From assembly GCA_029979005.1 (NCBI GenBank), contig JAPOIJ010000001.1, forward strand, positions 1 to 64,000: a DNA stretch of 64,000 nt, written 5' to 3'. This document shows, piece by piece, positions 1 through 64,000 of the stretch; position 1 is the stretch's first letter, and each line of letters begins with the position of its first letter. This DNA is from Planctomycetota bacterium (GTDB lineage: Bacteria; Planctomycetota; Planctomycetia; Pirellulales; Pirellulaceae). The notes under the pieces are model-generated. The model did not search any database. It saw only the letters and a program-made list of their open reading frames with translations, and was not told where the DNA came from. The position numbers and the translations under genes were made by a program.

Positions 1-850
1 AGTGAACGACGGTTTTGCTAACCCCAAAAAATGAGCGGACCCCTACTGAATTTGCGCAGAGGGAGGTTCAAAAACTACAGGAGATGATTCCTGCCTCGCC
101 GATCAGAGAGCCGGCGAGAGCGGCAGGTTGATCGCCTTCGGCCGGAGCAACGGGAGTGCCTTCGGGTAGTCCAAGGCGAGCCGCTCCATTTGCGTTGAGA
201 GTGCCTCCGGATTGTCCGGCTCGCCGGACCTCGGGTAAAAGCGAATGCAGAGGCTTGGAGTGGCCGGCGACGCTGTCAAATTTTTTCAAAAGCCCGTGAT
301 CATAATCGAGTGTTTCCTGGGCAATTGGGAACATGCCCGCTGCATCACCAATGCCCAATAGCCATTCACCGGTGAGCTGGTAAGAGAGCCAGCCGGAGGG
401 TGTTGTTATGTGACAGGTTTGTTGGGCAAGTTCTGGACGATTGCGTAACGTCCAGAGCCATCGTGCAGAGGTGATTCTCTTGGGCATTTTAACGCCCAAC
501 GCTTGGGTAAGCTCGTTTTCTTCTCCTTCGTTTCTGGCGTCACACCAAAGTCTTGCTGGTCCCAGCGAGGTGCCGTTCTCGTCCGCGAGAACTTCGCCGT
601 GCATTTGGCCTGAGATTCCAATTGCCAAAACTTCGAAATCGTCGCTAATTTGATCGCGAAGGTTCCGCATTGCGTCTGAGAGTGCGTTGTCCCAGTCAGT
701 AGGAAGTTGTTCGTAGCATCCTTCATCAAGATTCGGGACCATCTCGTAACCGGCTTCACCGGTTCCAAGTACGTTCAGGTCTTCATCGGTAAAAATGACC
801 GAAAGTCCTTGCGTGCCGGCGTCAATGCCTAGGTAGCCCTTGATAGTCAT
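1..850 (-). pseudogene. FGGY-family carbohydrate kinase (xylulokinase-like), interrupted by an in-frame TGA and truncated by the window edge
   Basis: ORF 68-850 (-) starts GYLGIDAGTQGLSVIF and contains GISGQMHGEVL and GDAAGMFPI, typical of FGGY kinases. It stops at ...GEAGIISCSF*. Reading on in the same frame gives TSLCANSVGVRSFFGVSKTVVH, which matches the usual continuation of the motif SFGTSxxANSVG. Confidence 0.75.
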
Positions 851-959
851 TGGTTTGTGTCCTCAACTTCGAACAGTGACTTGGAATCAACAATATCTCA
901 AAACAAAGACCTTCCTTGAGTGGTCGATCTCTTGATTCATACTCTCGCCATGAACTGGT

Positions 960-1508
960 TTAAATTTCACCAGCAAGTCCACGTTCATAATACTTATGCG
1001 TGATCGATTCCTGATTTTCTAGTAACCAGTCGATACTAGGTTCGTTGCACATCGCCTTTCGAATCGCTTGAGTTGTGGCTTCTCGATGAATTTCGAATAG
1101 AGCTTTGTGATCGAGGTTGTCATCGGTTGCGACTCCGGGATTTAACCAAACAGAACAGATGATTCCCAGATCGTTCGCTTTTTCTTTGGGGATGAATCCC
1201 GCGCGAACTGCATCCAGGACGCCGTTGGCGATTGCTGCCTGAACGGTTCCCATCAGGATGTTTGTGTACCGAGAGCTCTTAACGGTGACTTTACTGACCA
1301 TCAGGGTTACGGGGCGGACCTGAATATCTGTATTCAGAATTGCGAATACTTTTGAGTGTCCCGCGGATTGGTTGCCGGTTAAGGTCGCGATTGCGGTGCC
1401 CACCGGACCATCGAGTTCGCCAATGACGATCTCAGGCTCAGCAGCGGTAAAAGGAGGGCCTCCCGCAATTAGGCATTCGCCGGTTCGCATTACAATTCGT
1501 TCGCTCAT
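960..1508 (-). CDS. formaldehyde-activating enzyme (Fae) family protein
   Basis: Fae-like pattern: GECLIAGGPP...EIVIGELDGPVGTAIA...HSKVFAILNTDIQVRPVTLMVSKVTVKSSRYTNILMGTVQAAIANGVLDAVRAGFIP. Confidence 0.8.
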   Translation of the reverse strand: MSERIVMRTGECLIAGGPPFTAAEPEIVIGELDGPVGTAIATLTGNQSAGHSKVFAILNTDIQVRPVTLMVSKVTVKSSRYTNILMGTVQAAIANGVLDAVRAGFIPKEKANDLGIICSVWLNPGVATDDNLDHKALFEIHREATTQAIRKAMCNEPSIDWLLENQESITHKYYERGLAGEI

Positions 1509-1713
1509 GTTCAGCTCGCTATTTCTAATTTAAAAATGATAACTTTTGTTAGGTAGATTCTGAGTCTAAGATCTGTTGGCTAATATGTCACGGGTGTAAT
1601 AATAAAAATGGAACTATCCGACGCGATACCCGTTCTAGTGAATATTGGCGTGAGTTGGTTGATATTTCAATTAACCCTTTATCATCTAAAAGTTATTTAT
1701 CTTTGGAAAATAC

Positions 1714-2313
1714 ATGATCGAAGTAGAATTAAAGTTTCCAGTAGCTTCGATTGAACAGGTACGCGATCAGATAGTGTCTTTGGGGGCAATTTCTGAGGGC
1801 GTTTCGATTCAAGCCGATGAGTATTTCAATGACCTCAAACGCGACTACGCAAAACTGGATATTGCGGTGCGAATTCGGCAAAGCGATGACAAATATTGGC
1901 TTACATTTAAAGGGCCGAATCTCGATCCGGCGGCAAAAATTCGAAAAGAAATCGAAATGCCACTCAAAGATGCTCTGGCTGCTGAACAGATGAAGGGGGT
2001 GCTGGACGGGATGGGTTTGGTTTCAGTTGCGAAGGTTATGAAGCGCCGAGAAGAATTTGTCGGTCGCGGAGAATTGTCTTCTGTCCAGTTTTGCCTCGAT
2101 GAAGTGGCGGAAGTGGGCGGGTTTGTCGAATTGGAATCGGTTGTCCCGTCACAAGACGGCGTGGAACCAGCGAAGCTCAAGCTGCGTGCTCTGGCTGATC
2201 AGTTAGGTTTATCGGGCTCCACGCGAATAAGTTATCTGGAGATGTTGCTAAAGTCACGTGAGTCGATGCCTTCAGATTCGTCGAGGGGTCCTCGTGAAAA
2301 TCAGACGGAATGA
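1714..2313 (+). CDS. class IV adenylate cyclase / CYTH domain protein (CyaB-like)
   Basis: N-terminal ExExK motif (IEVELKFP), VRIRQSDDKYWLTFKGP, FCLDEVAEVGGFVELE. Confidence 0.85.
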   Translation: MIEVELKFPVASIEQVRDQIVSLGAISEGVSIQADEYFNDLKRDYAKLDIAVRIRQSDDKYWLTFKGPNLDPAAKIRKEIEMPLKDALAAEQMKGVLDGMGLVSVAKVMKRREEFVGRGELSSVQFCLDEVAEVGGFVELESVVPSQDGVEPAKLKLRALADQLGLSGSTRISYLEMLLKSRESMPSDSSRGPRENQTE

Positions 2314-2326
2314 CTAGACTTGCGGC

Positions 2327-3709
2327 ATGTCCTCCGAACTGCCCGACGATCATTCTGAAACACAACCGCTGCGTTCACCCATTTCTCGCGCTCATCGAAG
2401 ATCTGACGAGCAGGAGTGCGTCGCCCCCGTTCGGTCGGTGAGTGAACCACCCAACCATGCCCATAATTTTCGGTTGGCAGTCATCTACATGGTTTTCATG
2501 CGAACGGGGTGGATATTCAAAACTGAGAGCATCATCATGCCCGCGGTTCTCGATGTCATCGGTGGCTCCGGATGGTTAAGAGGGTGCTTGCCGATGCTCA
2601 ACCGCCTTGGTCAGAGCTTACCACCTATGTTGGCATCCGACCGGGTCCGTGGGGCTAAATTAAAAAAACTTGGCTTGTTTGCCACCACTTCAACCATGGG
2701 TGTTTGTTTTTTATTGCTTGCGGCAATTTGGGCGATAACGGAGGGGGCAAAGAGTTGGTGGCTGCCGGTGGTGTTTCTCTTGATTTACGGCGTGTTTTTT
2801 ACCGCGACGGGGATCAATATGGTGATCCTAAATACGATTTCCGGAAAATTAATCCGTGTTGATCGTCGTGGGCGACTGTCTTTGCTGGGAACGGTGATTG
2901 GAGCGAGCGTTGCCGTGGTTTGCGGCTGGTATTTTTTAGATCGCTGGCTGGTTGATGGCTCTGGTGTTGACGGGGGCCGGGCGAACTTCGAAATGATCTT
3001 TCTCGTTACCGGCATAACGTTTCTGGGGGCGGCCGTGGTAGGCTTATTTCTCAGAGAAGCACCGGATGAAGATCTGATACGGCGGCGCGGAGGCAGGGAT
3101 CTTTTAATGGCAGCTTATGAGATTTTTCAAGCCGATCGGAACTTTCGGAGGCTTGCGATAATTGCAGCGCTATTTGGGATGTCCTTGACCCTGTTCCCGC
3201 ACTACCAGCGTCTCGGGCGGGATCGACTTGACCTCGGTTTAAGCGCACTGATTCCCTGGGTGTTGGCTCAGAATATTGGCGCTGCTCTATTCAGTATTCC
3301 AACTGGGTGGCTGGCCGATCGCTACGGTAATCGATTGGTGCTGAAGCTGATCATGGTGGTGTTGTGCATCGCCCCGCTCTTGGCGTTGGCAATTGCTTGG
3401 AGTGACGAATTGCAATCCGCATGGTTTACGATCGTGTTTGGTTTGTTGGGGCTGACGCCGGTGGCGATGCGTTTTCTAAACAACTACACACTGGAGATCG
3501 CGACTCGTGATGAGCACCCTAGTTACTTAAGCACGCTGGCTTTCGCAATGGCTGCTCCCCCGATTTTATTGAGTCCGTTGATCGGTGCTCTGATAGATTC
3601 TGTTGGATTTGAGCTTATTTTCGCGATCGTAACGGGATGCGTGTTTGTAGGCTGGTTACTGGTCTTCACCCTGTCAGAACCTAGGAAATTGAGCTCAGGT
3701 TCAAAATAA
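2327..3709 (+). CDS. MFS transporter
   Basis: About 12 hydrophobic segments; MFS-type loop GWLADRYGNRLVLK. Confidence 0.75.
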   Translation: MSSELPDDHSETQPLRSPISRAHRRSDEQECVAPVRSVSEPPNHAHNFRLAVIYMVFMRTGWIFKTESIIMPAVLDVIGGSGWLRGCLPMLNRLGQSLPPMLASDRVRGAKLKKLGLFATTSTMGVCFLLLAAIWAITEGAKSWWLPVVFLLIYGVFFTATGINMVILNTISGKLIRVDRRGRLSLLGTVIGASVAVVCGWYFLDRWLVDGSGVDGGRANFEMIFLVTGITFLGAAVVGLFLREAPDEDLIRRRGGRDLLMAAYEIFQADRNFRRLAIIAALFGMSLTLFPHYQRLGRDRLDLGLSALIPWVLAQNIGAALFSIPTGWLADRYGNRLVLKLIMVVLCIAPLLALAIAWSDELQSAWFTIVFGLLGLTPVAMRFLNNYTLEIATRDEHPSYLSTLAFAMAAPPILLSPLIGALIDSVGFELIFAIVTGCVFVGWLLVFTLSEPRKLSSGSK

Positions 3710-3877
3710 CGTTCATATTTAGCTGGGTTACGTCGTCTGCCCCTCAAAAGTGTGAGTTGGGTAACAGTCCGTAATAAGTTGAATAATTCTCACGACCGTT
3801 GAGTCTGGATTTTGCTGACATCGACCGATAGACTCACCGATAAATTATTTTGTCTTGGTTTTGTTGGAGAGAAACAG

Positions 3878-4729
3878 GTGAAGTTCAATATTAAAGCTAT
3901 TCGAATCTCGTGTGTTGGGCTGTTGGCGTTGGCCGTTGTTTTGGTCTCATCTTCGGTATCAAACGCGCAGGATTTGACAGGTGTGAAATGCATCCTGAAT
4001 GGCAAAAAGTCTGCAAAGGCAAGTGCTTCTGTCGACTATCAGGGCGGCAAGGTTTACTTTTGCTGCAACAATTGCGTAAAGGCCTTTAAGGCTGACATGA
4101 AACTAAAGGATAAAGCGAAGTACACAACCAAAGCGAATCACCAGCTCGTTGTGACTGGTCAGTTCACACAAAAGGGTTGTCCGATTAGTGGCGGTGCCGT
4201 CGATGCGTCTAAAGTCGCCGAGATAGGTGGTACGAAAGTGGCGTTTTGCTGCGGTAATTGCCTAGGCAAAGTCAATAACGCTGAGGGGTTGGCAGCAAAG
4301 GCTGATCTAGTTTTCTCCAAGGCTGCATTCGCCAAAGGTTTTGAAAAGAAAAAAGCTGAAGTAAATTTGGATTCCATCAATTGCATGTTGATGAAAAAAC
4401 GAAAAGTCGTCGAATCCAAGTCAGTTGATTACAAAGACGGAAAAGTATATTTCTGCTGTGATCGATGCGTAAAGAAGTTTTCAGGAGCGCCTGCGAAGTT
4501 CGAAACACTGGCGAATCACCAACTCGTTGCCTCGGGGCAGTATCACCAGATTGGCTGTCCTATTTCAGGTGGTGATGTCGACGATGATCAATCAGTCGTA
4601 GTTGGTGGTGTAACCGTCAAATTGTGTTGTGACAAATGCAAAGCAAAAGTTGAAAGTGCTACTTCTGAAGAAGCAAAGATGGAATTGGTCTTCGGAAAGA
4701 AACGGTTCGATAAAGCATTTTCAAACTAA
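3878..4729 (+). CDS. secreted Cys-rich protein with four YHS/TRASH-like FCCxxC units
   Basis: Signal peptide from the GTG at 3878 (VKFNIKAIRISCVGLLALAVVLVSSSVSNAQ). Four units carry C...(F/L)CCxxC: VKCIL..FCCNNC, KGCPISGG..FCCGNC, INCML..FCCDRC, IGCPISGG..LCCDKC. The supplied ORF starts further upstream at 3812. Confidence 0.75.
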   Translation: MKFNIKAIRISCVGLLALAVVLVSSSVSNAQDLTGVKCILNGKKSAKASASVDYQGGKVYFCCNNCVKAFKADMKLKDKAKYTTKANHQLVVTGQFTQKGCPISGGAVDASKVAEIGGTKVAFCCGNCLGKVNNAEGLAAKADLVFSKAAFAKGFEKKKAEVNLDSINCMLMKKRKVVESKSVDYKDGKVYFCCDRCVKKFSGAPAKFETLANHQLVASGQYHQIGCPISGGDVDDDQSVVVGGVTVKLCCDKCKAKVESATSEEAKMELVFGKKRFDKAFSN

Positions 4730-4828
4730 GACCAGTCGGTGATCCATCGAAAACCTGACTGTTAGGCAAGATCAAAGTGCGATAGGCCGTGTTTTAAAAA
4801 GCTAGACAACAAATAAAGGGAGTTACTT

Positions 4829-4981
4829 ATGTCGTCTTCAGATACACCAGTCGAGAAAGATTATGACCCGGTGAAGAATCCACGGCCCGAAGATTTGCAT
4901 GCTTACGGAATCGGGAATGCTTTGATTTGGTTTGCCGGTTTACTTGCTTTACTGGCGATCGTTTACTGGGTTGCGTTTTAG
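4829..4981 (+). CDS. small single-TM protein (50 aa)
   Basis: Below the size cutoff of the ORF track. ATG at 4829, with gggag upstream, encodes MSSSDTPVEKDYDPVKNPRPEDLHAYGIGNALIWFAGLLALLAIVYWVAF*. Confidence 0.6.
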   Translation: MSSSDTPVEKDYDPVKNPRPEDLHAYGIGNALIWFAGLLALLAIVYWVAF

Positions 4982-5095
4982 TTTGTACTCGACGGTTGAG
5001 TAAAAGCGGTAAATCACGAGTTTTTACTGATCTTTCCGCGTTGGCGTGGCTTTGGCATAATTTCTGATATTCAGGAACTGGCCAGGGACGGACCA

Positions 5096-6340
5096 ATGCG
5101 GATTTTTTTTTCAGTAGGCGAGCCAAGCGGCGATTTGCATGGATCAAATCTGATTCGCCGATTGAAATCTTGCGATTCAACAATTGAATGCGTTGGATTT
5201 GGTGGCCCCAAAATGCAAGCTGCCGGTTGCGATCTGCATTTTGACTTGACCTCGCTGGCGGTTATGTTTCTTGCCTCGGTGCTCAAAAACATCAGGTTGT
5301 TTTTTCGCTTGATTGCAGAGGCGGATCGTTATCTTGAAAATCACCAAGTGGATGCCGTTGTCTTAATTGATTATGCAGGGTTCAACTGGTGGATTGCGAG
5401 AAAAGCAAAAAAGCATGGGATTCCTGTTTTCTTTTACGGAGTCCCTCAGGTCTGGGCGTGGGCGCCATGGCGGATTCGAAAGATCCAAAAGCTGGTTGAT
5501 CATGTTCTCTGTAAACTCCCATTTGAGGCCTCGTGGTTCGAGCAGCGAGATTGTCATGCGACCTATGTTGGGCACCCCTATTTCGACCAACTGGTCCATC
5601 AAGAATATGATGCCGCTTTCGTCGACGGTCTGGAGGAGAGTGATAAAAGGCTGATCACTTTGCTGCCTGGAAGCCGCAACCAGGAGGTTGAGAGTGTTTT
5701 GCCAGTTTTATTGGATACGGCCCAAAGTGTTTTAGCAGAGGATGATACGTGTCGATTCGCCATCGCATTTTTCAATGAGCCTCAAAGGCAGATGTCGTCC
5801 AAACTGATTGCCGATTCAAACCTTCCCATTGAAGTCTATGTCGGTAAGACCCCTGAGTTGATGCGGGCTGCTTATGCCTGCGTTGCCTGTAGTGGATCTG
5901 TTTCTTTGGAGCTGCTGTATCATCGAAAACCGACAGTGATTGTCTTTAAGGTCCGCCGCTGGGCAATGGTTGTTCAGGCTTTCTTGTTGAGAATTAAATA
6001 TATTACACTGGTCAATTTGATCGCGGCTAAAGAGATTCGCCGGACGAGCTTCCGGGTGTATGATCCCGATGATCCGAACGCAGAGTCATGCGTGATGCCT
6101 GAATACTTGACTGCTGGCGACCCATCGACAAAGGTTGCCCGACGAGTGCTGGGTTGGTTGAGCGACGTTCGTTCGCATTCTGAAAACGTCGCCCAATTGG
6201 ATCATTTGGCAAATCGTTATGCTCAGCCTGGAGCAACTGCCAGAGCCGCCGACTATTTGTTAAAGGAACTTTCTCGTGAGCACTTGAGCGATGAAGATCC
6301 GGCTCTCGACGGATTGTCGGATGCTGAGCAAGCGGCTTAA
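5096..6340 (+). CDS. lpxB: lipid-A-disaccharide synthase
   Basis: MRIFFSVGEPSGDLHGSNLIRRL...GFGGPKMQAAG...YVGHPYFDQ...LLPGSRNQEV...CVACSGSVSLELLYHRKPTVIVFKV. Confidence 0.92.
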   Translation: MRIFFSVGEPSGDLHGSNLIRRLKSCDSTIECVGFGGPKMQAAGCDLHFDLTSLAVMFLASVLKNIRLFFRLIAEADRYLENHQVDAVVLIDYAGFNWWIARKAKKHGIPVFFYGVPQVWAWAPWRIRKIQKLVDHVLCKLPFEASWFEQRDCHATYVGHPYFDQLVHQEYDAAFVDGLEESDKRLITLLPGSRNQEVESVLPVLLDTAQSVLAEDDTCRFAIAFFNEPQRQMSSKLIADSNLPIEVYVGKTPELMRAAYACVACSGSVSLELLYHRKPTVIVFKVRRWAMVVQAFLLRIKYITLVNLIAAKEIRRTSFRVYDPDDPNAESCVMPEYLTAGDPSTKVARRVLGWLSDVRSHSENVAQLDHLANRYAQPGATARAADYLLKELSREHLSDEDPALDGLSDAEQAA

Positions 6341-6550
6341 CGGGCAGAGGCGCCCGTGGCTTAAAATTCAGCTCCTGAATATTCGCGTCGACGGAGATTC
6401 GAGTTGCATCCGGAGTGACCGTTGGAGAATCTCTATTATTGGTTAGACTAGGAGCTTATCCGGTTGATATTTGCGGACGCTCGTTTTGCACAATCGTGGG
6501 GCTCCTTTGGGGTGGTTTAGTTGATGGCATTGAGTCAGTAGGAGGTCGCG

Positions 6551-7333
6551 GTGTTTCTGAGTGAGCCTGGGCGAACCAGTTATGATCTTAATTTTTCCTG
6601 TTTCGGTTTTCCCGTGCGGGTTCATCCTGCGTTTTTCATCATGCCGTTGTTGCTGGGGAACGGCTTAATCACCAGAGAGGTCAATCAAGGGGTTGGGCTT
6701 TTGGTGGTAACCGGGATTTTTTTCGTCTCCATTTTGATTCACGAACTTGGTCATGCCGTTGCGTTTCGATATTTTGGCATTCCTTCTCGAATCGTCCTTT
6801 ATTGGATGGGTGGATTGGCAATTCCTGAGTCCTCACGCGCGTGGGGGAGCCAGTCGAACAGGGCATTAAATCCGAACCAGCAAATTATCGTCTCCGTAGC
6901 CGGACCAGCATTTGGGCTCGCGCTCGCAGTGGTTTTTTATGGATTGGTGTATTTACTCGGCGGCGGAGTTTTGTTTTGGAACGAGAGTTTTCCGCCGTTA
7001 TTCATTCCCGACTTTTCCGAAGAGTCCAAGTATGCGGGGAAAGGTGTCGTATTCATGATCTGTTACGGCGGAATCATGTTGAACTTGTTTTTAAACATAC
7101 TCAATCTTGCACCGATATACCCGCTCGATGGAGGCCAGATTGCCCGACAGTTTATGGTGAAACTGGATGCTTATAATGGAATACGAAATAGCATTGTGTT
7201 GTCACTGGGAACTTCCATTTTAATTATGGTTGCGAGCCTTGCGTCCGGGGATCGCTTTCTTGCGTTCTTTTTTGGATTCATGGCGTGGACCAACTTTCAA
7301 ATGCTTCAACAGTACAACGGGCCGCGATGGTAG
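6551..7333 (+). CDS. site-2 protease family (M50) membrane metalloprotease
   Basis: GTG start. HELGH zinc motif (ILIHELGHAVAFRYFGIP) and NLAPIYPLDGGQ motif within a multi-TM protein. Confidence 0.9.
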   Translation: MFLSEPGRTSYDLNFSCFGFPVRVHPAFFIMPLLLGNGLITREVNQGVGLLVVTGIFFVSILIHELGHAVAFRYFGIPSRIVLYWMGGLAIPESSRAWGSQSNRALNPNQQIIVSVAGPAFGLALAVVFYGLVYLLGGGVLFWNESFPPLFIPDFSEESKYAGKGVVFMICYGGIMLNLFLNILNLAPIYPLDGGQIARQFMVKLDAYNGIRNSIVLSLGTSILIMVASLASGDRFLAFFFGFMAWTNFQMLQQYNGPRW

Positions 7334-8394
7334 TTGCAGCGCAAAGTTACTTTGTCTCTGCGCGATAGTAGTCACTTGCATCGGAAGGGCGTTGCGATGA
7401 CTTCTAAAGCAGGGGTTATACTGTATGGTTCGCCTCCGTTTCCTGGTATTAGAATGGGCTTGTTTCTTGTTTGATCGGTTTGTTGTTCCGACGGCGTTTG
7501 ATTCAACCGAGGTGGTTTCGAATTGCAAACTGTTGCGAATGACGACTTTGAAAGCGATTAAGGGAGGGAAATTGAAGAAAAAAACCATTTTTTTTCAATT
7601 TTTTTTTCGCACTGTTTTTCATCTTACGGTTGGCGGTCTTTTTATCGACTGAAGCGCGTTAGTTTCACGTCAAATGAGTAGATCGAAATCTTGTGGTGCG
7701 TGTTTGCGTTAGTTTTCGCTCGATTGTTTATGTAGGAATCACTGTCTCGAAGATTCTTCCAGAGAATTACGGGCAAAGTGTTTTCAGTTGTAAGAAAACT
7801 ATAGCGTGAAGCGCGATGTTTTGTTTTTTCTTATTTTTTCAAGTGTTTTTTATCGAAAACGCATTTTCAAACTGTCTCAGTGCAATTGTTTGTCTGGTCG
7901 ACTGGGCAGTTTGTCTCATGTTGAGAAAGATTGTCTCGTTCAAACTTACTTTGGAAGACCGATCATTGCTTTCTAATGCCTCTAAAATAAAGTTTAACAA
8001 CTGGTTGCAGTTGAAAATGGTGCGTAGTGGTTTTGAAAAGGAGTGTTTGAGTTTGTTTTTTAACGTCGATCAGATTGATTGAAAAAAACAGGTTCAATGT
8101 TGAGCAAAAAAAATCCGAAAACTTGAAAAACAATATTGAAAAGTTTTTTTTGTTTTTTAAAACTTACGCATCAAGACGCTCGGTAACTTGAGTTCAAATT
8201 TTGATGTCGATGAAAACAGATTGTTTTTTCGAAATTGAAATTTGGAATTAAGCTCTGACCATCGAAGGTTGGAAACGAGCTGACATTCGAGCCATTTCTA
8301 GAAGTGGTTTAATTTCGAATGGTGAGTTTGCTTTAAGACTGGCATATGTTTGCTGGGGGGCAACTCGCCACGGTCTATTAACGGAGGACGTCCT

Positions 8395-8682
8395 GTGGCC
8401 AAAAAGAAAGCAGCAAAGAAGAAGCCTGCAAAGAAAAAAGTAGCTAAGAAAAAAGTAGCTAAGAAAAAAGTAGCCAAGAAAAAGGTTGCTAAGAAAAAAG
8501 TAGCCAAGAAAAAGGTTGCTAAGAAAAAGCCTGCTAAGAAAAAAGTAGCTAAGAAGAAAGTAGCTAAGAAAAAAGTAGCTAAGAAAAAAGTAGCTAAGAA
8601 GAAGGTAGCCAAGAAGAAGGTTGCTAAGAAGAAGCCTGCTAAGAAAAAAGCTGCTAAGAAAAAAGTTGCAAAGAAGAAGTAA
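8395..8682 (+). CDS. Lys/Ala-rich pentapeptide-repeat histone H1-like DNA-binding protein
   Basis: GTG start at 8395 with ggagg at 8383-8387. Protein is [21 protein letters not shown]... with continuous (K)KKVA/KKKPA 5-aa periodicity. Confidence 0.8.
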
Positions 8683-8727
8683 CTCGATTTTCGAGTGAAG
8701 CAACTGACTGATTGAAACAACGAGAAA

Positions 8728-8760
8728 GGGCCACTTTATTTTAAAGTGGCCCTAAATTTT
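8728..8760. terminator. intrinsic terminator, probably bidirectional, between convergent genes
   Basis: Perfect 11-bp stem GGGCCACTTTA (8728-8738) / TAAAGTGGCCC (8742-8752), followed by AT-rich TAAATTTT. Confidence 0.8.
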
Positions 8761-8794
8761 GCGCTGCTGGCAAATTGGTTTTGTGTGAATGCAA

Positions 8795-9874
8795 TTAGCC
8801 AAGCACAGGAAGTTGTGCCTGCACCGGGCTTTCGGCGGCATTCTTTGCCAGCGTTTTGACGAGATTGTGAGCGATTTCTTCCAGGTGCGGAGCGACTTCT
8901 TTGTCGTCGAAATTTGCTGCCATCTCACCGGCATCACCGCGTTCCCGCAGTTGGATGTTGATCGGGATATCTCCGAGGAATTCGATGTTGTCCTCTTCTG
9001 CGTATTTCTTTGCACCGCCCTTGCCGAAGATGTCGTACTCTTTGCCATTGTCTGGGCAAATGAAGCTGCTCATGTTTTCAATTAAACCGAGGACGGGGAT
9101 TTTGACTTTGCGAAACATGCCGACGGCTTTAATGGCGTCGATCAGCGCGACTTCTTGTGGTGTGCAGACGATGACGGTTCCGGTTAGCGGTAGCATTTGC
9201 GAGAGACTCAACGCGATGTCGCCGGTTCCGGGTGGCATGTCGATGATGAGGTAATCGAGGTCGCCCCAGTCCGTTCCCTGGACAAAAGTTTTGATCGCGG
9301 AATGAAGCATGGGGCCTCGCCAAATGACCGCTTGGTCTGGTGGAACCATGAAGCCAATGCTCATTAAGGGAATTCCATTAAAGTCGAGGGGTTGAATCTT
9401 CTCGTCGACTTTTTGTACTTGGCCTCGAACGCCAGTGAGTTGCGGGACGCTGGGGCCATAAACGTCTGCGTCGAGAATTCCAGTTTTGCAACCGGCTTTT
9501 TTCAGTGCCAGAGCGAGACTGGTTGCTACTGTGCTCTTACCAACACCGCCCTTCCCTGCCGCAACAGCGATCACGGCCTTGGCTGTTAAACCGACTTGTC
9601 CAACTGGTTGGGCTGGCCGCGCGTGCTCCGTGATTTCCACTGAAATTTTCTCTACTTCATTCGATAGATTTTCATTTAGCAGTGTCGTGATTTCATTTTC
9701 GAAATCCGCTTTTAACGGTGCGGCAAATGTCGTCAAACCGACTTGGATTTTAAGTTGGCCGTCGTCTGCAGAAACCGAATGAATTTGTTTCGCGAGTTTA
9801 CGACCAGTTTCGGGGTCCTTGACCGTGCCAAGGAGTTGGCGGGCGCGCGTCTCGAGAGTATTTGAGTCTGTCAT
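8795..9874 (-). CDS. mrp: Mrp/NBP35-family iron-sulfur cluster carrier ATPase
   Basis: AVAAGKGGVGKSTVATSLALAL deviant Walker A, DADVYGPSVPQL, YLIIDMPPGTGDIALSL. Start placed at MTDSNTLETRARQLL (9874) rather than at the upstream 10027 ORF start. Confidence 0.92.
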   Translation of the reverse strand: MTDSNTLETRARQLLGTVKDPETGRKLAKQIHSVSADDGQLKIQVGLTTFAAPLKADFENEITTLLNENLSNEVEKISVEITEHARPAQPVGQVGLTAKAVIAVAAGKGGVGKSTVATSLALALKKAGCKTGILDADVYGPSVPQLTGVRGQVQKVDEKIQPLDFNGIPLMSIGFMVPPDQAVIWRGPMLHSAIKTFVQGTDWGDLDYLIIDMPPGTGDIALSLSQMLPLTGTVIVCTPQEVALIDAIKAVGMFRKVKIPVLGLIENMSSFICPDNGKEYDIFGKGGAKKYAEEDNIEFLGDIPINIQLRERGDAGEMAANFDDKEVAPHLEEIAHNLVKTLAKNAAESPVQAQLPVLG

Positions 9875-9935
9875 TTTTTGTTGTTCAGGGAGTAAATGGG
9901 GTATCAGTGAGTCGATTTTACGTCCGCGATTGATT

Positions 9936-10358
9936 TTAGGGAGTGGGCCAAGGAAGATTTGTCCAGACATTCTGCTCGACAGATTTCTCAGTGTGGATCC
10001 GGTATTGGTAGTGACGCTGGATCGCAATCGCCAGAGAGGTGATTTCTGCCACCGTCCGGTAGTGACCGCAATTGCCCAGCTTTCTTAATTCGCTCTGCCA
10101 TAATGGGTTAGGTAGTTTTCCGACGGTAAAGGTCTTGATCTGGAAAGAATTATTTTCCAGGCGGGCTAGTTGGCCAGGAAGAGAGTCCAGTGAGCGGTTG
10201 GGTATCTCAATTACAACCGCAGTTGCGTTGATTTTTAGCGCCTCGTCCCACAGAGACTCATAATTCAGAACCCAGGAAAGCCGAAAATGACTAAGTTTTT
10301 GTGAAATCAAAGAGCACCACTGGGGAGAGCGGGCCCAGATAATGACGGTTGGGTTCAT
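9936..10358 (-). CDS. hypothetical protein, translationally coupled to the upstream AAA+ regulator
   Basis: 140-aa ORF whose ATG overlaps the TGA of the upstream gene (ATGA). Confidence 0.6.
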   Translation of the reverse strand: MNPTVIIWARSPQWCSLISQKLSHFRLSWVLNYESLWDEALKINATAVVIEIPNRSLDSLPGQLARLENNSFQIKTFTVGKLPNPLWQSELRKLGNCGHYRTVAEITSLAIAIQRHYQYRIHTEKSVEQNVWTNLPWPTP

Positions 10359-11803
10359 TCAAGTTCCTCGAATGCGGACGAGTCGATTTCGTCACTTGAG
10401 CTTATCTGAGGGGTTGCCTCTTTCGGTTGGTCCGTAAAGTTGTGCAGTCTGCGAAGCAGTTTGGGGCGACTAATTCCAAGCAAAGAAGCGGCCTTGGCCT
10501 TATTCCCTTTGGCTTCTTTCATTGCTCGTGCGATGAGTTCTTCTTCAACCTGTTTCAGGAACTCATCGAGGTTAATTTTTGTTTCCTTGGCTGTGCCAAT
10601 CCGCATCGCTTTTAGCGATTGTTGAAACTCATCGGGCAGGTCCTTGGAATGGATGATAGTGGATGTGGCGTTACGAGCGGCGAGTTGAATAGTTCGATTA
10701 AGTTGGTCGATGTTTTCAGGCCAGTTGAATTCGAAAAATAGTTGCAGCGTCTCGTCGGCAAAACCAGTAAGTTGTTTTTTTCGATTGGTGTTGTCTCGCT
10801 CAAGAAGTGCCTGAGAAAGTAGCGGGATATCTTCCATTCGTTCAGAGAGGGGGGGCATGTCAATGACCATGACACTAAGTTGGTCTGCCAATTCGCTTGA
10901 GAAATGACTGGCGGTCGTTAGCTCGTTCTGCGACAACGTTGAAGTGCTGATGGTTCTAAAGGGAAATTCTGGAAGCTGAAGGAATCTCAGTAATTCATTT
11001 TGAGCTGGCGGTTCCAGGCGGTCGACGTCGAGAAGAAGGAGCCAGGTTTGTGTATGCGAATTCTTTTCGCTCCGAAGGATTTCGTCGATCCGTTGCTGGA
11101 TTAGTTTCTGATCTGCAATCGTACAGTGGATTGGCAGGAGGTCGATGTGGCGTTCGGGGCTGCGAGCTGTGTGGATGACTCTTGCAAAGTGCTCCTTGCC
11201 GCACCCCGGGGGGCCGGTGATGAGCAAGTCCGCATCGCATTGAATTGCTGCGGTTACTCGCTTAAGGCCTTGCCGGGAAAACGAGCTCGAGCCAACCATA
11301 CTTTCGAGAGAGTGGGTGTGATTGGATTGTGCGTGGATCTCGGCTAATTTCGTGTGAAGGGATTCCGGTAAGAGGTTGGCTGATTCGGTTTGTGGTTCTG
11401 GTGGCGCTTGGGAAGTGTTCGGGTTGCAGAAAACCAGCAAGCCCAACGGGTTTTTATCCGCATCATTCAGTTGAATAGTCCAGGCTGATTTCCAGCTTGT
11501 TTGATTATTCTCATTGATCGTAAAGGCTGTGAACGACCGAGGGGCAGATGTCGTCGGGTCTTGTGGTTCGAAGTGTGATGGCGGCGGGCAGAGTCCGTTG
11601 ATCTTGTCTTGAGTCGCGTTCGAAGCTTGACTTGAAAAAAACAATTGAACACCGACAATCTGCTCGAGTTCGGTTTCACACCATTGCCCGCAGGCTGGGT
11701 TGGCGTAGGTGATTTCAAAATCGACATTGACGAGGTAGACAGGCGATGCCGAGCGGTCAAACGATCGGTTGAGTATCCGAGGTGAGGGTTTGGGGATTGC
11801 CAT
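10355..11803 (-). CDS. NtrC-like AAA+ regulator with PAS-like N-terminus and Fis-type HTH
   Basis: PAS-like SPVYLVNVDFEITYANPACGQWCE; Walker A GPPGCGKEHFARVIH; LLLLDVDRL; PPLSERMEDIPLL; C-terminal Fis HTH GNKAKAASLLGISRPKLLRRL. Start placed at MAIPKPSPRIL (11803). Confidence 0.8.
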   Translation of the reverse strand: MAIPKPSPRILNRSFDRSASPVYLVNVDFEITYANPACGQWCETELEQIVGVQLFFSSQASNATQDKINGLCPPPSHFEPQDPTTSAPRSFTAFTINENNQTSWKSAWTIQLNDADKNPLGLLVFCNPNTSQAPPEPQTESANLLPESLHTKLAEIHAQSNHTHSLESMVGSSSFSRQGLKRVTAAIQCDADLLITGPPGCGKEHFARVIHTARSPERHIDLLPIHCTIADQKLIQQRIDEILRSEKNSHTQTWLLLLDVDRLEPPAQNELLRFLQLPEFPFRTISTSTLSQNELTTASHFSSELADQLSVMVIDMPPLSERMEDIPLLSQALLERDNTNRKKQLTGFADETLQLFFEFNWPENIDQLNRTIQLAARNATSTIIHSKDLPDEFQQSLKAMRIGTAKETKINLDEFLKQVEEELIARAMKEAKGNKAKAASLLGISRPKLLRRLHNFTDQPKEATPQISSSDEIDSSAFEELE

Positions 11804-12083
11804 GAGAGTGGTTGGGAGTCGTAAAATTTGGAACCTCGTGAGGGCGGTCAGCCATCGGCACGGCCCCTTATAATTTAGCTTAAACCGCATGGTGGATTCA
11901 AATTTCAGGCCCTCTGTTCCACGTTTTTCGCAGAATCCAATGATTAAGTTCGGATGTCTGATTCAGGCAGGCCGATTGAGCTATAGAAAAGATCTCTTGA
12001 TCGTTATATTCAGCGTGGTCTGATCTTGTAGAATCAATACAGATTGGTCGCACTGTTTTGAAAATTTTACCCAACCGAAATGC

Positions 12084-13094
12084 ATGACCCGAGAACCCAT
12101 TCTTTCAAACAATCCAGTGCCTGAAGAGGATGATCCCAACTTGCGTCCTTCGCGAATGGCCGACATGGTCGGACAGCGCGATGTAATTGCAAGATTGCAG
12201 ATTGCAATTGAAGCAGCGCGTAAGCGAAGTGATGTTCTTGGTCATGTGCTGTTTGATGGCCCTCCGGGTCTTGGTAAGACGACGTTTGCTCATTGCATTC
12301 CCCTCGAAATGGATGTGCCAGTTGATTTTTTGTCGGGCCCAAGTCTAAAGGCTCCGAAGGATCTTGTGCCGAGTTTGACTAATCTTCAGGCCAAGCAGGT
12401 GTTGTTTATCGATGAGATTCACCGGATCCCCAAATCGGTGGAAGAGTATCTCTACACGGCGATGGAAGATTTTCGGATTGACCTGATCCTCGGTGAGGGG
12501 ATCAATGCCCGGACTCACAATATGAAGTTGCAGCCGTTTACCTTAATCGGCGCGACAACGCGGGCGGGAATGTTAACTGGCCCGTTGCGTGATCGTTTTC
12601 AGATTCGAGAGCATTTGGAATTTTACAACGATGAGGATTTGACGGAAATTGTTCGCCGTAACGCGAGTAAATTGAACATTGCAATTTCGGATGATGCAGC
12701 GAGCGAAGTAGCGCTGCGAAGTCGTAGTACGCCGAGGGTTGCGAATAACCGCTTGCGGTGGGTTCGCGACTTCGCTCAGAGTCGAGCCGCAGGAGAGATT
12801 ACCGTCGAAGTAGCACGTGATGCATTGCAGATGGCCGAGATTGATACGCTTGGTCTAGATCGCCAAGATCGGAGATACCTTGATACGTTGATTCGAGTCT
12901 GCATGGGAGGCCCAACAGGCATTGGTACGATTGCTGCGACGATGAATACGGTATCGGATACGCTGGCGGACGAGGTCGAGCCGTTTTTGTTACGCAGTGA
13001 ATTGATTTTACGAACCCCTCGTGGGAGAGTGGCGACGCCCAAGGCATTTGCCCATATGAAATGTGAGATTCCCCCTGAGAACGGATTGTTTTAG
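12084..13094 (+). CDS. ruvB: Holliday junction branch migration DNA helicase RuvB
   Basis: LRPSRMADMVGQ, HVLFDGPPGLGKTTFAH, LFIDEIHRIPKSVEEYLYTAMEDFRIDL, GATTRAGMLTGPLRDRF, GPTGIGTIAATM. Confidence 0.97.
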   Translation: MTREPILSNNPVPEEDDPNLRPSRMADMVGQRDVIARLQIAIEAARKRSDVLGHVLFDGPPGLGKTTFAHCIPLEMDVPVDFLSGPSLKAPKDLVPSLTNLQAKQVLFIDEIHRIPKSVEEYLYTAMEDFRIDLILGEGINARTHNMKLQPFTLIGATTRAGMLTGPLRDRFQIREHLEFYNDEDLTEIVRRNASKLNIAISDDAASEVALRSRSTPRVANNRLRWVRDFAQSRAAGEITVEVARDALQMAEIDTLGLDRQDRRYLDTLIRVCMGGPTGIGTIAATMNTVSDTLADEVEPFLLRSELILRTPRGRVATPKAFAHMKCEIPPENGLF

Positions 13095-13361
13095 TTGATA
13101 ACGAAAGACATTTTCGAAATCAGATTAATTTTCATTTTTTGCGAAATCGTAATTTTGAGGGGCTGTCTCCGGGGTTTCGGTCAGGGCTGGCGGTCGCAGT
13201 AGCAAGCGATTTTGGTGCTTTGCCGGTTTTATACGAAAATTTTAACTGCCAAACAGGGATGTTCGGGGTTGGGGCGGGAATTGATCGCTCGCCCGTCGTT
13301 GACACCAAAATCGACGGTTCTTAGATTGACGGATCAACAAAAACTTCAACGAGGTGATGCA

Positions 13362-14273
13362 TTGACCAAGATTGCTTTTTTATTCCCCGGCCAGGGAGCG
13401 CAGACCGTAGGGATGGCGAAGGAACTCTGCGATGAGTTACCTGCAGCCAGTGATTTATTTAAGCGAGCCGCTGATCTGCTGGGCTACGATTTGGCCGATA
13501 TTTGTTTTAATGGTCCCGCGGAAAAACTAAATTCAACGGTTATTAGTCAGCCAGCCTTGTACGTCAGCAGTATGGCTGTTTTAGAGAAACTAAAGCTCGA
13601 AAATCCTGATGTTTATCAAAATTGTGAAGGCGCTGCTGGCTTAAGCCTCGGTGAATATACGGCATTGGCATTCGCCGGTGGGATGAGCTTTGAGGATGGT
13701 TTAAAGCTGGTTCAAAGACGCGGCCAGGCAATGCAGGAGGCTGCTGACGAGACCCCTAGCTCGATGGTTAGCGTTTTGGGGCTTGATCGAGAACAAACGC
13801 AAAAAGTTTGTGATGAAGCCCGGGTTGATGGAGAGGTTCTGCAAATCGCCAATCTCTTGTGCAAGGGGAATATTGCCGTTTCGGGTGGACTGGCGAGTTG
13901 TGAACGCGTTCCTGCTGTGGCAGATGCAGCGGGGGCTATGAAATCAGTTCCCCTGGCAGTCGCTGGTGCGTTTCACACACCGGTCATGGAATCGGCAGTC
14001 GGGAAGATTTCTGAGGCAATCGCCGAGGTCGAAATACAGCCGACGCGTGTACCTGTGTATTCAAACGTCGATGCCTGTCCTCACACCGATCCGGGTGAGT
14101 TTAAAGAACAGTTGGTAAAGCAAGTCTGCGCCCCAGTTTTATGGCAGGATTCAATTGAGCGAATGCTGGCGGATGGATTTGATGAGTTTTATGAGGTAGG
14201 TGTAGGCCGCGTCCTGAGAAGCCTAATGAAGCGAATTAATCGGAAGACGAAATGTTACGGCGTGCTGGATTAA
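13362..14273 (+). CDS. fabD: malonyl CoA-ACP transacylase
   Basis: IAFLFPGQGAQTVGMAKEL, GLSLGEYTALAFAG (GxSxG), AFHTPVM. Likely TTG start at 13362 after AACGAGG; the supplied ORF begins at 13212. Confidence 0.93.
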   Translation: MTKIAFLFPGQGAQTVGMAKELCDELPAASDLFKRAADLLGYDLADICFNGPAEKLNSTVISQPALYVSSMAVLEKLKLENPDVYQNCEGAAGLSLGEYTALAFAGGMSFEDGLKLVQRRGQAMQEAADETPSSMVSVLGLDREQTQKVCDEARVDGEVLQIANLLCKGNIAVSGGLASCERVPAVADAAGAMKSVPLAVAGAFHTPVMESAVGKISEAIAEVEIQPTRVPVYSNVDACPHTDPGEFKEQLVKQVCAPVLWQDSIERMLADGFDEFYEVGVGRVLRSLMKRINRKTKCYGVLD

Positions 14274-14332
14274 ATCGGATTGGCGCGTTGGGCAGAGACA
14301 AGTAATTTTTGTAAGAGAAATTTGAGGAACAA

Positions 14333-15094
14333 ATGAGTTTGGAATCGATGAAGGTTGATCTTTCTGGGCAAAATGCCATCGTTACGGGAGCTTCTCAAGG
14401 ATTAGGCCGCTCGATGGCTCTCGCCTTGGCCGGAGCTGGAGCCCGAGTTGCCTTGGTAGCGCGGAATGCTGAAAAGCTTGCCGAGACAGCGCGTTTGATT
14501 GAAGAGGCAGGCGGTTCTGCTGAGGTAATGGCCGCTGACGTCAGTCAAAAAGAGGCAATTGAGGAGATCGTCGAAAAAGTCTCGACCGAGTGGGGCAAGC
14601 TAGATATTTTGGTCAATAATGCCGGGATTACACGCGACACGCTGATGCCGATGATGACCGATGAGCAATGGGATGACGTGATTGCGGTTAATCTGCGAGG
14701 TACATTTCTGTTCACTCGCGCGGCATCGCAACGCATGATGCGTTCGCGTTATGGTCGAATCATCAATATTTCCAGCGTCTCCGGCTTGATCGGCAACGCG
14801 GGCCAAACCAATTACTCAGCTTCCAAGGCAGGAGTGATCGGGATGACTCGCAGTCTCGCTAAGGAATTGGGAAAACGGAAGGTCACTGTAAACGCGGTTG
14901 CTCCGGGGTTCATCGAGAGCGAAATGACGGAAAAACTCGGGGATGTGATACTGGGCGAGGTAAAAAAGAAGATTCCAGCCAATCGAATTGGGACTCCAGA
15001 CGACGTTGCGGCTTGCGTTCTGTTTTTAGCGAGTCCTGCTGCATCGTACGTAACTGGGCAAGTTCTGACTGTCGATGGGGGAATGACGGCCTAA
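14333..15094 (+). CDS. fabG: 3-oxoacyl-ACP reductase
   Basis: SDR features: [56 protein letters not shown]. Located between fabD and acpP. Confidence 0.95.
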
Positions 15095-15303
15095 ACTCGG
15101 GGAAAATAACCATTTTTAAGGCTAAAAAAGTGGGATTCTGGTGATGTTGCCTTGACCCTTTTTGTCGGAATCCTCTATCTTATTGCCGTTGTTCATGTTG
15201 CCACCGAGACGTTTTCGCTGTCATTGCGAACTGTTGAGGGCTGAGATGAGTAATCAACGTTAACAGTTTTCCGCAAGGTAATTTTTTAGAAGGAGGCCGA
15301 TAT

Positions 15304-15546
15304 ATGTCATCGGTCGAAGAACGCGTCGTCAACATCGTTGCTGAGCAACTTGGCGTCGAGAAAGACAAAATCAAACGAGAGTCAAATTTCGTCAATGACC
15401 TCGGAGCAGACTCACTCGACACTGTCGAGTTAGTGATGGAGCTTGAAGAGGAATTTGATATCAACATTCCTGACGAATCTGCAGAGAAAATTCAGACGGT
15501 CGGTGAAGCGATTAGTCATATTGAGAGCTCTTCTGCGACTGCTTAA
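15304..15546 (+). CDS. acpP: acyl carrier protein
   Basis: [27 protein letters not shown], the phosphopantetheine DSL motif. Confidence 0.97.
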
Positions 15547-15598
15547 TTGCAGATGCTGAAATTAAATTGATTCGTTGCAAAACGGTCTTTAAAACAAT

Positions 15599-15636
15599 CC
15601 GCAGGATGGCATTTGGTTATCCTGCGGTTATTTTTT
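15599..15636 (+). terminator. intrinsic terminator/attenuator between acpP and fabF
   Basis: CCGCAGGAT (15599-15607) / ATCCTGCGG (15619-15627) followed by TTATTTTTT. Confidence 0.8.
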
Positions 15637-15802
15637 AGATTTTACGTTTCTGAGAATTGGTTGGCGGTTTCGAATTGAGTAATCTCGAAGCGAAGGTTGC
15701 AGCGATTTCATTGGAATTATCATTGAGTAAAGATGAACTCATCCGAACGGGAGGGGTGAGTTTTACAGCGAAAATAACAGCAGGGAATTCGGGGTTAGTT
15801 TC

Positions 15803-17047
15803 ATGGCGCGACGCGTGGTCATTACTGGATGGGGATTAGTCAATTCACTCAGTTGTGATGTAGACGATTGTTGGAACAGAATTTTGAATGGTGAGAGCGG
15901 GATCCATCGAATCAAGCTGTTTGAGGTTGATGACATCAAAGTGCAAATTGGCGGTGATGTCTACGATTGGAACGCGAACGATGTGATTGGCCAAAAAGAA
16001 GCCAACAAGATTGATCGGTATTCCCAGTTTGCAATGGTTGCGGCGGCCAGTGCTTTCGACAGTTCGGGGATTGATCCTGTTGGCAGTGAAAATGCTGCTC
16101 GCTATGGTTGCATCCTTGGTTCAGGAATCGGTGGGATGACCACGATTTCGGAACAGATGACCCGTCTGGTTCAGAAGGGGCCGAGCCGGGTTTCACCGAT
16201 GACCATTCCCAAATTAATGCTCAACGCCGGTGGTGGCAATATTGCGATTCGCCACGGCTTGCGGGGCCCGAATTACAGTGTTGCGACGGCTTGCGCGAGT
16301 GCCACGAATGCGATGGGCAACGCTTGGGAATTGGTACGATCCAACGTATGTGATCTTGCGGTTACCGGCGGAAGCGAGGCGGCTTTGAGTCGTCTGGCAA
16401 TGTCCGCGTTCGCAAATATGAAAGCTCTGTCTTATTCAAAAGAAGATCCAGCCACGGTAAGTCGTCCATTTGATGCCGGGCGAGATGGTTTTGTATTTTC
16501 CGAAGGTGCGGGGGTGCTGATTTTTGAAGAGTTGGAGCATGCGAAGGCTCGCGGTGCGAACATCCTCGCCGAAGTGGTTGGATTTGGAACCTCCTGTGAT
16601 GCCGGCCATATCACTTCGCCCGATGACACGGGGTCTGGCGCCGCGATGGCTATGAAAATGGCCTTGCAGGATGCGGGCCTAGAGCCAAGCGAAATTGACT
16701 ATATCAATGCCCATGGAACCAGCACACCGTTGGGAGATAAGGCTGAGACCCGTGCTGTGAAGACAATTTTTGGAGAACATGCGTACAATTTGAGTATCAG
16801 CAGCACGAAAAGCCAGTTGGGACACTCCCTCGGAGCGAGTGGCGGAATCGAGTTGATCGTCTCGATCAAGGCGCTGCAGGAAGGCGTGATTCCACCGACG
16901 ATTAACCTGAACACGCCAGATCCTGATTGCGATTTGGACTACACACCGAATGTACCGAAGCAACGCGACATCACTTACGCAATGAGCAATAGTTTTGGGT
17001 TTGGTGGCCACAATGCATCAATCATTGTTAAGAAATTCAGCGAATAA
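15803..17047 (+). CDS. fabF: beta-ketoacyl-ACP synthase II
   Basis: RRVVITGWGLVNSL, ATACASATNAMG, NAHGTSTPLGDKAET, SSTKSQLGHSLGASGG. Confidence 0.95.
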   Translation: MARRVVITGWGLVNSLSCDVDDCWNRILNGESGIHRIKLFEVDDIKVQIGGDVYDWNANDVIGQKEANKIDRYSQFAMVAAASAFDSSGIDPVGSENAARYGCILGSGIGGMTTISEQMTRLVQKGPSRVSPMTIPKLMLNAGGGNIAIRHGLRGPNYSVATACASATNAMGNAWELVRSNVCDLAVTGGSEAALSRLAMSAFANMKALSYSKEDPATVSRPFDAGRDGFVFSEGAGVLIFEELEHAKARGANILAEVVGFGTSCDAGHITSPDDTGSGAAMAMKMALQDAGLEPSEIDYINAHGTSTPLGDKAETRAVKTIFGEHAYNLSISSTKSQLGHSLGASGGIELIVSIKALQEGVIPPTINLNTPDPDCDLDYTPNVPKQRDITYAMSNSFGFGGHNASIIVKKFSE

Positions 17048-17089
17048 TTTTCTGGATTTCGTAGAAACTGCGCTGTGCGTGGTCACCAG

Positions 17090-17110
17090 CGCATCGTGAT
17101 GCGTTCTTTT
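17090..17110 (+). terminator. possible terminator downstream of fabF
   Basis: CGCATC-GT-GATGCG followed by TTCTTTT. Confidence 0.45.
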
Positions 17111-17167
17111 GCTCTTGGGTGCCCCTGCTCCGCTGCCCTTCGACCAGCTGGGAGTTGATACGTAAGC

Positions 17168-17449
17168 CTACTCGTCTTCCGGTTCGCCGACATCGACTTG
17201 ATCCCAGTCGATTGCGGCGTTGTCAGCCTTGAAATTCTTGAGGACCTCGATAGCCGCCGGTTCATCCCGTTTGAAAATTTGAATCGAGATGTCCCCGGGG
17301 GCTTCGGCAATGAAACCAGCGGTGAATCCGCCGATCATGGTGGCGGAGATTCCGGCCTCTTTCAAAGCCTCCACAATTGGTGCGGCTTCGGTCTCGGTTG
17401 GCACGCGTGTTAAGGATGTAAGTTCTTCCGGGCTTTCATTGGGAGACAT
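17168..17449 (-). CDS. DUF2007-like small signalling protein
   Basis: TRVPTETEAAPIVEALKEAGISATMIGG...IQIFKRDEPAAIEVL resembles DUF2007. Confidence 0.55.
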   Translation of the reverse strand: MSPNESPEELTSLTRVPTETEAAPIVEALKEAGISATMIGGFTAGFIAEAPGDISIQIFKRDEPAAIEVLKNFKADNAAIDWDQVDVGEPEDE

Positions 17450-17639
17450 AGCAGCCTTCTTGCAAAACAGAAATGGAATAGATTAGTTGTTCACATAAAC
17501 AGCTGTTTTAGTGGTACGCAAAAACTTACGATAAGTTTCAGAATTACGAATTAAATTAGACAAGTGTTGACTGGGAATCGCCACCTCTAAATGAATGAAT
17601 TTCTGGATTTGGCTGAACGGAGGGATCAATTGGCAGTGA

Positions 17640-19430
17640 TTAAAACCAGGGTTGTCCGCCGGATCGTTCCAGTTGTGATTCGACGTGAGCCAAGTGAGTG
17701 GACGTATATCTGTCGCGAATCATCTGTCGGGTATCAGCTTCGTTCATAAATCCGTCTGAGTATCCAGGACAAGCGAGGTCGATCGTGCCTCGAGCGGCGT
17801 GAACAAAATGCCTGATCAGGTCGATAGGGTCTTCGTCTCCGACAGCACAGCGAACTGTGGTCGACGTTAAACCCGAATCTTTGAGTGCGTCTTCATTCAA
17901 TTCAGAATGCGTGGTCAGCGACGGGCAGCTCACGATGGTGTTGGATTGCCCAAGGCTTATCATATGGCCGAACGTTGGGGAAAGGGAGTCGAAGAATCTT
18001 TGAAAGGCATCCCGTTGGATATCGCCCATGTCAAAAGTGAATAGGGGAGCAGGCAGGCCCAGGTAGAGGTTTTCTTCTCTCAGTTCTGAGTTGGCGTTGC
18101 CTTGAACACCGTTGCAGTTTACCTGGATGTCCGCGTGGGAGTTCAGGAAGTCGGCGAGAATCTGCGTGTTGATGCACTTTCTCAGCATTCGCACGGTTAG
18201 TGTTTTCATGCCCTGCATCACCTCAAACGCGGCATCAGCGTTGAGGAAGGCACCTTTGATGTAATAAACATTCCAGAACATTGTTTCGTCCCATGAACGC
18301 CCATTCATTGATTGGCCTTTCGGAATAAACATGTCGTTGTTTTTTCCAATCACGCAACCAGCGATGACGGCGCCGCAACCACTCAGGTCTTTGGTGTAGC
18401 TATGAATCACGAAGTCAGGTCTTTCGTCCGGATCTTTGCGGTTGAGGGGGCGGTAAAGGAATGGGGTACCAACCGTCGCATCAAGAATGACCTTAAGATC
18501 GTGTTGATGAGCGATTTTAGAAATGCCGGCCACGTCCAGTACATAGCCTTGTGGGTTGCTTGGAGACTCAAGGTAAATGTAAATTTTTCTGCCCTGAGCG
18601 ATTCGGTCGGCATATTTTTTCTGGACTGATGCCAGGAATGGCGCGAATTCTTCTGAGGTGTAGCCGTCGAATGTTTCGACTGAGATTTCCAGGTTGCCAT
18701 CTTTGGCATACCAGTCGTGAATCAGTTGGTAGGCTCCACCGTAAATATTTCGACTGGTAATGAGGATGTCATCGCGGCCCAAAAGATGGGCAAGGGCTGA
18801 GTCGATTGCCGCCATCCCGCTATTGAAATTCCAAGCCATGTATTCCGCTGCATAGTCCCCTGCTTCAAGATCGACGATGTGATTGGCAAGGCAGACACTT
18901 GTTGGGTTGAGGAGTCTCGAGTAGATCTCCAGCATAAGTTCTTTGCCGCGAAAGGCGTCCTCAATCCATTCGGCACATGCGTAAATGTAAGTCGCCGTGC
19001 GAGTGATCACGGGGGTAGCTGAAAAAAGAGCCGTGACGTTGTCGAATACCGGGTAGGGCCCTTTTGCCGCCATGGTTTCGGATTTGTAGCCCAGTGATTG
19101 GTAACTTTTTCGAAACGGATGCTGCAGCGTGTCAAGAATTTTTGCAAGTTGGAAGGAAAGGAACTTTTTCGCGTTGAAGCGTTGGATGCGATCGTTTTGA
19201 TCCAGCGAATTCATGGATTCGAGGGTAAGTTGCCAGAGGTGTGAGATGTCACCTTGAGACTCGTACATGCGTTCAACGACCCGCGAAAGAGTCTGGCCAT
19301 ATTCGGTGTCGGGCTCGATATGAAAATGTTTCAGCTGCTCAGCTGTTAGTTCTGCTGCAGTGGTCGCGGACGATGTGTTACGTTTTGGCGACAACGTTTT
19401 CATCTGATCGGTTCTTGCGTCTGACGACAT
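17640..19430 (-). CDS. PLP-dependent Cys/Met metabolism enzyme (cystathionine gamma-synthase-like), long form
   Basis: NFNSGMAAIDSALAHLLGRDDILITSRNIYGGAYQLI; YLESPSNPQGYVLDVAGI; IHSYTKDLSGCG (PLP lysine context). Confidence 0.8.
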   Translation of the reverse strand: MSSDARTDQMKTLSPKRNTSSATTAAELTAEQLKHFHIEPDTEYGQTLSRVVERMYESQGDISHLWQLTLESMNSLDQNDRIQRFNAKKFLSFQLAKILDTLQHPFRKSYQSLGYKSETMAAKGPYPVFDNVTALFSATPVITRTATYIYACAEWIEDAFRGKELMLEIYSRLLNPTSVCLANHIVDLEAGDYAAEYMAWNFNSGMAAIDSALAHLLGRDDILITSRNIYGGAYQLIHDWYAKDGNLEISVETFDGYTSEEFAPFLASVQKKYADRIAQGRKIYIYLESPSNPQGYVLDVAGISKIAHQHDLKVILDATVGTPFLYRPLNRKDPDERPDFVIHSYTKDLSGCGAVIAGCVIGKNNDMFIPKGQSMNGRSWDETMFWNVYYIKGAFLNADAAFEVMQGMKTLTVRMLRKCINTQILADFLNSHADIQVNCNGVQGNANSELREENLYLGLPAPLFTFDMGDIQRDAFQRFFDSLSPTFGHMISLGQSNTIVSCPSLTTHSELNEDALKDSGLTSTTVRCAVGDEDPIDLIRHFVHAARGTIDLACPGYSDGFMNEADTRQMIRDRYTSTHLAHVESQLERSGGQPWF

Positions 19431-19600
19431 TGTTTTCTCCAGGTGGCTGAGTTGAGTTCCCAGGGGGTGAATGTCCAGAGCTCTGTGTTGTCACAGCAAG
19501 TCGTGGAGCTTTCAGCGGTAGTATAGGCATTGGACTGGCAAAGGTTGTAACGGGCAACCCGAGCGCAAACGGGCGGGCTAGAAACCTTACCGTTGAACTG

Positions 19601-20626
19601 TTATCCCAACGCTTTGTTCACATAATGAAGTTGTTCTGGGAATAGAGGGGCGATCGCAGCGGGTGGAAGTTGGGTTGTTTTGTCAATCTGTGCGCCGCTT
19701 GTGCCGCCGTGTTGGCTGGAAATAAACGAGGCGCCAATTAGCGAAGAGCCCATAAAATTGGCTCCCCTTAAATCCGCCCCTGAGAAATCTGCTCCTTCCA
19801 AATCGGCGTTTAGGAAAACGGCATTGGAAAGGTTCGCATTGTGGAAATGAGCATTCGAGAGATTGGCGTTGGTGAAATCAGCGTTTGAGAGATCTGTTCC
19901 AGAAAAATTGGCGTCTCGAAGCGAAGCGTTGTTTGCGTTTAATCCGGCGAGATTGCGTTGCGACGCGTCGATGCTGCGAAGTTCTCGGTAGGAGAAGTCT
20001 CGTGTTTCAATCAACTGTAAGGAAGTGCGTCGGTCAATCGTGGGGGCCATGTAGCGCTGTTCTTGCCAGGGGTCAGCTTCATTGTGATAGCCAGACTCGG
20101 CTTCCCAGAACCCGAGTCGGTCCGTCGAGAGTAGCTCGATCTGTTCAAGCCATTTTACACTTTTGTAGAAGTACCTTGATTCGACAATGTTTCGAATTGG
20201 GCCACCATGAGATGTGTCGATCGGTTCCCCGTTGACCCCGGTCGCGATTAAAGTATTGAGATCGATTGCTGTTTCGAGAATAAGGGAACTCGAATGTTTG
20301 CGTTTTGATCTCGCTTGAAATGAAACGAATCTAGCGTTTGGTTTGATGCCCGTTGAAGAAAGCAGGTCTTTGAGCAGGACTCCCGAGAATGTTGTGTCTA
20401 GCATTGACCATCGGGTGACGCAGTGAATGTCCATTGTCTGTGTGGTTTGTGGAAATGCGCTTAATTGTTCGAGACTCAAAGAGATTGGGGTATCGACTTC
20501 CCCCTTTATTGTAAGTGACCACGGGGTGTCGGTTTCAGTTGGTAGGCGTTCACCGATAATCGGCCATTTTCCGGGAGCGACTAATTGCTGGCCGGGTGGG
20601 ATTCTGTTCTCACGAGTCGTCGTCAT
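19601..20626 (-). CDS. sulfite-oxidase-like molybdopterin-dependent oxidoreductase fused to C-terminal pentapeptide repeats
   Basis: MDIHCVTRWSMLDTTFSGV (Mo-ligand Cys context), HGGPIRNIVESRYFYKSVKWLEQIELL, GFWEAESGYHNEADPWQEQRY; then about 15 A(D/N)LxxAxF pentapeptides. Confidence 0.85.
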   Translation of the reverse strand: MTTTRENRIPPGQQLVAPGKWPIIGERLPTETDTPWSLTIKGEVDTPISLSLEQLSAFPQTTQTMDIHCVTRWSMLDTTFSGVLLKDLLSSTGIKPNARFVSFQARSKRKHSSSLILETAIDLNTLIATGVNGEPIDTSHGGPIRNIVESRYFYKSVKWLEQIELLSTDRLGFWEAESGYHNEADPWQEQRYMAPTIDRRTSLQLIETRDFSYRELRSIDASQRNLAGLNANNASLRDANFSGTDLSNADFTNANLSNAHFHNANLSNAVFLNADLEGADFSGADLRGANFMGSSLIGASFISSQHGGTSGAQIDKTTQLPPAAIAPLFPEQLHYVNKALG

Positions 20627-20820
20627 GGATTTGTTTCTGCGATTGGAGCGGTCTTTTGGTCGGGTGTATTCTTTGAAAAAACTCGTGCGTTGATTGTTGT
20701 TTTACGTAACGCCGGTTGGCGTCAGGCAAGTTTAGCGAGAGCTTAAAGATTGTATTGAATTGGTGTTGAGCGGGTATAGGCAAAATTTGTTGAGTGAATG
20801 ATTGAGTCTCTCAAATACAA

Positions 20821-20853
20821 TGAGCCACTGGCGAGAAGTCTCGCAGTGGCTCA
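20821..20853 (-). terminator. hairpin terminator downstream of the DUF4912 gene
   Basis: TGAGCCACTGGCGAGA-AG-TCTCGCAGTGGCTCA, near-perfect stem with a single bulged G. Confidence 0.65.
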
Positions 20854-20893
20854 GGGTGTTCGGTAAACAGGTCGGGATGCCGTGCCTGCACTT

Positions 20894-22015
20894 TTAGGAA
20901 TTGTCGTCGTTGGTGATAGGTTCCATGACTTTTGTATTCCTTTCAACTGCGAGGACAGTCGTTCGCTGGTGTGTGCCATCGCGGCTGGAGGCAACGACGG
21001 GAAGTACCTGTCGGCGATCTGGGAGTTCAAGCCGCAGTGCAAACGATCCATCGGGCTGTAGGCGAATGGGTTCTCCGGCCACCGTAACTGTTGCTCTTGG
21101 ATCGGTCGCACCGTGAACAATCATGTGGGCGTCGACCTGGAAGTTGAATCGCTGCCCGTTGGCGTTAACACCTGACCCCAATCTTTCGAATGCGGGGGCA
21201 TGCATGGGTTGAAGGGCTTTCTCTTCAAACACCTCTTGTAGATCTGCGGAGACTGTTCTTGGGTCGTGGCCGCCGCTCAGGGCGTAGTACTTCTCAACAT
21301 CATTGGTAATATCTGTCCAGTGTTCGCCTTCTGGGGAACTTCCCGGAGGCGGGCACACCTGATTACTTTTCGAAATCAGATGGAATTTTTCGCCCGGCGC
21401 GGTATAGCCGATGGCGATGCGGTAGTTTTTGCTGGGTTCAGTAATGTTGACGTACCAATTGTTAACTCCGCTGTGTATTTCAATTTCTTGAACAACTTTT
21501 TCGACAGAGTTGGTGTTACCGTCGCTGGTAATTTCCAAAAGTCTAAGGACAGGTTTGGCGTTATGCCAAAATCCGGTCATTGCGACTTTAGCCCGCTGGA
21601 CGGTTGCTCGAGTGACTTCCCAATACGCCTGAAGCCAGAACGAGTCACGGACGATTAGAATGACGCGGTCACGCTCGGGAGGCGTATTGCGTCTGGCCAT
21701 GCCAACGGCGGAAGAGAGGTTTTTTAGGTTTTCTTGTTTCTCGCGTTCGATTCGGATTTTCTTTGCGATCGCAGAATCAGATTGTTTTGGCTTTTTTCTG
21801 GCGGTAGAAGCTTTTGCGGCCCGGGTTGGCTTGGCAGTGGCCTTGGTCTTTTTGCGGGTTCCGGCTTTGGCTTTCGCCTTCTGTTTTGCGACCTTTAAAA
21901 GAGCTTTGACGAGCTCATCTTTTCGCATGGAATGCCAACCGGCAACGCCCTTTTCCTTGGCCATTTGGGCGAGTTCTTTTGATTTTTGAGACTCTAGATT
22001 CGCTGCAGTAATCAA
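20894..22015 (-). CDS. DUF4912 domain protein with Rho_N-like N-terminus and Lys/Ala-rich linker
   Basis: ELAQMAKEKGVAGWHSMRKDELVKALLK (Rho_N/SAP-like), KAKAGTRKKTKATAKPTRAAKAS linker, DRVILIVRDSFWLQAYWEVT (DUF4912-like). Start uncertain: possible TTG at 22015; the supplied ORF extends to 22300. Confidence 0.7.
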   Translation of the reverse strand: MITAANLESQKSKELAQMAKEKGVAGWHSMRKDELVKALLKVAKQKAKAKAGTRKKTKATAKPTRAAKASTARKKPKQSDSAIAKKIRIEREKQENLKNLSSAVGMARRNTPPERDRVILIVRDSFWLQAYWEVTRATVQRAKVAMTGFWHNAKPVLRLLEITSDGNTNSVEKVVQEIEIHSGVNNWYVNITEPSKNYRIAIGYTAPGEKFHLISKSNQVCPPPGSSPEGEHWTDITNDVEKYYALSGGHDPRTVSADLQEVFEEKALQPMHAPAFERLGSGVNANGQRFNFQVDAHMIVHGATDPRATVTVAGEPIRLQPDGSFALRLELPDRRQVLPVVASSRDGTHQRTTVLAVERNTKVMEPITNDDNS

Positions 22016-22060
22016 GTTTCGTACTCCGTGACGCGACCCTGGGGGCGTCGAATTTGCGTA

Positions 22061-22086
22061 TTGGAAAGCTCCTGTTGGAAAGCTCC
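22061..22086. repeat. 12-bp direct repeat (x2), 2-bp spacer
   Basis: ttggaaagctcc-tg-ttggaaagctcc. Confidence 0.9.
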
Positions 22087-22666
22087 AATACTTAGTCCCG
22101 GCTTTGCGGAGTCCAATCCGAAGTAGGAAATAAATTGGTAATCGACCGTATCCCTTGCGGTCGCTGACCTGCGTCGAGCAATTCAAGATGAAAAGTACGC
22201 AGATCCTTGGCGTCGGGCGCTGTCTGAGAACTGGGGAAGGCAAAGCTACCGCGATTACCGCTGAAGTATTAAAAGCCGCCCGTGATCTTGAAACGTCCAC
22301 CTCGCTTGCTCAAATTTTAGTTGAAAAATGACTAAAAAGCAAACGTTTTGGCGTTATCTCGGTCGCTTTCGTCCCTTTTGAGGTCAGCCTAAGTGTTTTA
22401 ATCGTAAGAGCTTACGCTTTTGCCATAGGCGTTATCTTGAATTCCGCGGGGATTCATGGTGAAGTAAATTACTTTCGCAATTCCTCATCGCCAATTCATT
22501 TCTTTAAGTTGTTGTTGTGTAGTTGGTTATGTCGAGATTGTGAAAACTTTCTCAATCTTTTTGGGTGCGGGCTTGTGGGTTGAGATACCAGTGATTACAT
22601 TACCTCGAAAGGGTTTTTCACTCGCAAAAAAACCACCAATCTTACAGTCGTGGCAGGTCAAAAACG

Positions 22667-22936
22667 TTGGTTAATACGGTTGATGACCGATCTCCCATGG
22701 CGAAGTCTTTCTCTAAGGCTTCGGAGGTGACGTCCATCAGTATCATGATGATCGTTCCGGGTTTGGTTGGGTATTGGATTGACCAAAAGGTTGGTTCGGT
22801 TTTGGTGTTTACCCTTTTAGGTTTGGCGTTAGGAATGGGGGTTGCCTTCAGGCAGCTGATGATTCTGGTGTCAAATCCGACAGGTGGGGGGCGAGTCCCG
22901 GACGTCGACTCGGATGAAGAATCAAAGCAAAGTTAG
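22667..22936 (+). CDS. AtpZ/AtpI-like ATP synthase-associated membrane protein
   Basis: SIMMIVPGLVGYWIDQKVGSVLVFTLLGLALGMGVAFRQLMIL, immediately upstream of the Fo genes. Confidence 0.7.
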   Translation: MVNTVDDRSPMAKSFSKASEVTSISIMMIVPGLVGYWIDQKVGSVLVFTLLGLALGMGVAFRQLMILVSNPTGGGRVPDVDSDEESKQS

Positions 22937-22944
22937 GGGCCGTT

Positions 22945-23349
22945 ATGTTGCAGCAGTTGGCCTTGCAATCGATGTTGGTTCGGTTGATTTTTCTTGCGGT
23001 TGTTGAGTTGGTGGCGGGCGTTGTCGCGATAACGGTTTGTTGGTTCCTGGAAATCAACGTTTTTACGGGATTGTTGGCGTTTGTGGTTTGCCTCGTTTCG
23101 ACGCTTGCGGCCCACGTTGCGAGCGAGTATCCGAGAGGACCTGAGTTACTGATGGCTCGCATGGCGTTGCAGATGGCCATCAGAGTTAGCATTCCCGGGT
23201 TAGTTGCGGTTTGGGGGATTTATTTAAAAGATCCGCCGTTCGATTTGAGTTTGGTTTTTTATATAATTCTCTTTTATTTCGTGGGCATGGTGGCGGACGT
23301 TCAGGTTGCTTTGAAAAAACTTGGTCCGGGTGGTGCTAGCGAAGATTAG
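22945..23349 (+). CDS. small multi-TM protein in ATP synthase operon (AtpI-like)
   Basis: Four hydrophobic segments; position in operon. Confidence 0.55.
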   Translation: MLQQLALQSMLVRLIFLAVVELVAGVVAITVCWFLEINVFTGLLAFVVCLVSTLAAHVASEYPRGPELLMARMALQMAIRVSIPGLVAVWGIYLKDPPFDLSLVFYIILFYFVGMVADVQVALKKLGPGGASED

Positions 23350-23410
23350 ATTTCTGGATAAACTAATTCAGCGCAAGTCAAAATAGATATTAATAGGCAG
23401 TTACTGCTCG

Positions 23411-24613
23411 ATGAAAAATAACAGCTTAGGCTCGATCGTTGCTCTTCAGGATGACGAACACAAGGCGACTCAGGAGTCGCATGAGCACAACGAAAGTGAT
23501 GCTGGCCACGAGGCAGCTGGTCACGAGAATGATGCGCACGATCACGACGAAGATGGTCACGATCACGATCACGATGAGGACGGTCATGGTCATGAGGATG
23601 GTGACCACGATCATGGCCACGATGGTCATGGTCACGGTGGTGATTCGGCAACGGCTACTGCAGACGAGTGGAACGACGGGGTAGACCTCGCAATGGGGTA
23701 TTACTTGAGTCCGGACAGCCTCATTGGGCATGTTCAGGATTCGGATCACTTTGAATTGCCAGCCTTTCCGCCGTGGGGTGAAGGGATGGCAAAGGGTAAG
23801 TTGTCCATTCCTCAGATTTCGCCGTACACGGATGATAGCCCGATGATGGGGGAGAACGGCTCGGTTTGGGCTTATCAAAAAAATGATTTTGTTGGTCCTG
23901 TCACTTTTCAGCCGACCAAGTTCGTCGTGTTAGAGTTGATCGGGGCGTTAATTGTCGCGGCGATTTTTATTCCGTATGCAAAGCGAATTAAAAGTGGTGA
24001 GCGTCCGGTTGGTCGTTTTTGGAACGTGATTGACGTGATGGTCTGTTACATCCGAGATGAAGTGGCGGTGCCAGGGATTGGTTCGTCTGACGCCAAGCGG
24101 TTTCTTCCGTTTGTGTGGACGATTTTCTTCTTTGTGCTCACTCTCAATCTCCTGGGGATGGTTCCAGGTTTGGGTGCGGCGACCGGTTCGATTTCGGTAA
24201 CTGCGGCTTTAGCGATCTCTGTGTTTTTTGTCGTGATGGCGACTGGAATTAAGAAGATGGGCTTCGCGGGATTCTTAAAAGCTCAAGCACCCCACCTCGA
24301 CATTAACCCGATTGTGAAGATAATTCTCGTTCCAATGATTTGGGCCATTGAGGTTTTTGGCTTGTTTATCAAGCATGCTGTCTTGGCAGTTCGTTTGTTT
24401 GCGAACATGTTTGCCGGTCACTTGGTGGTCGGTGTGTTTGTTGCTTTTATTGGAGTGACTTGGCATACCTCTTTGATTTGGGGTGTTGGTCCAGCGGTGA
24501 TTGTTGCCACGATTGCGGTGAATGTCCTCGAGTTGTTGGTAGCATTCATTCAGGCTTATGTTTTTGCGTTTTTGACTTCGTTGTTTATCGGTGCGGCGAT
24601 TCATCCTCACTGA
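23411..24613 (+). CDS. atpB: F1Fo ATP synthase subunit a with His/Asp-rich N-terminal extension
   Basis: C-terminal HAVLAVRLFANMFAGHLVVGVF with essential Arg, and LLVAFIQAYVFAFLTSLFIGAAI; N-terminal DHDEDGHDHDHDEDGHGHEDGDHDHGHDGHGHGG. Confidence 0.92.
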   Translation: MKNNSLGSIVALQDDEHKATQESHEHNESDAGHEAAGHENDAHDHDEDGHDHDHDEDGHGHEDGDHDHGHDGHGHGGDSATATADEWNDGVDLAMGYYLSPDSLIGHVQDSDHFELPAFPPWGEGMAKGKLSIPQISPYTDDSPMMGENGSVWAYQKNDFVGPVTFQPTKFVVLELIGALIVAAIFIPYAKRIKSGERPVGRFWNVIDVMVCYIRDEVAVPGIGSSDAKRFLPFVWTIFFFVLTLNLLGMVPGLGAATGSISVTAALAISVFFVVMATGIKKMGFAGFLKAQAPHLDINPIVKIILVPMIWAIEVFGLFIKHAVLAVRLFANMFAGHLVVGVFVAFIGVTWHTSLIWGVGPAVIVATIAVNVLELLVAFIQAYVFAFLTSLFIGAAIHPH

Positions 24614-24664
24614 TTTGAATATTTTAGAAAATTTTGTTGCTCTTTGAATTTGGAGAACTTTTGA

Positions 24665-24979
24665 ATGTATAGGTTTTTGTTTGCGTTAGTGTTCGTTATG
24701 GGGGGTTTCCTCTTCTGTTCGCCAACTTTCGCACAAGAAGGTGGTCTTGCTGGCGATTTGTTATTGGGCCAGGGCGTTGAGTGGAAGTTCAAAGCGATTG
24801 GTGCTGGGCTTGCTGTAATTGGTGCTGCTCTTGGTATTGGAAAAATCGGTGGTGCAGCTTGTGAAAGCATCGCACGACAGCCTGAGATGGCATCGAGCGT
24901 TCAGAGTGCCGGTATTATCTTCGCTGCTCTGATCGAAGGTGCTGCTTTTGCTGCGATCCTTCTTTGTCTTGTATTCTAA
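24665..24979 (+). CDS. atpE: ATP synthase subunit c with signal-peptide-like leader
   Basis: IGAGLAVIGAALGIGKIGGAACESIARQPE...AGIIFAALIEGAAFAAI; leader MYRFLFALVFVMGGFLFCSPTFAQE. Confidence 0.93.
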   Translation: MYRFLFALVFVMGGFLFCSPTFAQEGGLAGDLLLGQGVEWKFKAIGAGLAVIGAALGIGKIGGAACESIARQPEMASSVQSAGIIFAALIEGAAFAAILLCLVF

Positions 24980-25065
24980 ATCTTGTTGTTGGTTCAAAGG
25001 CTCGTTGTGTGTTTTTGAGCGAACCCAAGGTGATTGTTCAGTTTGATTTTCTTACTTGGTGAAGA

Positions 25066-25611
25066 GTGATGATGTTGAACCAAAGTCTAGCAGGCTTGAT
25101 TGCTTCCGGGGCGGCCAGCCCTCCTTTGGAGCTTAGGGTCGATACGCTAATTTTCTCCCTCTTAATCTTTGTCGGGCTTTTGGCAGTGCTGTTCAAGTTT
25201 GCTTGGACGCCTATTGTCGAGGGTTTGGATGCGCGTGAAAAGCGGATGGTGGATGACATCGAAGCTGCACGGATTGCAAAAGAGCAAGCGGAAGCACAGC
25301 TCGCTGCTTATCAAGAAAAGATGGCTGGTGCAGATGGAGAGGCTTCGGCGTTAATTGCCGAGGCGAAATCGACAGCAAACGACGCGAAAGAGAAGATCAT
25401 GGCGGAAGCGGCAGCTGAAGCTCAGAAAACTCGTGAGCGTGCGTTGGCAGAGATTGAAGCGGCGAAGACAGCTGCAGTGCGGGATTTGGCAGAATCGAGT
25501 GTGGACTCAGCGGTTAGTCTCGCTGGCAGCATCGTGGGCCGATCGCTCGATAAGTCGGATCATTCCGCCCTGATCGAGAAGTCACTCAAGCAGTTCACCA
25601 CCGGGGCATAG
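25066..25611 (+). CDS. atpF: ATP synthase subunit b
   Basis: N-terminal TM followed by a long charged coil (EGLDAREKRMVDDIEAARIAKEQAEAQLAAY). Confidence 0.92.
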   Translation: MMMLNQSLAGLIASGAASPPLELRVDTLIFSLLIFVGLLAVLFKFAWTPIVEGLDAREKRMVDDIEAARIAKEQAEAQLAAYQEKMAGADGEASALIAEAKSTANDAKEKIMAEAAAEAQKTRERALAEIEAAKTAAVRDLAESSVDSAVSLAGSIVGRSLDKSDHSALIEKSLKQFTTGA

Positions 25612-25655
25612 TTGCCGTTTAGATCAATCAACGACTGATTAGGTAGTCACTTTCG

Positions 25656-26276
25656 ATGGTAGAAGCGAAACAACCGACGGTTTTCGATAGCGACCAACAA
25701 CAGTTGGGCGATGTGTATGCTCGGGCGCTTTTGGCGTTCGCCGAGGGTGCCGGAAATGTTGATCAATTGGTCGACGAACTCGGCGAAGTCGTCGAAGCCA
25801 TTGACGGCGTTGCTGGATTGCGAAGCGCTCTGGAGTCGCCGAGGGTCGGTGTAGATTCCAAAATCGGTTTGCTCGATAAGGCATTCGCGGGGAAAGTCGA
25901 AAAAGGCTTGCTTCACTTCCTGAAGGTTGTGGGCAACAAAGGTCGTTTCGATTGTCTCGGCGCGATCGCATCGTCGGCAAGAACATTGCGTGATGAGATG
26001 GCGGGGCGTGTTCAGGCAGTTGTGACCTCGGCATCGCCAATGGATAGCGAAGCGGTCGGGCGAATCACTGACCAGTTGTCCAAAACACTTGGCAAGGATG
26101 TCAGCCTTCAGGTTTTAGTTGATCCTGAAATACTTGGCGGAATTGTAGTGCGAGTCGGTGACACGGTTTACGACGGGAGTGTCGTGAATCAGTTGTCCCA
26201 GGTTCGGGCGCGAGCGGTTAAGCGTGCATCGGATGCGATTCGTGAAAAATTGGATCGTTTCACGACGTCAGAATAA
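25656..26276 (+). CDS. atpH: ATP synthase subunit delta
   Basis: YARALLAFAEGAGNVDQL...LGKDVSLQVLVDPEILGGIVVRVGDTVYDGSVVNQLSQV. Confidence 0.94.
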   Translation: MVEAKQPTVFDSDQQQLGDVYARALLAFAEGAGNVDQLVDELGEVVEAIDGVAGLRSALESPRVGVDSKIGLLDKAFAGKVEKGLLHFLKVVGNKGRFDCLGAIASSARTLRDEMAGRVQAVVTSASPMDSEAVGRITDQLSKTLGKDVSLQVLVDPEILGGIVVRVGDTVYDGSVVNQLSQVRARAVKRASDAIREKLDRFTTSE

Positions 26277-26375
26277 CGACTTAGTCGATCCAAAGATTTA
26301 AGAAATAAAACAAACTTCAATTGGTTGAAGCAGGGATGACCGCGAGGTTGTCTTTTAAAAATAACGAGGAAATCA

Positions 26376-27902
26376 ATGAAAATCAGTGCTGACGAAATCG
26401 CCTCGGTGATTCAACAGGAAATCACTAACTTTGAGAGCGAGATTGATGTTCGCGAAGTCGGAACCGTGCTGGAAGTCGGTGACGGTATTGCCCGTGTTCA
26501 TGGCCTTACGAATGTTGCCGCCGGTGAGATGGTTGAATTCCCCGGTGGAATCATTGGTCTTGCGTTTAACCTTGAAGAGAACTCGGTCGGTATTATCATC
26601 CTGGGTGATTACCTGAAGATTAACGAAGGTGACCAAGTTAAATCGCTGGGAACTTTGCTTTCGGTGCCAGTTGGTGATGCCGTTGTCGGTCGCGTTGTTG
26701 ATCCGCTGGGTAATCCACTCGACGGAAAGGGGCCAGTCAATTCAGATTCGACGCGTCCGGTCGAAATTATTGCCGCCGGTGTTGCCGAGCGAAAGCCGGT
26801 AACCGAATCGATGCCGACCGGTATCAAGGCCGTTGATGCAATGACTCCTGTCGGGCGTGGCCAACGCGAACTTATTATTGGCGATCGAAAGACCGGTAAA
26901 ACGGCCATCGGTATCGATGCGATCATCAATCAAAAAGGAACCGGCGTTAAGTGTTTCTACATTGCCGTTGGGCAAAAGGATTCCTCGGTCGCTGGTGTGA
27001 TCAAAGAACTTGAAGAGAGCGGAGCCATGGATTACACCACGGTGATCGTTTCGGGTGCAAGTTCGCCAGCTCCAATGCAGTACATTGCTCCCTATGCCGG
27101 AACGGCGATGGCAGAGCATTTCATGTATGCCGGCGGTCACTGTTTAGTCGTCTACGATGACCTTTCAAAGCAAGCGGTTGCTTATCGCGAACTTTCGTTG
27201 TTGATGCGACGTCCTCCGGGACGTGAGGCTTACCCCGGTGACGTGTTTTATTGTCACTCACGTTTGCTAGAGCGAAGTGTAAAGCTTAGCGACGAGCTGG
27301 GTGGTGGCTCGATTACTTCGCTTCCGATCATTGAAACGCAAGAGGGTGAGGTTTCGGCCTACATTCCGACTAACGTTATTTCAATTACTGATGGTCAGAT
27401 TTACCTTCAACCTGATTTGTTCTTCTCGGGCGTTCGACCTGCGATGAATGCCGGTATTTCGGTTTCACGCGTCGGTGGTAATGCTCAGGTTGCTGCGATG
27501 AAAAATGTTGCGGGCGGTTTGCGTTTGCAATTGGCAGCTTTCCGAGCGTTAGAAGCATTCGCTCAGTTGGGAACGGATCTAGACGCGGCGACTCAGGCTG
27601 ACCTGGATCGTGGATATCGCATGGTTGAATTGCTGAAGCAGCCGCAATATAAGCCGCTTCATGTTTGTGATCAGATCATGGTCATTTACGCCGGTACTTC
27701 TGGAAAACTGGACGACGTCGCGGTGGCTGATGTGCGTCGGTGGGAAGAAGAATTCCTGGAGTTTGTTCATACGAAAAAGCAAGATGTCTGGGATAGTCTG
27801 GACGAGAACAAAGACGTCAGCGCCGTCATGAAGAAGGCCGACAATGAAGTTACCCAGATGGTGGTTGCTGCCATCGACGAATTTAATCAATCGTTTAAGT
27901 AG
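26376..27902 (+). CDS. atpA: ATP synthase subunit alpha
   Basis: [43 protein letters not shown], canonical alpha C-terminus. Confidence 0.98.
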
Positions 27903-28052
27903 TGGGGAGACTCTCAAGTCGCTCTAAGTGAGTTGCTTGAACTGATCTCTGTTTAATTAAGAAGCAAGGCACGAAGGAAGGACGGAAACTGAAGGTTAAT
28001 CATCGGGCTCCATTGCGAGCTGCAGAAGACCTGAGATTTCCTATAAATATAA

Positions 28053-28946
28053 ATGGCCAACGCCCGAGCACTTGATAAACGTCGCAAGTCGATCCGTAAT
28101 ATTAAAAAGATTACGAGGACGATGGAGTTGATTGCGACTGCAAGATTTAAAAAAGCGATGGATCGTGCCACCTCGGCTAGTGATTACACAAAACGTATCA
28201 CTGCGGTTGTTGCTGATTTGGCGCGTGCCGGCCTTGAGGTTTCGCATCCGTTGTTGGAAGCGCCCGAGGAGACGAAGTCAGCCACGTTGTTGGTGTTGAC
28301 TGGAAACCGTGGTCTCTGTGGTGGTTACAACGGAAACGCAATTCGTCTTGGCGTAAAGACGTTCGAAGCACTCTCGAATGATATTGAAAACGTTAGCTTA
28401 GAGGTGAGTGGCAAGCGAGGGATTTCGGGTTTTAATTTCCGTGAAATGTCTGTGGCGGAGTCGTTTACAAATTTCGACGACCAGCCGCTGTATGCTGAAG
28501 TTGAATCGATCGCTAACCGGTATCTTCGAGCTTACGCGGAGGGAACCTTAGATCGACTCGACGTGACTTATACCAAGTTCATTTCTGTAGCGAAGCAAGA
28601 GATTGTTAATGAGACCTTGCTTCCGCTAGGTAAGATCGAAGGTGCTGAGGCGTCCGGTGATGATTCCGAGGCGTCTGGTAGGACATCGCTTTATGAGTTT
28701 GTGCCTTCGGCAGAGAGTATTTTAGAAGAAGTCGTCCCAACCAGTTTTAAGATCAAGTTGTTTAAGTGCTTTCTTGATGCTGCTGTTAGCGAGCAAGTTG
28801 CTCGAATGGTTGCGATGAAGAGTGCGACTGAAAATGCGAATGACATGATCAAAATGCTTTCAAGGACTTACAACCGTGCCCGACAATCTCAGATTACGGG
28901 CGAGATTATGGAAGTCATTGGCGGCGTCGAGGCGTTAGAGGGATAG
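28053..28946 (+). CDS. atpG: ATP synthase subunit gamma
   Basis: MANARALDKRRKSIRNIKKITRTMELIATARFKKA; TGNRGLCGGYN; C-terminal TYNRARQSQITGEIMEVIGGVEAL. Confidence 0.96.
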   Translation: MANARALDKRRKSIRNIKKITRTMELIATARFKKAMDRATSASDYTKRITAVVADLARAGLEVSHPLLEAPEETKSATLLVLTGNRGLCGGYNGNAIRLGVKTFEALSNDIENVSLEVSGKRGISGFNFREMSVAESFTNFDDQPLYAEVESIANRYLRAYAEGTLDRLDVTYTKFISVAKQEIVNETLLPLGKIEGAEASGDDSEASGRTSLYEFVPSAESILEEVVPTSFKIKLFKCFLDAAVSEQVARMVAMKSATENANDMIKMLSRTYNRARQSQITGEIMEVIGGVEALEG

Positions 28947-29012
28947 GCGAAGAGAACGTGAGTCGGTGGTTCGGCTTGCTGAGTATAGAAGATAAATCAA
29001 ACTGAAAATTGA

Positions 29013-30464
<1,452 letters not shown>

Positions 30465-30568
30465 TTTTGAGTGCCGGTCAATCTGACCGGTGTTCTTGGT
30501 TTATTTCGTTTGGCGGTAGATTGAATCCGGCTTTTTATAGAGTTTTCGTGCGAATTTAGAGCAATGTT

Positions 30569-30964
30569 ATGGCACAGATACAACTTGTAATCGTCACACC
30601 TGAAAAAACGACGCTTGATCAGATGGTCGATGCTGTGACAGTCACGCTCTTCGATGGTGAAGCTGGTTTTTTGCCCGGGCATGCACCCATGATCGGAAGA
30701 CTTGGGCCGGGTGAATTGAGAGCACGCGTTGGTTCGGAAGAGTCGCGATACTATGTCGAAGGCGGTAACGTCCAGGTAGAAGACAATGTTGTTTCGGTTT
30801 TGACGGGGCAAAGCATGAGCGTTGGTGAAATCGATCTCGCTGCCGCGAAAGCGGAACTCGAGGCGGCTGAGGCAGAACCTGCGTCTAATCAGGCTTTAGC
30901 TGAGATGAAACAAAAGGCGATTGCGCAGGCTCAGGCTAAGATTCGAATCGCATCGAAGTCCTAA
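30569..30964 (+). CDS. atpC: ATP synthase subunit epsilon
   Basis: QLVIVTPEKTTLDQMVDAVTVTLFDGEAGFLPGHAPMIGRLGPGELR; end of operon. Confidence 0.95.
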   Translation: MAQIQLVIVTPEKTTLDQMVDAVTVTLFDGEAGFLPGHAPMIGRLGPGELRARVGSEESRYYVEGGNVQVEDNVVSVLTGQSMSVGEIDLAAAKAELEAAEAEPASNQALAEMKQKAIAQAQAKIRIASKS

Positions 30965-31683
30965 TGCTTTGATTGTTTGGGTGGTTTTTGTGCACTCTCG
31001 AGGCAACCTGATCTCCTCAGACTCTCTGTTAGCACTTTGTTCCACAGGACGTAACCAGCGACGTTCAGGTGAAGTCCGTCTTTTGCAAATAGCTCGGGAC
31101 GAGGTTTATTATCATCGCCTAGCATAGGCTGGTCGATGTCGACGAAGAAAAGTAGTTTATCGGCCTCGCAATAAGATTGAATGAGCCGGTTCGTCTTTCT
31201 CATCTCTGTTACTAGTTGCCATCGCGAGATACTGGGCTTAATGGCAACGTAATGAATTTTGGCCAAGGGTAGTTTTTTTCGAACGATGGCCACGAATTCT
31301 GCAAAATCAGCGAATACACGTTGTGGAGATTTTCCAGCCTTGATGTCATTGTCGCCCGCATAAATGACAATCGACTGAGGCTCGTAATTAAGAACAATTC
31401 GGTCGAGGAATTGAACGGAGTCTGCGAGTTGTGAGCCTCCAAATCCGCGGTTGATGGTAACGAGATCTGGGAATGATTTGTCTAAGTTCCAAAGGCGAAT
31501 GCTAGAACTGCCAACGAAAAGAATGGCATTTTTCGGTGGCATTTCTTCTTGATCAGCGGATTCAAATTTGGCAATGGCTTCCTGCCATCGTGACGAGTTA
31601 TGGAAGTCCTGTCGTTCCGACTGTGCGGCTGCATGATGCGCCATCGCCAGAGCAATAAATATGGCGAGTAAGTTTGTTTTCAT
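30961..31683 (-). CDS. SGNH/GDSL hydrolase, secreted
   Basis: AILFVGSSSIRLWNL, NRGFGGSQLAD, YAGDNDI, DGLHLNVAGYVLW; signal peptide from 31683. Confidence 0.85.
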   Translation of the reverse strand: MKTNLLAIFIALAMAHHAAAQSERQDFHNSSRWQEAIAKFESADQEEMPPKNAILFVGSSSIRLWNLDKSFPDLVTINRGFGGSQLADSVQFLDRIVLNYEPQSIVIYAGDNDIKAGKSPQRVFADFAEFVAIVRKKLPLAKIHYVAIKPSISRWQLVTEMRKTNRLIQSYCEADKLLFFVDIDQPMLGDDNKPRPELFAKDGLHLNVAGYVLWNKVLTESLRRSGCLESAQKPPKQSKH

Positions 31684-31724
31684 CGTTGTTGAGATTCTGG
31701 AGGCAATGGAGTTGAGTTGGTCAG

Positions 31725-31750
31725 TGAAACCCTTAGCTGAAACCCTTAGC
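31725..31750. repeat. exact 13-bp tandem repeat (x2)
   Basis: tgaaacccttagc repeated directly, intergenic. Confidence 0.95.
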
Positions 31751-31795
31751 AAAAATTATAATGCCGCCGCGAAGGTTACGCCAAGGAAAAAGGAG

Positions 31796-32635
31796 TTAGG
31801 TCTTGGGCGGCTGGAAGTCAGCATACTGGGAAACAATCTCAAGGATCTGCGAGTGAAGTTTTGAATTGGTTGCCAGGACTGAACTTTTCTGAAGAGGTAG
31901 AGGTGTGCCTTGGCAGGTGGTAACAGTGCCCCCTGCTTCTTTGACGAATAATTGAGCGGCTGCGAAATCCCACGGGGAAAGTTCGTATTCAAAGTAACCC
32001 CCGAATCGACCAAGGCCAACTTGGACCAGATCGAGAGCGGCCGTTCCAAATCGACGAATTCCATGAATCTTTTTGTGAAATAGCGCTTCGACTGCATTGA
32101 GCGTGGCTTTCATCATGGCGCCGCGGTCATAATAAAACCCAACGGCGATCATTGTGTTTTCCAGAGCTTGATGTTGGTTAACGGAAACCGACTTGGCATT
32201 CCAGTACGAGCCCTGCCCTTTCTGGGTGGTAAAGAGATCACCATTGGTCGGGTTGAGGATCACACCGCATTCGGCAATACCGTTCCGGTAGTAGGCAATT
32301 GATATTGCGAAATGAGGGATGCCGTGAGCGAAGTTGTTCGTTCCATCCAGTGGATCGATGACCCAAAGGTGTTCGCTTTCGAGTGTCGCCGTATGTTCCT
32401 CTTCGGCAAGGAAATGATGATGCGGAAGTTCTCTTTGGATGGCATCGACAATCGTTCTTTCGGCTTCGACGTCAGCCTTGGTGACCACTCCCTGGAATTC
32501 CTCGTTGGTATATTTTGTGCGAATTTCTGCTGAAGCAAGGTCAGCGAAATATGACGAAAGTATTTTTTCGGCTTTTCTTGCGGCATTGATTGCTACTGTC
32601 AGTTCAGCAGAGGGTGTCATGTTTGCAGAGGTCAT
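31796..32635 (-). CDS. inositol monophosphatase family protein
   Basis: LAEEEHT, WVIDPLDGTNNFAHGIPHFAISIAY, SPWDFAAAQLFVKEAGG. Confidence 0.92.
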   Translation of the reverse strand: MTSANMTPSAELTVAINAARKAEKILSSYFADLASAEIRTKYTNEEFQGVVTKADVEAERTIVDAIQRELPHHHFLAEEEHTATLESEHLWVIDPLDGTNNFAHGIPHFAISIAYYRNGIAECGVILNPTNGDLFTTQKGQGSYWNAKSVSVNQHQALENTMIAVGFYYDRGAMMKATLNAVEALFHKKIHGIRRFGTAALDLVQVGLGRFGGYFEYELSPWDFAAAQLFVKEAGGTVTTCQGTPLPLQKSSVLATNSKLHSQILEIVSQYADFQPPKT

Positions 32636-32699
32636 ATATTCGAAGTTTCAGTGGACGATCGGGGTAGATGCGGGAAGCTAAGTTTGAAATGCGGGCGGT

Positions 32700-34247
32700 T
32701 CAGTGGTTCTCGACTGTCGGCAGATTGTTCATTAGCTCAATGATTGAAGAGCGATCTGCTGCGGAAGGGATGGTAGACGTGCCCTGTAGTTCGAAACACT
32801 CACTGAGATTTTGTGATTGGAAACCTTCGTTGAGGATTTCAAAGCTATCGGGAGTGGTTAACCCCGGGTGTTCGACTCCACAGGCATGGCTTAGCTGAAG
32901 AATTTCTTTTCTTAGGGTGAGGATGAAATTAGCCAGTTTTGCTGATTTGTCCGTCGGGTCGAGACCGCGCATGAGCCATGCGTTTTGTGTTGCGACGCCC
33001 GTGGGGCACTTCCCTGTGTGACAAATTTGCGCTTGAATACAACCAATGGCCAACATGGCTTCTCTGGCAATACTGATCATGTCGCATCCCATCGCCATCG
33101 CTGCAAGCGACTCATGGGGAAAGCCTAGTTTTCCGGCACCGATAAACATAATGTTTTCCTGAAGATCAAGCTTGGCGAACTCACGGAAAACCCGAGAAAA
33201 TCCAAGCTTAAACGGTAGGGAAACGTGGTCGGAAAAAGTAAGCGGTGCTGCTCCGGTGCCCCCTTCTCCACCGTCGATGCAGATAAAGTCGACCCCGCGA
33301 GTCCCAGTCGCCATTAATTGGGCAAGTTCTTGCCAGAAGCTAAGTTCGCCAACAGCAGACTTAATGCCAATTGGTAAACCGGATTTTTCGGCGAGTCGTT
33401 CAACAAAGTCGAGAAGTTCATCTGCGTTAGAGAATTCAAGGTGTGAGTTGGGCGAAAGACAGCTTTTTCCAATTTCAATCCCGCGAATATCGGCAATCTC
33501 CGCGGTTACTTTGCTTGCGGGAAGTACGCCTCCACGGCCAGGTTTGGCCCCTTGGCTCAATTTGATTTCCACGGCTTTTACCTGGTACCTATCGCAGGCT
33601 TCTGTGAATTTCTGTTCGTCAAATCTTCCGTCGTTTCGTCTGGCGCCATAATATCCGGTACCAAGTTGCCAGATCAGTCCGCCTCCCAAATCGTGGTGTG
33701 GGGAAATTCCCCCTTCCCCCGTGTTGTGAAGGCATTGGGCTATCGCACATCCTCGGTTAATGGCCTGGACTGCCGGTGCTGAGAGTGATCCATAACTCAT
33801 CGCTGAAATATTGATTATTGAATCGGGGCGAAAGGAAAGTTTTCGATCGCGCGGACCACCAAGAATTTTGGCGACGGGAATTCGGTAATGCGGATCATAT
33901 CTAGGGTCTTCCGGTTGAATATCGTGGATGGGGAAGGTCGATTGTTTAACAATCAGGTAGCCCGAAGTCTGCTCCAGATCATTGTCGGTGCCAAAACCGA
34001 AGTAGTTGTTTCCTTTGGATGCAGAACGATAAATCCAGTGTCGTTGATCGCGGGTGAAAGGGCGCTCTTCGTTATTTCCCGCGACGATGTATTGCCGTAG
34101 TTTGGGGCCGAGTTCTTCAAGAAGGTAACGTCCGTGTCCCAGTACGGGATAGTTGCGAAGAATTGGATGTTTTTTTTGAGTTAGATCGTGCACTGTAATC
34201 ACGAGCAAGATGAAAAAGATTACACCCAGTATTATGTAGACCGTCAC
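32700..34247 (-). CDS. FMN-binding glutamate synthase family protein (GltB-domain-like), membrane anchored
   Basis: GEGGISPHHDLGGGLIWQLGTGYYGAR, KAVEIKLSQGAKPGRGGVLPASKV, DFICIDGGEGGTGAAPLTFSDHVSLP, CHTGKCPTGVATQ. Confidence 0.88.
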   Translation of the reverse strand: MTVYIILGVIFFILLVITVHDLTQKKHPILRNYPVLGHGRYLLEELGPKLRQYIVAGNNEERPFTRDQRHWIYRSASKGNNYFGFGTDNDLEQTSGYLIVKQSTFPIHDIQPEDPRYDPHYRIPVAKILGGPRDRKLSFRPDSIINISAMSYGSLSAPAVQAINRGCAIAQCLHNTGEGGISPHHDLGGGLIWQLGTGYYGARRNDGRFDEQKFTEACDRYQVKAVEIKLSQGAKPGRGGVLPASKVTAEIADIRGIEIGKSCLSPNSHLEFSNADELLDFVERLAEKSGLPIGIKSAVGELSFWQELAQLMATGTRGVDFICIDGGEGGTGAAPLTFSDHVSLPFKLGFSRVFREFAKLDLQENIMFIGAGKLGFPHESLAAMAMGCDMISIAREAMLAIGCIQAQICHTGKCPTGVATQNAWLMRGLDPTDKSAKLANFILTLRKEILQLSHACGVEHPGLTTPDSFEILNEGFQSQNLSECFELQGTSTIPSAADRSSIIELMNNLPTVENH

Positions 34248-34422
34248 TAATCACCCCAATCTCGTATGAATAAACCTTTTCCAGTTTAACCATCGATCGG
34301 GTCGGTTAGCTACTCCGGTCGCTTGTCAATTCTCCTTGAAGAACTGGTTTTTGTTTGCGGAATTCGATTGGAAGCAGCGCTGAGCGGTTATCTTGGTTCT
34401 TGTGAGTGACTAGGATAGACGC

Positions 34423-37020
34423 GTGAATGCTTTAGTAATAAAACTCAAAACCTGCCTGCTTCGGTACTGGCCTGCGCTCTTAATTGGGGGAATCTGGCTT
34501 TGGTTTTTTGGTCCGATGATGATGGGCCGCGAAGTCGTTGGATTTCGAGATTCGGGCTACCTCTATTATCCGTTGTTCGAGTGGATTGATGCCCAATGGG
34601 CGGCTGGTGAAATCCCACTTTGGAACCCGTTTTGTAATTTCGGAATGCCGGTGGTGGGGGATGGATCATCGAGCGTATTTTATCCAGGAAAGCTGGTTTT
34701 CTTTTGCCGTTCTTTAAGTTACCCATCGCGTTACGGAATTTATCTGGCGCTGCACATTCCATTGGCCGCAGGCGGGGCGTTTGGATTTGCTCGTTTCGTC
34801 GGCGCGGAGAAGATTGGCGCGACGCTCGCCGCATTCGCCTATCCTTTCGGCGGGGTGGTACTGTTTCAGGTTACCAACGTCATTTATCTGGTTAGCGCGG
34901 CTTGGTTTCCGTGGGCCATGCTTTGTATTTTGAGGATGGTCCAGACGAGGCAGCTAAAGTGGGCGCTCGGTTTAGCGATGGTCTGCTCGATGATGATTCT
35001 TGGCGGAGACCCCCAGATGGTCTATCACGTAGGTCTGATATCGGCGGTAACCCTTGGGTTCCAGTGCGCTCGGCAGCAGAAGAATCTCGATTTGGAACAT
35101 CGCATAGTTTGGTGGCGGGCGTTGTTCTTGATGGCGGTTTTGGTTGGAACTACCAGTGTACTTTCAGCCGTTCAGCTGTTGCCTACGATGGAGTGGTCGC
35201 GATTAAGCGAGCGTTCAAGAACTTCGCAGGCTATGAATTTTTACCAGGCAGCTGAAAGTAAATTAAATCGGACCGCCCCTGAATTGGATGGTGAGTCGAT
35301 TTGGGGGGATGCGAAGGGTGTCGCTGGTCATGCTTATCAATTCAGTCAGCCCCCGTGGTCAATGATGGAGCTTGTTTGGCCGAATATTTCGGGAAAGCCG
35401 TTTCCTGTCAATCGTCGTTGGACCGATGGTCTTGCGGGCGCCGATCGGATGTGGGTTCCGTCGCTCTATGCTGGATTGGCTGTTTTCATTCTAGGGATTT
35501 TCAGTTTGCGGTTGTGGGGCCGCAGCAGAAAACAAGTTTGGCTCTCCTGGGTTTTTTGTGTATTCGCATTTGCGTCGTTCGGTTGGTACGGACTGGTCTG
35601 GTTAATTAACGAAATTCATCCTGATGCTTCTTTTCGAAGTTCTCTTGGGCCTCAAGTGGGAGGTGTTTATTGGTGGATGGTAATGATCTTGCCGAAATAT
35701 TTTTTGTTTCGCTATCCGGCCAAGCTGTTTGTAATTGCCAGTTTTGCAATTATTGCATTGGCAGCGATGAACCTTCCTAAGTTGCATTCGCGGGGTGTGT
35801 TGGCGTTTAGTTTCTTATTGGCTTGCATCAGTTTTACCGGATGGATTGCGGTGGGGGATTGGAGTGAGGCCTGGTTGCCGTTGGCTTTTTCGGATCCATT
35901 TTTTGGTCCTTTTGACTCCAAGGGGGCGGTTGTTGAGATCAAGACGGCGCTGCTCCATACTAGTGTCGTCGCCTTATTCTTGTTCGTCGTAGGTTGGTTG
36001 GGTTCGTCAACGAGGGTAAACCCTTATTCTGCCCGGTGGGTTATTGGCGCGGTGCTTTTCATTTCCATTGTCGAAACTTCTTTGTCAAATCGTTGGTTGC
36101 TTTCAACGGTTCCTGTCGTGGCGTTCACTGAGGAAACGGAGGGGATTTCCGGGCTAAAGGAATTACGGCAATCGGTTGGTGTTGAACCTCTCAGGATTTA
36201 CCGAAGTGAAATGGGGGCTTTGCCTCCGCTGGATTGGGCCAATGTAAGTGCGGAGCAACGCCTCGAGGAAGTAGTGAAATGGCAGCGAAGCTCAATGTTT
36301 CCCAAACAACATTTAGGCGAAGAAGTGGTTCTGTTGGGGAGCTTCAGTTCAATCTGGCCGAAATCTTACCAGCGCTTAATTGAACGCTGGGAAGCGGTTG
36401 TTGCTGGAGGCTACGATTCAGGGGGAAAGGAGTGGATTCAGGATTCCCAGGTTCATGGCGTTATCAAAAGATCAGAAGATGGGGAGGTCGTCATCGACCC
36501 TTCGCCCTACCCTGCTGGTGAGTCGTCGGCCTTTCCTATTGCTTGGATGTTCGATATCCAGGACGAGGCGGTGCCTTACCCGCCGGTTCAAATTCCTGAA
36601 TGGGGCAAGGGAATTAAGCTGATTGATTGGGAGAGCGCTGCCAATCGAACTGAGATTGAAATGGTTGAGTTCACCAGCACTCGTTTTGTTGCCCGGATAG
36701 TGACAGATGCCCCCCGTATTTTGGGGTTTTATGCACCACCCGTCGCAGGTTGGAGTGTAGAGGTTGAGGATGTCGGGCGCGAGCAAGTGGTAAATGCTGA
36801 TTTACTGTCTGCGTCGGAATTTTTACCCGAACCGAATGACGGATTTGAAAACTTATTTTTACTGCCCTTTAATAATGAAGGCGAATTTTTGGTTACGTTT
36901 TGCTACCAACCAAGATCGTTTTTGATTGGTGCCTGGTTGAGTATTTCGGGGTGGATCGTTTTGTGTCTTCTTTATCCGTGCAAGCGTTTTTTTGGCTGGC
37001 GTTGGAATTTCGATGATTAG
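34423..37020 (+). CDS. YfhO-like large multi-TM membrane protein
   Basis: 865 aa with many TM segments; PLWNPFCNFGMPVVGDGSSSVFYPGKL, MILGGDPQMVYHV, C-terminal soluble domain. Confidence 0.65.
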   Translation: MNALVIKLKTCLLRYWPALLIGGIWLWFFGPMMMGREVVGFRDSGYLYYPLFEWIDAQWAAGEIPLWNPFCNFGMPVVGDGSSSVFYPGKLVFFCRSLSYPSRYGIYLALHIPLAAGGAFGFARFVGAEKIGATLAAFAYPFGGVVLFQVTNVIYLVSAAWFPWAMLCILRMVQTRQLKWALGLAMVCSMMILGGDPQMVYHVGLISAVTLGFQCARQQKNLDLEHRIVWWRALFLMAVLVGTTSVLSAVQLLPTMEWSRLSERSRTSQAMNFYQAAESKLNRTAPELDGESIWGDAKGVAGHAYQFSQPPWSMMELVWPNISGKPFPVNRRWTDGLAGADRMWVPSLYAGLAVFILGIFSLRLWGRSRKQVWLSWVFCVFAFASFGWYGLVWLINEIHPDASFRSSLGPQVGGVYWWMVMILPKYFLFRYPAKLFVIASFAIIALAAMNLPKLHSRGVLAFSFLLACISFTGWIAVGDWSEAWLPLAFSDPFFGPFDSKGAVVEIKTALLHTSVVALFLFVVGWLGSSTRVNPYSARWVIGAVLFISIVETSLSNRWLLSTVPVVAFTEETEGISGLKELRQSVGVEPLRIYRSEMGALPPLDWANVSAEQRLEEVVKWQRSSMFPKQHLGEEVVLLGSFSSIWPKSYQRLIERWEAVVAGGYDSGGKEWIQDSQVHGVIKRSEDGEVVIDPSPYPAGESSAFPIAWMFDIQDEAVPYPPVQIPEWGKGIKLIDWESAANRTEIEMVEFTSTRFVARIVTDAPRILGFYAPPVAGWSVEVEDVGREQVVNADLLSASEFLPEPNDGFENLFLLPFNNEGEFLVTFCYQPRSFLIGAWLSISGWIVLCLLYPCKRFFGWRWNFDD

Positions 37021-37155
37021 GATATTGTTGGAAGTTAGTCGCGAATGCGAGAAAAAATTATCGGAAAGTATACGATGGTGAATAAGAGTCGCTAGACTAC
37101 TGTTGTTAGATTTTGTTTTGTTTGACTTCTGAGATCTTTTTTGTCGAGGTGTTCG

Positions 37156-38181
37156 ATGTTGCGTTATTCAGTTGGTTTAAGGGCCTTGGTTTGTGCGTTG
37201 GTTTCGCTGTCCCTTTCTTTGCTGCTCAATGCGCAGGAAAAATCTGCTGAGCGAGCGACCGTGGGGAGTATTGAGGTTCTCGATCCTGCATTAAGTGATT
37301 TAATCGACCCGACAAGTCCAATAGAAGTCCTTACGACAGGGTATCAATGGTCCGAAGGTCCTGTTTGGATCAAAGATAAAAGTGTTTTGCTTTTTTCAGA
37401 TGTGCCTCAAAACAAGATCCACTGTTGGAGCCCCAAAAATGGGCATTCGATATTTATGGATCCAAGTGGATACGAGGGGAAGAACGGTGAGAAAGAGCCA
37501 GGTTCAAATGGGCTAATGACGGATGCCAAAGGTCGATTGGTTGTATGCGATCATGGAAACCGGCGGATTTACCGTGTTGAATCGGACGGTTCGAAAACAA
37601 CGCTGGCAGATAAATTTAAGGGCAAGCGGTTTAATAGTCCTAACGATCTGGTCATTCATTCCAGCGGTGCGATTTACTTCACGGATCCGCCGTATGGATT
37701 GCGGGATGAATCCAAACGTGAGCTTGATTATTGTGGGGTCTACCGACTGGGTGTCGATGGCGAGATAACGCTGTTGACCAAAGAGTTGGAACGTCCCAAT
37801 GGGATTGCATTGTCACCGGATGAAAAGACTTTGTATGTCGCCCAATCGCACCGCCCTGCACCGATTTACAACGCTTACGCGATTAAGCCCGATGGGACGA
37901 CGGCAGCCAAGGGAAAGACGATTCTCAATAGCATTGAGTATGCAAATCAAGGCGACCCCGGAATGCCGGATGGCATGTGTGTTGATGTGCAGGGAAATCT
38001 CTGGGCTTCGGGTCCCGGCGGAATACTTGTGATTTCGCCAACTGGTAAGCTGTTGGGGCGATTAATGATGGGTAAGCCAACGGCGAACTGTGCTTTTGGC
38101 GGCGATGGGTCAACACTGTTCATCACATCAAGCGATCGGATCTGTCGCGTGCAAACAAAAACCAAAGGTTTAGGGTTTTAG
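37156..38181 (+). CDS. SMP-30/gluconolactonase/LRE family protein, secreted
   Basis: TGYQWSEGPVWIKDKSVLLFSDVPQNKIHCW, SPNDLVIHSSGAIYFTDPPYGL, RPNGIALSPDEKTLYVAQS, GMPDGMCVDVQGNLWAS. Confidence 0.92.
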   Translation: MLRYSVGLRALVCALVSLSLSLLLNAQEKSAERATVGSIEVLDPALSDLIDPTSPIEVLTTGYQWSEGPVWIKDKSVLLFSDVPQNKIHCWSPKNGHSIFMDPSGYEGKNGEKEPGSNGLMTDAKGRLVVCDHGNRRIYRVESDGSKTTLADKFKGKRFNSPNDLVIHSSGAIYFTDPPYGLRDESKRELDYCGVYRLGVDGEITLLTKELERPNGIALSPDEKTLYVAQSHRPAPIYNAYAIKPDGTTAAKGKTILNSIEYANQGDPGMPDGMCVDVQGNLWASGPGGILVISPTGKLLGRLMMGKPTANCAFGGDGSTLFITSSDRICRVQTKTKGLGF

Positions 38182-38274
38182 CCTATTTATAGTTTGGTGG
38201 GCGGTTGCGTGTGGTTGGATTGTGGTGCCACCCGGGAATTAGAAATCCACATTTGGGATCTGCTCAAAAGATTC

Positions 38275-39246
38275 CTACTCGGTGGGTTCGGTCGGCTGGG
38301 TCGCCATGGTCGCCTTGGGTTCAACCTTCTCATCGGGATAGTTGGGATCATGCGGTTGTTCTGGCGAAGGTTTTGTCGGTGCCGGAAATTTGGGAATCGT
38401 TCCAATCGGTGGCACAGGTTCGCCGGGAGCGACCGGTGGATAAAAGTTGTGGAATCTCCGAGAGCACCGATCTTTGAAACTTGCGAGTGCCGAATCGCGA
38501 AGGTCTTCGGTTGGGAACGCTCGGTTAAGCGTGTTGTCGAGGAATTGATCTGCCATCTCAAAGACTGCATCGTCCATTTTTAGATAGCGATATGCAAACT
38601 CCCGATCTTCCGGAGAGATATCAGCATCGCGTTTGGAGACATTGGCACGAACGTAAGAAAGGTCGGAAAAAACGGTGGGGTATAATTGTTCAAGGCAGAT
38701 ACAGGATTCATCGAATCGCTCGATAGGAAAGACAAACGCTCGACCGGTGGCAATGGCTCGTTCAATGACTTCGGTTGAGTCGAACGATTTGCCACCATTA
38801 AGAAAGTAGATCTGACTATTGGTTTGTGGGTGTACCTCTTGTTGAACCAATTCAGCGGTGGCAAATTCTCGAAAACTCATTCGCTGGGCAATGCAATTTA
38901 CTTCTTCGAAATGTCGGTGAAAGAAGTATCTTGAAATAAACCGATCTACTGGATTTCGAACATAGCTAAGTGCAAAAACTTCAGCGTGTTCATGTTCGAA
39001 TGGAAGATCGAGAGAGAGTTTGTGGTCGCTCAAGCATTGGACCCATGGGTGGCAACGGATGATTTCGCTCACGTCGTCACGGGTGTATTGTTTGGTTTCC
39101 AATAGCGAATTGGAATTATAAAATCCTTTTCCGAAGTTTCGATTCATCAACTGTCTTAATGTCGATCCTCCAGCTTTGGGTACATGGACATGAAGCCAGC
39201 ACTGCCGAAGTCGTTCAGTAGCGGTTGAGGAAATGGCATCGGTCAT
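38275..39246 (-). CDS. sulfotransferase family 2-like protein
   Basis: CWLHVHVPKAGGSTLRQLMNRNFG (PAPS-binding-like), ALSYVRNPVDRFISRYFFHRHFEE; Pro-rich C-terminal tail. Confidence 0.8.
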   Translation of the reverse strand: MTDAISSTATERLRQCWLHVHVPKAGGSTLRQLMNRNFGKGFYNSNSLLETKQYTRDDVSEIIRCHPWVQCLSDHKLSLDLPFEHEHAEVFALSYVRNPVDRFISRYFFHRHFEEVNCIAQRMSFREFATAELVQQEVHPQTNSQIYFLNGGKSFDSTEVIERAIATGRAFVFPIERFDESCICLEQLYPTVFSDLSYVRANVSKRDADISPEDREFAYRYLKMDDAVFEMADQFLDNTLNRAFPTEDLRDSALASFKDRCSRRFHNFYPPVAPGEPVPPIGTIPKFPAPTKPSPEQPHDPNYPDEKVEPKATMATQPTEPTE

Positions 39247-39410
39247 TTCAGGATCCAGTGAGACAACAAGTGGGAGAGTGATTCAAAGGGTACGAATGAA
39301 GCTGATCTGAATCGTCTGCATTCGGTCGACGACAATTGTCTCACGACTCTTCTTCGCAGACAATATCAACCTGTTGAATAGTATGGCAGCGCTGTTGAGA
39401 CGCGTCTTAT

Positions 39411-40382
39411 TTAGTTGTCTATCTGATTGCGGATCTTCAGTTTCGGCTTTTCCATGGTAACCGTTGTTGAGGGCGCGACGCTCTCGGTCAGCCAGACACT
39501 CGAACCGACGACCGAATCTCGACCGACGACTGTCTTCCCCCCTAAAACCGTCGCATTCGCGTAAATAACGACGTTGTCTTCGATCGTGGGATGACGTTTC
39601 GAATCGCGTACCAGTTGCCCCATTTCGTCCTGCGGGAAACTTAAGGCACCGAGCGTAACTCCCTGATAGATTTTGACGTGCTCGCCGATGATGCAGGTTT
39701 CACCAATCACAACTCCAGTTCCGTGATCAATGAAGAAATGATTGCCGATGGTTGCTCCCGGGTGGATGTCGACTCCCGTTTCTCCATGAACCCACTCCGC
39801 CATCATCCTCGGGATGAAGGGAACGTTTAATTTGTAAAGTTCATGGGCAAGTCGATGGACGGTAATCGCATTTAACCCGGGGTAGCAAAGAATTACTTCA
39901 TCATGATTTTTGCAGGCAGGGTCACCAAGGTAGGCCGCTTTCACGTCAGTTAATAATGAGGCGCGAATTTCCGGCATTTTGCGAATGTAATCTGTCGATA
40001 TTTGTTGACTAAATTCCATGATATTCTCCGGCATGGTGAGCTTGCCGGGTGAAATGCCCCCGTAATCATGCAGCGTCATGTCTTCGCATGCTTCAAAATG
40101 GCGAGCGATTGCAATGGCGACTTGCCGAGAAATCAGTTGATGAGCTTCGTCAATTTGCGACCTTAATCCAGCGAGCACTTTTTCACTGGAGGATTCGTTT
40201 GACCGGAAGCCGGGGTAGACGATTGCTTTTAATCGTAGAATCAGATCAACCAGAGAGTCGAATTCAGGAATGGGCGCAACGTGAGATGATTTCGGAAATA
40301 CGAGCGAGCCGTGGATTTCCGCAGCAACCTTGTCAAGGGTTTGCTCAGAGTTCTGGTTGTCTGACGTCGATTGCGGTTTCAT
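39411..40382 (-). CDS. cysE: serine O-acetyltransferase (EpsC/CysE type)
   Basis: Left-handed beta-helix: DIHPGATIGNHFFIDHGTGVVIGETCIIGEHVKIYQGVTLGAL, KRHPTIEDNVVIYANATVLGG. Likely start MKPQSTSDNQ at 40382; the supplied ORF extends to 40520. Confidence 0.85.
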   Translation of the reverse strand: MKPQSTSDNQNSEQTLDKVAAEIHGSLVFPKSSHVAPIPEFDSLVDLILRLKAIVYPGFRSNESSSEKVLAGLRSQIDEAHQLISRQVAIAIARHFEACEDMTLHDYGGISPGKLTMPENIMEFSQQISTDYIRKMPEIRASLLTDVKAAYLGDPACKNHDEVILCYPGLNAITVHRLAHELYKLNVPFIPRMMAEWVHGETGVDIHPGATIGNHFFIDHGTGVVIGETCIIGEHVKIYQGVTLGALSFPQDEMGQLVRDSKRHPTIEDNVVIYANATVLGGKTVVGRDSVVGSSVWLTESVAPSTTVTMEKPKLKIRNQIDN

Positions 40383-40819
40383 GTAATTCGAAATGAAAAA
40401 AGTTTCTGTGGAAGAACTTCGATAAGCTGCCGCGATCCTGGGAGAAGCGGCCGGCGAACTGTGTAATGTCTCTGTTACGATTCCGTGATTACTTGGGAAA
40501 GGACTTGGATTTGTATTCATTGGAATCTAGGTTCGCAGGATTAGTTTAACGACTGAGGACTACTTTCAAACACAAGTCCTTAGTTAAAATTCCGTTTAAT
40601 CGCCATTGGAAATCTATCGTCACTGTGGTCTCTGGGATTTGGCTCGATTCGTTAACAACTCCCTGAAACTCGATAAATCGGTGTGTTTTATTGTAATTTG
40701 CGACTAACGCTCGAAATTCTTCCCATTGCTTTGAGCCGAACTTTCGGCGGTCAACAAAGCGATAGCGGATTCTTGCTGGCTAATCTAGGTAGTGAAATAT
40801 AATCCGCTAAGATGAAGAA

Positions 40820-42061
40820 ATGTTAGTAGATTGTTGGGCAATTTGGGCGAGACTGGCTCCTTGGCTTCTTTTGGGAATGTTAGTTTCTGGGCTCATGGGA
40901 GTTCTGCTTCCCAGTGATTGGATTCGTAAGCGTTTTCAAGGGTATTCGGGGGTCTTCCGAGCGGTCTTGCTTGGCGTTCCTCTGCCGCTTTGCTCATGTG
41001 GTGTTATTCCGGCTGGCATTGGTTTGCGGCAGCAAGGAGCTAGCAAAGGGGCTGCACTTGGTTTTCTTATCAGCACGCCTCAGACGGGAGTCGACTCGGT
41101 TTTAATAAGCGTTTCTTTTTTTGGTTGGCCATTTGCGATCGTGAAGATGCTGGCTGCTGCGGTGACTGGTTGGGCTGGTGGCTGTCTATTAGAGCTTGTG
41201 GAGCCTCGTGTTCCGGTCTCGCCTACAACGGCGGATAAAGCGGGGGATCTTCCCCGTGTTTCTGCCGATCGCAAACCTAAACCGCCGAGTTGGGTGGAGC
41301 GGTTCATCGAATCAAGTGTCGAAATTCTTCGGTCGATCTGGGGGTGGCTTGTGGTCGGCGTGTTGGTTTCTGCTTTGATCAACCAATACCTTCCTGTGGT
41401 TTGGTTGGAAAACCTTGAGTCTATGGGATGGCTTCCTTCGATTTTGGTCGTGTTGCTGGTATCGATTCCGTTGTACGTTTGTGCAACTGCGTCCGTTCCA
41501 ATCGCTGCGGCATTGGTCTCGAGCGGTCTCTCTCCGGCGGCAGCGTTGGTATTCTTGATGGCGGGACCGGCGACCAATGTTTCAACGATTGGGGTGATTT
41601 ATGGTCGATTTGGAGCGAGATCTCTCGCCGTTTATTTGGTTACAATTCTCGTTGGCAGTATCGGGGTCGCGTGGCTGTTCGATGGATTCTTGTTATCCGA
41701 TACTGATCAGGAAGTTATCGCGAAACATCACGTTTTATCGGTTTTGGAGTCAGCTAGCGGGGTTGTGCTCTTGTTGTTGGTCGTCAAATTTGTCGCGACT
41801 GACCTGCGTCGATTCTTCACCAAGAATCGACTTGTTGAAGGGGGAGGCGAGGCAATAATTTTAGCTGTCTCGGGAATGACGTGTGGCAATTGTATCAATC
41901 GGGTCGAGACCGCACTGCAGCAGGTAGATGGAGTGCAGAGCGTTTTAGTAGATTTAAAATCGGAAACGGCAACCATTTGGGGGGATCCGGAAGCGAGTGA
42001 GCTAATTGATTGTGTTCAGCGGATGGGGTTTCAAGCAACGAATCGACTTCAAGGGAAGTGA
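40820..42061 (+). CDS. permease (SO_0444/DUF318-like heavy-metal exporter) with C-terminal HMA domain
   Basis: GVPLPLCSCGVIPAGIGLRQQGASKGAALGFLISTPQTGVDS; C-terminal SGMTCGNCINRVETALQQVDGVQSVLVDL (GMTCxxC). Confidence 0.85.
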   Translation: MLVDCWAIWARLAPWLLLGMLVSGLMGVLLPSDWIRKRFQGYSGVFRAVLLGVPLPLCSCGVIPAGIGLRQQGASKGAALGFLISTPQTGVDSVLISVSFFGWPFAIVKMLAAAVTGWAGGCLLELVEPRVPVSPTTADKAGDLPRVSADRKPKPPSWVERFIESSVEILRSIWGWLVVGVLVSALINQYLPVVWLENLESMGWLPSILVVLLVSIPLYVCATASVPIAAALVSSGLSPAAALVFLMAGPATNVSTIGVIYGRFGARSLAVYLVTILVGSIGVAWLFDGFLLSDTDQEVIAKHHVLSVLESASGVVLLLLVVKFVATDLRRFFTKNRLVEGGGEAIILAVSGMTCGNCINRVETALQQVDGVQSVLVDLKSETATIWGDPEASELIDCVQRMGFQATNRLQGK

Positions 42062-42067
42062 AATAGA

Positions 42068-42289
42068 ATGGACCAGAGTGAGAGGGATAGGAAACGCATT
42101 ACGGAATTGGAGAGTTCCATGATGCACTTGCAAAATGATTACGAATCGCTGAATGAAGTTGTGCTGGAGAATGTTCATCGACTCGAAAAAATGAGGCTAA
42201 TAATTGAGCGGCTGGAGAGTCGTCTGCAGGCTAATTCAGAAGCCGAGCCGGAGCGGAAGGCGGAGGATGAAGTGCCCCCTCATTATTGA
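42068..42289 (+). CDS. SlyX family protein
   Basis: 73-aa coiled coil RITELESSMMHLQNDYESLNEVVLENVHRLEKMRLIIERLESRL. Confidence 0.7.
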   Translation: MDQSERDRKRITELESSMMHLQNDYESLNEVVLENVHRLEKMRLIIERLESRLQANSEAEPERKAEDEVPPHY

Positions 42290-42315
42290 TACCTTTGAGT
42301 GAGCGTTTATGTGAT

Positions 42316-42353
42316 TCCAATTATTTTTGATTGATCCAATTATTATTGATTGA
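42316..42353. repeat. 19-bp imperfect tandem repeat (x2)
   Basis: tccaattatttttgattga / tccaattattattgattga, one mismatch. Confidence 0.9.
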
Positions 42354-42519
42354 TAAAACGATTTGAGTTTTCCATTCAAGAATTGGCCTTTTGGCAGACG
42401 AACAGGTTATAGGAAATTAAGGACTTGATTGATATTTGGACAAAGCCAAAAGTTTTTAAGTTGCCTGATTTTCTAGCCTGTTTCTGTTGAAATTTCGAAT
42501 TTTCTGGACGCTCCCTCGA

Positions 42520-43734
42520 ATGAAGCTCGCGATAATCTCACGCCAGCCAGATTGTTACAGCACGCGACGGCTGGTTGAAGCAGCGAAGACAAGAACGCAC
42601 GACGTTGAGGTTCTCGATACGCTTAAGTTTTCAATTGATTTAGCTGAATGTAATCCTCAGTTGTTTTATCAATCGAAGTGCTTGAGCGAATTCGATGCGA
42701 TCATTCCTAGGATTGCTGCTTCGATCACTCGATTTGGAACGGCGGTGGTCAGGCAGTTCGAACAAATGGATGTTTTTTCTGCTAACAGTTCTCATGGAAT
42801 TGCCAATTCGAGAGATAAATTAAGAGCGTTGCAGATTTTAAGCCGGCATCAAATTGGCATGCCGCAAACGACCTTTGTAAAGAATCGCACGGATGTGCTG
42901 CCTGCTATCGAGCGAATCGGCGGAGCGCCGGTAGTTATAAAGCTCCTGGAGGGCACACAAGGGGTGGGAGTAATTCTTGCGGAAACTGAAAAGGTTGCCG
43001 AGGCAATTATCGAAACGATGCAGAGCACTCGGCAAAACGTTCTGGTTCAAAAATTTGTCTCTGAAAGCCGGGGTCAAGATATCCGTGCGTTCGTGGTCGG
43101 AGATCGAGTGGTTGCCGCAATGCGTCGAATTGCGATGGGAAGTGAATTTCGCAGTAATGTTCATCGGGGAGGAAGAACTGAGGCTGTCGAGCTGACGCCC
43201 GATCAAGAAAGGACTGCGGTTCGAGCGGCTCAAATCATGGGTTTGCGGGTGGCCGGTGTGGATATGCTGGAGTCATTCTGCGGTCCCCAAATCATGGAGG
43301 TAAATTCATCACCGGGTTTGGAAGGAATCGAGCGTTGTACGCAGCTCGACATCGCCGGGGCAATCATCGACTATTTGGCTGCTCATGTCGACTTTCCTGA
43401 AATCGATATCCGGCAACGGTTGACTGTCAGCCAGGGATATGGTGTTACGGAGATCCATGTTCCGGACGGCTCAGAGTTCGTTGGGAAAACCATTGATGAA
43501 TCGGGTTTGTTGGAGCAGGACATAAACGTGTTGACGCTTTACCGCGGCACAACCGTGATTCCGAATCCTCGGTTGAAGCGTCGACTAGAGGCGGGAGACC
43601 GGATGTTATGTTTTGGGAAACTGGAATCGATGCGATCGATGATTCCCGCCAAGACACAACATCAACGCCGGCCAACGATTCAGGAATTGGCCAGCGATGC
43701 GGAAAGGAATTATTCTCGCCGGTTCGCTGCCTGA
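42520..43734 (+). CDS. RimK-like ATP-grasp ligase with C-terminal RCK_C/TrkA_C-like domain
   Basis: MKLAIISRQPDCYSTRRL..., FSANSSHGIANSRDKLRALQIL, VVIKLLEGTQGVGVILAE, DIRAFVVGDRVVAAMRR, IMEVNSSPGLEGIE; C-terminal GSEFVGKTIDESGLLEQDINVLTLYRGTTVIPNPRLKRRLEAGDRMLCFG. Start placed at 42520. Confidence 0.87.
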   Translation: MKLAIISRQPDCYSTRRLVEAAKTRTHDVEVLDTLKFSIDLAECNPQLFYQSKCLSEFDAIIPRIAASITRFGTAVVRQFEQMDVFSANSSHGIANSRDKLRALQILSRHQIGMPQTTFVKNRTDVLPAIERIGGAPVVIKLLEGTQGVGVILAETEKVAEAIIETMQSTRQNVLVQKFVSESRGQDIRAFVVGDRVVAAMRRIAMGSEFRSNVHRGGRTEAVELTPDQERTAVRAAQIMGLRVAGVDMLESFCGPQIMEVNSSPGLEGIERCTQLDIAGAIIDYLAAHVDFPEIDIRQRLTVSQGYGVTEIHVPDGSEFVGKTIDESGLLEQDINVLTLYRGTTVIPNPRLKRRLEAGDRMLCFGKLESMRSMIPAKTQHQRRPTIQELASDAERNYSRRFAA

Positions 43735-43764
43735 TGAACGGCCGGTGGAAAAAGGAGGAGACGG

Positions 43765-44688
43765 TTACGATTCTACTGAGTCCAGCCAGTTCCATTGGTC
43801 CTGCGTGGTTCCATCAAATAAGCCGAAAAAGGCGTTCTGAATTGCTTCTGTGATTGGTCCACGAGAGCCGCAACCAATTTCCATGCGGTCGACGCTTCTT
43901 ACTGGCGTGACTTCGGCGGCAGTTCCGGTGAGGAAAATTTCATCAGCAACGTAGAGGAGTTCCCGTGGAATTTCTTGCTCGATTACTTCAAAGCCGACAT
44001 GTCGGGCCAGTGTAATAACGGCGTCGCGAGTGATTCCATCGAGAATCGCTGCGGAAAGCGGGGGCGTGAAGATCTTACCCTCTCGTACGATGAAAATATT
44101 CTCAGCGGATCCTTCGCTAACCGTGCCTCGCGCGGTTACCGAGATTCCTTCCGCAAAACCATTTCTTCTCGCTTCACCGCCAATGAGTTGCGCGTTGAGA
44201 TAATGTCCTCCTGCTTTTGATAGAACAGGCAGTGCCGCACTGGTGGTTCTAGCCCACGAAGAAACGCAAACATCGATTCCGTTCTTTAGTCCTTCTTCGC
44301 CAAGGTAGGTGCCAAATTCCATTGCCGCAATGATGACGTCCGTCGGGACATCTTCGTTGGGAACCACACCAAGAGATCCTGCCCCGAGAAATGCAAGCGG
44401 ACGAATGTAAGCCGCCTCAAGTTCGTTTTTAGTAATGGAATCCCGACATGCCTGTTCGATTTCAGAAATGGAGAATGAGACCGGGTAACGATAGAGCTTC
44501 GCTGAATTAAAAAACCGTTTGATGTGAGCGTCCAGCCGAAAAATAGATCTTCCCATCGGGGTCGCATAACAACGAATTCCCTCGAACACACTCGAGCCAT
44601 AATGGAGTGCGTGTGACATGACATGAACGGTAGCGTTTTCCCATGGAATCATTTCGCCATTCATCCAAATGTACTTGCTGTGCTTCAT
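43765..44688 (-). CDS. ilvE: branched-chain amino acid aminotransferase
   Basis: WMNGEMIPWENATVHVMSHALHYGSSVFEGIRCY, KAGGHYLNAQLIGGEARRNGF, EIFLTGTAAEVTPVRSVD. Likely start at 44688. Confidence 0.93.
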   Translation of the reverse strand: MKHSKYIWMNGEMIPWENATVHVMSHALHYGSSVFEGIRCYATPMGRSIFRLDAHIKRFFNSAKLYRYPVSFSISEIEQACRDSITKNELEAAYIRPLAFLGAGSLGVVPNEDVPTDVIIAAMEFGTYLGEEGLKNGIDVCVSSWARTTSAALPVLSKAGGHYLNAQLIGGEARRNGFAEGISVTARGTVSEGSAENIFIVREGKIFTPPLSAAILDGITRDAVITLARHVGFEVIEQEIPRELLYVADEIFLTGTAAEVTPVRSVDRMEIGCGSRGPITEAIQNAFFGLFDGTTQDQWNWLDSVES

Positions 44689-44895
44689 CGTTTTTTCCAA
44701 GGTTGCATGAGTTTCTCCAAATTGTCGCAATTCCAGTCAAACGACACAAGTTTCACTTTCGAAAATTCTTGCCGGGAGTAGGTTGAACCACGATGTGGAT
44801 TTGAGCGTGGGATGCAAGTTTCCAGTTTTGGATCGATTATTTGGTGACGGTGTTGTTCGCCTTGCTGCTGTTGCTAAAGTCCGAATTTCTTTATC

Positions 44896-45474
44896 ATGGT
44901 GCTAAAGCAAACGTTTGCGTTGCGGTCTGTTAATTACAACTTCTTTAAGATCATTAACCCATTGGTAGGAACTACTGTGAGCTTGGGAATGAAACAGTTG
45001 CTGGCGACAATGCCACAGGTGGGAAGAGTGGAGTGGATTGGTGTTCGGCCCGGGCGTCGCGAGTCTGTAAACGTGCTGCAATCAGTAACTGTAAGCATGG
45101 AGGGCCTCGTTGGAGACCGTTACCGCGGGAAGGCCGGGGGCCCAAGAATGGTGACGCTGATTCAGGACGAGCACATTGCGACTGTTGCGAGTATTTTGAA
45201 GCTGAAGGCGATTGATCCAGGGTTGTTAAGACGAAACTTCGTCGTTTCGGGTATCAATTTGCAAGCGTTGAAAAAGCGGCGAGTTCTGATCGGTGAAGTA
45301 ATTCTTGAAGTGACGGGGAATTGTCCTCCTTGCAGTCGCATGGAAGAGAATCTTGGCTGTGGGGGGTACAATGCAATGCGCGGTCACGGTGGAATCACGG
45401 CAACCGTTATTCAGGGAGGCAGAATTTGTTGTGGTGACTCGGTCCAGTGCTTAGCTGAAGCGACCGAGGCATAG
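44896..45474 (+). CDS. MOSC domain-containing protein
   Basis: GLVGDRYRGKAGGPRMVTLIQDEHI, RRNFVVSGINL, TGNCPPCSRMEENLGCGGYNAMRGHGGITATVIQGG. Confidence 0.85.
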   Translation: MVLKQTFALRSVNYNFFKIINPLVGTTVSLGMKQLLATMPQVGRVEWIGVRPGRRESVNVLQSVTVSMEGLVGDRYRGKAGGPRMVTLIQDEHIATVASILKLKAIDPGLLRRNFVVSGINLQALKKRRVLIGEVILEVTGNCPPCSRMEENLGCGGYNAMRGHGGITATVIQGGRICCGDSVQCLAEATEA

Positions 45475-45479
45475 GCAAC

Positions 45480-46073
45480 TTATTTTGCTTTTACAATCAT
45501 CGCCGGCGGCTCGGTGCCCTCTGGGAAAAATTTCAAGGAGACGGAGTTAACGCAGTGCCGAATGTTCTTTTCAGTTTTCTGTTCCCCTTCGAACACGTGC
45601 CCAAGATGCCCATCGCAATTTTGACATAAAATCTCGACACGATAACCGTCGGCGTCTATTTCTCTTCGAACGGCTCCCGGTATCTCATCGTCGAAACTTG
45701 GCCAGCCACAGTGGGCCTCAAATTTGTCATCAGACCGGTAGAGCTTGGCATTGCACTGGCGGCAGGTGTACACGCCTGACGCTGTTGTGCTGTTGTATTC
45801 TCCCGTGTTGGGGCGTTCCGTTCCTTTGTCAAGAATCACACTGGCTTCGAAAGCAGTTAGCTTGTTGTACTCAGCGGGCATTTCGTTTTTCTTCTCTTTC
45901 TCGACAGCCTCTGTTTCAGGAGTCGTTGTAGGAGGGTTCGAGGTAACCGGATTCGTATTCAAATTTGCGGTACCAATTTCTTCCTTTGGGGTCGGTTGAT
46001 TTGTCAAATAAAAGACCAGTCCAACGAGAAGAAAAATGAGCAATCCGGCTCCGATGATTTTATTTTGGTTCAT
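45480..46073 (-). CDS. msrB: peptide-methionine (R)-S-oxide reductase, membrane-anchored/secreted
   Basis: [66 protein letters not shown]-terminal TM. Confidence 0.93.
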
Positions 46074-46585
46074 GGTTTTAAACTCTCGGCTAACTGGTTC
46101 ATTCGCTTACGGTTTACTCCGAGATCTGAGTGACCGACTCTTGAGGCTGAGCGAAATTGGATGACTGACGAATTATCATCAACGAAGAACTCCACGTCGT
46201 CAATAAACCGGAAGATTAGCGATTTGAATTCGTAATGCAAATAGTATTCCGTCTCACTGATTAGCTTCGCTCGTGGGTAATTTAGTTTTACAACTTCTTT
46301 AATCTTGGAAATTGCTTCGGACGGGGAACCACGAAATGCAACCGGTTTCATTTTTTTCGCAGGGTCATCAGCCTGAGTTGATACACAGTTTGGTGTATCT
46401 GGACACGCTGCGAGTTTTCCGGCGGTGACACCTAGGTTGTCGGGTTGTTTGGAAGTCATGCTAATGCCAAGTAGACCTATTGAAGACAAGACTAACACGG
46501 TGACTAGGTTCCGGCCAATTTTTGAAAGTGAAAAGCGGGCACGCTTGTTTATCTCGGTCGGAGGCTTGTCGTTAGTTGAGTTCAT
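46070..46585 (-). CDS. DUF1499 domain-containing protein
   Basis: [18 protein letters not shown]...[49 protein letters not shown]; overlaps msrB by 4 nt. Confidence 0.88.
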
Positions 46586-46618
46586 CTCGAGGCTGTTCGG
46601 GGGTGATTAAGACCATTA

Positions 46619-46650
46619 TTTACGGTTCGCCAAATTTACGGTTCGCCAAA
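46619..46650. repeat. exact 16-bp tandem repeat (x2)
   Basis: tttacggttcgccaaa repeated directly. Confidence 0.95.
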
Positions 46651-46670
46651 GCGTCACTTTATCGGACCGG

Positions 46671-47117
46671 CTATTGAAAGCAACTTAAAAGAAAGATTGC
46701 CAATGACAAGATGACAAGAAGGAAAAGTAAGGTCGGAACCAGATTGCCATTTTGCCCTTTTTCACAAATTAAGAAATCAGATGAAATTAAATTGAGTTTT
46801 TCTTGTTGCTCAGCGGGATTCTTAAAAAGCCAAATCTGGGTTTTCATACTTTGCGTTCGGATTCGCTCGTCATCTAACGCAACGCCAAATACTTGTTGCC
46901 AATCGCGCTCATTCTCCGTGCATTGTTCTTGGTTGTTTTCGTCGAACGGACGGTATTTGACCCTTGCGCAAAATCTAAAAACCTGAACCCATCCTGGTCT
47001 CTGAATGGCGTGGAGTTCCAGTTCTTCAAATTTGGCGGTCTTTCCAACAAACCCGTTTTGATTCAACCAAGCTCGAACATCGGCTTCAGTGGATCGATTG
47101 GAAATAGTTAGTGGCAT
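46671..47117 (-). CDS. hypothetical C-terminal-anchored membrane protein
   Basis: 148-aa ORF with C-terminal TM (LVPTLLFLLVILSLAIFLLSCF). Confidence 0.6.
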   Translation of the reverse strand: MPLTISNRSTEADVRAWLNQNGFVGKTAKFEELELHAIQRPGWVQVFRFCARVKYRPFDENNQEQCTENERDWQQVFGVALDDERIRTQSMKTQIWLFKNPAEQQEKLNLISSDFLICEKGQNGNLVPTLLFLLVILSLAIFLLSCFQ

Positions 47118-47380
47118 TTATTTTTAGCTTAGTTGTTTCTGAAAAGCGTTCTGGCGTGGCAAGTCAATCAGCAAGATTTATCGCGAGGTGCCACGCTTAA
47201 TTTGACCTTAGGTCTGTTGGGCGTAAACGAGCGAACTCACCGCGTGTCCGTATTGACTAGACCGTTGTATCAATTGCGAATTCACCACCGTTTCGATGTG
47301 AAGTTGCCTTTACAAAAAACGGTTGAACGCTTCAAATTGCGAGTAGGAGATTAGACGCGCAGGGAGCAATGGGTGGATTT

Positions 47381-47845
47381 ATGATTGACGTCAGTTTATC
47401 AGTTGCGTTAATTCGCAAAACATACAACGAAAAGCTAAGGTGGCTTGCACGGTTAGATCCGACCACGAAGCAGCTGAATTTTATTATCGGTGAGAGACTC
47501 GAGGATGAGTCATTCCGTGAGACGACAATACGCGAAGTGGCGTGGGCTCTTTGGCTGGATCGAAAACGCGATTTCCTTGTTTCTAACATGGCTCAAATGA
47601 ATCTGGAGTTTGTCGATCGGGTTCCAGGGCATTTCCAAAAGAGTCGAGTCGCCGTCTCGTTTTTTAACGTGGAAGTGTACCGTAAAGACGTTATTTCAAA
47701 AATCGAACGTCAGGGAGACAATTTTTGGGTGACGTCTGATGAAATTTGCAATGGAATCAGCCAGTGCGGTCGTCGATTTGATCCTATCGTTCCCTATTTG
47801 ATCAACCGTTCGAGTGTGATTCAGTATTGGGAATCTTCCCAGTAA
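47381..47845 (+). CDS. hypothetical protein
   Basis: Coding-like ORF MIDVSLSVALIRKTYNEKLRWLARLDPTTKQLNFIIGERLEDESFRETTIREVAWAL; faint NUDIX-like flavour only. Confidence 0.5.
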   Translation: MIDVSLSVALIRKTYNEKLRWLARLDPTTKQLNFIIGERLEDESFRETTIREVAWALWLDRKRDFLVSNMAQMNLEFVDRVPGHFQKSRVAVSFFNVEVYRKDVISKIERQGDNFWVTSDEICNGISQCGRRFDPIVPYLINRSSVIQYWESSQ

Positions 47846-47948
47846 CAACTCTCCTGACGGGGAGTTTGCAGGCTGATTTCTCAGCCCCTTTGAAGTATGG
47901 TTTTCAATCGGTTGTGATAAAGCGAATTTCTTAGACAACGACCACTGA

Positions 47949-49550
47949 TTAGATTTCTTCGGAATCAAGGGCGGCGTTTCCAATGGGTTTGGGCGGCAGT
48001 ACCGGTGGACTCGAAGAAATTTGATCGAGGTGGGTCATCTCACGTTGGAGAATCTTGAGAAGAGTTTGCAGGAATGCAACAACCATAGGGCCAATGACAA
48101 TCCCGATCGGGCCGAGTGTGGAAACGCCACCAAGAACACTCAACAGCGCGAAAAGTGGGTGAATGTTTGATTGGCCGTGCAAAATGTACGGCTTGATGAC
48201 GTTATCAGCCATTGAAATGATGGCGATCCCATAAATTCCTAAACCGATCGCGGCCGTTATGTTGCTGTCAAAAAAGAGCAAGTAGAAGCAGCAAGGAATC
48301 CAGACAGAGGCGGCCCCCACAAAAGGAACCATTGCTAACATTGCAGAGATTACGGTCAGCAAAAACACGGACTCGAATCCAGCAAAATAAAAGCCGATTC
48401 CCGCCAGTAAGCCCTGGGCTAAAGCAGAGGCGAGTGTCGCCACCACGACAGCTCGGCTAACCGTGCCAAACTCCGTGACGAGTTCTTGTTCGTGTTCATC
48501 GTCGATTGGAGAAAGGCCTTTGAAAGCTTCGATCAATCGCGGCCCGTCCAGTAAGAAAAAGTAGAGTCCAATAACCATGATCGCTGCACCGACGATTAAG
48601 TTGCCGGCGTAACTCACACCGGCTCCCGTTAACTGGAGCAATTTATCTTGTAGGAATCCAACCACGGAGTTGGCGTAAGATTCTGATTCTTCATCGGATG
48701 GATTGACCAGTTTGATCAACCAGGCCTTGGCCTTACCTCCAAGTAATTCCGATTCAAACAAATTGAAATGAGTGGCTGTCTGGTTTATTTTTTCGTGGTA
48801 GTTCACGATTGCCTGATTGCGACTTTGCGCAGTTTCTGTCGATGCTACTGGAATCGCTTCGTGCAAAATTCGAGCTTCGGTAAGATCGGCCACGAACAAA
48901 TCCCAGGTTGAGCGAGATTCGAGTGGAGTTTCATCAAGTTTACCTTTTATTGGCCAGTCTTTCCCCGTCACGCGAGCCAGTTTCTTTCCAGCCTCTTCAA
49001 TTTCAAACAGGCTGATTTGGAATCGGTCTTCGTCGGACGGAGAAAATGAGGTTGAAGATTTTAATGAAGCTAACTCAGTTGAAATTTTTCGCAATTCATT
49101 TTTGCAAGGCATGTCCAGTTTTAAATCAGAACGAATTTGGTAAAAGCCGTCGGTGATTTTTGTTGCGCTAAAGTCGTTGTAGACTTGCTTTCCTTCGATG
49201 GCTGCCATGAAGAAAATGACGCTGAGAGGTGCCAGTACGGTGAGTAATACGCTGAGCGTCGTCAATGCAGCAGACAGTTTTTCCCGACCGTTTGATTTTT
49301 TCATAAACCAGCGATGTAACGGGCGAAATACAACTACAAGAATTGCTGAGAGGAACAACGGGATTAAGAAGTGAGCCATGACCTCATAAAAGAGGAGGCC
49401 AACGATCGCGATTACGCCGAGCAACAAGCCAAAAGAAATGTATCTTGATACATTGGATTCGGCTCGATCAACCGGTGTTGGATTGTTTCGTTTGTCAGTA
49501 TTTGATTTCGGACTCGGAGGGGGCTTAGGTTTTCGTTTTTTCTTGCTCAT
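47949..49550 (-). CDS. AI-2E family transporter with large extracytoplasmic insertion
   Basis: N- and C-terminal TM blocks (GLYFFLLDGPRLIEAFKGLSPI, LAQGLLAGIGFYFAGFESVFLLTVISAMLAMVPFVGAASVWIPC). Start placed at 49550. Confidence 0.82.
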   Translation of the reverse strand: MSKKKRKPKPPPSPKSNTDKRNNPTPVDRAESNVSRYISFGLLLGVIAIVGLLFYEVMAHFLIPLFLSAILVVVFRPLHRWFMKKSNGREKLSAALTTLSVLLTVLAPLSVIFFMAAIEGKQVYNDFSATKITDGFYQIRSDLKLDMPCKNELRKISTELASLKSSTSFSPSDEDRFQISLFEIEEAGKKLARVTGKDWPIKGKLDETPLESRSTWDLFVADLTEARILHEAIPVASTETAQSRNQAIVNYHEKINQTATHFNLFESELLGGKAKAWLIKLVNPSDEESESYANSVVGFLQDKLLQLTGAGVSYAGNLIVGAAIMVIGLYFFLLDGPRLIEAFKGLSPIDDEHEQELVTEFGTVSRAVVVATLASALAQGLLAGIGFYFAGFESVFLLTVISAMLAMVPFVGAASVWIPCCFYLLFFDSNITAAIGLGIYGIAIISMADNVIKPYILHGQSNIHPLFALLSVLGGVSTLGPIGIVIGPMVVAFLQTLLKILQREMTHLDQISSSPPVLPPKPIGNAALDSEEI

Positions 49551-49718
49551 TATTCGGTTTCGAATTGCGTGAGTTCTACAGCGAAAAAGCCATCGTGATG
49601 CCAAAGCACTTGTCAAAACACCTCGACGAAAAGCTGTTTCAAACGACGATTTGAAAGTTGAGCGGCATCGCTTTTAGTTGTTGGTTGGCCGCTCGGGGAA
49701 AGCGAGCCCGGGGTTCCT

Positions 49719-52700
49719 TTACTGCCGTGAGCCGGGAGTGATTTTTAATTCGATCCGTTTGCCGTCCCGGAGGACGGTAATGGATGTTTCTTCTCCAATT
49801 TTTATGGCGTCGATAATCGCGGTGTAATCGTAAATGTTTTCGATGCTTTTACCAGCAAGTTCGACAATGATATCGCCTCCTTTGATTCCTGCTTTGTCTG
49901 CAGGCGCCCCTTTGGTCACATCCGAAAGCTTGACACCAACGACGTCTTCGCCATAGGCAGGAACGCTTCCGAGGTAAGCGCGAAGCCCGCCTTTGGGCGC
50001 GTCCTGGGGTGTCGAAGATTGTTCGATGTAGTCGGGAGCCTGATCGGTGGTCGCGAGTGATCTGGTGATGAGTCCCATCAATCGAGCAATCCTTGCAGCG
50101 TCGGGATAGTTAAGTTTTTCAGGGGTATCGCGAGGCGTATGGTAGTCGGTGTGCGATCCTGTAAAGGCGGACAAGATTGGAATACCACCTCGGTAAAACG
50201 AACTCGCATCGGTGGGGAGGTCGGTTTCGTTACTGAGCGTAACGGGAAGGCCTACGACCGCGTTTTTAGATTCGATAACCGATGGCCAGAAACTACTACT
50301 GCTAACGCCTTGCAGGACAAGTTGATCGGTTAATCGACCAACCATGTCCATGTTGAGGGCAGCGATAATTCCAGTGCTTGGTCGTGGAGCTCCCTCTCTA
50401 GGATCTTTATTGTTGAGCGTGACTTTTTTCACTCCGAGGCTTTTGACCATTTCAGTCAGCTCGTTGACGGCTTTTCGCTTTGCTTCTGGATGAGCCTCGA
50501 CTTGAATTTCAAAATCAGGATAGTTTTTGGCGATAAACTTTAAAGACTCACTTATTTCGTTAGTTTTTGCAGATTCACCGTTGAGCAAGATTTCCCCTTC
50601 AGCATCAACTCCAAGCACGAAGTCATGGGAGGCATCCTGAGAGGCGGGAGATTCGGCAGGTTCAAGCGACTTGACATAATTAGCGGAGCCGTAAAGTCCG
50701 AGTTCTTCGCCGGACCAACCGGCAAAGATCACGTCTCGCTTAAGTTTTAGTTTTCCGGTGCGCTGTTGAGCGACCAGATACTCGGCAATTTCCAGCATTG
50801 CGGCAACACCTGACGCATTATCATCTGCACCGAAGTGAATGTTGTTTTGCTCGTCTTGTTTTGCGAGGCTGCTGCCAGATTTGCCGGCCCCGAGGTGGTC
50901 AATGTGTGCTCCAACGATTACCGCGTCCTCGCTTGGGGATTGCCCGGCGAGAAGGCGACCCACGACATTGCGTCCCTTGCCAGTAATTTTTTCAATATCG
51001 ATTTCTGTTTTGAGCTTGCTCCCCTTAAGGATAAAACCCATGACCGGCGATCCGTCATCTAATCGATCTTGGAGTTTGTGGATGTCCTTGCCAGCCGCCT
51101 GAAGAATTTTTTGTCCGACCTCATCGGAGACACTGATCGCGGCGATGCTTGATCCGCTCGGTGAAAAATCATTTCGCAAAGGAACCAGTTGCTCGCGAAC
51201 CTGAGAATTAGGGCCGCTGACAACGATCACACCTTTCGCCCCTTGCTGTCTGGCATGGAAAATCTTTTTGTGAAGCTCCGCATGTGTTTTGAAAAAACGC
51301 CGTCGCTCAGGGGAGACATTTTCAGGTAGGAAGCGATACACAAAAACCCATTTATCCTTTACGTCGAGGTGGACGTAAGAGTCATATTCTTCCTCCGAGC
51401 CTTGTGGTGGAGCCACGATCCCGTAGCCCGCAAAGACGATTTCTGTCGGATCAATCTGGAGATTGCCAGAAAACGAAAGCGGTCTCCAGTCCTGGTTGAC
51501 CTTAAGCGATTCGGATTTCTCCCCAATCGTAAGCTCCAGTTGGTTCTTCGGTCCCATTTTGACGCCATTAGGAAAGTCGAACGTTTGGAACCAAGTTCCA
51601 TTGTCACCAGCAGGTTTCAGCCCTAAGTGATCAAGGTAAGCTGCGACATAAGCAGTTGCTTTGCGTTCGCCGGTTGAGCCCGTCATTCGGCCGCCCAATT
51701 CCTTGCGGCAGAGGTAGTCGACATGTCTCATGATATCTCTTGGGTCAAAACCGGCACTTGCTTGTTGTGCAGCATTGAGTCCAGTGTCGAATGCTGATTT
51801 CTCTTCCGGAGACCATTGGTTGCCCGCCGACTGGTTTGCCGAAATTGCCTCGGATGCTATCTCGTGATTCCAGTCAGCCAGGTAAATTTGTGATTCCTTT
51901 TTGGGATTGCGAGTGGAGGTCCAAGTCAGTTTTTTTCCGTCGGGTGTAAAGCTTGCAAGTCCATCAAAACCGTCGGTGTCAGTAACGCGTACGGGCGGCG
52001 ATTTGCCATCAGTGGCTACCAGGTAAAGCTCGAAGTTTCCAAATCCATGCCGGTTGGTTGTGAAGATCAGGTACTCTCCCGACGGGTGGTAAAACGGTGC
52101 CCAACTCATTGCCCCAATGTTAGTGAGTTGTTTCTGATCGCTCCCATCGATGTTCATGGTCATGATTTCCGCGGTCGCCCCGGATTCTGAAAATCGTCGC
52201 CAACAAATACGTTTTCCATCGGGAGAGAAGAAGGGCCCCCCGTCGTACCCCGGGACATCTGTAAGCTGGCGGACGTTCGTGCCATCGGAATTCATGATGA
52301 AAATATCCATCATGTAGGCGGGGTCTGTTTTAAAGTTCTTTTGTTGTTCGGCAGTTAGTTGCTTAGAATAGCCATTGCGATTGGACGCAAATGCGATCAG
52401 TTTTCCATCCGGAGAGTAAGATCCTTCGGCGTCATAGCCAAGGTCGTTGGTTAGTTTTTTGTATTCTTTTGAATTGCGATCGTAGGAAAAAATTTCATAG
52501 GTTTCATCGTAGTCCCATGAGTAACGTCGGGCTTGTCCGGATTCCCGAAATTCTATTTCCTCTTTTTGTTTTGCTTTGGCGTTAGGGTCAGCTTGAGTTG
52601 AAGCGTAAAGAACAAGATTGTTGTTGGGGTGTACCCACGCGCATGTTGTCTTTCCGTAGCCCGGAGAGATTGGTTCCACGTCACCCGATTCAAAATCAAG

Positions 52701-52988
52701 TAAGTAAATTTGGAAAAAGGGATTGTCGATTCGTCGCTCACTTTGAAACGCAAGTAACGTTCCGTCAGGACTGAAATAACCTTCGCCCGCCCGTTTGCCT
52801 TCAAAAGTCAGTTGCCGGGCATTGGAAATAAACTTGATTTCCTGACCGCCATTTGTTTCAGAGGGATCAGCGTTCGGTTCTTGTGCTGCTACGGGACAGC
52901 AGGCGAAGAAACTGAGGCTGAGTAGTCCGGTCAGGGCGAAAGCGAAAATGGATTGTTGATTCGCAATGGGGCGAATTAAAGTGAACAT
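49719..52988 (-). CDS. secreted multidomain protein: PD40/TolB-like propeller, PA-like domain, M28 aminopeptidase with ExbD/TolR-like insertion, PDZ
   Basis: Signal peptide; repeated YSPDGKLIAFASNRNG/FFSPDGKRICW units; M28 metal-site motifs VGAHIDHLG, GADDNASGVAAMLEIAEYL, AGWSGEELGLYGSANYV, GSHTDYHTPRDTPEKL; PDZ PADKAGIKGGDIIVELAGKSIENIYDY; ExbD-like segment between M28 motifs. Confidence 0.9.
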   Translation of the reverse strand: MFTLIRPIANQQSIFAFALTGLLSLSFFACCPVAAQEPNADPSETNGGQEIKFISNARQLTFEGKRAGEGYFSPDGTLLAFQSERRIDNPFFQIYLLDFESGDVEPISPGYGKTTCAWVHPNNNLVLYASTQADPNAKAKQKEEIEFRESGQARRYSWDYDETYEIFSYDRNSKEYKKLTNDLGYDAEGSYSPDGKLIAFASNRNGYSKQLTAEQQKNFKTDPAYMMDIFIMNSDGTNVRQLTDVPGYDGGPFFSPDGKRICWRRFSESGATAEIMTMNIDGSDQKQLTNIGAMSWAPFYHPSGEYLIFTTNRHGFGNFELYLVATDGKSPPVRVTDTDGFDGLASFTPDGKKLTWTSTRNPKKESQIYLADWNHEIASEAISANQSAGNQWSPEEKSAFDTGLNAAQQASAGFDPRDIMRHVDYLCRKELGGRMTGSTGERKATAYVAAYLDHLGLKPAGDNGTWFQTFDFPNGVKMGPKNQLELTIGEKSESLKVNQDWRPLSFSGNLQIDPTEIVFAGYGIVAPPQGSEEEYDSYVHLDVKDKWVFVYRFLPENVSPERRRFFKTHAELHKKIFHARQQGAKGVIVVSGPNSQVREQLVPLRNDFSPSGSSIAAISVSDEVGQKILQAAGKDIHKLQDRLDDGSPVMGFILKGSKLKTEIDIEKITGKGRNVVGRLLAGQSPSEDAVIVGAHIDHLGAGKSGSSLAKQDEQNNIHFGADDNASGVAAMLEIAEYLVAQQRTGKLKLKRDVIFAGWSGEELGLYGSANYVKSLEPAESPASQDASHDFVLGVDAEGEILLNGESAKTNEISESLKFIAKNYPDFEIQVEAHPEAKRKAVNELTEMVKSLGVKKVTLNNKDPREGAPRPSTGIIAALNMDMVGRLTDQLVLQGVSSSSFWPSVIESKNAVVGLPVTLSNETDLPTDASSFYRGGIPILSAFTGSHTDYHTPRDTPEKLNYPDAARIARLMGLITRSLATTDQAPDYIEQSSTPQDAPKGGLRAYLGSVPAYGEDVVGVKLSDVTKGAPADKAGIKGGDIIVELAGKSIENIYDYTAIIDAIKIGEETSITVLRDGKRIELKITPGSRQ

Positions 52989-53495
52989 TTACAGTTTCCG
53001 GTAAAAAAATTAAAAGAACTGATCAGTGGAGGCTGTTGAAAAGCCAGTTGAAATATTCTGGGGCTCACTAAAACTAAAGCCCGCGACGCGGCCGATTGTA
53101 TTTAAGTTTGTTTTATCCAATAAGGAGCAGGTTTAAGATTATTGGATTTGATTGAGCTTTTGTTGATTATCACACCTTATAAAACGTTCAGGTAGAAGGG
53201 TTGGGTCGGATTTGGTAGCGAATTTGGGGTGGAATGGTTAAATAATTTGCTCGAATATCGGTTCGAGCCGAGGATAAAGGCTGAGTTAGTGCTCCCCCGA
53301 GCAAACCAACGCGGGCTGAGAACGATTTGTTCGCTCGATTTCGGCAAAACGTTAAATGTTGGTTGTTCAGTCTAGTCTCAGCGTTGCTGATGACGATAAT
53401 TGGTGGTGTGCGTTAGGTCGGCGTCGACGGCGATCCGTGCGAGTTTAAAGCGAATGGCTCATTTCGCTGAATTTGGTTGTGAATAGGGAATTACG

Positions 53496-54758
53496 ATGAT
53501 TGCGAATCGAAGCTATGACTGTGTTGTTCTTGGCGCCGGGCCCGGAGGGTCGTCTGCGGCGGCAATCGTAGCGGAACAGGGATTGTCGGTTTTGCTCGTC
53601 GAGCGCGACAAGATGCCCCGATTCCATGTCGGCGAGTCATTGATGCCCGAGACTTACTGGGTGTTTGAGAGGCTGGGAATTGTTAACGAACTGGATCGAA
53701 TTGGCTTCACGAGAAAGTACGGTGTTCAGTTCGTTAGTAGTAACGATCGTGAGACAAAGCCATTTGTGTTCGCTGAGCATGACCCAAGGCCATGCAACGA
53801 GACTTGGCACGTCGATCGAGCCAAGTTTGATCACTTGCTTTTTGAGACAGCATTCAATCGGGGAGCGACCTGTGTTGATGGGACTCGTGTTTTAGATATT
53901 GACATTCGGAACAAATCGCCGCACCTGGTTACACTTCAGGGGGAGGACGGCAAGCAGCAGGAGATTTCCGGCAAGGTAATCATCGACGCGTCGGGTCAGT
54001 CTTCTCTTCTCGCTAACCGTTTGCAGACGAAAGAGTATTACGAAGATTTACGTAAGGCGGCGATCTGGGGTTATTATGACGGTGCCGTGCGTGCGGGCGG
54101 TGGTAATGCAGAGGTTACCTGTATTCTTCATACAAAAAGTAAGGACGCCTGGTTTTGGTATATCCCGCTAAGCGATGGCACGGTTAGCGTTGGACTGGTT
54201 GGCGACAATGATTTCTTGCTGAAGCGGGGAGGATCGCCAGCCAAGACCTTTGAAACGGAGATCAACAACTGCCCGGGAGTTAAGCGTCGTCTAATGGATG
54301 CGAAACTTCGCGGTAAGTTTGCGGTTGCCAAGGAATTTTCTTACACCGTCAAAGAACAGGCTGGTGATGGATGGGTTCTTGTCGGCGATGCTGGTGGCTT
54401 TATCGATCCTTGTTATTCTTCGGGAGTTTTCCTTGCGTTGAAATCTGGGGTGATGGCAGGCGAGGCCGTAGCTGAGGGTCTACACGCAGGTGATACGTCC
54501 GCAAAACAACTGGGGAAGTGGACGCGAGAGTACGAGTCGGGAGTAAAGTGGATACGAAAACTGGTTCGTGCTTTTTATACGAAAGAGTTCAGCTTTGGGT
54601 CTTTCATGAAGGCACACCCAGAGCATGCGAAAAACGTTACCAATCTTCTAATTGGGCGTGTTTTCGAGGGGAATCCCGGTAAAGTCTTTGAAGATATGGA
54701 TCCCTGGATTGAAAAGGCAAAACGCGGAGAAGACATGGAGATGGCGGCGAGTAATTAG
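53496..54758 (+). CDS. FAD-dependent oxidoreductase, flavin-dependent halogenase-like
   Basis: VVLGAGPGGSSAAAIVAEQGLSVLLVERD, FHVGESLMPETYWV, WFWYIPLSDGTVSVGLV (WxWxIP), GDAGGFIDPCYSSGVFLALKSG. Confidence 0.87.
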   Translation: MIANRSYDCVVLGAGPGGSSAAAIVAEQGLSVLLVERDKMPRFHVGESLMPETYWVFERLGIVNELDRIGFTRKYGVQFVSSNDRETKPFVFAEHDPRPCNETWHVDRAKFDHLLFETAFNRGATCVDGTRVLDIDIRNKSPHLVTLQGEDGKQQEISGKVIIDASGQSSLLANRLQTKEYYEDLRKAAIWGYYDGAVRAGGGNAEVTCILHTKSKDAWFWYIPLSDGTVSVGLVGDNDFLLKRGGSPAKTFETEINNCPGVKRRLMDAKLRGKFAVAKEFSYTVKEQAGDGWVLVGDAGGFIDPCYSSGVFLALKSGVMAGEAVAEGLHAGDTSAKQLGKWTREYESGVKWIRKLVRAFYTKEFSFGSFMKAHPEHAKNVTNLLIGRVFEGNPGKVFEDMDPWIEKAKRGEDMEMAASN

Positions 54759-55347
54759 CTGGCCGTCGGTTCCCGCCAAAGAGTCCAATTCGTTTCGGGT
54801 TTTCGGCTTGACCCACCCCTTTTGAGTACACCGTCAGTCTAGCGTTTAGAGCGGCTCCACGGAGACTTCAGGTCTCGGTTTCACCGCTGATCTTGCCTGC
54901 TGCGTGGCTCTACTGGCGAATGGGGCAATTAATGTCGTTTTAATAGTCATGAAGCCACCTAGTTTTTGTTAGTTTAGGGGTTTTAGGTTCGTTTTGCGGC
55001 TATCCTAAAACCGCATCTCAGAAAAAAAACTACTGTTTCGAGTCATTTAATGGATGGGATTGTTTCGTTAGAGGCGGTTCATGTCGCTTATTCACGCTGT
55101 GAAATGAGTCTGTTGGCTCCATTAATGTTGATTCCTTGTTTTTTGGGGTTCAAAAAACTGGTTTGACCACTGATTTTACAGTGTTCGATGCTTGACAATC
55201 CGAGGCTGCCCACACTATCATGGCGACTAAGAAATGAAGTTTTCTTTATTACGATGAACAATCGACGCCGTTAAATAACGTCATAATTAGCGACGGCATC
55301 GTTCAAAAAATTGGTAATTTTTCTTTTTTATGTTTTTGGAGTGATTT

Positions 55348-56331
55348 ATGAAAAATCGAAGAAACTCTGGTTTCACATTGGTGGAACTTCTTGTTGTGAT
55401 TGCCATCATCGGCATTCTCATCGGGATGCTGCTTCCTGCTGTTCAGCAGGTTCGTGAAGCAGCTCGTCGTACAACTTGTATGAACAACTTGCGACAAATT
55501 GCTTTGGCAACACTCAACTACGAGTCGGCCTACCAAAAGTTCCCTAAAGCTTGGAACGGTAGCGACGATTACAATGCGAATGTTGACGCCTTGTTCACTT
55601 CAACTACTGGTCACCAGTGGGGTGGAATGTTGGTTGCTATCCTTCCTTTCATGGAGCAAAACAACGTTTCTCGTTACTTTGAAGAGTACAAAGTTCCTGA
55701 TGTTTACTGGAGCTCAGCGGACATCAACCAGTTTGCTGCTTCACAGAAGATTCCAACATTTGAGTGTCCTTCTGACCAAGCTGAAACTCGACGTAAAGTC
55801 GGTGGAAGCGGTGACTTCTCGACCTTCTTCTTGCTAAGTGGTCGTGGGAACGGTTGGTGGATGAACGATGCTGGTGGCGATCCAATCGCTAGCCATCACC
55901 AAATCACTAACTACACCGGTTGCTCAGGTCGCTTGGATTACGATCCAGTTGGTGGAACTGATCCTCGCTGGTCACCTTACTACGGTGTCTTCGGTGAGTG
56001 GAACCGTGGAGTTAAGATGGGTTCAATCACTGACGGTACTTCAAACACAATTGCTTACGGTGAAGTAACTGGATTCGGTACTAACGCATGCTTCGCATGG
56101 ACCACGACTCCTCAGTGCGTTCACTGGAACACTAAGAACTTGGCTGGAACACCATACCCAGACTACGATGGTCGTTGGTATGTATTCGGCTCACGTCACG
56201 CTGGTAACTTTATCAACTGGGCGTTTAGCGATGGTTCAGCTCACTCAATCTCTGAGTCGATCAACCCTGATCTTTTGATCCAGTTGGCCGGTCGCGCAGA
56301 CGGTGAAGTTCTTATCAGCACTGATTTCTAA
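55348..56331 (+). CDS. DUF1559 domain-containing type II secretion/pseudopilin-like protein
   Basis: GFTLVELLVVIAIIGILIGMLLPAVQQVREAARRTTCMNNLRQIALATLNYES; C-terminal HAGNFINWAFSDGSAHSISESIN. Confidence 0.95.
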   Translation: MKNRRNSGFTLVELLVVIAIIGILIGMLLPAVQQVREAARRTTCMNNLRQIALATLNYESAYQKFPKAWNGSDDYNANVDALFTSTTGHQWGGMLVAILPFMEQNNVSRYFEEYKVPDVYWSSADINQFAASQKIPTFECPSDQAETRRKVGGSGDFSTFFLLSGRGNGWWMNDAGGDPIASHHQITNYTGCSGRLDYDPVGGTDPRWSPYYGVFGEWNRGVKMGSITDGTSNTIAYGEVTGFGTNACFAWTTTPQCVHWNTKNLAGTPYPDYDGRWYVFGSRHAGNFINWAFSDGSAHSISESINPDLLIQLAGRADGEVLISTDF

Positions 56332-56359
56332 AAACTTGAAAACCACGAAAGGTTTTACG

Positions 56360-56539
56360 ATGCAGAAGTGTTTTTTATTAATGACTTGTTTCTTCCTGGC
56401 AATCGCTTGTGGCTGTGAGAATGGCCCAAAAGAGGACCCAGAATTCAAGAAGACGAAGGCCACCGACGTTGAAGCCGAAAGTAAAGTTGGCAAAAAGGCC
56501 GGTGACAAGGGACAAGCGATGGAAGCTCCGGCAATGTAA
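56360..56539 (+). CDS. small lipoprotein downstream of DUF1559 gene
   Basis: MQKCFLLMTCFFLAIACGCENGPKEDPEFKK with lipobox-like signal; ATG at 56360. Confidence 0.75.
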   Translation: MQKCFLLMTCFFLAIACGCENGPKEDPEFKKTKATDVEAESKVGKKAGDKGQAMEAPAM

Positions 56540-56590
56540 AACTGGAGTGTAGAGAGTTTTAATTAGTAAGAACTAATTGATGATAAACAG

Positions 56591-56620
56591 AAGCCCCGCG
56601 GTTTTCCGCGGGGCTTTTTT
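56591..56620 (+). terminator. intrinsic terminator
   Basis: AAGCCCCGCGG-TTTT-CCGCGGGGCTT followed by a T-run. Confidence 0.95.
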
Positions 56621-56783
56621 CGTGCGTAATTTTATTGGAACGGAGACGGTAGCCCGGTACGCGATATACCAATGTAAGTGAATCCCCAGAATTGATGATT
56701 CTGGCTTTGGGCTTGCTTTTGTCGCACTAGCGGGCATGTGGAGGGCAATTGGAGGTCACGTAATCCCCGATATTTCGGTTCGG

Positions 56784-58007
56784 TTAGTCAATTCGAAGAT
56801 CGAGCCAAACCAAACGATGGTCCGTCGCATCAATTAGATCGGATCCGGCTTCAGACGGCTTTGGCCAAAAGACTCCACTGGATTCAACCTTGAAGTTTGA
56901 CGAGGGTAGACAGTAGTCGAGACGCAGGTTACCAACATTGCTGTCTCCAAAATCGCTTGTGTCCCATGCTGCATTTCCTTTTTGATCGACGTTAACGCCT
57001 CCCTGAATCTCAGCGTAAAATTTTCCTCCTGAACTCACCGGAGGAGTGGAGTCATTGATTCGAGTATGTTTAGTCAACAGACTCGCGGCGTTGTTGGTAC
57101 TGTCACCGTCATTTGCATCTGCATTCATATCTCCAGCGAGGACGAAGAGCTCATCTCGCGCAAGTCCTCCGTAGCGACCTTGGTCGTCGTAAATATAGTC
57201 TGACTTGCCTTCGGTAATGTAGTCGGCGAAGAAGCGGATCTCGTCGTGATTACGACAACCGTTACGGTCTTCGGGACCGTCGAATACTGGCGGAGTGGGG
57301 TGAGCTGCTAGGAAATGGATTGTTTTTCCTTGGGCTCGGATTGGAATATCCCAGTGGCTTTTTGATGAGAGTCTGAAGTGCTCCATGATTTTGGGAGCGT
57401 AAAAGGGTTGTTTATTTTGTTTATATGGGACCAGGCGTGTAGGCATGTCTTTCCAGAGGAAATTTCTAAAAGTCCTGATGTCAGGTTCGACAATTTCAAA
57501 TTTGGAGAGTACGACCATGCCGTATTGGCCGGGGAATCTTCCAAAGCCAAACGCATCATTTGCAGTTCCCAGTACGCCATCACCGTCAAGGTCCAGCTTG
57601 GAATCGACTCCGGTGTTTACTGCGGCTGAAAATGAAAACCCGTATTGGATAGGAGGGTTTCCGTTTTGTGAGACAGCTAGGTAGTTGTTCTGAAAGCCCT
57701 CTATTCCCTTTCCGGCGGAGTCGTAGTCAAACTCATTAAGAAGAATTACATCGGGGCGGATTCGTTGAATGATTTCAGCGATCTTCTTTGGGCTCTCTGA
57801 ATTGCCATCTGATAGTTCCCGTTTAAGTTGTCCGGCCTCCGACCGATAGAACGAGATATTGAACGATGCGAATCGAATTGTCTCTACGTTTGATTTCTGA
57901 GAGGTTCCAGCAGTCTGAGCGGCGGTTCGATGGATTAGCGATTGAGAGGTCAATAAGGCAACGAAAAAAAGCAGGATGGGGACTGCATGATGCTTAGTGA
58001 ATGGCAT
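56784..58007 (-). CDS. secreted endonuclease/exonuclease/phosphatase family protein
   Basis: IRFASFNISFYRS, DVILLNEFDYD, FLAAHPTPP, LAGDMNADANDGDS, LRLDYCLPS, DHRLVWLDL; signal peptide from 58007. Confidence 0.88.
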   Translation of the reverse strand: MPFTKHHAVPILLFFVALLTSQSLIHRTAAQTAGTSQKSNVETIRFASFNISFYRSEAGQLKRELSDGNSESPKKIAEIIQRIRPDVILLNEFDYDSAGKGIEGFQNNYLAVSQNGNPPIQYGFSFSAAVNTGVDSKLDLDGDGVLGTANDAFGFGRFPGQYGMVVLSKFEIVEPDIRTFRNFLWKDMPTRLVPYKQNKQPFYAPKIMEHFRLSSKSHWDIPIRAQGKTIHFLAAHPTPPVFDGPEDRNGCRNHDEIRFFADYITEGKSDYIYDDQGRYGGLARDELFVLAGDMNADANDGDSTNNAASLLTKHTRINDSTPPVSSGGKFYAEIQGGVNVDQKGNAAWDTSDFGDSNVGNLRLDYCLPSSNFKVESSGVFWPKPSEAGSDLIDATDHRLVWLDLRID

Positions 58008-58185
58008 GAAGATTGACCAATAAGGAGTGACGCAAATTATAACTAATTTCGACGAATGGGCTTTAGGCAATTCGGCACGTGTAAATTTATAACCATCGCG
58101 AGATTCTACGCAAAATTATGGAGGGGTTCCAAGATGAAAACAGCCAGAAAGGGCGTCTGAGCACTTGAATGCGAAAATTTTAAAC

Positions 58186-59109
58186 TCACGAGAATCGCTT
58201 TAACGTAGTCATGCATGCCTCAAAATAGGAGGAGCCGAAGAGGTTGAGGTGGTTTAAGAGGTGGTAGAGTTGATAAATCTTTACTCGTTCTTGCCAGCCA
58301 TCGTTAAGCGGCCAGAATTCGTTGTAGGCTTCGTAGAAATGGGAACCGAATTCACCGAAAAGTGTAGTCATCCCAAATTCAAATTCCCGATCTGAGTAGG
58401 AGACTGCGGGATCAATCAAAACTGGTGTTCCCTCCTTTGCAATGATTACATTGCCTGCCCAAAGGTCGCCATGAATAAGTACGGGCGAAAATGAATTGGT
58501 TAAGAGTTTTCCTAATTTAGAAAGCAAGTGGTCTGCGGATCGGTTGAATGTTGGTGTGGTGAGACCATGGTTTTGAGCCAATTTTATTTGGGGAGTTAAT
58601 CGGTGTTCGATGAAAAATGATGTCCAATCGTCGGTCCAGTTATTCACTTGGGTCGTACTGCCGATGAAGTTGGATTGCGGGTAACCAAAACGCGTTACTT
58701 GTGTTTTGCGATGCATCTTGGCGAGGCAGCGGCCAAGTTCGATTTCCGAGGTTGCAGTAGCGTGCCCGGATTCCACCGCTTCAAGAACGAGAAATGAGCT
58801 GCCGCAATCGGTTTTCCCTAATCCAAGAACCTCCGGGACTCGCAGAGTTTGTGTTGCTCGGATAGCTTCCAGCCCGTTCCGTTCAGCTTTATATAAAGCT
58901 ATATCGTGAATGCAGGATTTTACAAAAACCTGTTTTCCGTCTTTTAGCCTCAACAGAAAGGCGTTGCTGATACATCCACCGTTGAGAGGTTCCAATGATA
59001 CAACAGTGCACGGGAGTTCGCGGAGCCGATCAAAGTGCGTATCCTTGCTTCCAGCAATGATATTTTTAATGACTTTGAGCAGGGTTGGCTGTGATTCAGA
59101 ATTTCCCAT
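58186..59109 (-). CDS. fructosamine kinase family protein
   Basis: PLNGGCISNAFLLRLKDGKQVFVK, LIHGDLWAGNVIIAKEGTPVLIDPAVSYSDREFEFGMTTLFG. Start placed at 59109. Confidence 0.9.
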   Translation of the reverse strand: MGNSESQPTLLKVIKNIIAGSKDTHFDRLRELPCTVVSLEPLNGGCISNAFLLRLKDGKQVFVKSCIHDIALYKAERNGLEAIRATQTLRVPEVLGLGKTDCGSSFLVLEAVESGHATATSEIELGRCLAKMHRKTQVTRFGYPQSNFIGSTTQVNNWTDDWTSFFIEHRLTPQIKLAQNHGLTTPTFNRSADHLLSKLGKLLTNSFSPVLIHGDLWAGNVIIAKEGTPVLIDPAVSYSDREFEFGMTTLFGEFGSHFYEAYNEFWPLNDGWQERVKIYQLYHLLNHLNLFGSSYFEACMTTLKRFS

Positions 59110-59141
59110 GAGAGCCTGCCTGCCAACTTTCCCGAAGCGTC

Positions 59142-59609
59142 CTAGGTTGAGATGGAGTTGATGATTGAGGGGCACGCCGCTTCTATCATGTCTAGAACAT
59201 ACTCGAAACCTTCGTCTCCACCGTAGTAGGGGTCTGGAACGTCCGTCGGCCACTCGTCTCCCAGGAAATCGCTTAACAGTCTTAATTTTGCTGTCGGCTC
59301 AGGAGTCATTCTTTTTATGTCTGCGAGATTTTCTCGATCCATCGCAATCACGAGGTCGAATGAGTGCAGGTCTTGGGCAGTGATTTTTCTAGATTTACTA
59401 AGTAGTTGCACTCCGCGATTGAGTGCCGCACTGCGCATCCTTGGGTCAGCCGGTTTACCGGTGTGGTAGCCAATGGTGCCTGCCGAGTCAATTTCAATAC
59501 TGCCCTTCTCTTCACGGGCGTCGATGGAGTGTTGTAATAGCCCCTCTGCCGCTGGGGAGCGGCAGATATTGCCGAGGCAAACGAACAGTATCGAAGTAGA
59601 ATTTGGCAC
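59142..59609 (-). CDS. low-molecular-weight protein tyrosine phosphatase
   Basis: ILFVCLGNICRSPAAEGLLQH (CX5R), DVPDPYYGGDEGFEYVLDMIEAA. Confidence 0.94.
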   Translation of the reverse strand: MPNSTSILFVCLGNICRSPAAEGLLQHSIDAREEKGSIEIDSAGTIGYHTGKPADPRMRSAALNRGVQLLSKSRKITAQDLHSFDLVIAMDRENLADIKRMTPEPTAKLRLLSDFLGDEWPTDVPDPYYGGDEGFEYVLDMIEAACPSIINSIST

Positions 59610-59775
59610 TTAAGTCATCCTCAAATCAATCATGCGATTAATCGCCAGAGTGTCATCTCTCAATGATAGTATCAGACGGAGGAGGTCGTCTATTGGGAAG
59701 GGGGTATTGCGTTGCGCCAGTGGCAATTCTGAAGAGGTGATACGGATTTCAAGGATCGTCACTCAGTGTGGGTGA

Positions 59776-59961
59776 TTACTCTAGCACCTGCATCTCCACG
59801 GCAGCATCTTCCCACAGGATTTTTTGAACCTGGCCTGTTCCGAGAATGGCCCCGATACCGAACAGGATGATCAGGGCAAGAAGAACAGCATACTCGGTGG
59901 TTGCAGCGCCTTCTTCACCCTTTAGCGGGTGGGAACAGATCCGTTTGATTTTTTTTAACAT
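59776..59961 (-). CDS. Flp family type IVb pilin-like protein
   Basis: MLKKIKRICSHPLKGEEGAATTEYAVLLALIILFGIGAILGTG; start placed at 59961. Confidence 0.75.
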   Translation of the reverse strand: MLKKIKRICSHPLKGEEGAATTEYAVLLALIILFGIGAILGTGQVQKILWEDAAVEMQVLE

Positions 59962-60128
59962 AGTTCGATCGGGGATTATGGTTCTTTCCTTGCTTCCCCA
60001 AGGATAGGTTTGCAAGCTGAATTGGCATGAAAAAAAATTGGCTGTGCCCCGGTTTCCAATTTGTTAAAAACTCAAAAAGCGAAATGTAGCGATTGTTCGG
60101 GTCGTAGTGACTGGGTTGATAAAGGATT

Positions 60129-61475
60129 TTATCGTTCAGAATGACCGATTTTTGAGTGCCGATTCGATTTTAGTTTCTGCCTGATCTCGTCTTTTAAATG
60201 GTTCATGACAGAGTTTTTGTCTGTCGTAGCCAGTATTTCTTTGACCACGCTTTTAGCTGAACCAGATCCCCAAGTCTCTCCGTGTTCAAAATAGTGTTTT
60301 GCAGATTTTCCAATAATATAAGAGCCAAATCCGACGGCAGCTCCTTGGGGGATCAAGGTCAAAGCAGTTCCTAGTGTTCCGGTCACCAACTTGAAAAAAC
60401 TTGCTCCGTAGTTAGCGAGTTCACCGAGAGCGTAGATTCCCCCGGCAGCGCTAATGGTCTTGGCTAGGCTGCGCGCTTGGCTCATGGTGAACGTCAGTCC
60501 ATAGACTTTGGAGAGCGTCGCAATCATCACGGCATCGACGGCAAGGCCTCCTAAGAGATCGACAACGGGTATCGGGTTGGCGGCAACCACCACTGCTTTG
60601 GTCGCAGCCATTGTCCAAATGACTTGATCCGCTTGTCGATTCCGCAATTCAACGCGAAGGCTGGAAATTCGATCACTTTTGTCTGCCGCATACATGGCGG
60701 CATTTAATGCGATTAATCCGAGTCCCTCATTTTCAAGTGTTTTGAGGATTAGCAGCTTCAATTCGCTAATCTCGGGTTCTGGTTTTTTCCAAACGGATTG
60801 CGACGTGCCATCAGGTTGCTCGGTTAAGTATTCAATTTCACGGGGATCTGCTGTGGTGAGGACGAGGTGATTGGGGGGAATCAAACCGTCGATGCGGCCT
60901 TTTAAAGTTTCAACTAGCGTGGCTTTGACATCAGGTAAGTAGAGGTCAGTTTTGTTAAACACGAAGAGAATTGGCTTTTGGATGGCAGCAAGTTCTACCA
61001 ATGCGGCGTACTCAGTATCGTTTAGGTCGGAGTCGGTAACGAACAGGATAAGATCAGCCTGTCTCGCCGTTACCTCCGCCAATTGAGCTCGATCCGCGCC
61101 GCCAACTTCGTTGATTCCGGGCGTGTCGATGATTACGATTTCAGATTTTTCCAGACTTGGCAATCGGTAACCGGCACCACTCCAAACGGTTCCCCAAACC
61201 TGTTGAGTCCATCCACCTTGCACATCGACCTCGGCTACTTGGCGTCCGATGAGCGCATTAATAAGAGCTGACTTGCCCGTGCTGATCTCACCAAATATTA
61301 CAATTTCGATTCGACCTGAAGTTAACTTTTCATGCATCTCATTGAGTTGAGCGATGTCAGCTTGTAGTTGTTCACGTTCTTTGGGTGGACAACCCCGAAG
61401 GTCAGCAAGCGTTTTTTCAACGGCCGTTACTGCATCCTGATAATTCAGGTTTTGATTGGAGCGAGTGTCGTTCAA
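60129..61475 (-). CDS. dynamin-like/Era-like GTPase with C-terminal DUF697-like membrane domain
   Basis: FGEISTGKSALINALIG (G1), DTPGINE (G3), NKTD (G4); hydrophobic C-terminal region AANPIPVVDLLGGLAVDAVMIATLSKVYGL. Confidence 0.85.
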   Translation of the reverse strand: MNDTRSNQNLNYQDAVTAVEKTLADLRGCPPKEREQLQADIAQLNEMHEKLTSGRIEIVIFGEISTGKSALINALIGRQVAEVDVQGGWTQQVWGTVWSGAGYRLPSLEKSEIVIIDTPGINEVGGADRAQLAEVTARQADLILFVTDSDLNDTEYAALVELAAIQKPILFVFNKTDLYLPDVKATLVETLKGRIDGLIPPNHLVLTTADPREIEYLTEQPDGTSQSVWKKPEPEISELKLLILKTLENEGLGLIALNAAMYAADKSDRISSLRVELRNRQADQVIWTMAATKAVVVAANPIPVVDLLGGLAVDAVMIATLSKVYGLTFTMSQARSLAKTISAAGGIYALGELANYGASFFKLVTGTLGTALTLIPQGAAVGFGSYIIGKSAKHYFEHGETWGSGSAKSVVKEILATTDKNSVMNHLKDEIRQKLKSNRHSKIGHSER

Positions 61476-61512
61476 GGTTTCTTAGATCCTGTACGTTGTT
61501 GAGCCGAAGCGA

Positions 61513-63057
61513 TCAATCACTGAGTTTTTCTCGTGCGGTTTGAACGAGTTTTCGCAACTCATCGACCGTTGTCACTTGCTCCCATTTTCGCCGAGCGAGA
61601 CCAGCGAGGCCTCCTTCGGGAGCTTTCATTTCATTGCTGAAATATTCGATAAATACGGCACCAATCCATTTGGTAATCAAAGCCTGGGTGGCTCCCTGAA
61701 GCGCTCCCCCCGCAACGGTTCCCGCGAATGGCACCGTCTTGATGAGCGAGGCAACAACGGCACTAACAGCAACCGTTGCTCCTTGGGCTCCAAGGACGCC
61801 AATTAGGTTTTTACCCATTTCACCAAGCCATTTCGAAGCTGTTTCGAGATCTACTTTTTGCTGGTAAACATCGGCAAGGTCGATAATCATCTTGGTGGAA
61901 ATAGCGGAGCCGGCAATAAGATCAATTGCCGGAAACGGACTAATCGCGGCAACGCCTCCGGCGCCCCACATATATTTATCGACTACTTTCCAAGCCTTTT
62001 GTGCAATGGCGTCCTCGACGCTGTTCCTTGCTTTCTCAACGAGTCCACGTGATCTGAGGAGTAAGTTTGCGACCAAGAGGTCTTTGCCGTCTTCTTTGAC
62101 GATTTGTAGCATTCGAGACGCAAGCGGTTCAATATTGGGTTCGATTGCGATCGTTTCGTCAACCTCGGTTCCATCGGCGAGAATTTTTCGGCGAGTGCGA
62201 TGCCCCAGTTGAGCTTGGATGCAGACAATATCTTTCTGATTTACGAAATTCCCTGTTTGTTCGGAGATTTGGTTTACCAATTTTTCTTGGTCAGTGGGAG
62301 AATACCAATCTGACTTGTTCAGGCAGATAATCACCCGTTTTTCCATTTGCCCTAATTTGGTGAGAAGTTCGTGTTCGCTTTGTCTGAGAGGACCATCCAC
62401 CACTACGATTACGAGATCTGCATCCTTCGCGGATTCGGCAGCAATGTTGACGTGCTCAGCACCATCAACTTCGCCAAGCCCGGGCGTGTCCACTAATGTG
62501 ACTCGGTCGACACCCGGCCACGGGATTTCATTACGGGAAATGGTCGTCCCCCCACGCGCATCGGTGGCAAAAACATCACGTCCGGCCAGAAGGTTCATGA
62601 CGGATGATTTTCCACTCGAGATCGTGCCGAAGGACACGATCTCCAAGGTCTGAGCGATTCTCTTTTGCTCAATTTCTTTAACGAGTGGTGCAAGTTGATT
62701 TTTCAGTTGAGCTTCCGTGTCGACTTCCTTGGACAGTCGCTCAACTTGCTCGAGATTTTCATCGATCTCTGACTCTTGTTGTCCTTTTGTCAGTTGACTT
62801 GGGTTTTTATTTCTTCGCAGCTTACGTTTCTTTTTTGCGACCGATGCTCCCCAGAGTTTCCAGAACGTCCACCCTGCACTGCCAATGAGTAGACAAGCTC
62901 CGAGCAAGACAATGGTGAGGTATAGCCACCCAAGTCCGAGCGTGGCAGCTCTTTCGTAATTGAGAAGAACCCAACCGGGAAGATAGACCAACGCCAAGCC
63001 GAGGAACGCCGCGACGACGATGAGCAAAGCTCCTGAAATGGATTGGCTGAGTTTCAT
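61513..63057 (-). CDS. dynamin-like/Era-like GTPase with N-terminal TM pair and DUF697-like C-terminus
   Basis: Two N-terminal TMs; FGTISSGKSSVMNLLAG (G1), DTPGLGEVDG (G3), NKSD (G4); SPFPAIDLIAGSAISTKMIIDLADVYQQ. Confidence 0.85.
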   Translation of the reverse strand: MKLSQSISGALLIVVAAFLGLALVYLPGWVLLNYERAATLGLGWLYLTIVLLGACLLIGSAGWTFWKLWGASVAKKKRKLRRNKNPSQLTKGQQESEIDENLEQVERLSKEVDTEAQLKNQLAPLVKEIEQKRIAQTLEIVSFGTISSGKSSVMNLLAGRDVFATDARGGTTISRNEIPWPGVDRVTLVDTPGLGEVDGAEHVNIAAESAKDADLVIVVVDGPLRQSEHELLTKLGQMEKRVIICLNKSDWYSPTDQEKLVNQISEQTGNFVNQKDIVCIQAQLGHRTRRKILADGTEVDETIAIEPNIEPLASRMLQIVKEDGKDLLVANLLLRSRGLVEKARNSVEDAIAQKAWKVVDKYMWGAGGVAAISPFPAIDLIAGSAISTKMIIDLADVYQQKVDLETASKWLGEMGKNLIGVLGAQGATVAVSAVVASLIKTVPFAGTVAGGALQGATQALITKWIGAVFIEYFSNEMKAPEGGLAGLARRKWEQVTTVDELRKLVQTAREKLSD

Positions 63058-63354
63058 TGGATTGAACTGCGTTGCGGCGAATTGAGCGACTAAACCCTAT
63101 TAGAATCGGCGATTATGTCTTTATTCAACGTATTGAAGAAAATATTGACGATTTTAACTCCTTGACGTACCAAATTTCCGCTGCCAAGTAAATTTTTATG
63201 TCCAAATGTTGTCGTCAGCAGCGTAGTTACTTGAGAAGCTGTTGAATTAAAATGAGCGCCAATTGAATTGGAACCAGCGTTTTCACGTTTCCTTTGCCAG
63301 TTCTATTTGTTTTAATGAAAGCCAGTTGTAAATTTCTGGTTGCAGAATTCCAAA

Positions 63355-64000
63355 ATGAAAAGTCTCCTTAACGCACTCGCTGCCATTGTTATCTTTATTT
63401 TGCTCATTGTGGCAGTGGTGTTTTTGTATTCGTTAGCGTTTGCACCGGCTGACGAAGGCAGCGTCACCAATGCACAGGAAGCCGCCAAGGTAACGGCATC
63501 TGAAATCGGCATCCCGTTCGTTGCCGCATGGGTTGATCGCGATGTGCCGTCTTTGAAAAATCTTCTTCGTGGAGAATTTGAAGGGGCGATTCCAGATCTT
63601 GTCCCATGGGAACGAGAAGAATTACCTCCATTTAATGTGCAGCGACGAATTTCGACTGAGGAGGAGCATCGAGAGCAAACTGATGATTTTGATATCTTTT
63701 TTGGTGGCCTGCTTGACCAGTTAGCAGGAGTCGATGTTGTCAGTACAGAGTTCAGTATCATTCGGTCAATGGAGTTTTCTAAGAAACGGAAAAGTTTTTG
63801 GTCGATACGATTATTGCTTGCCGCGACTGGATTTAATCAGGAAGGCGGTATTACTCAGTATCGTTCGGAGAATGAACTGGTTAGTTCTATTCCTCCCAAG
63901 TCTTCTAACGTGCCGCCTTCGATTAGGTTGTGGCACATCTACACTGAGTTGGAAAGGGAGAGTCAAGCACCGGTTAAGGAACAATTGCAAGAACTCCTTG
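63355..64000 (+). CDS. hypothetical secreted/membrane protein, truncated by the window end
   Basis: Open frame from ATG 63355: MKSLLNALAAIVIFILLIVAVVFLYSLAFAPADEGSVTNAQEAAKVTASEIGIPFVAAWVDRDVPSLKNLLRGEF..., no stop before 64000. Confidence 0.7.
   Translation, partial: MKSLLNALAAIVIFILLIVAVVFLYSLAFAPADEGSVTNAQEAAKVTASEIGIPFVAAWVDRDVPSLKNLLRGEFEGAIPDLVPWEREELPPFNVQRRISTEEEHREQTDDFDIFFGGLLDQLAGVDVVSTEFSIIRSMEFSKKRKSFWSIRLLLAATGFNQEGGITQYRSENELVSSIPPKSSNVPPSIRLWHIYTELERESQAPVKEQLQELL

Follow-up and report, generated by a model that had tools for sequence, protein, structure and literature searches.

A sulfite oxidase-fold molybdenum domain fused to a pentapeptide-repeat helix in Planctomycetota and other bacteria

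The window, the 64,000-nucleotide stretch of Planctomycetota (Pirellulaceae) DNA that was analyzed, carries on its minus strand an intact ORF of 341 codons running from an ATG at 20626 to a stop at 19601 (19601..20626). The first-pass annotation had these coordinates right but gave no strand. The encoded protein of 341 amino acids (aa) joins a molybdenum (Mo) domain of the sulfite oxidase (SUOX) fold to a predicted pentapeptide beta-helix. Residues 32 to 174 (20105..20533, minus strand) matched Oxidored_molyb (PF00174, E=3.7e-37) with 128 bits, above the curated Pfam cut-off of 24, and the second half matched Pentapeptide (PF00805, E=7.6e-34) with 115 bits against a cut-off of 20.2. With both families so far above their cut-offs, the first-pass annotation was right to place a sulfite oxidase-like Mo domain and a pentapeptide block in one ORF, and the motifs HCVTRWS, HGGPIR, and YHNEADPWQEQRY were all found in the protein. 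The repeat block also stood, but not the proposed count of about 15 pentapeptides or their span of 19690 to 19950, since PF00805, the strand pattern of the AlphaFold2 model, and the repeat register delimited 19 consecutive in-phase pentapeptides at residues 209 to 303 (19718..20002, minus strand). The run is uninterrupted from RDFSY to ASFIS, and from residue 241 its central position alternates between Phe and Leu. It is followed by a loop and then by a C-terminal helix (residues 330 to 340; 19607..19639, minus strand), recognized from the model and from the conserved pattern L328-P330-Q332-(F/Y)335.

Searches with the Pfam dimerization family Mo-co_dimer (PF03404) gave no match in the window protein up to E=1, the pentapeptide repeats being found at that place, and no heme domain was found with Pfam. 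By eye, the N terminus, MTTTRENRIPPGQQLVAPGKW, contains neither an RR motif nor a hydrophobic stretch, and since no export signal is visible, the protein is probably cytosolic.

The structural model that had been proposed as a check was confident across both domains (AlphaFold2 pLDDT of 95.7 and pTM of 0.90), which suggests that they hold a defined arrangement. In the repeat region the model has one short strand per five residues, mostly with a pLDDT above 95, and the repeats are predicted to form a right-handed quadrilateral beta-helix of about 4.75 coils. In Foldseek searches, the best PDB match for the Mo half was Escherichia coli YedY/MsrP (1xdy, E=2.3e-13), followed by sulfite dehydrogenases, and the repeat half matched pentapeptide proteins. 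No solved structure spanning both domains was found in the PDB by sequence or by Foldseek, where the best TM-score by query length was 0.43. The literature searched, which left most subscription journals outside, gave no description of pentapeptide repeats linked to an enzyme of the sulfite oxidase (SO) family, and nothing relevant on YuiH together with sulfite oxidase. Both parts thus belong to known families, their combination is new as far as the literature and the PDB were searched, and the initial doubt that this is a standard architecture was justified.

A six-frame search found the full-length fusion in 40 of 100 related genomes, the window's own included, with the other full-length relatives being 45 to 94% identical to the window protein at E values below 1e-90. 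The carriers belong to the genus of the window, to other genera, and to other families of the same order, and they include three single-contig genomes (G025, G046, and G083). Each of the 39 fusion proteins in alignment A3 matched both Pfam families, which, together with the full-length occurrence in 40 genomes, indicates that the two-domain protein is not due to chance. Conservation of the fusion, which the first-pass annotation had left to be checked, was thereby established, and the assembly artifact joining two ORFs that it had considered is ruled out by the 40 related genomes, single-contig ones among them.

In a scan of GTDB species genomes, the contigs with homologs of the fusion were assigned to about ten phyla, although many of the contigs from other phyla are metagenome bins, so that single phylum assignments may be wrong. 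Rhodopirellula rubra and R. europaea are among the planctomycete carriers. The titles of the non-planctomycete contigs include Acidobacteria, Verrucomicrobia, Nevskia and other Proteobacteria, Anaerolineales (Chloroflexi), Acidimicrobiia, Zixibacteria, Tectomicrobia, Myxococcota, and Fraserbacteria. The fusion is patchy outside Planctomycetota, occurring in 10 of the 85 genomes from the order to which a Nevskia contig belongs and in 1 of the 199 from the phylum of an Acidobacteria contig. The prospect that it would prove widespread and already characterized was therefore realized only in its first part, and there with this patchiness; no characterized example was found in the literature searched. 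As judged by the MoaA C-terminal domain (PF06463), the host is able to synthesize molybdopterin: the domain was found in the window's genome (G000, contig C281) and in 91 of the 100 relatives, and MoaA was found in 11 of 13 fusion genomes that were reached via contigs titled as other phyla.

No relative of the fusion was confirmed in viral contigs. Plasmid relatives of the Mo domain were matched in 251 records, for example NC_009620.1 (Sinorhizobium medicae). The best of these cover 56 to 63% of the query and are without an annotated gene in the PLSDB table, which is incomplete. None of the 251 records covers 80% of the query, and no full-length fusion was found on plasmids. A defense gene was considered and dropped, there being no PADLOC match.

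Stand-alone sulfite oxidase-like oxidoreductases of about 200 aa belong to the same Mo-domain family and are about 41 to 47% identical to the window protein (alignment A2). The SO family includes a group called "uncharacterized, single subunit enzymes" (PMC7759655), and the stand-alone relatives probably belong to it. When the Mo domain alone was used for a maximum-likelihood tree (156 rows and 191 columns, with the closest stand-alone relatives only), one branch with support of 100/99 separated 78 fusions from 78 stand-alone proteins. A single fusion clade is what a single fusion event would be expected to leave, and the fusion looks to have arisen once, through addition of the pentapeptide helix at the C terminus. 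For the sampled rows, the same clade rules out several independent fusions. A quick tree built from the repeats and the C-terminal part alone gave the same three major groups as the Mo-domain tree. In four close pairs, dN/dS of the repeat region was 0.11, 0.07, 0.13, and 0.34; the corresponding Mo-domain values were 0.14, 0.10, 0.12, and 0.22. Purifying selection on the repeat region indicates that the helix is kept by selection, and it rules out a recently fused, decaying repeat domain.

The two groups have in common the invariant motifs HCVT-W, G-P-R, Y-KS-K, and D-R, and the presumed Mo ligand, Cys69 of HCVTRWS (20420..20422, minus strand), is invariant in both. The stand-alone proteins differ from the fusions in being without the repeat domain and in residues of the Mo domain itself. 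Position 111 (20294..20296, minus strand) is His in 78/78 fusions but Tyr, Trp, or Phe in 78/78 stand-alone proteins. Position 154, in the YFYKSxKW motif (20165..20167, minus strand), is Tyr in 77 of the 78 fusions, with one gap, but Trp in all 78 stand-alone proteins, and position 114 is Ser in fusions versus Asn in stand-alone proteins. Of the 100 relatives, 40 have the fusion and 11 have the stand-alone form, and no genome has the two together (hypergeometric p of about 0.002, a hand calculation that ignores kinship), which hints at related roles. Three other genomes (G187, G278, and G381) carry both, so the two forms are not simply interchangeable.

We considered which known enzyme the fusion most resembles. 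The Mo-domain fold and the Mo-ligand Cys are common to the fusion and to the sulfite oxidases/dehydrogenases (SorA, SorT, and SoxC), but the sulfite oxidases carry an Ig-like dimerization domain where the fusion has the pentapeptide helix. In chicken sulfite oxidase, the dimerization domain is reported to supply an Arg to the sulfite pocket. The scores against the NCBIfam models of SorA, SorT, and SoxC were 50.5, 25.8, and 57.5 bits, respectively, below the cut-offs of 600, 570, and 420. The best NCBIfam match was MsrP, with 72.6 bits, in line with the best fold match of the Mo half (1xdy). MsrP (YedY) of E. coli is like the fusion in its SUOX fold, in the CVxxWS context of its Cys, and in being without a dimerization domain, as reflected in the missing PF03404 match. 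The fusion could accordingly be pictured as a cytosolic repair reductase like this methionine-sulfoxide reductase, its helix docking oxidized client proteins or a reductase, and the scattered gene contexts described below would fit such a housekeeping role. However, 72.6 bits is far under the MsrP cut-off of 207. In the alignment with 1xdq (E. coli YedY/MsrP), Cys69 falls on the Cys of RCVEAWS, but Cys-Val is followed by Thr-Arg in the fusion (CVTRWS) where 1xdq has Glu-Ala (CVEAWS). MsrP is also, according to the literature, exported by Tat and partnered by MsrQ, whereas the fusion has no visible signal, carries the added beta-helix, and has no MsrQ-like neighbor among the neighboring genes scanned. 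We therefore regard an MsrP-like role as unlikely.

A Foldseek match to PruR (7kom, TM-score by target length of 0.74) raised the further thought that the Mo domain has turned from an enzyme into a pterin-binding sensor. The fae-mtdB pathway, whose genes are discussed below, uses a pterin, tetrahydromethanopterin, as its coenzyme. PruR proteins, however, have secretion signals and, in place of the Mo-ligand Cys, a Trp (PMC13259868), while Cys69 is invariant in the fusions, making a PruR-like sensor highly improbable. Because the defining features of sulfite oxidase, MsrP, and PruR were each looked for and not found, we do not class the fusion with any of them.

The repeat half is like HetL, Qnr, MfpA, and the Rfr-domain proteins in its uninterrupted A(D/N)(L/F)xx repeats and predicted quadrilateral beta-helix. 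The matched pentapeptide proteins stand alone or join other domains, whereas the helix of the fusion sits on a molybdoenzyme and has conserved residues of its own (N255, D275, E277, and G278). The fusion scored at most 33.5 bits against the Qnr models of NCBIfam (cut-offs of 240 to 500) and 19.9 against MfpA (cut-off of 360). The conserved residues form a stripe along one face of the helix, comprising R237, N255/S257/N258, D275/E277/G278, and S295 of pentapeptides 6, 10, 14, and 18 (19742..19918, minus strand). With the mean of each repeat position removed, this face was the most conserved of the four (block permutation p=0.02), a single weak p value that, since the conserved positions had been seen beforehand and kinship was ignored, is a lead and not proof. 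The role as a scaffold or docking surface put forward at first pass gains from the conserved face and the confident model, but packing within the molecule or capping of the active site fits equally well.

No neighbor of the fusion is universal, and fae-mtdB and a pyridoxal phosphate (PLP) enzyme are adjacent in some Planctomycetota only. The arrangement fae (formaldehyde-activating enzyme), mtdB (methylene-tetrahydromethanopterin dehydrogenase, Mpt_N family), and then the fusion, with all three genes on one strand, recurs in 11 separate Planctomycetota lineages that represent at least four families of the order. The PLP enzyme, of the Cys/Met-metabolism family (17640..19430, minus strand; PF01053, E=7.6e-60), is directly 3' of the fusion on the same strand in 18 loci, including that of the window, with gaps down to 6 to 9 bp, and within the genus 18/18 fusion genomes have its gene, versus 2/10 of those without the fusion. 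These arrangements would suit a dedicated one-carbon/sulfur enzyme that works with Fae, MtdB, and the PLP enzyme on a sulfur product released with formaldehyde, e.g., sulfite from C1-sulfur compounds. A decayed fusion at the matching place in G089 points the same way: a frame-broken remnant lies downstream of mtdB (L183:4150-4450), next to a gene whose product looks secreted, and an intact fusion occupies the matching position in G073, a family-mate of G089.

Other counts, however, argue against such a dedicated enzyme. Fae was found in 0 of the 13 fusion genomes reached via contigs titled as other phyla, which weakens the case for an obligatory enzyme of the formaldehyde pathway, and it was found in 91 of the 100 relatives, only 40 of which have the fusion. 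The fae-mtdB pair also occurs at several loci without an adjacent fusion, and in the window's own genome the canonical pair is on another contig (G000, C196). The PLP gene is patchy in the order (35 of the 100 genomes), and outside the genus it was found in 6/22 genomes with the fusion and 9/50 without, a lack of association that rules out an obligatory PLP partner. The absence of Fae from those 13 genomes and the PLP counts outside the genus indicate that both links are lineage-specific, and the neighbors of the fusion outside Pirellulales belong to families unrelated to one another. We therefore consider a dedicated one-carbon/sulfur role doubtful.

Several other features of the window were recorded. 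The PLP enzyme has an unusual N-terminal extension of about 130 residues and scores far below the NCBIfam cut-offs shown. The fusion is separated by about 18 kb from a second, divergent Fae homolog (960-1508, minus strand; 124.7 bits against a TIGR03126 cut-off of 118.05). The gene that immediately precedes the fusion (20894-22300, minus strand), a placement shared by two close relatives, encodes a protein with Rho_N, DUF4912, and weak glucodextranase-B-like domains. On the plus strand, RuvB precedes a run of acyl-transferase-, SDR-, and ketoacyl-synthase-like genes (12084-17047), apparently a fatty acid synthesis cluster.

As the best explanation, to which we assign a probability of roughly 45%, we propose that the fusion is a cytosolic, single-subunit Mo oxidoreductase in which the beta-helix takes the place of the dimerization domain and serves in docking or in capping the active site. 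Compared with the stand-alone proteins of about 200 aa, the pentapeptide helix would have been added once at the C terminus and inherited with the Mo domain since, and the Mo domain may have changed along with it (His111 and Tyr154). Held firmly against the Mo domain, the helix most likely forms a rigid platform, and its conserved face (R237, N255/S257/N258, D275/E277, and S295) would either cap the active-site side of the Mo domain or dock a protein supplying electrons or substrate. At a Cys-ligated Mo center, the enzyme may catalyze two-electron oxo transfer on a small S- or N-oxide, a sulfite-like compound, or a protein-bound one. More tentatively, the fusions may constitute a distinct molybdoenzyme clade in which the helix has functionally replaced the dimerization domain and completes or gates the active site or docks a client, with His111 and Tyr154 marking a specificity of its own.

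To our knowledge, pentapeptide-repeat helices are common, and a role for them beyond DNA mimicry and regulation is rarely known. Here, one event has apparently coupled such a helix permanently to a redox enzyme whose fold is well understood, in a sizeable uncharacterized molybdoenzyme clade that extends over two-fifths of the related genomes and has a partial link to formaldehyde oxidation genes. Since the sister group is without the helix, the two groups offer a clean natural comparison of what the helix does for the enzyme.
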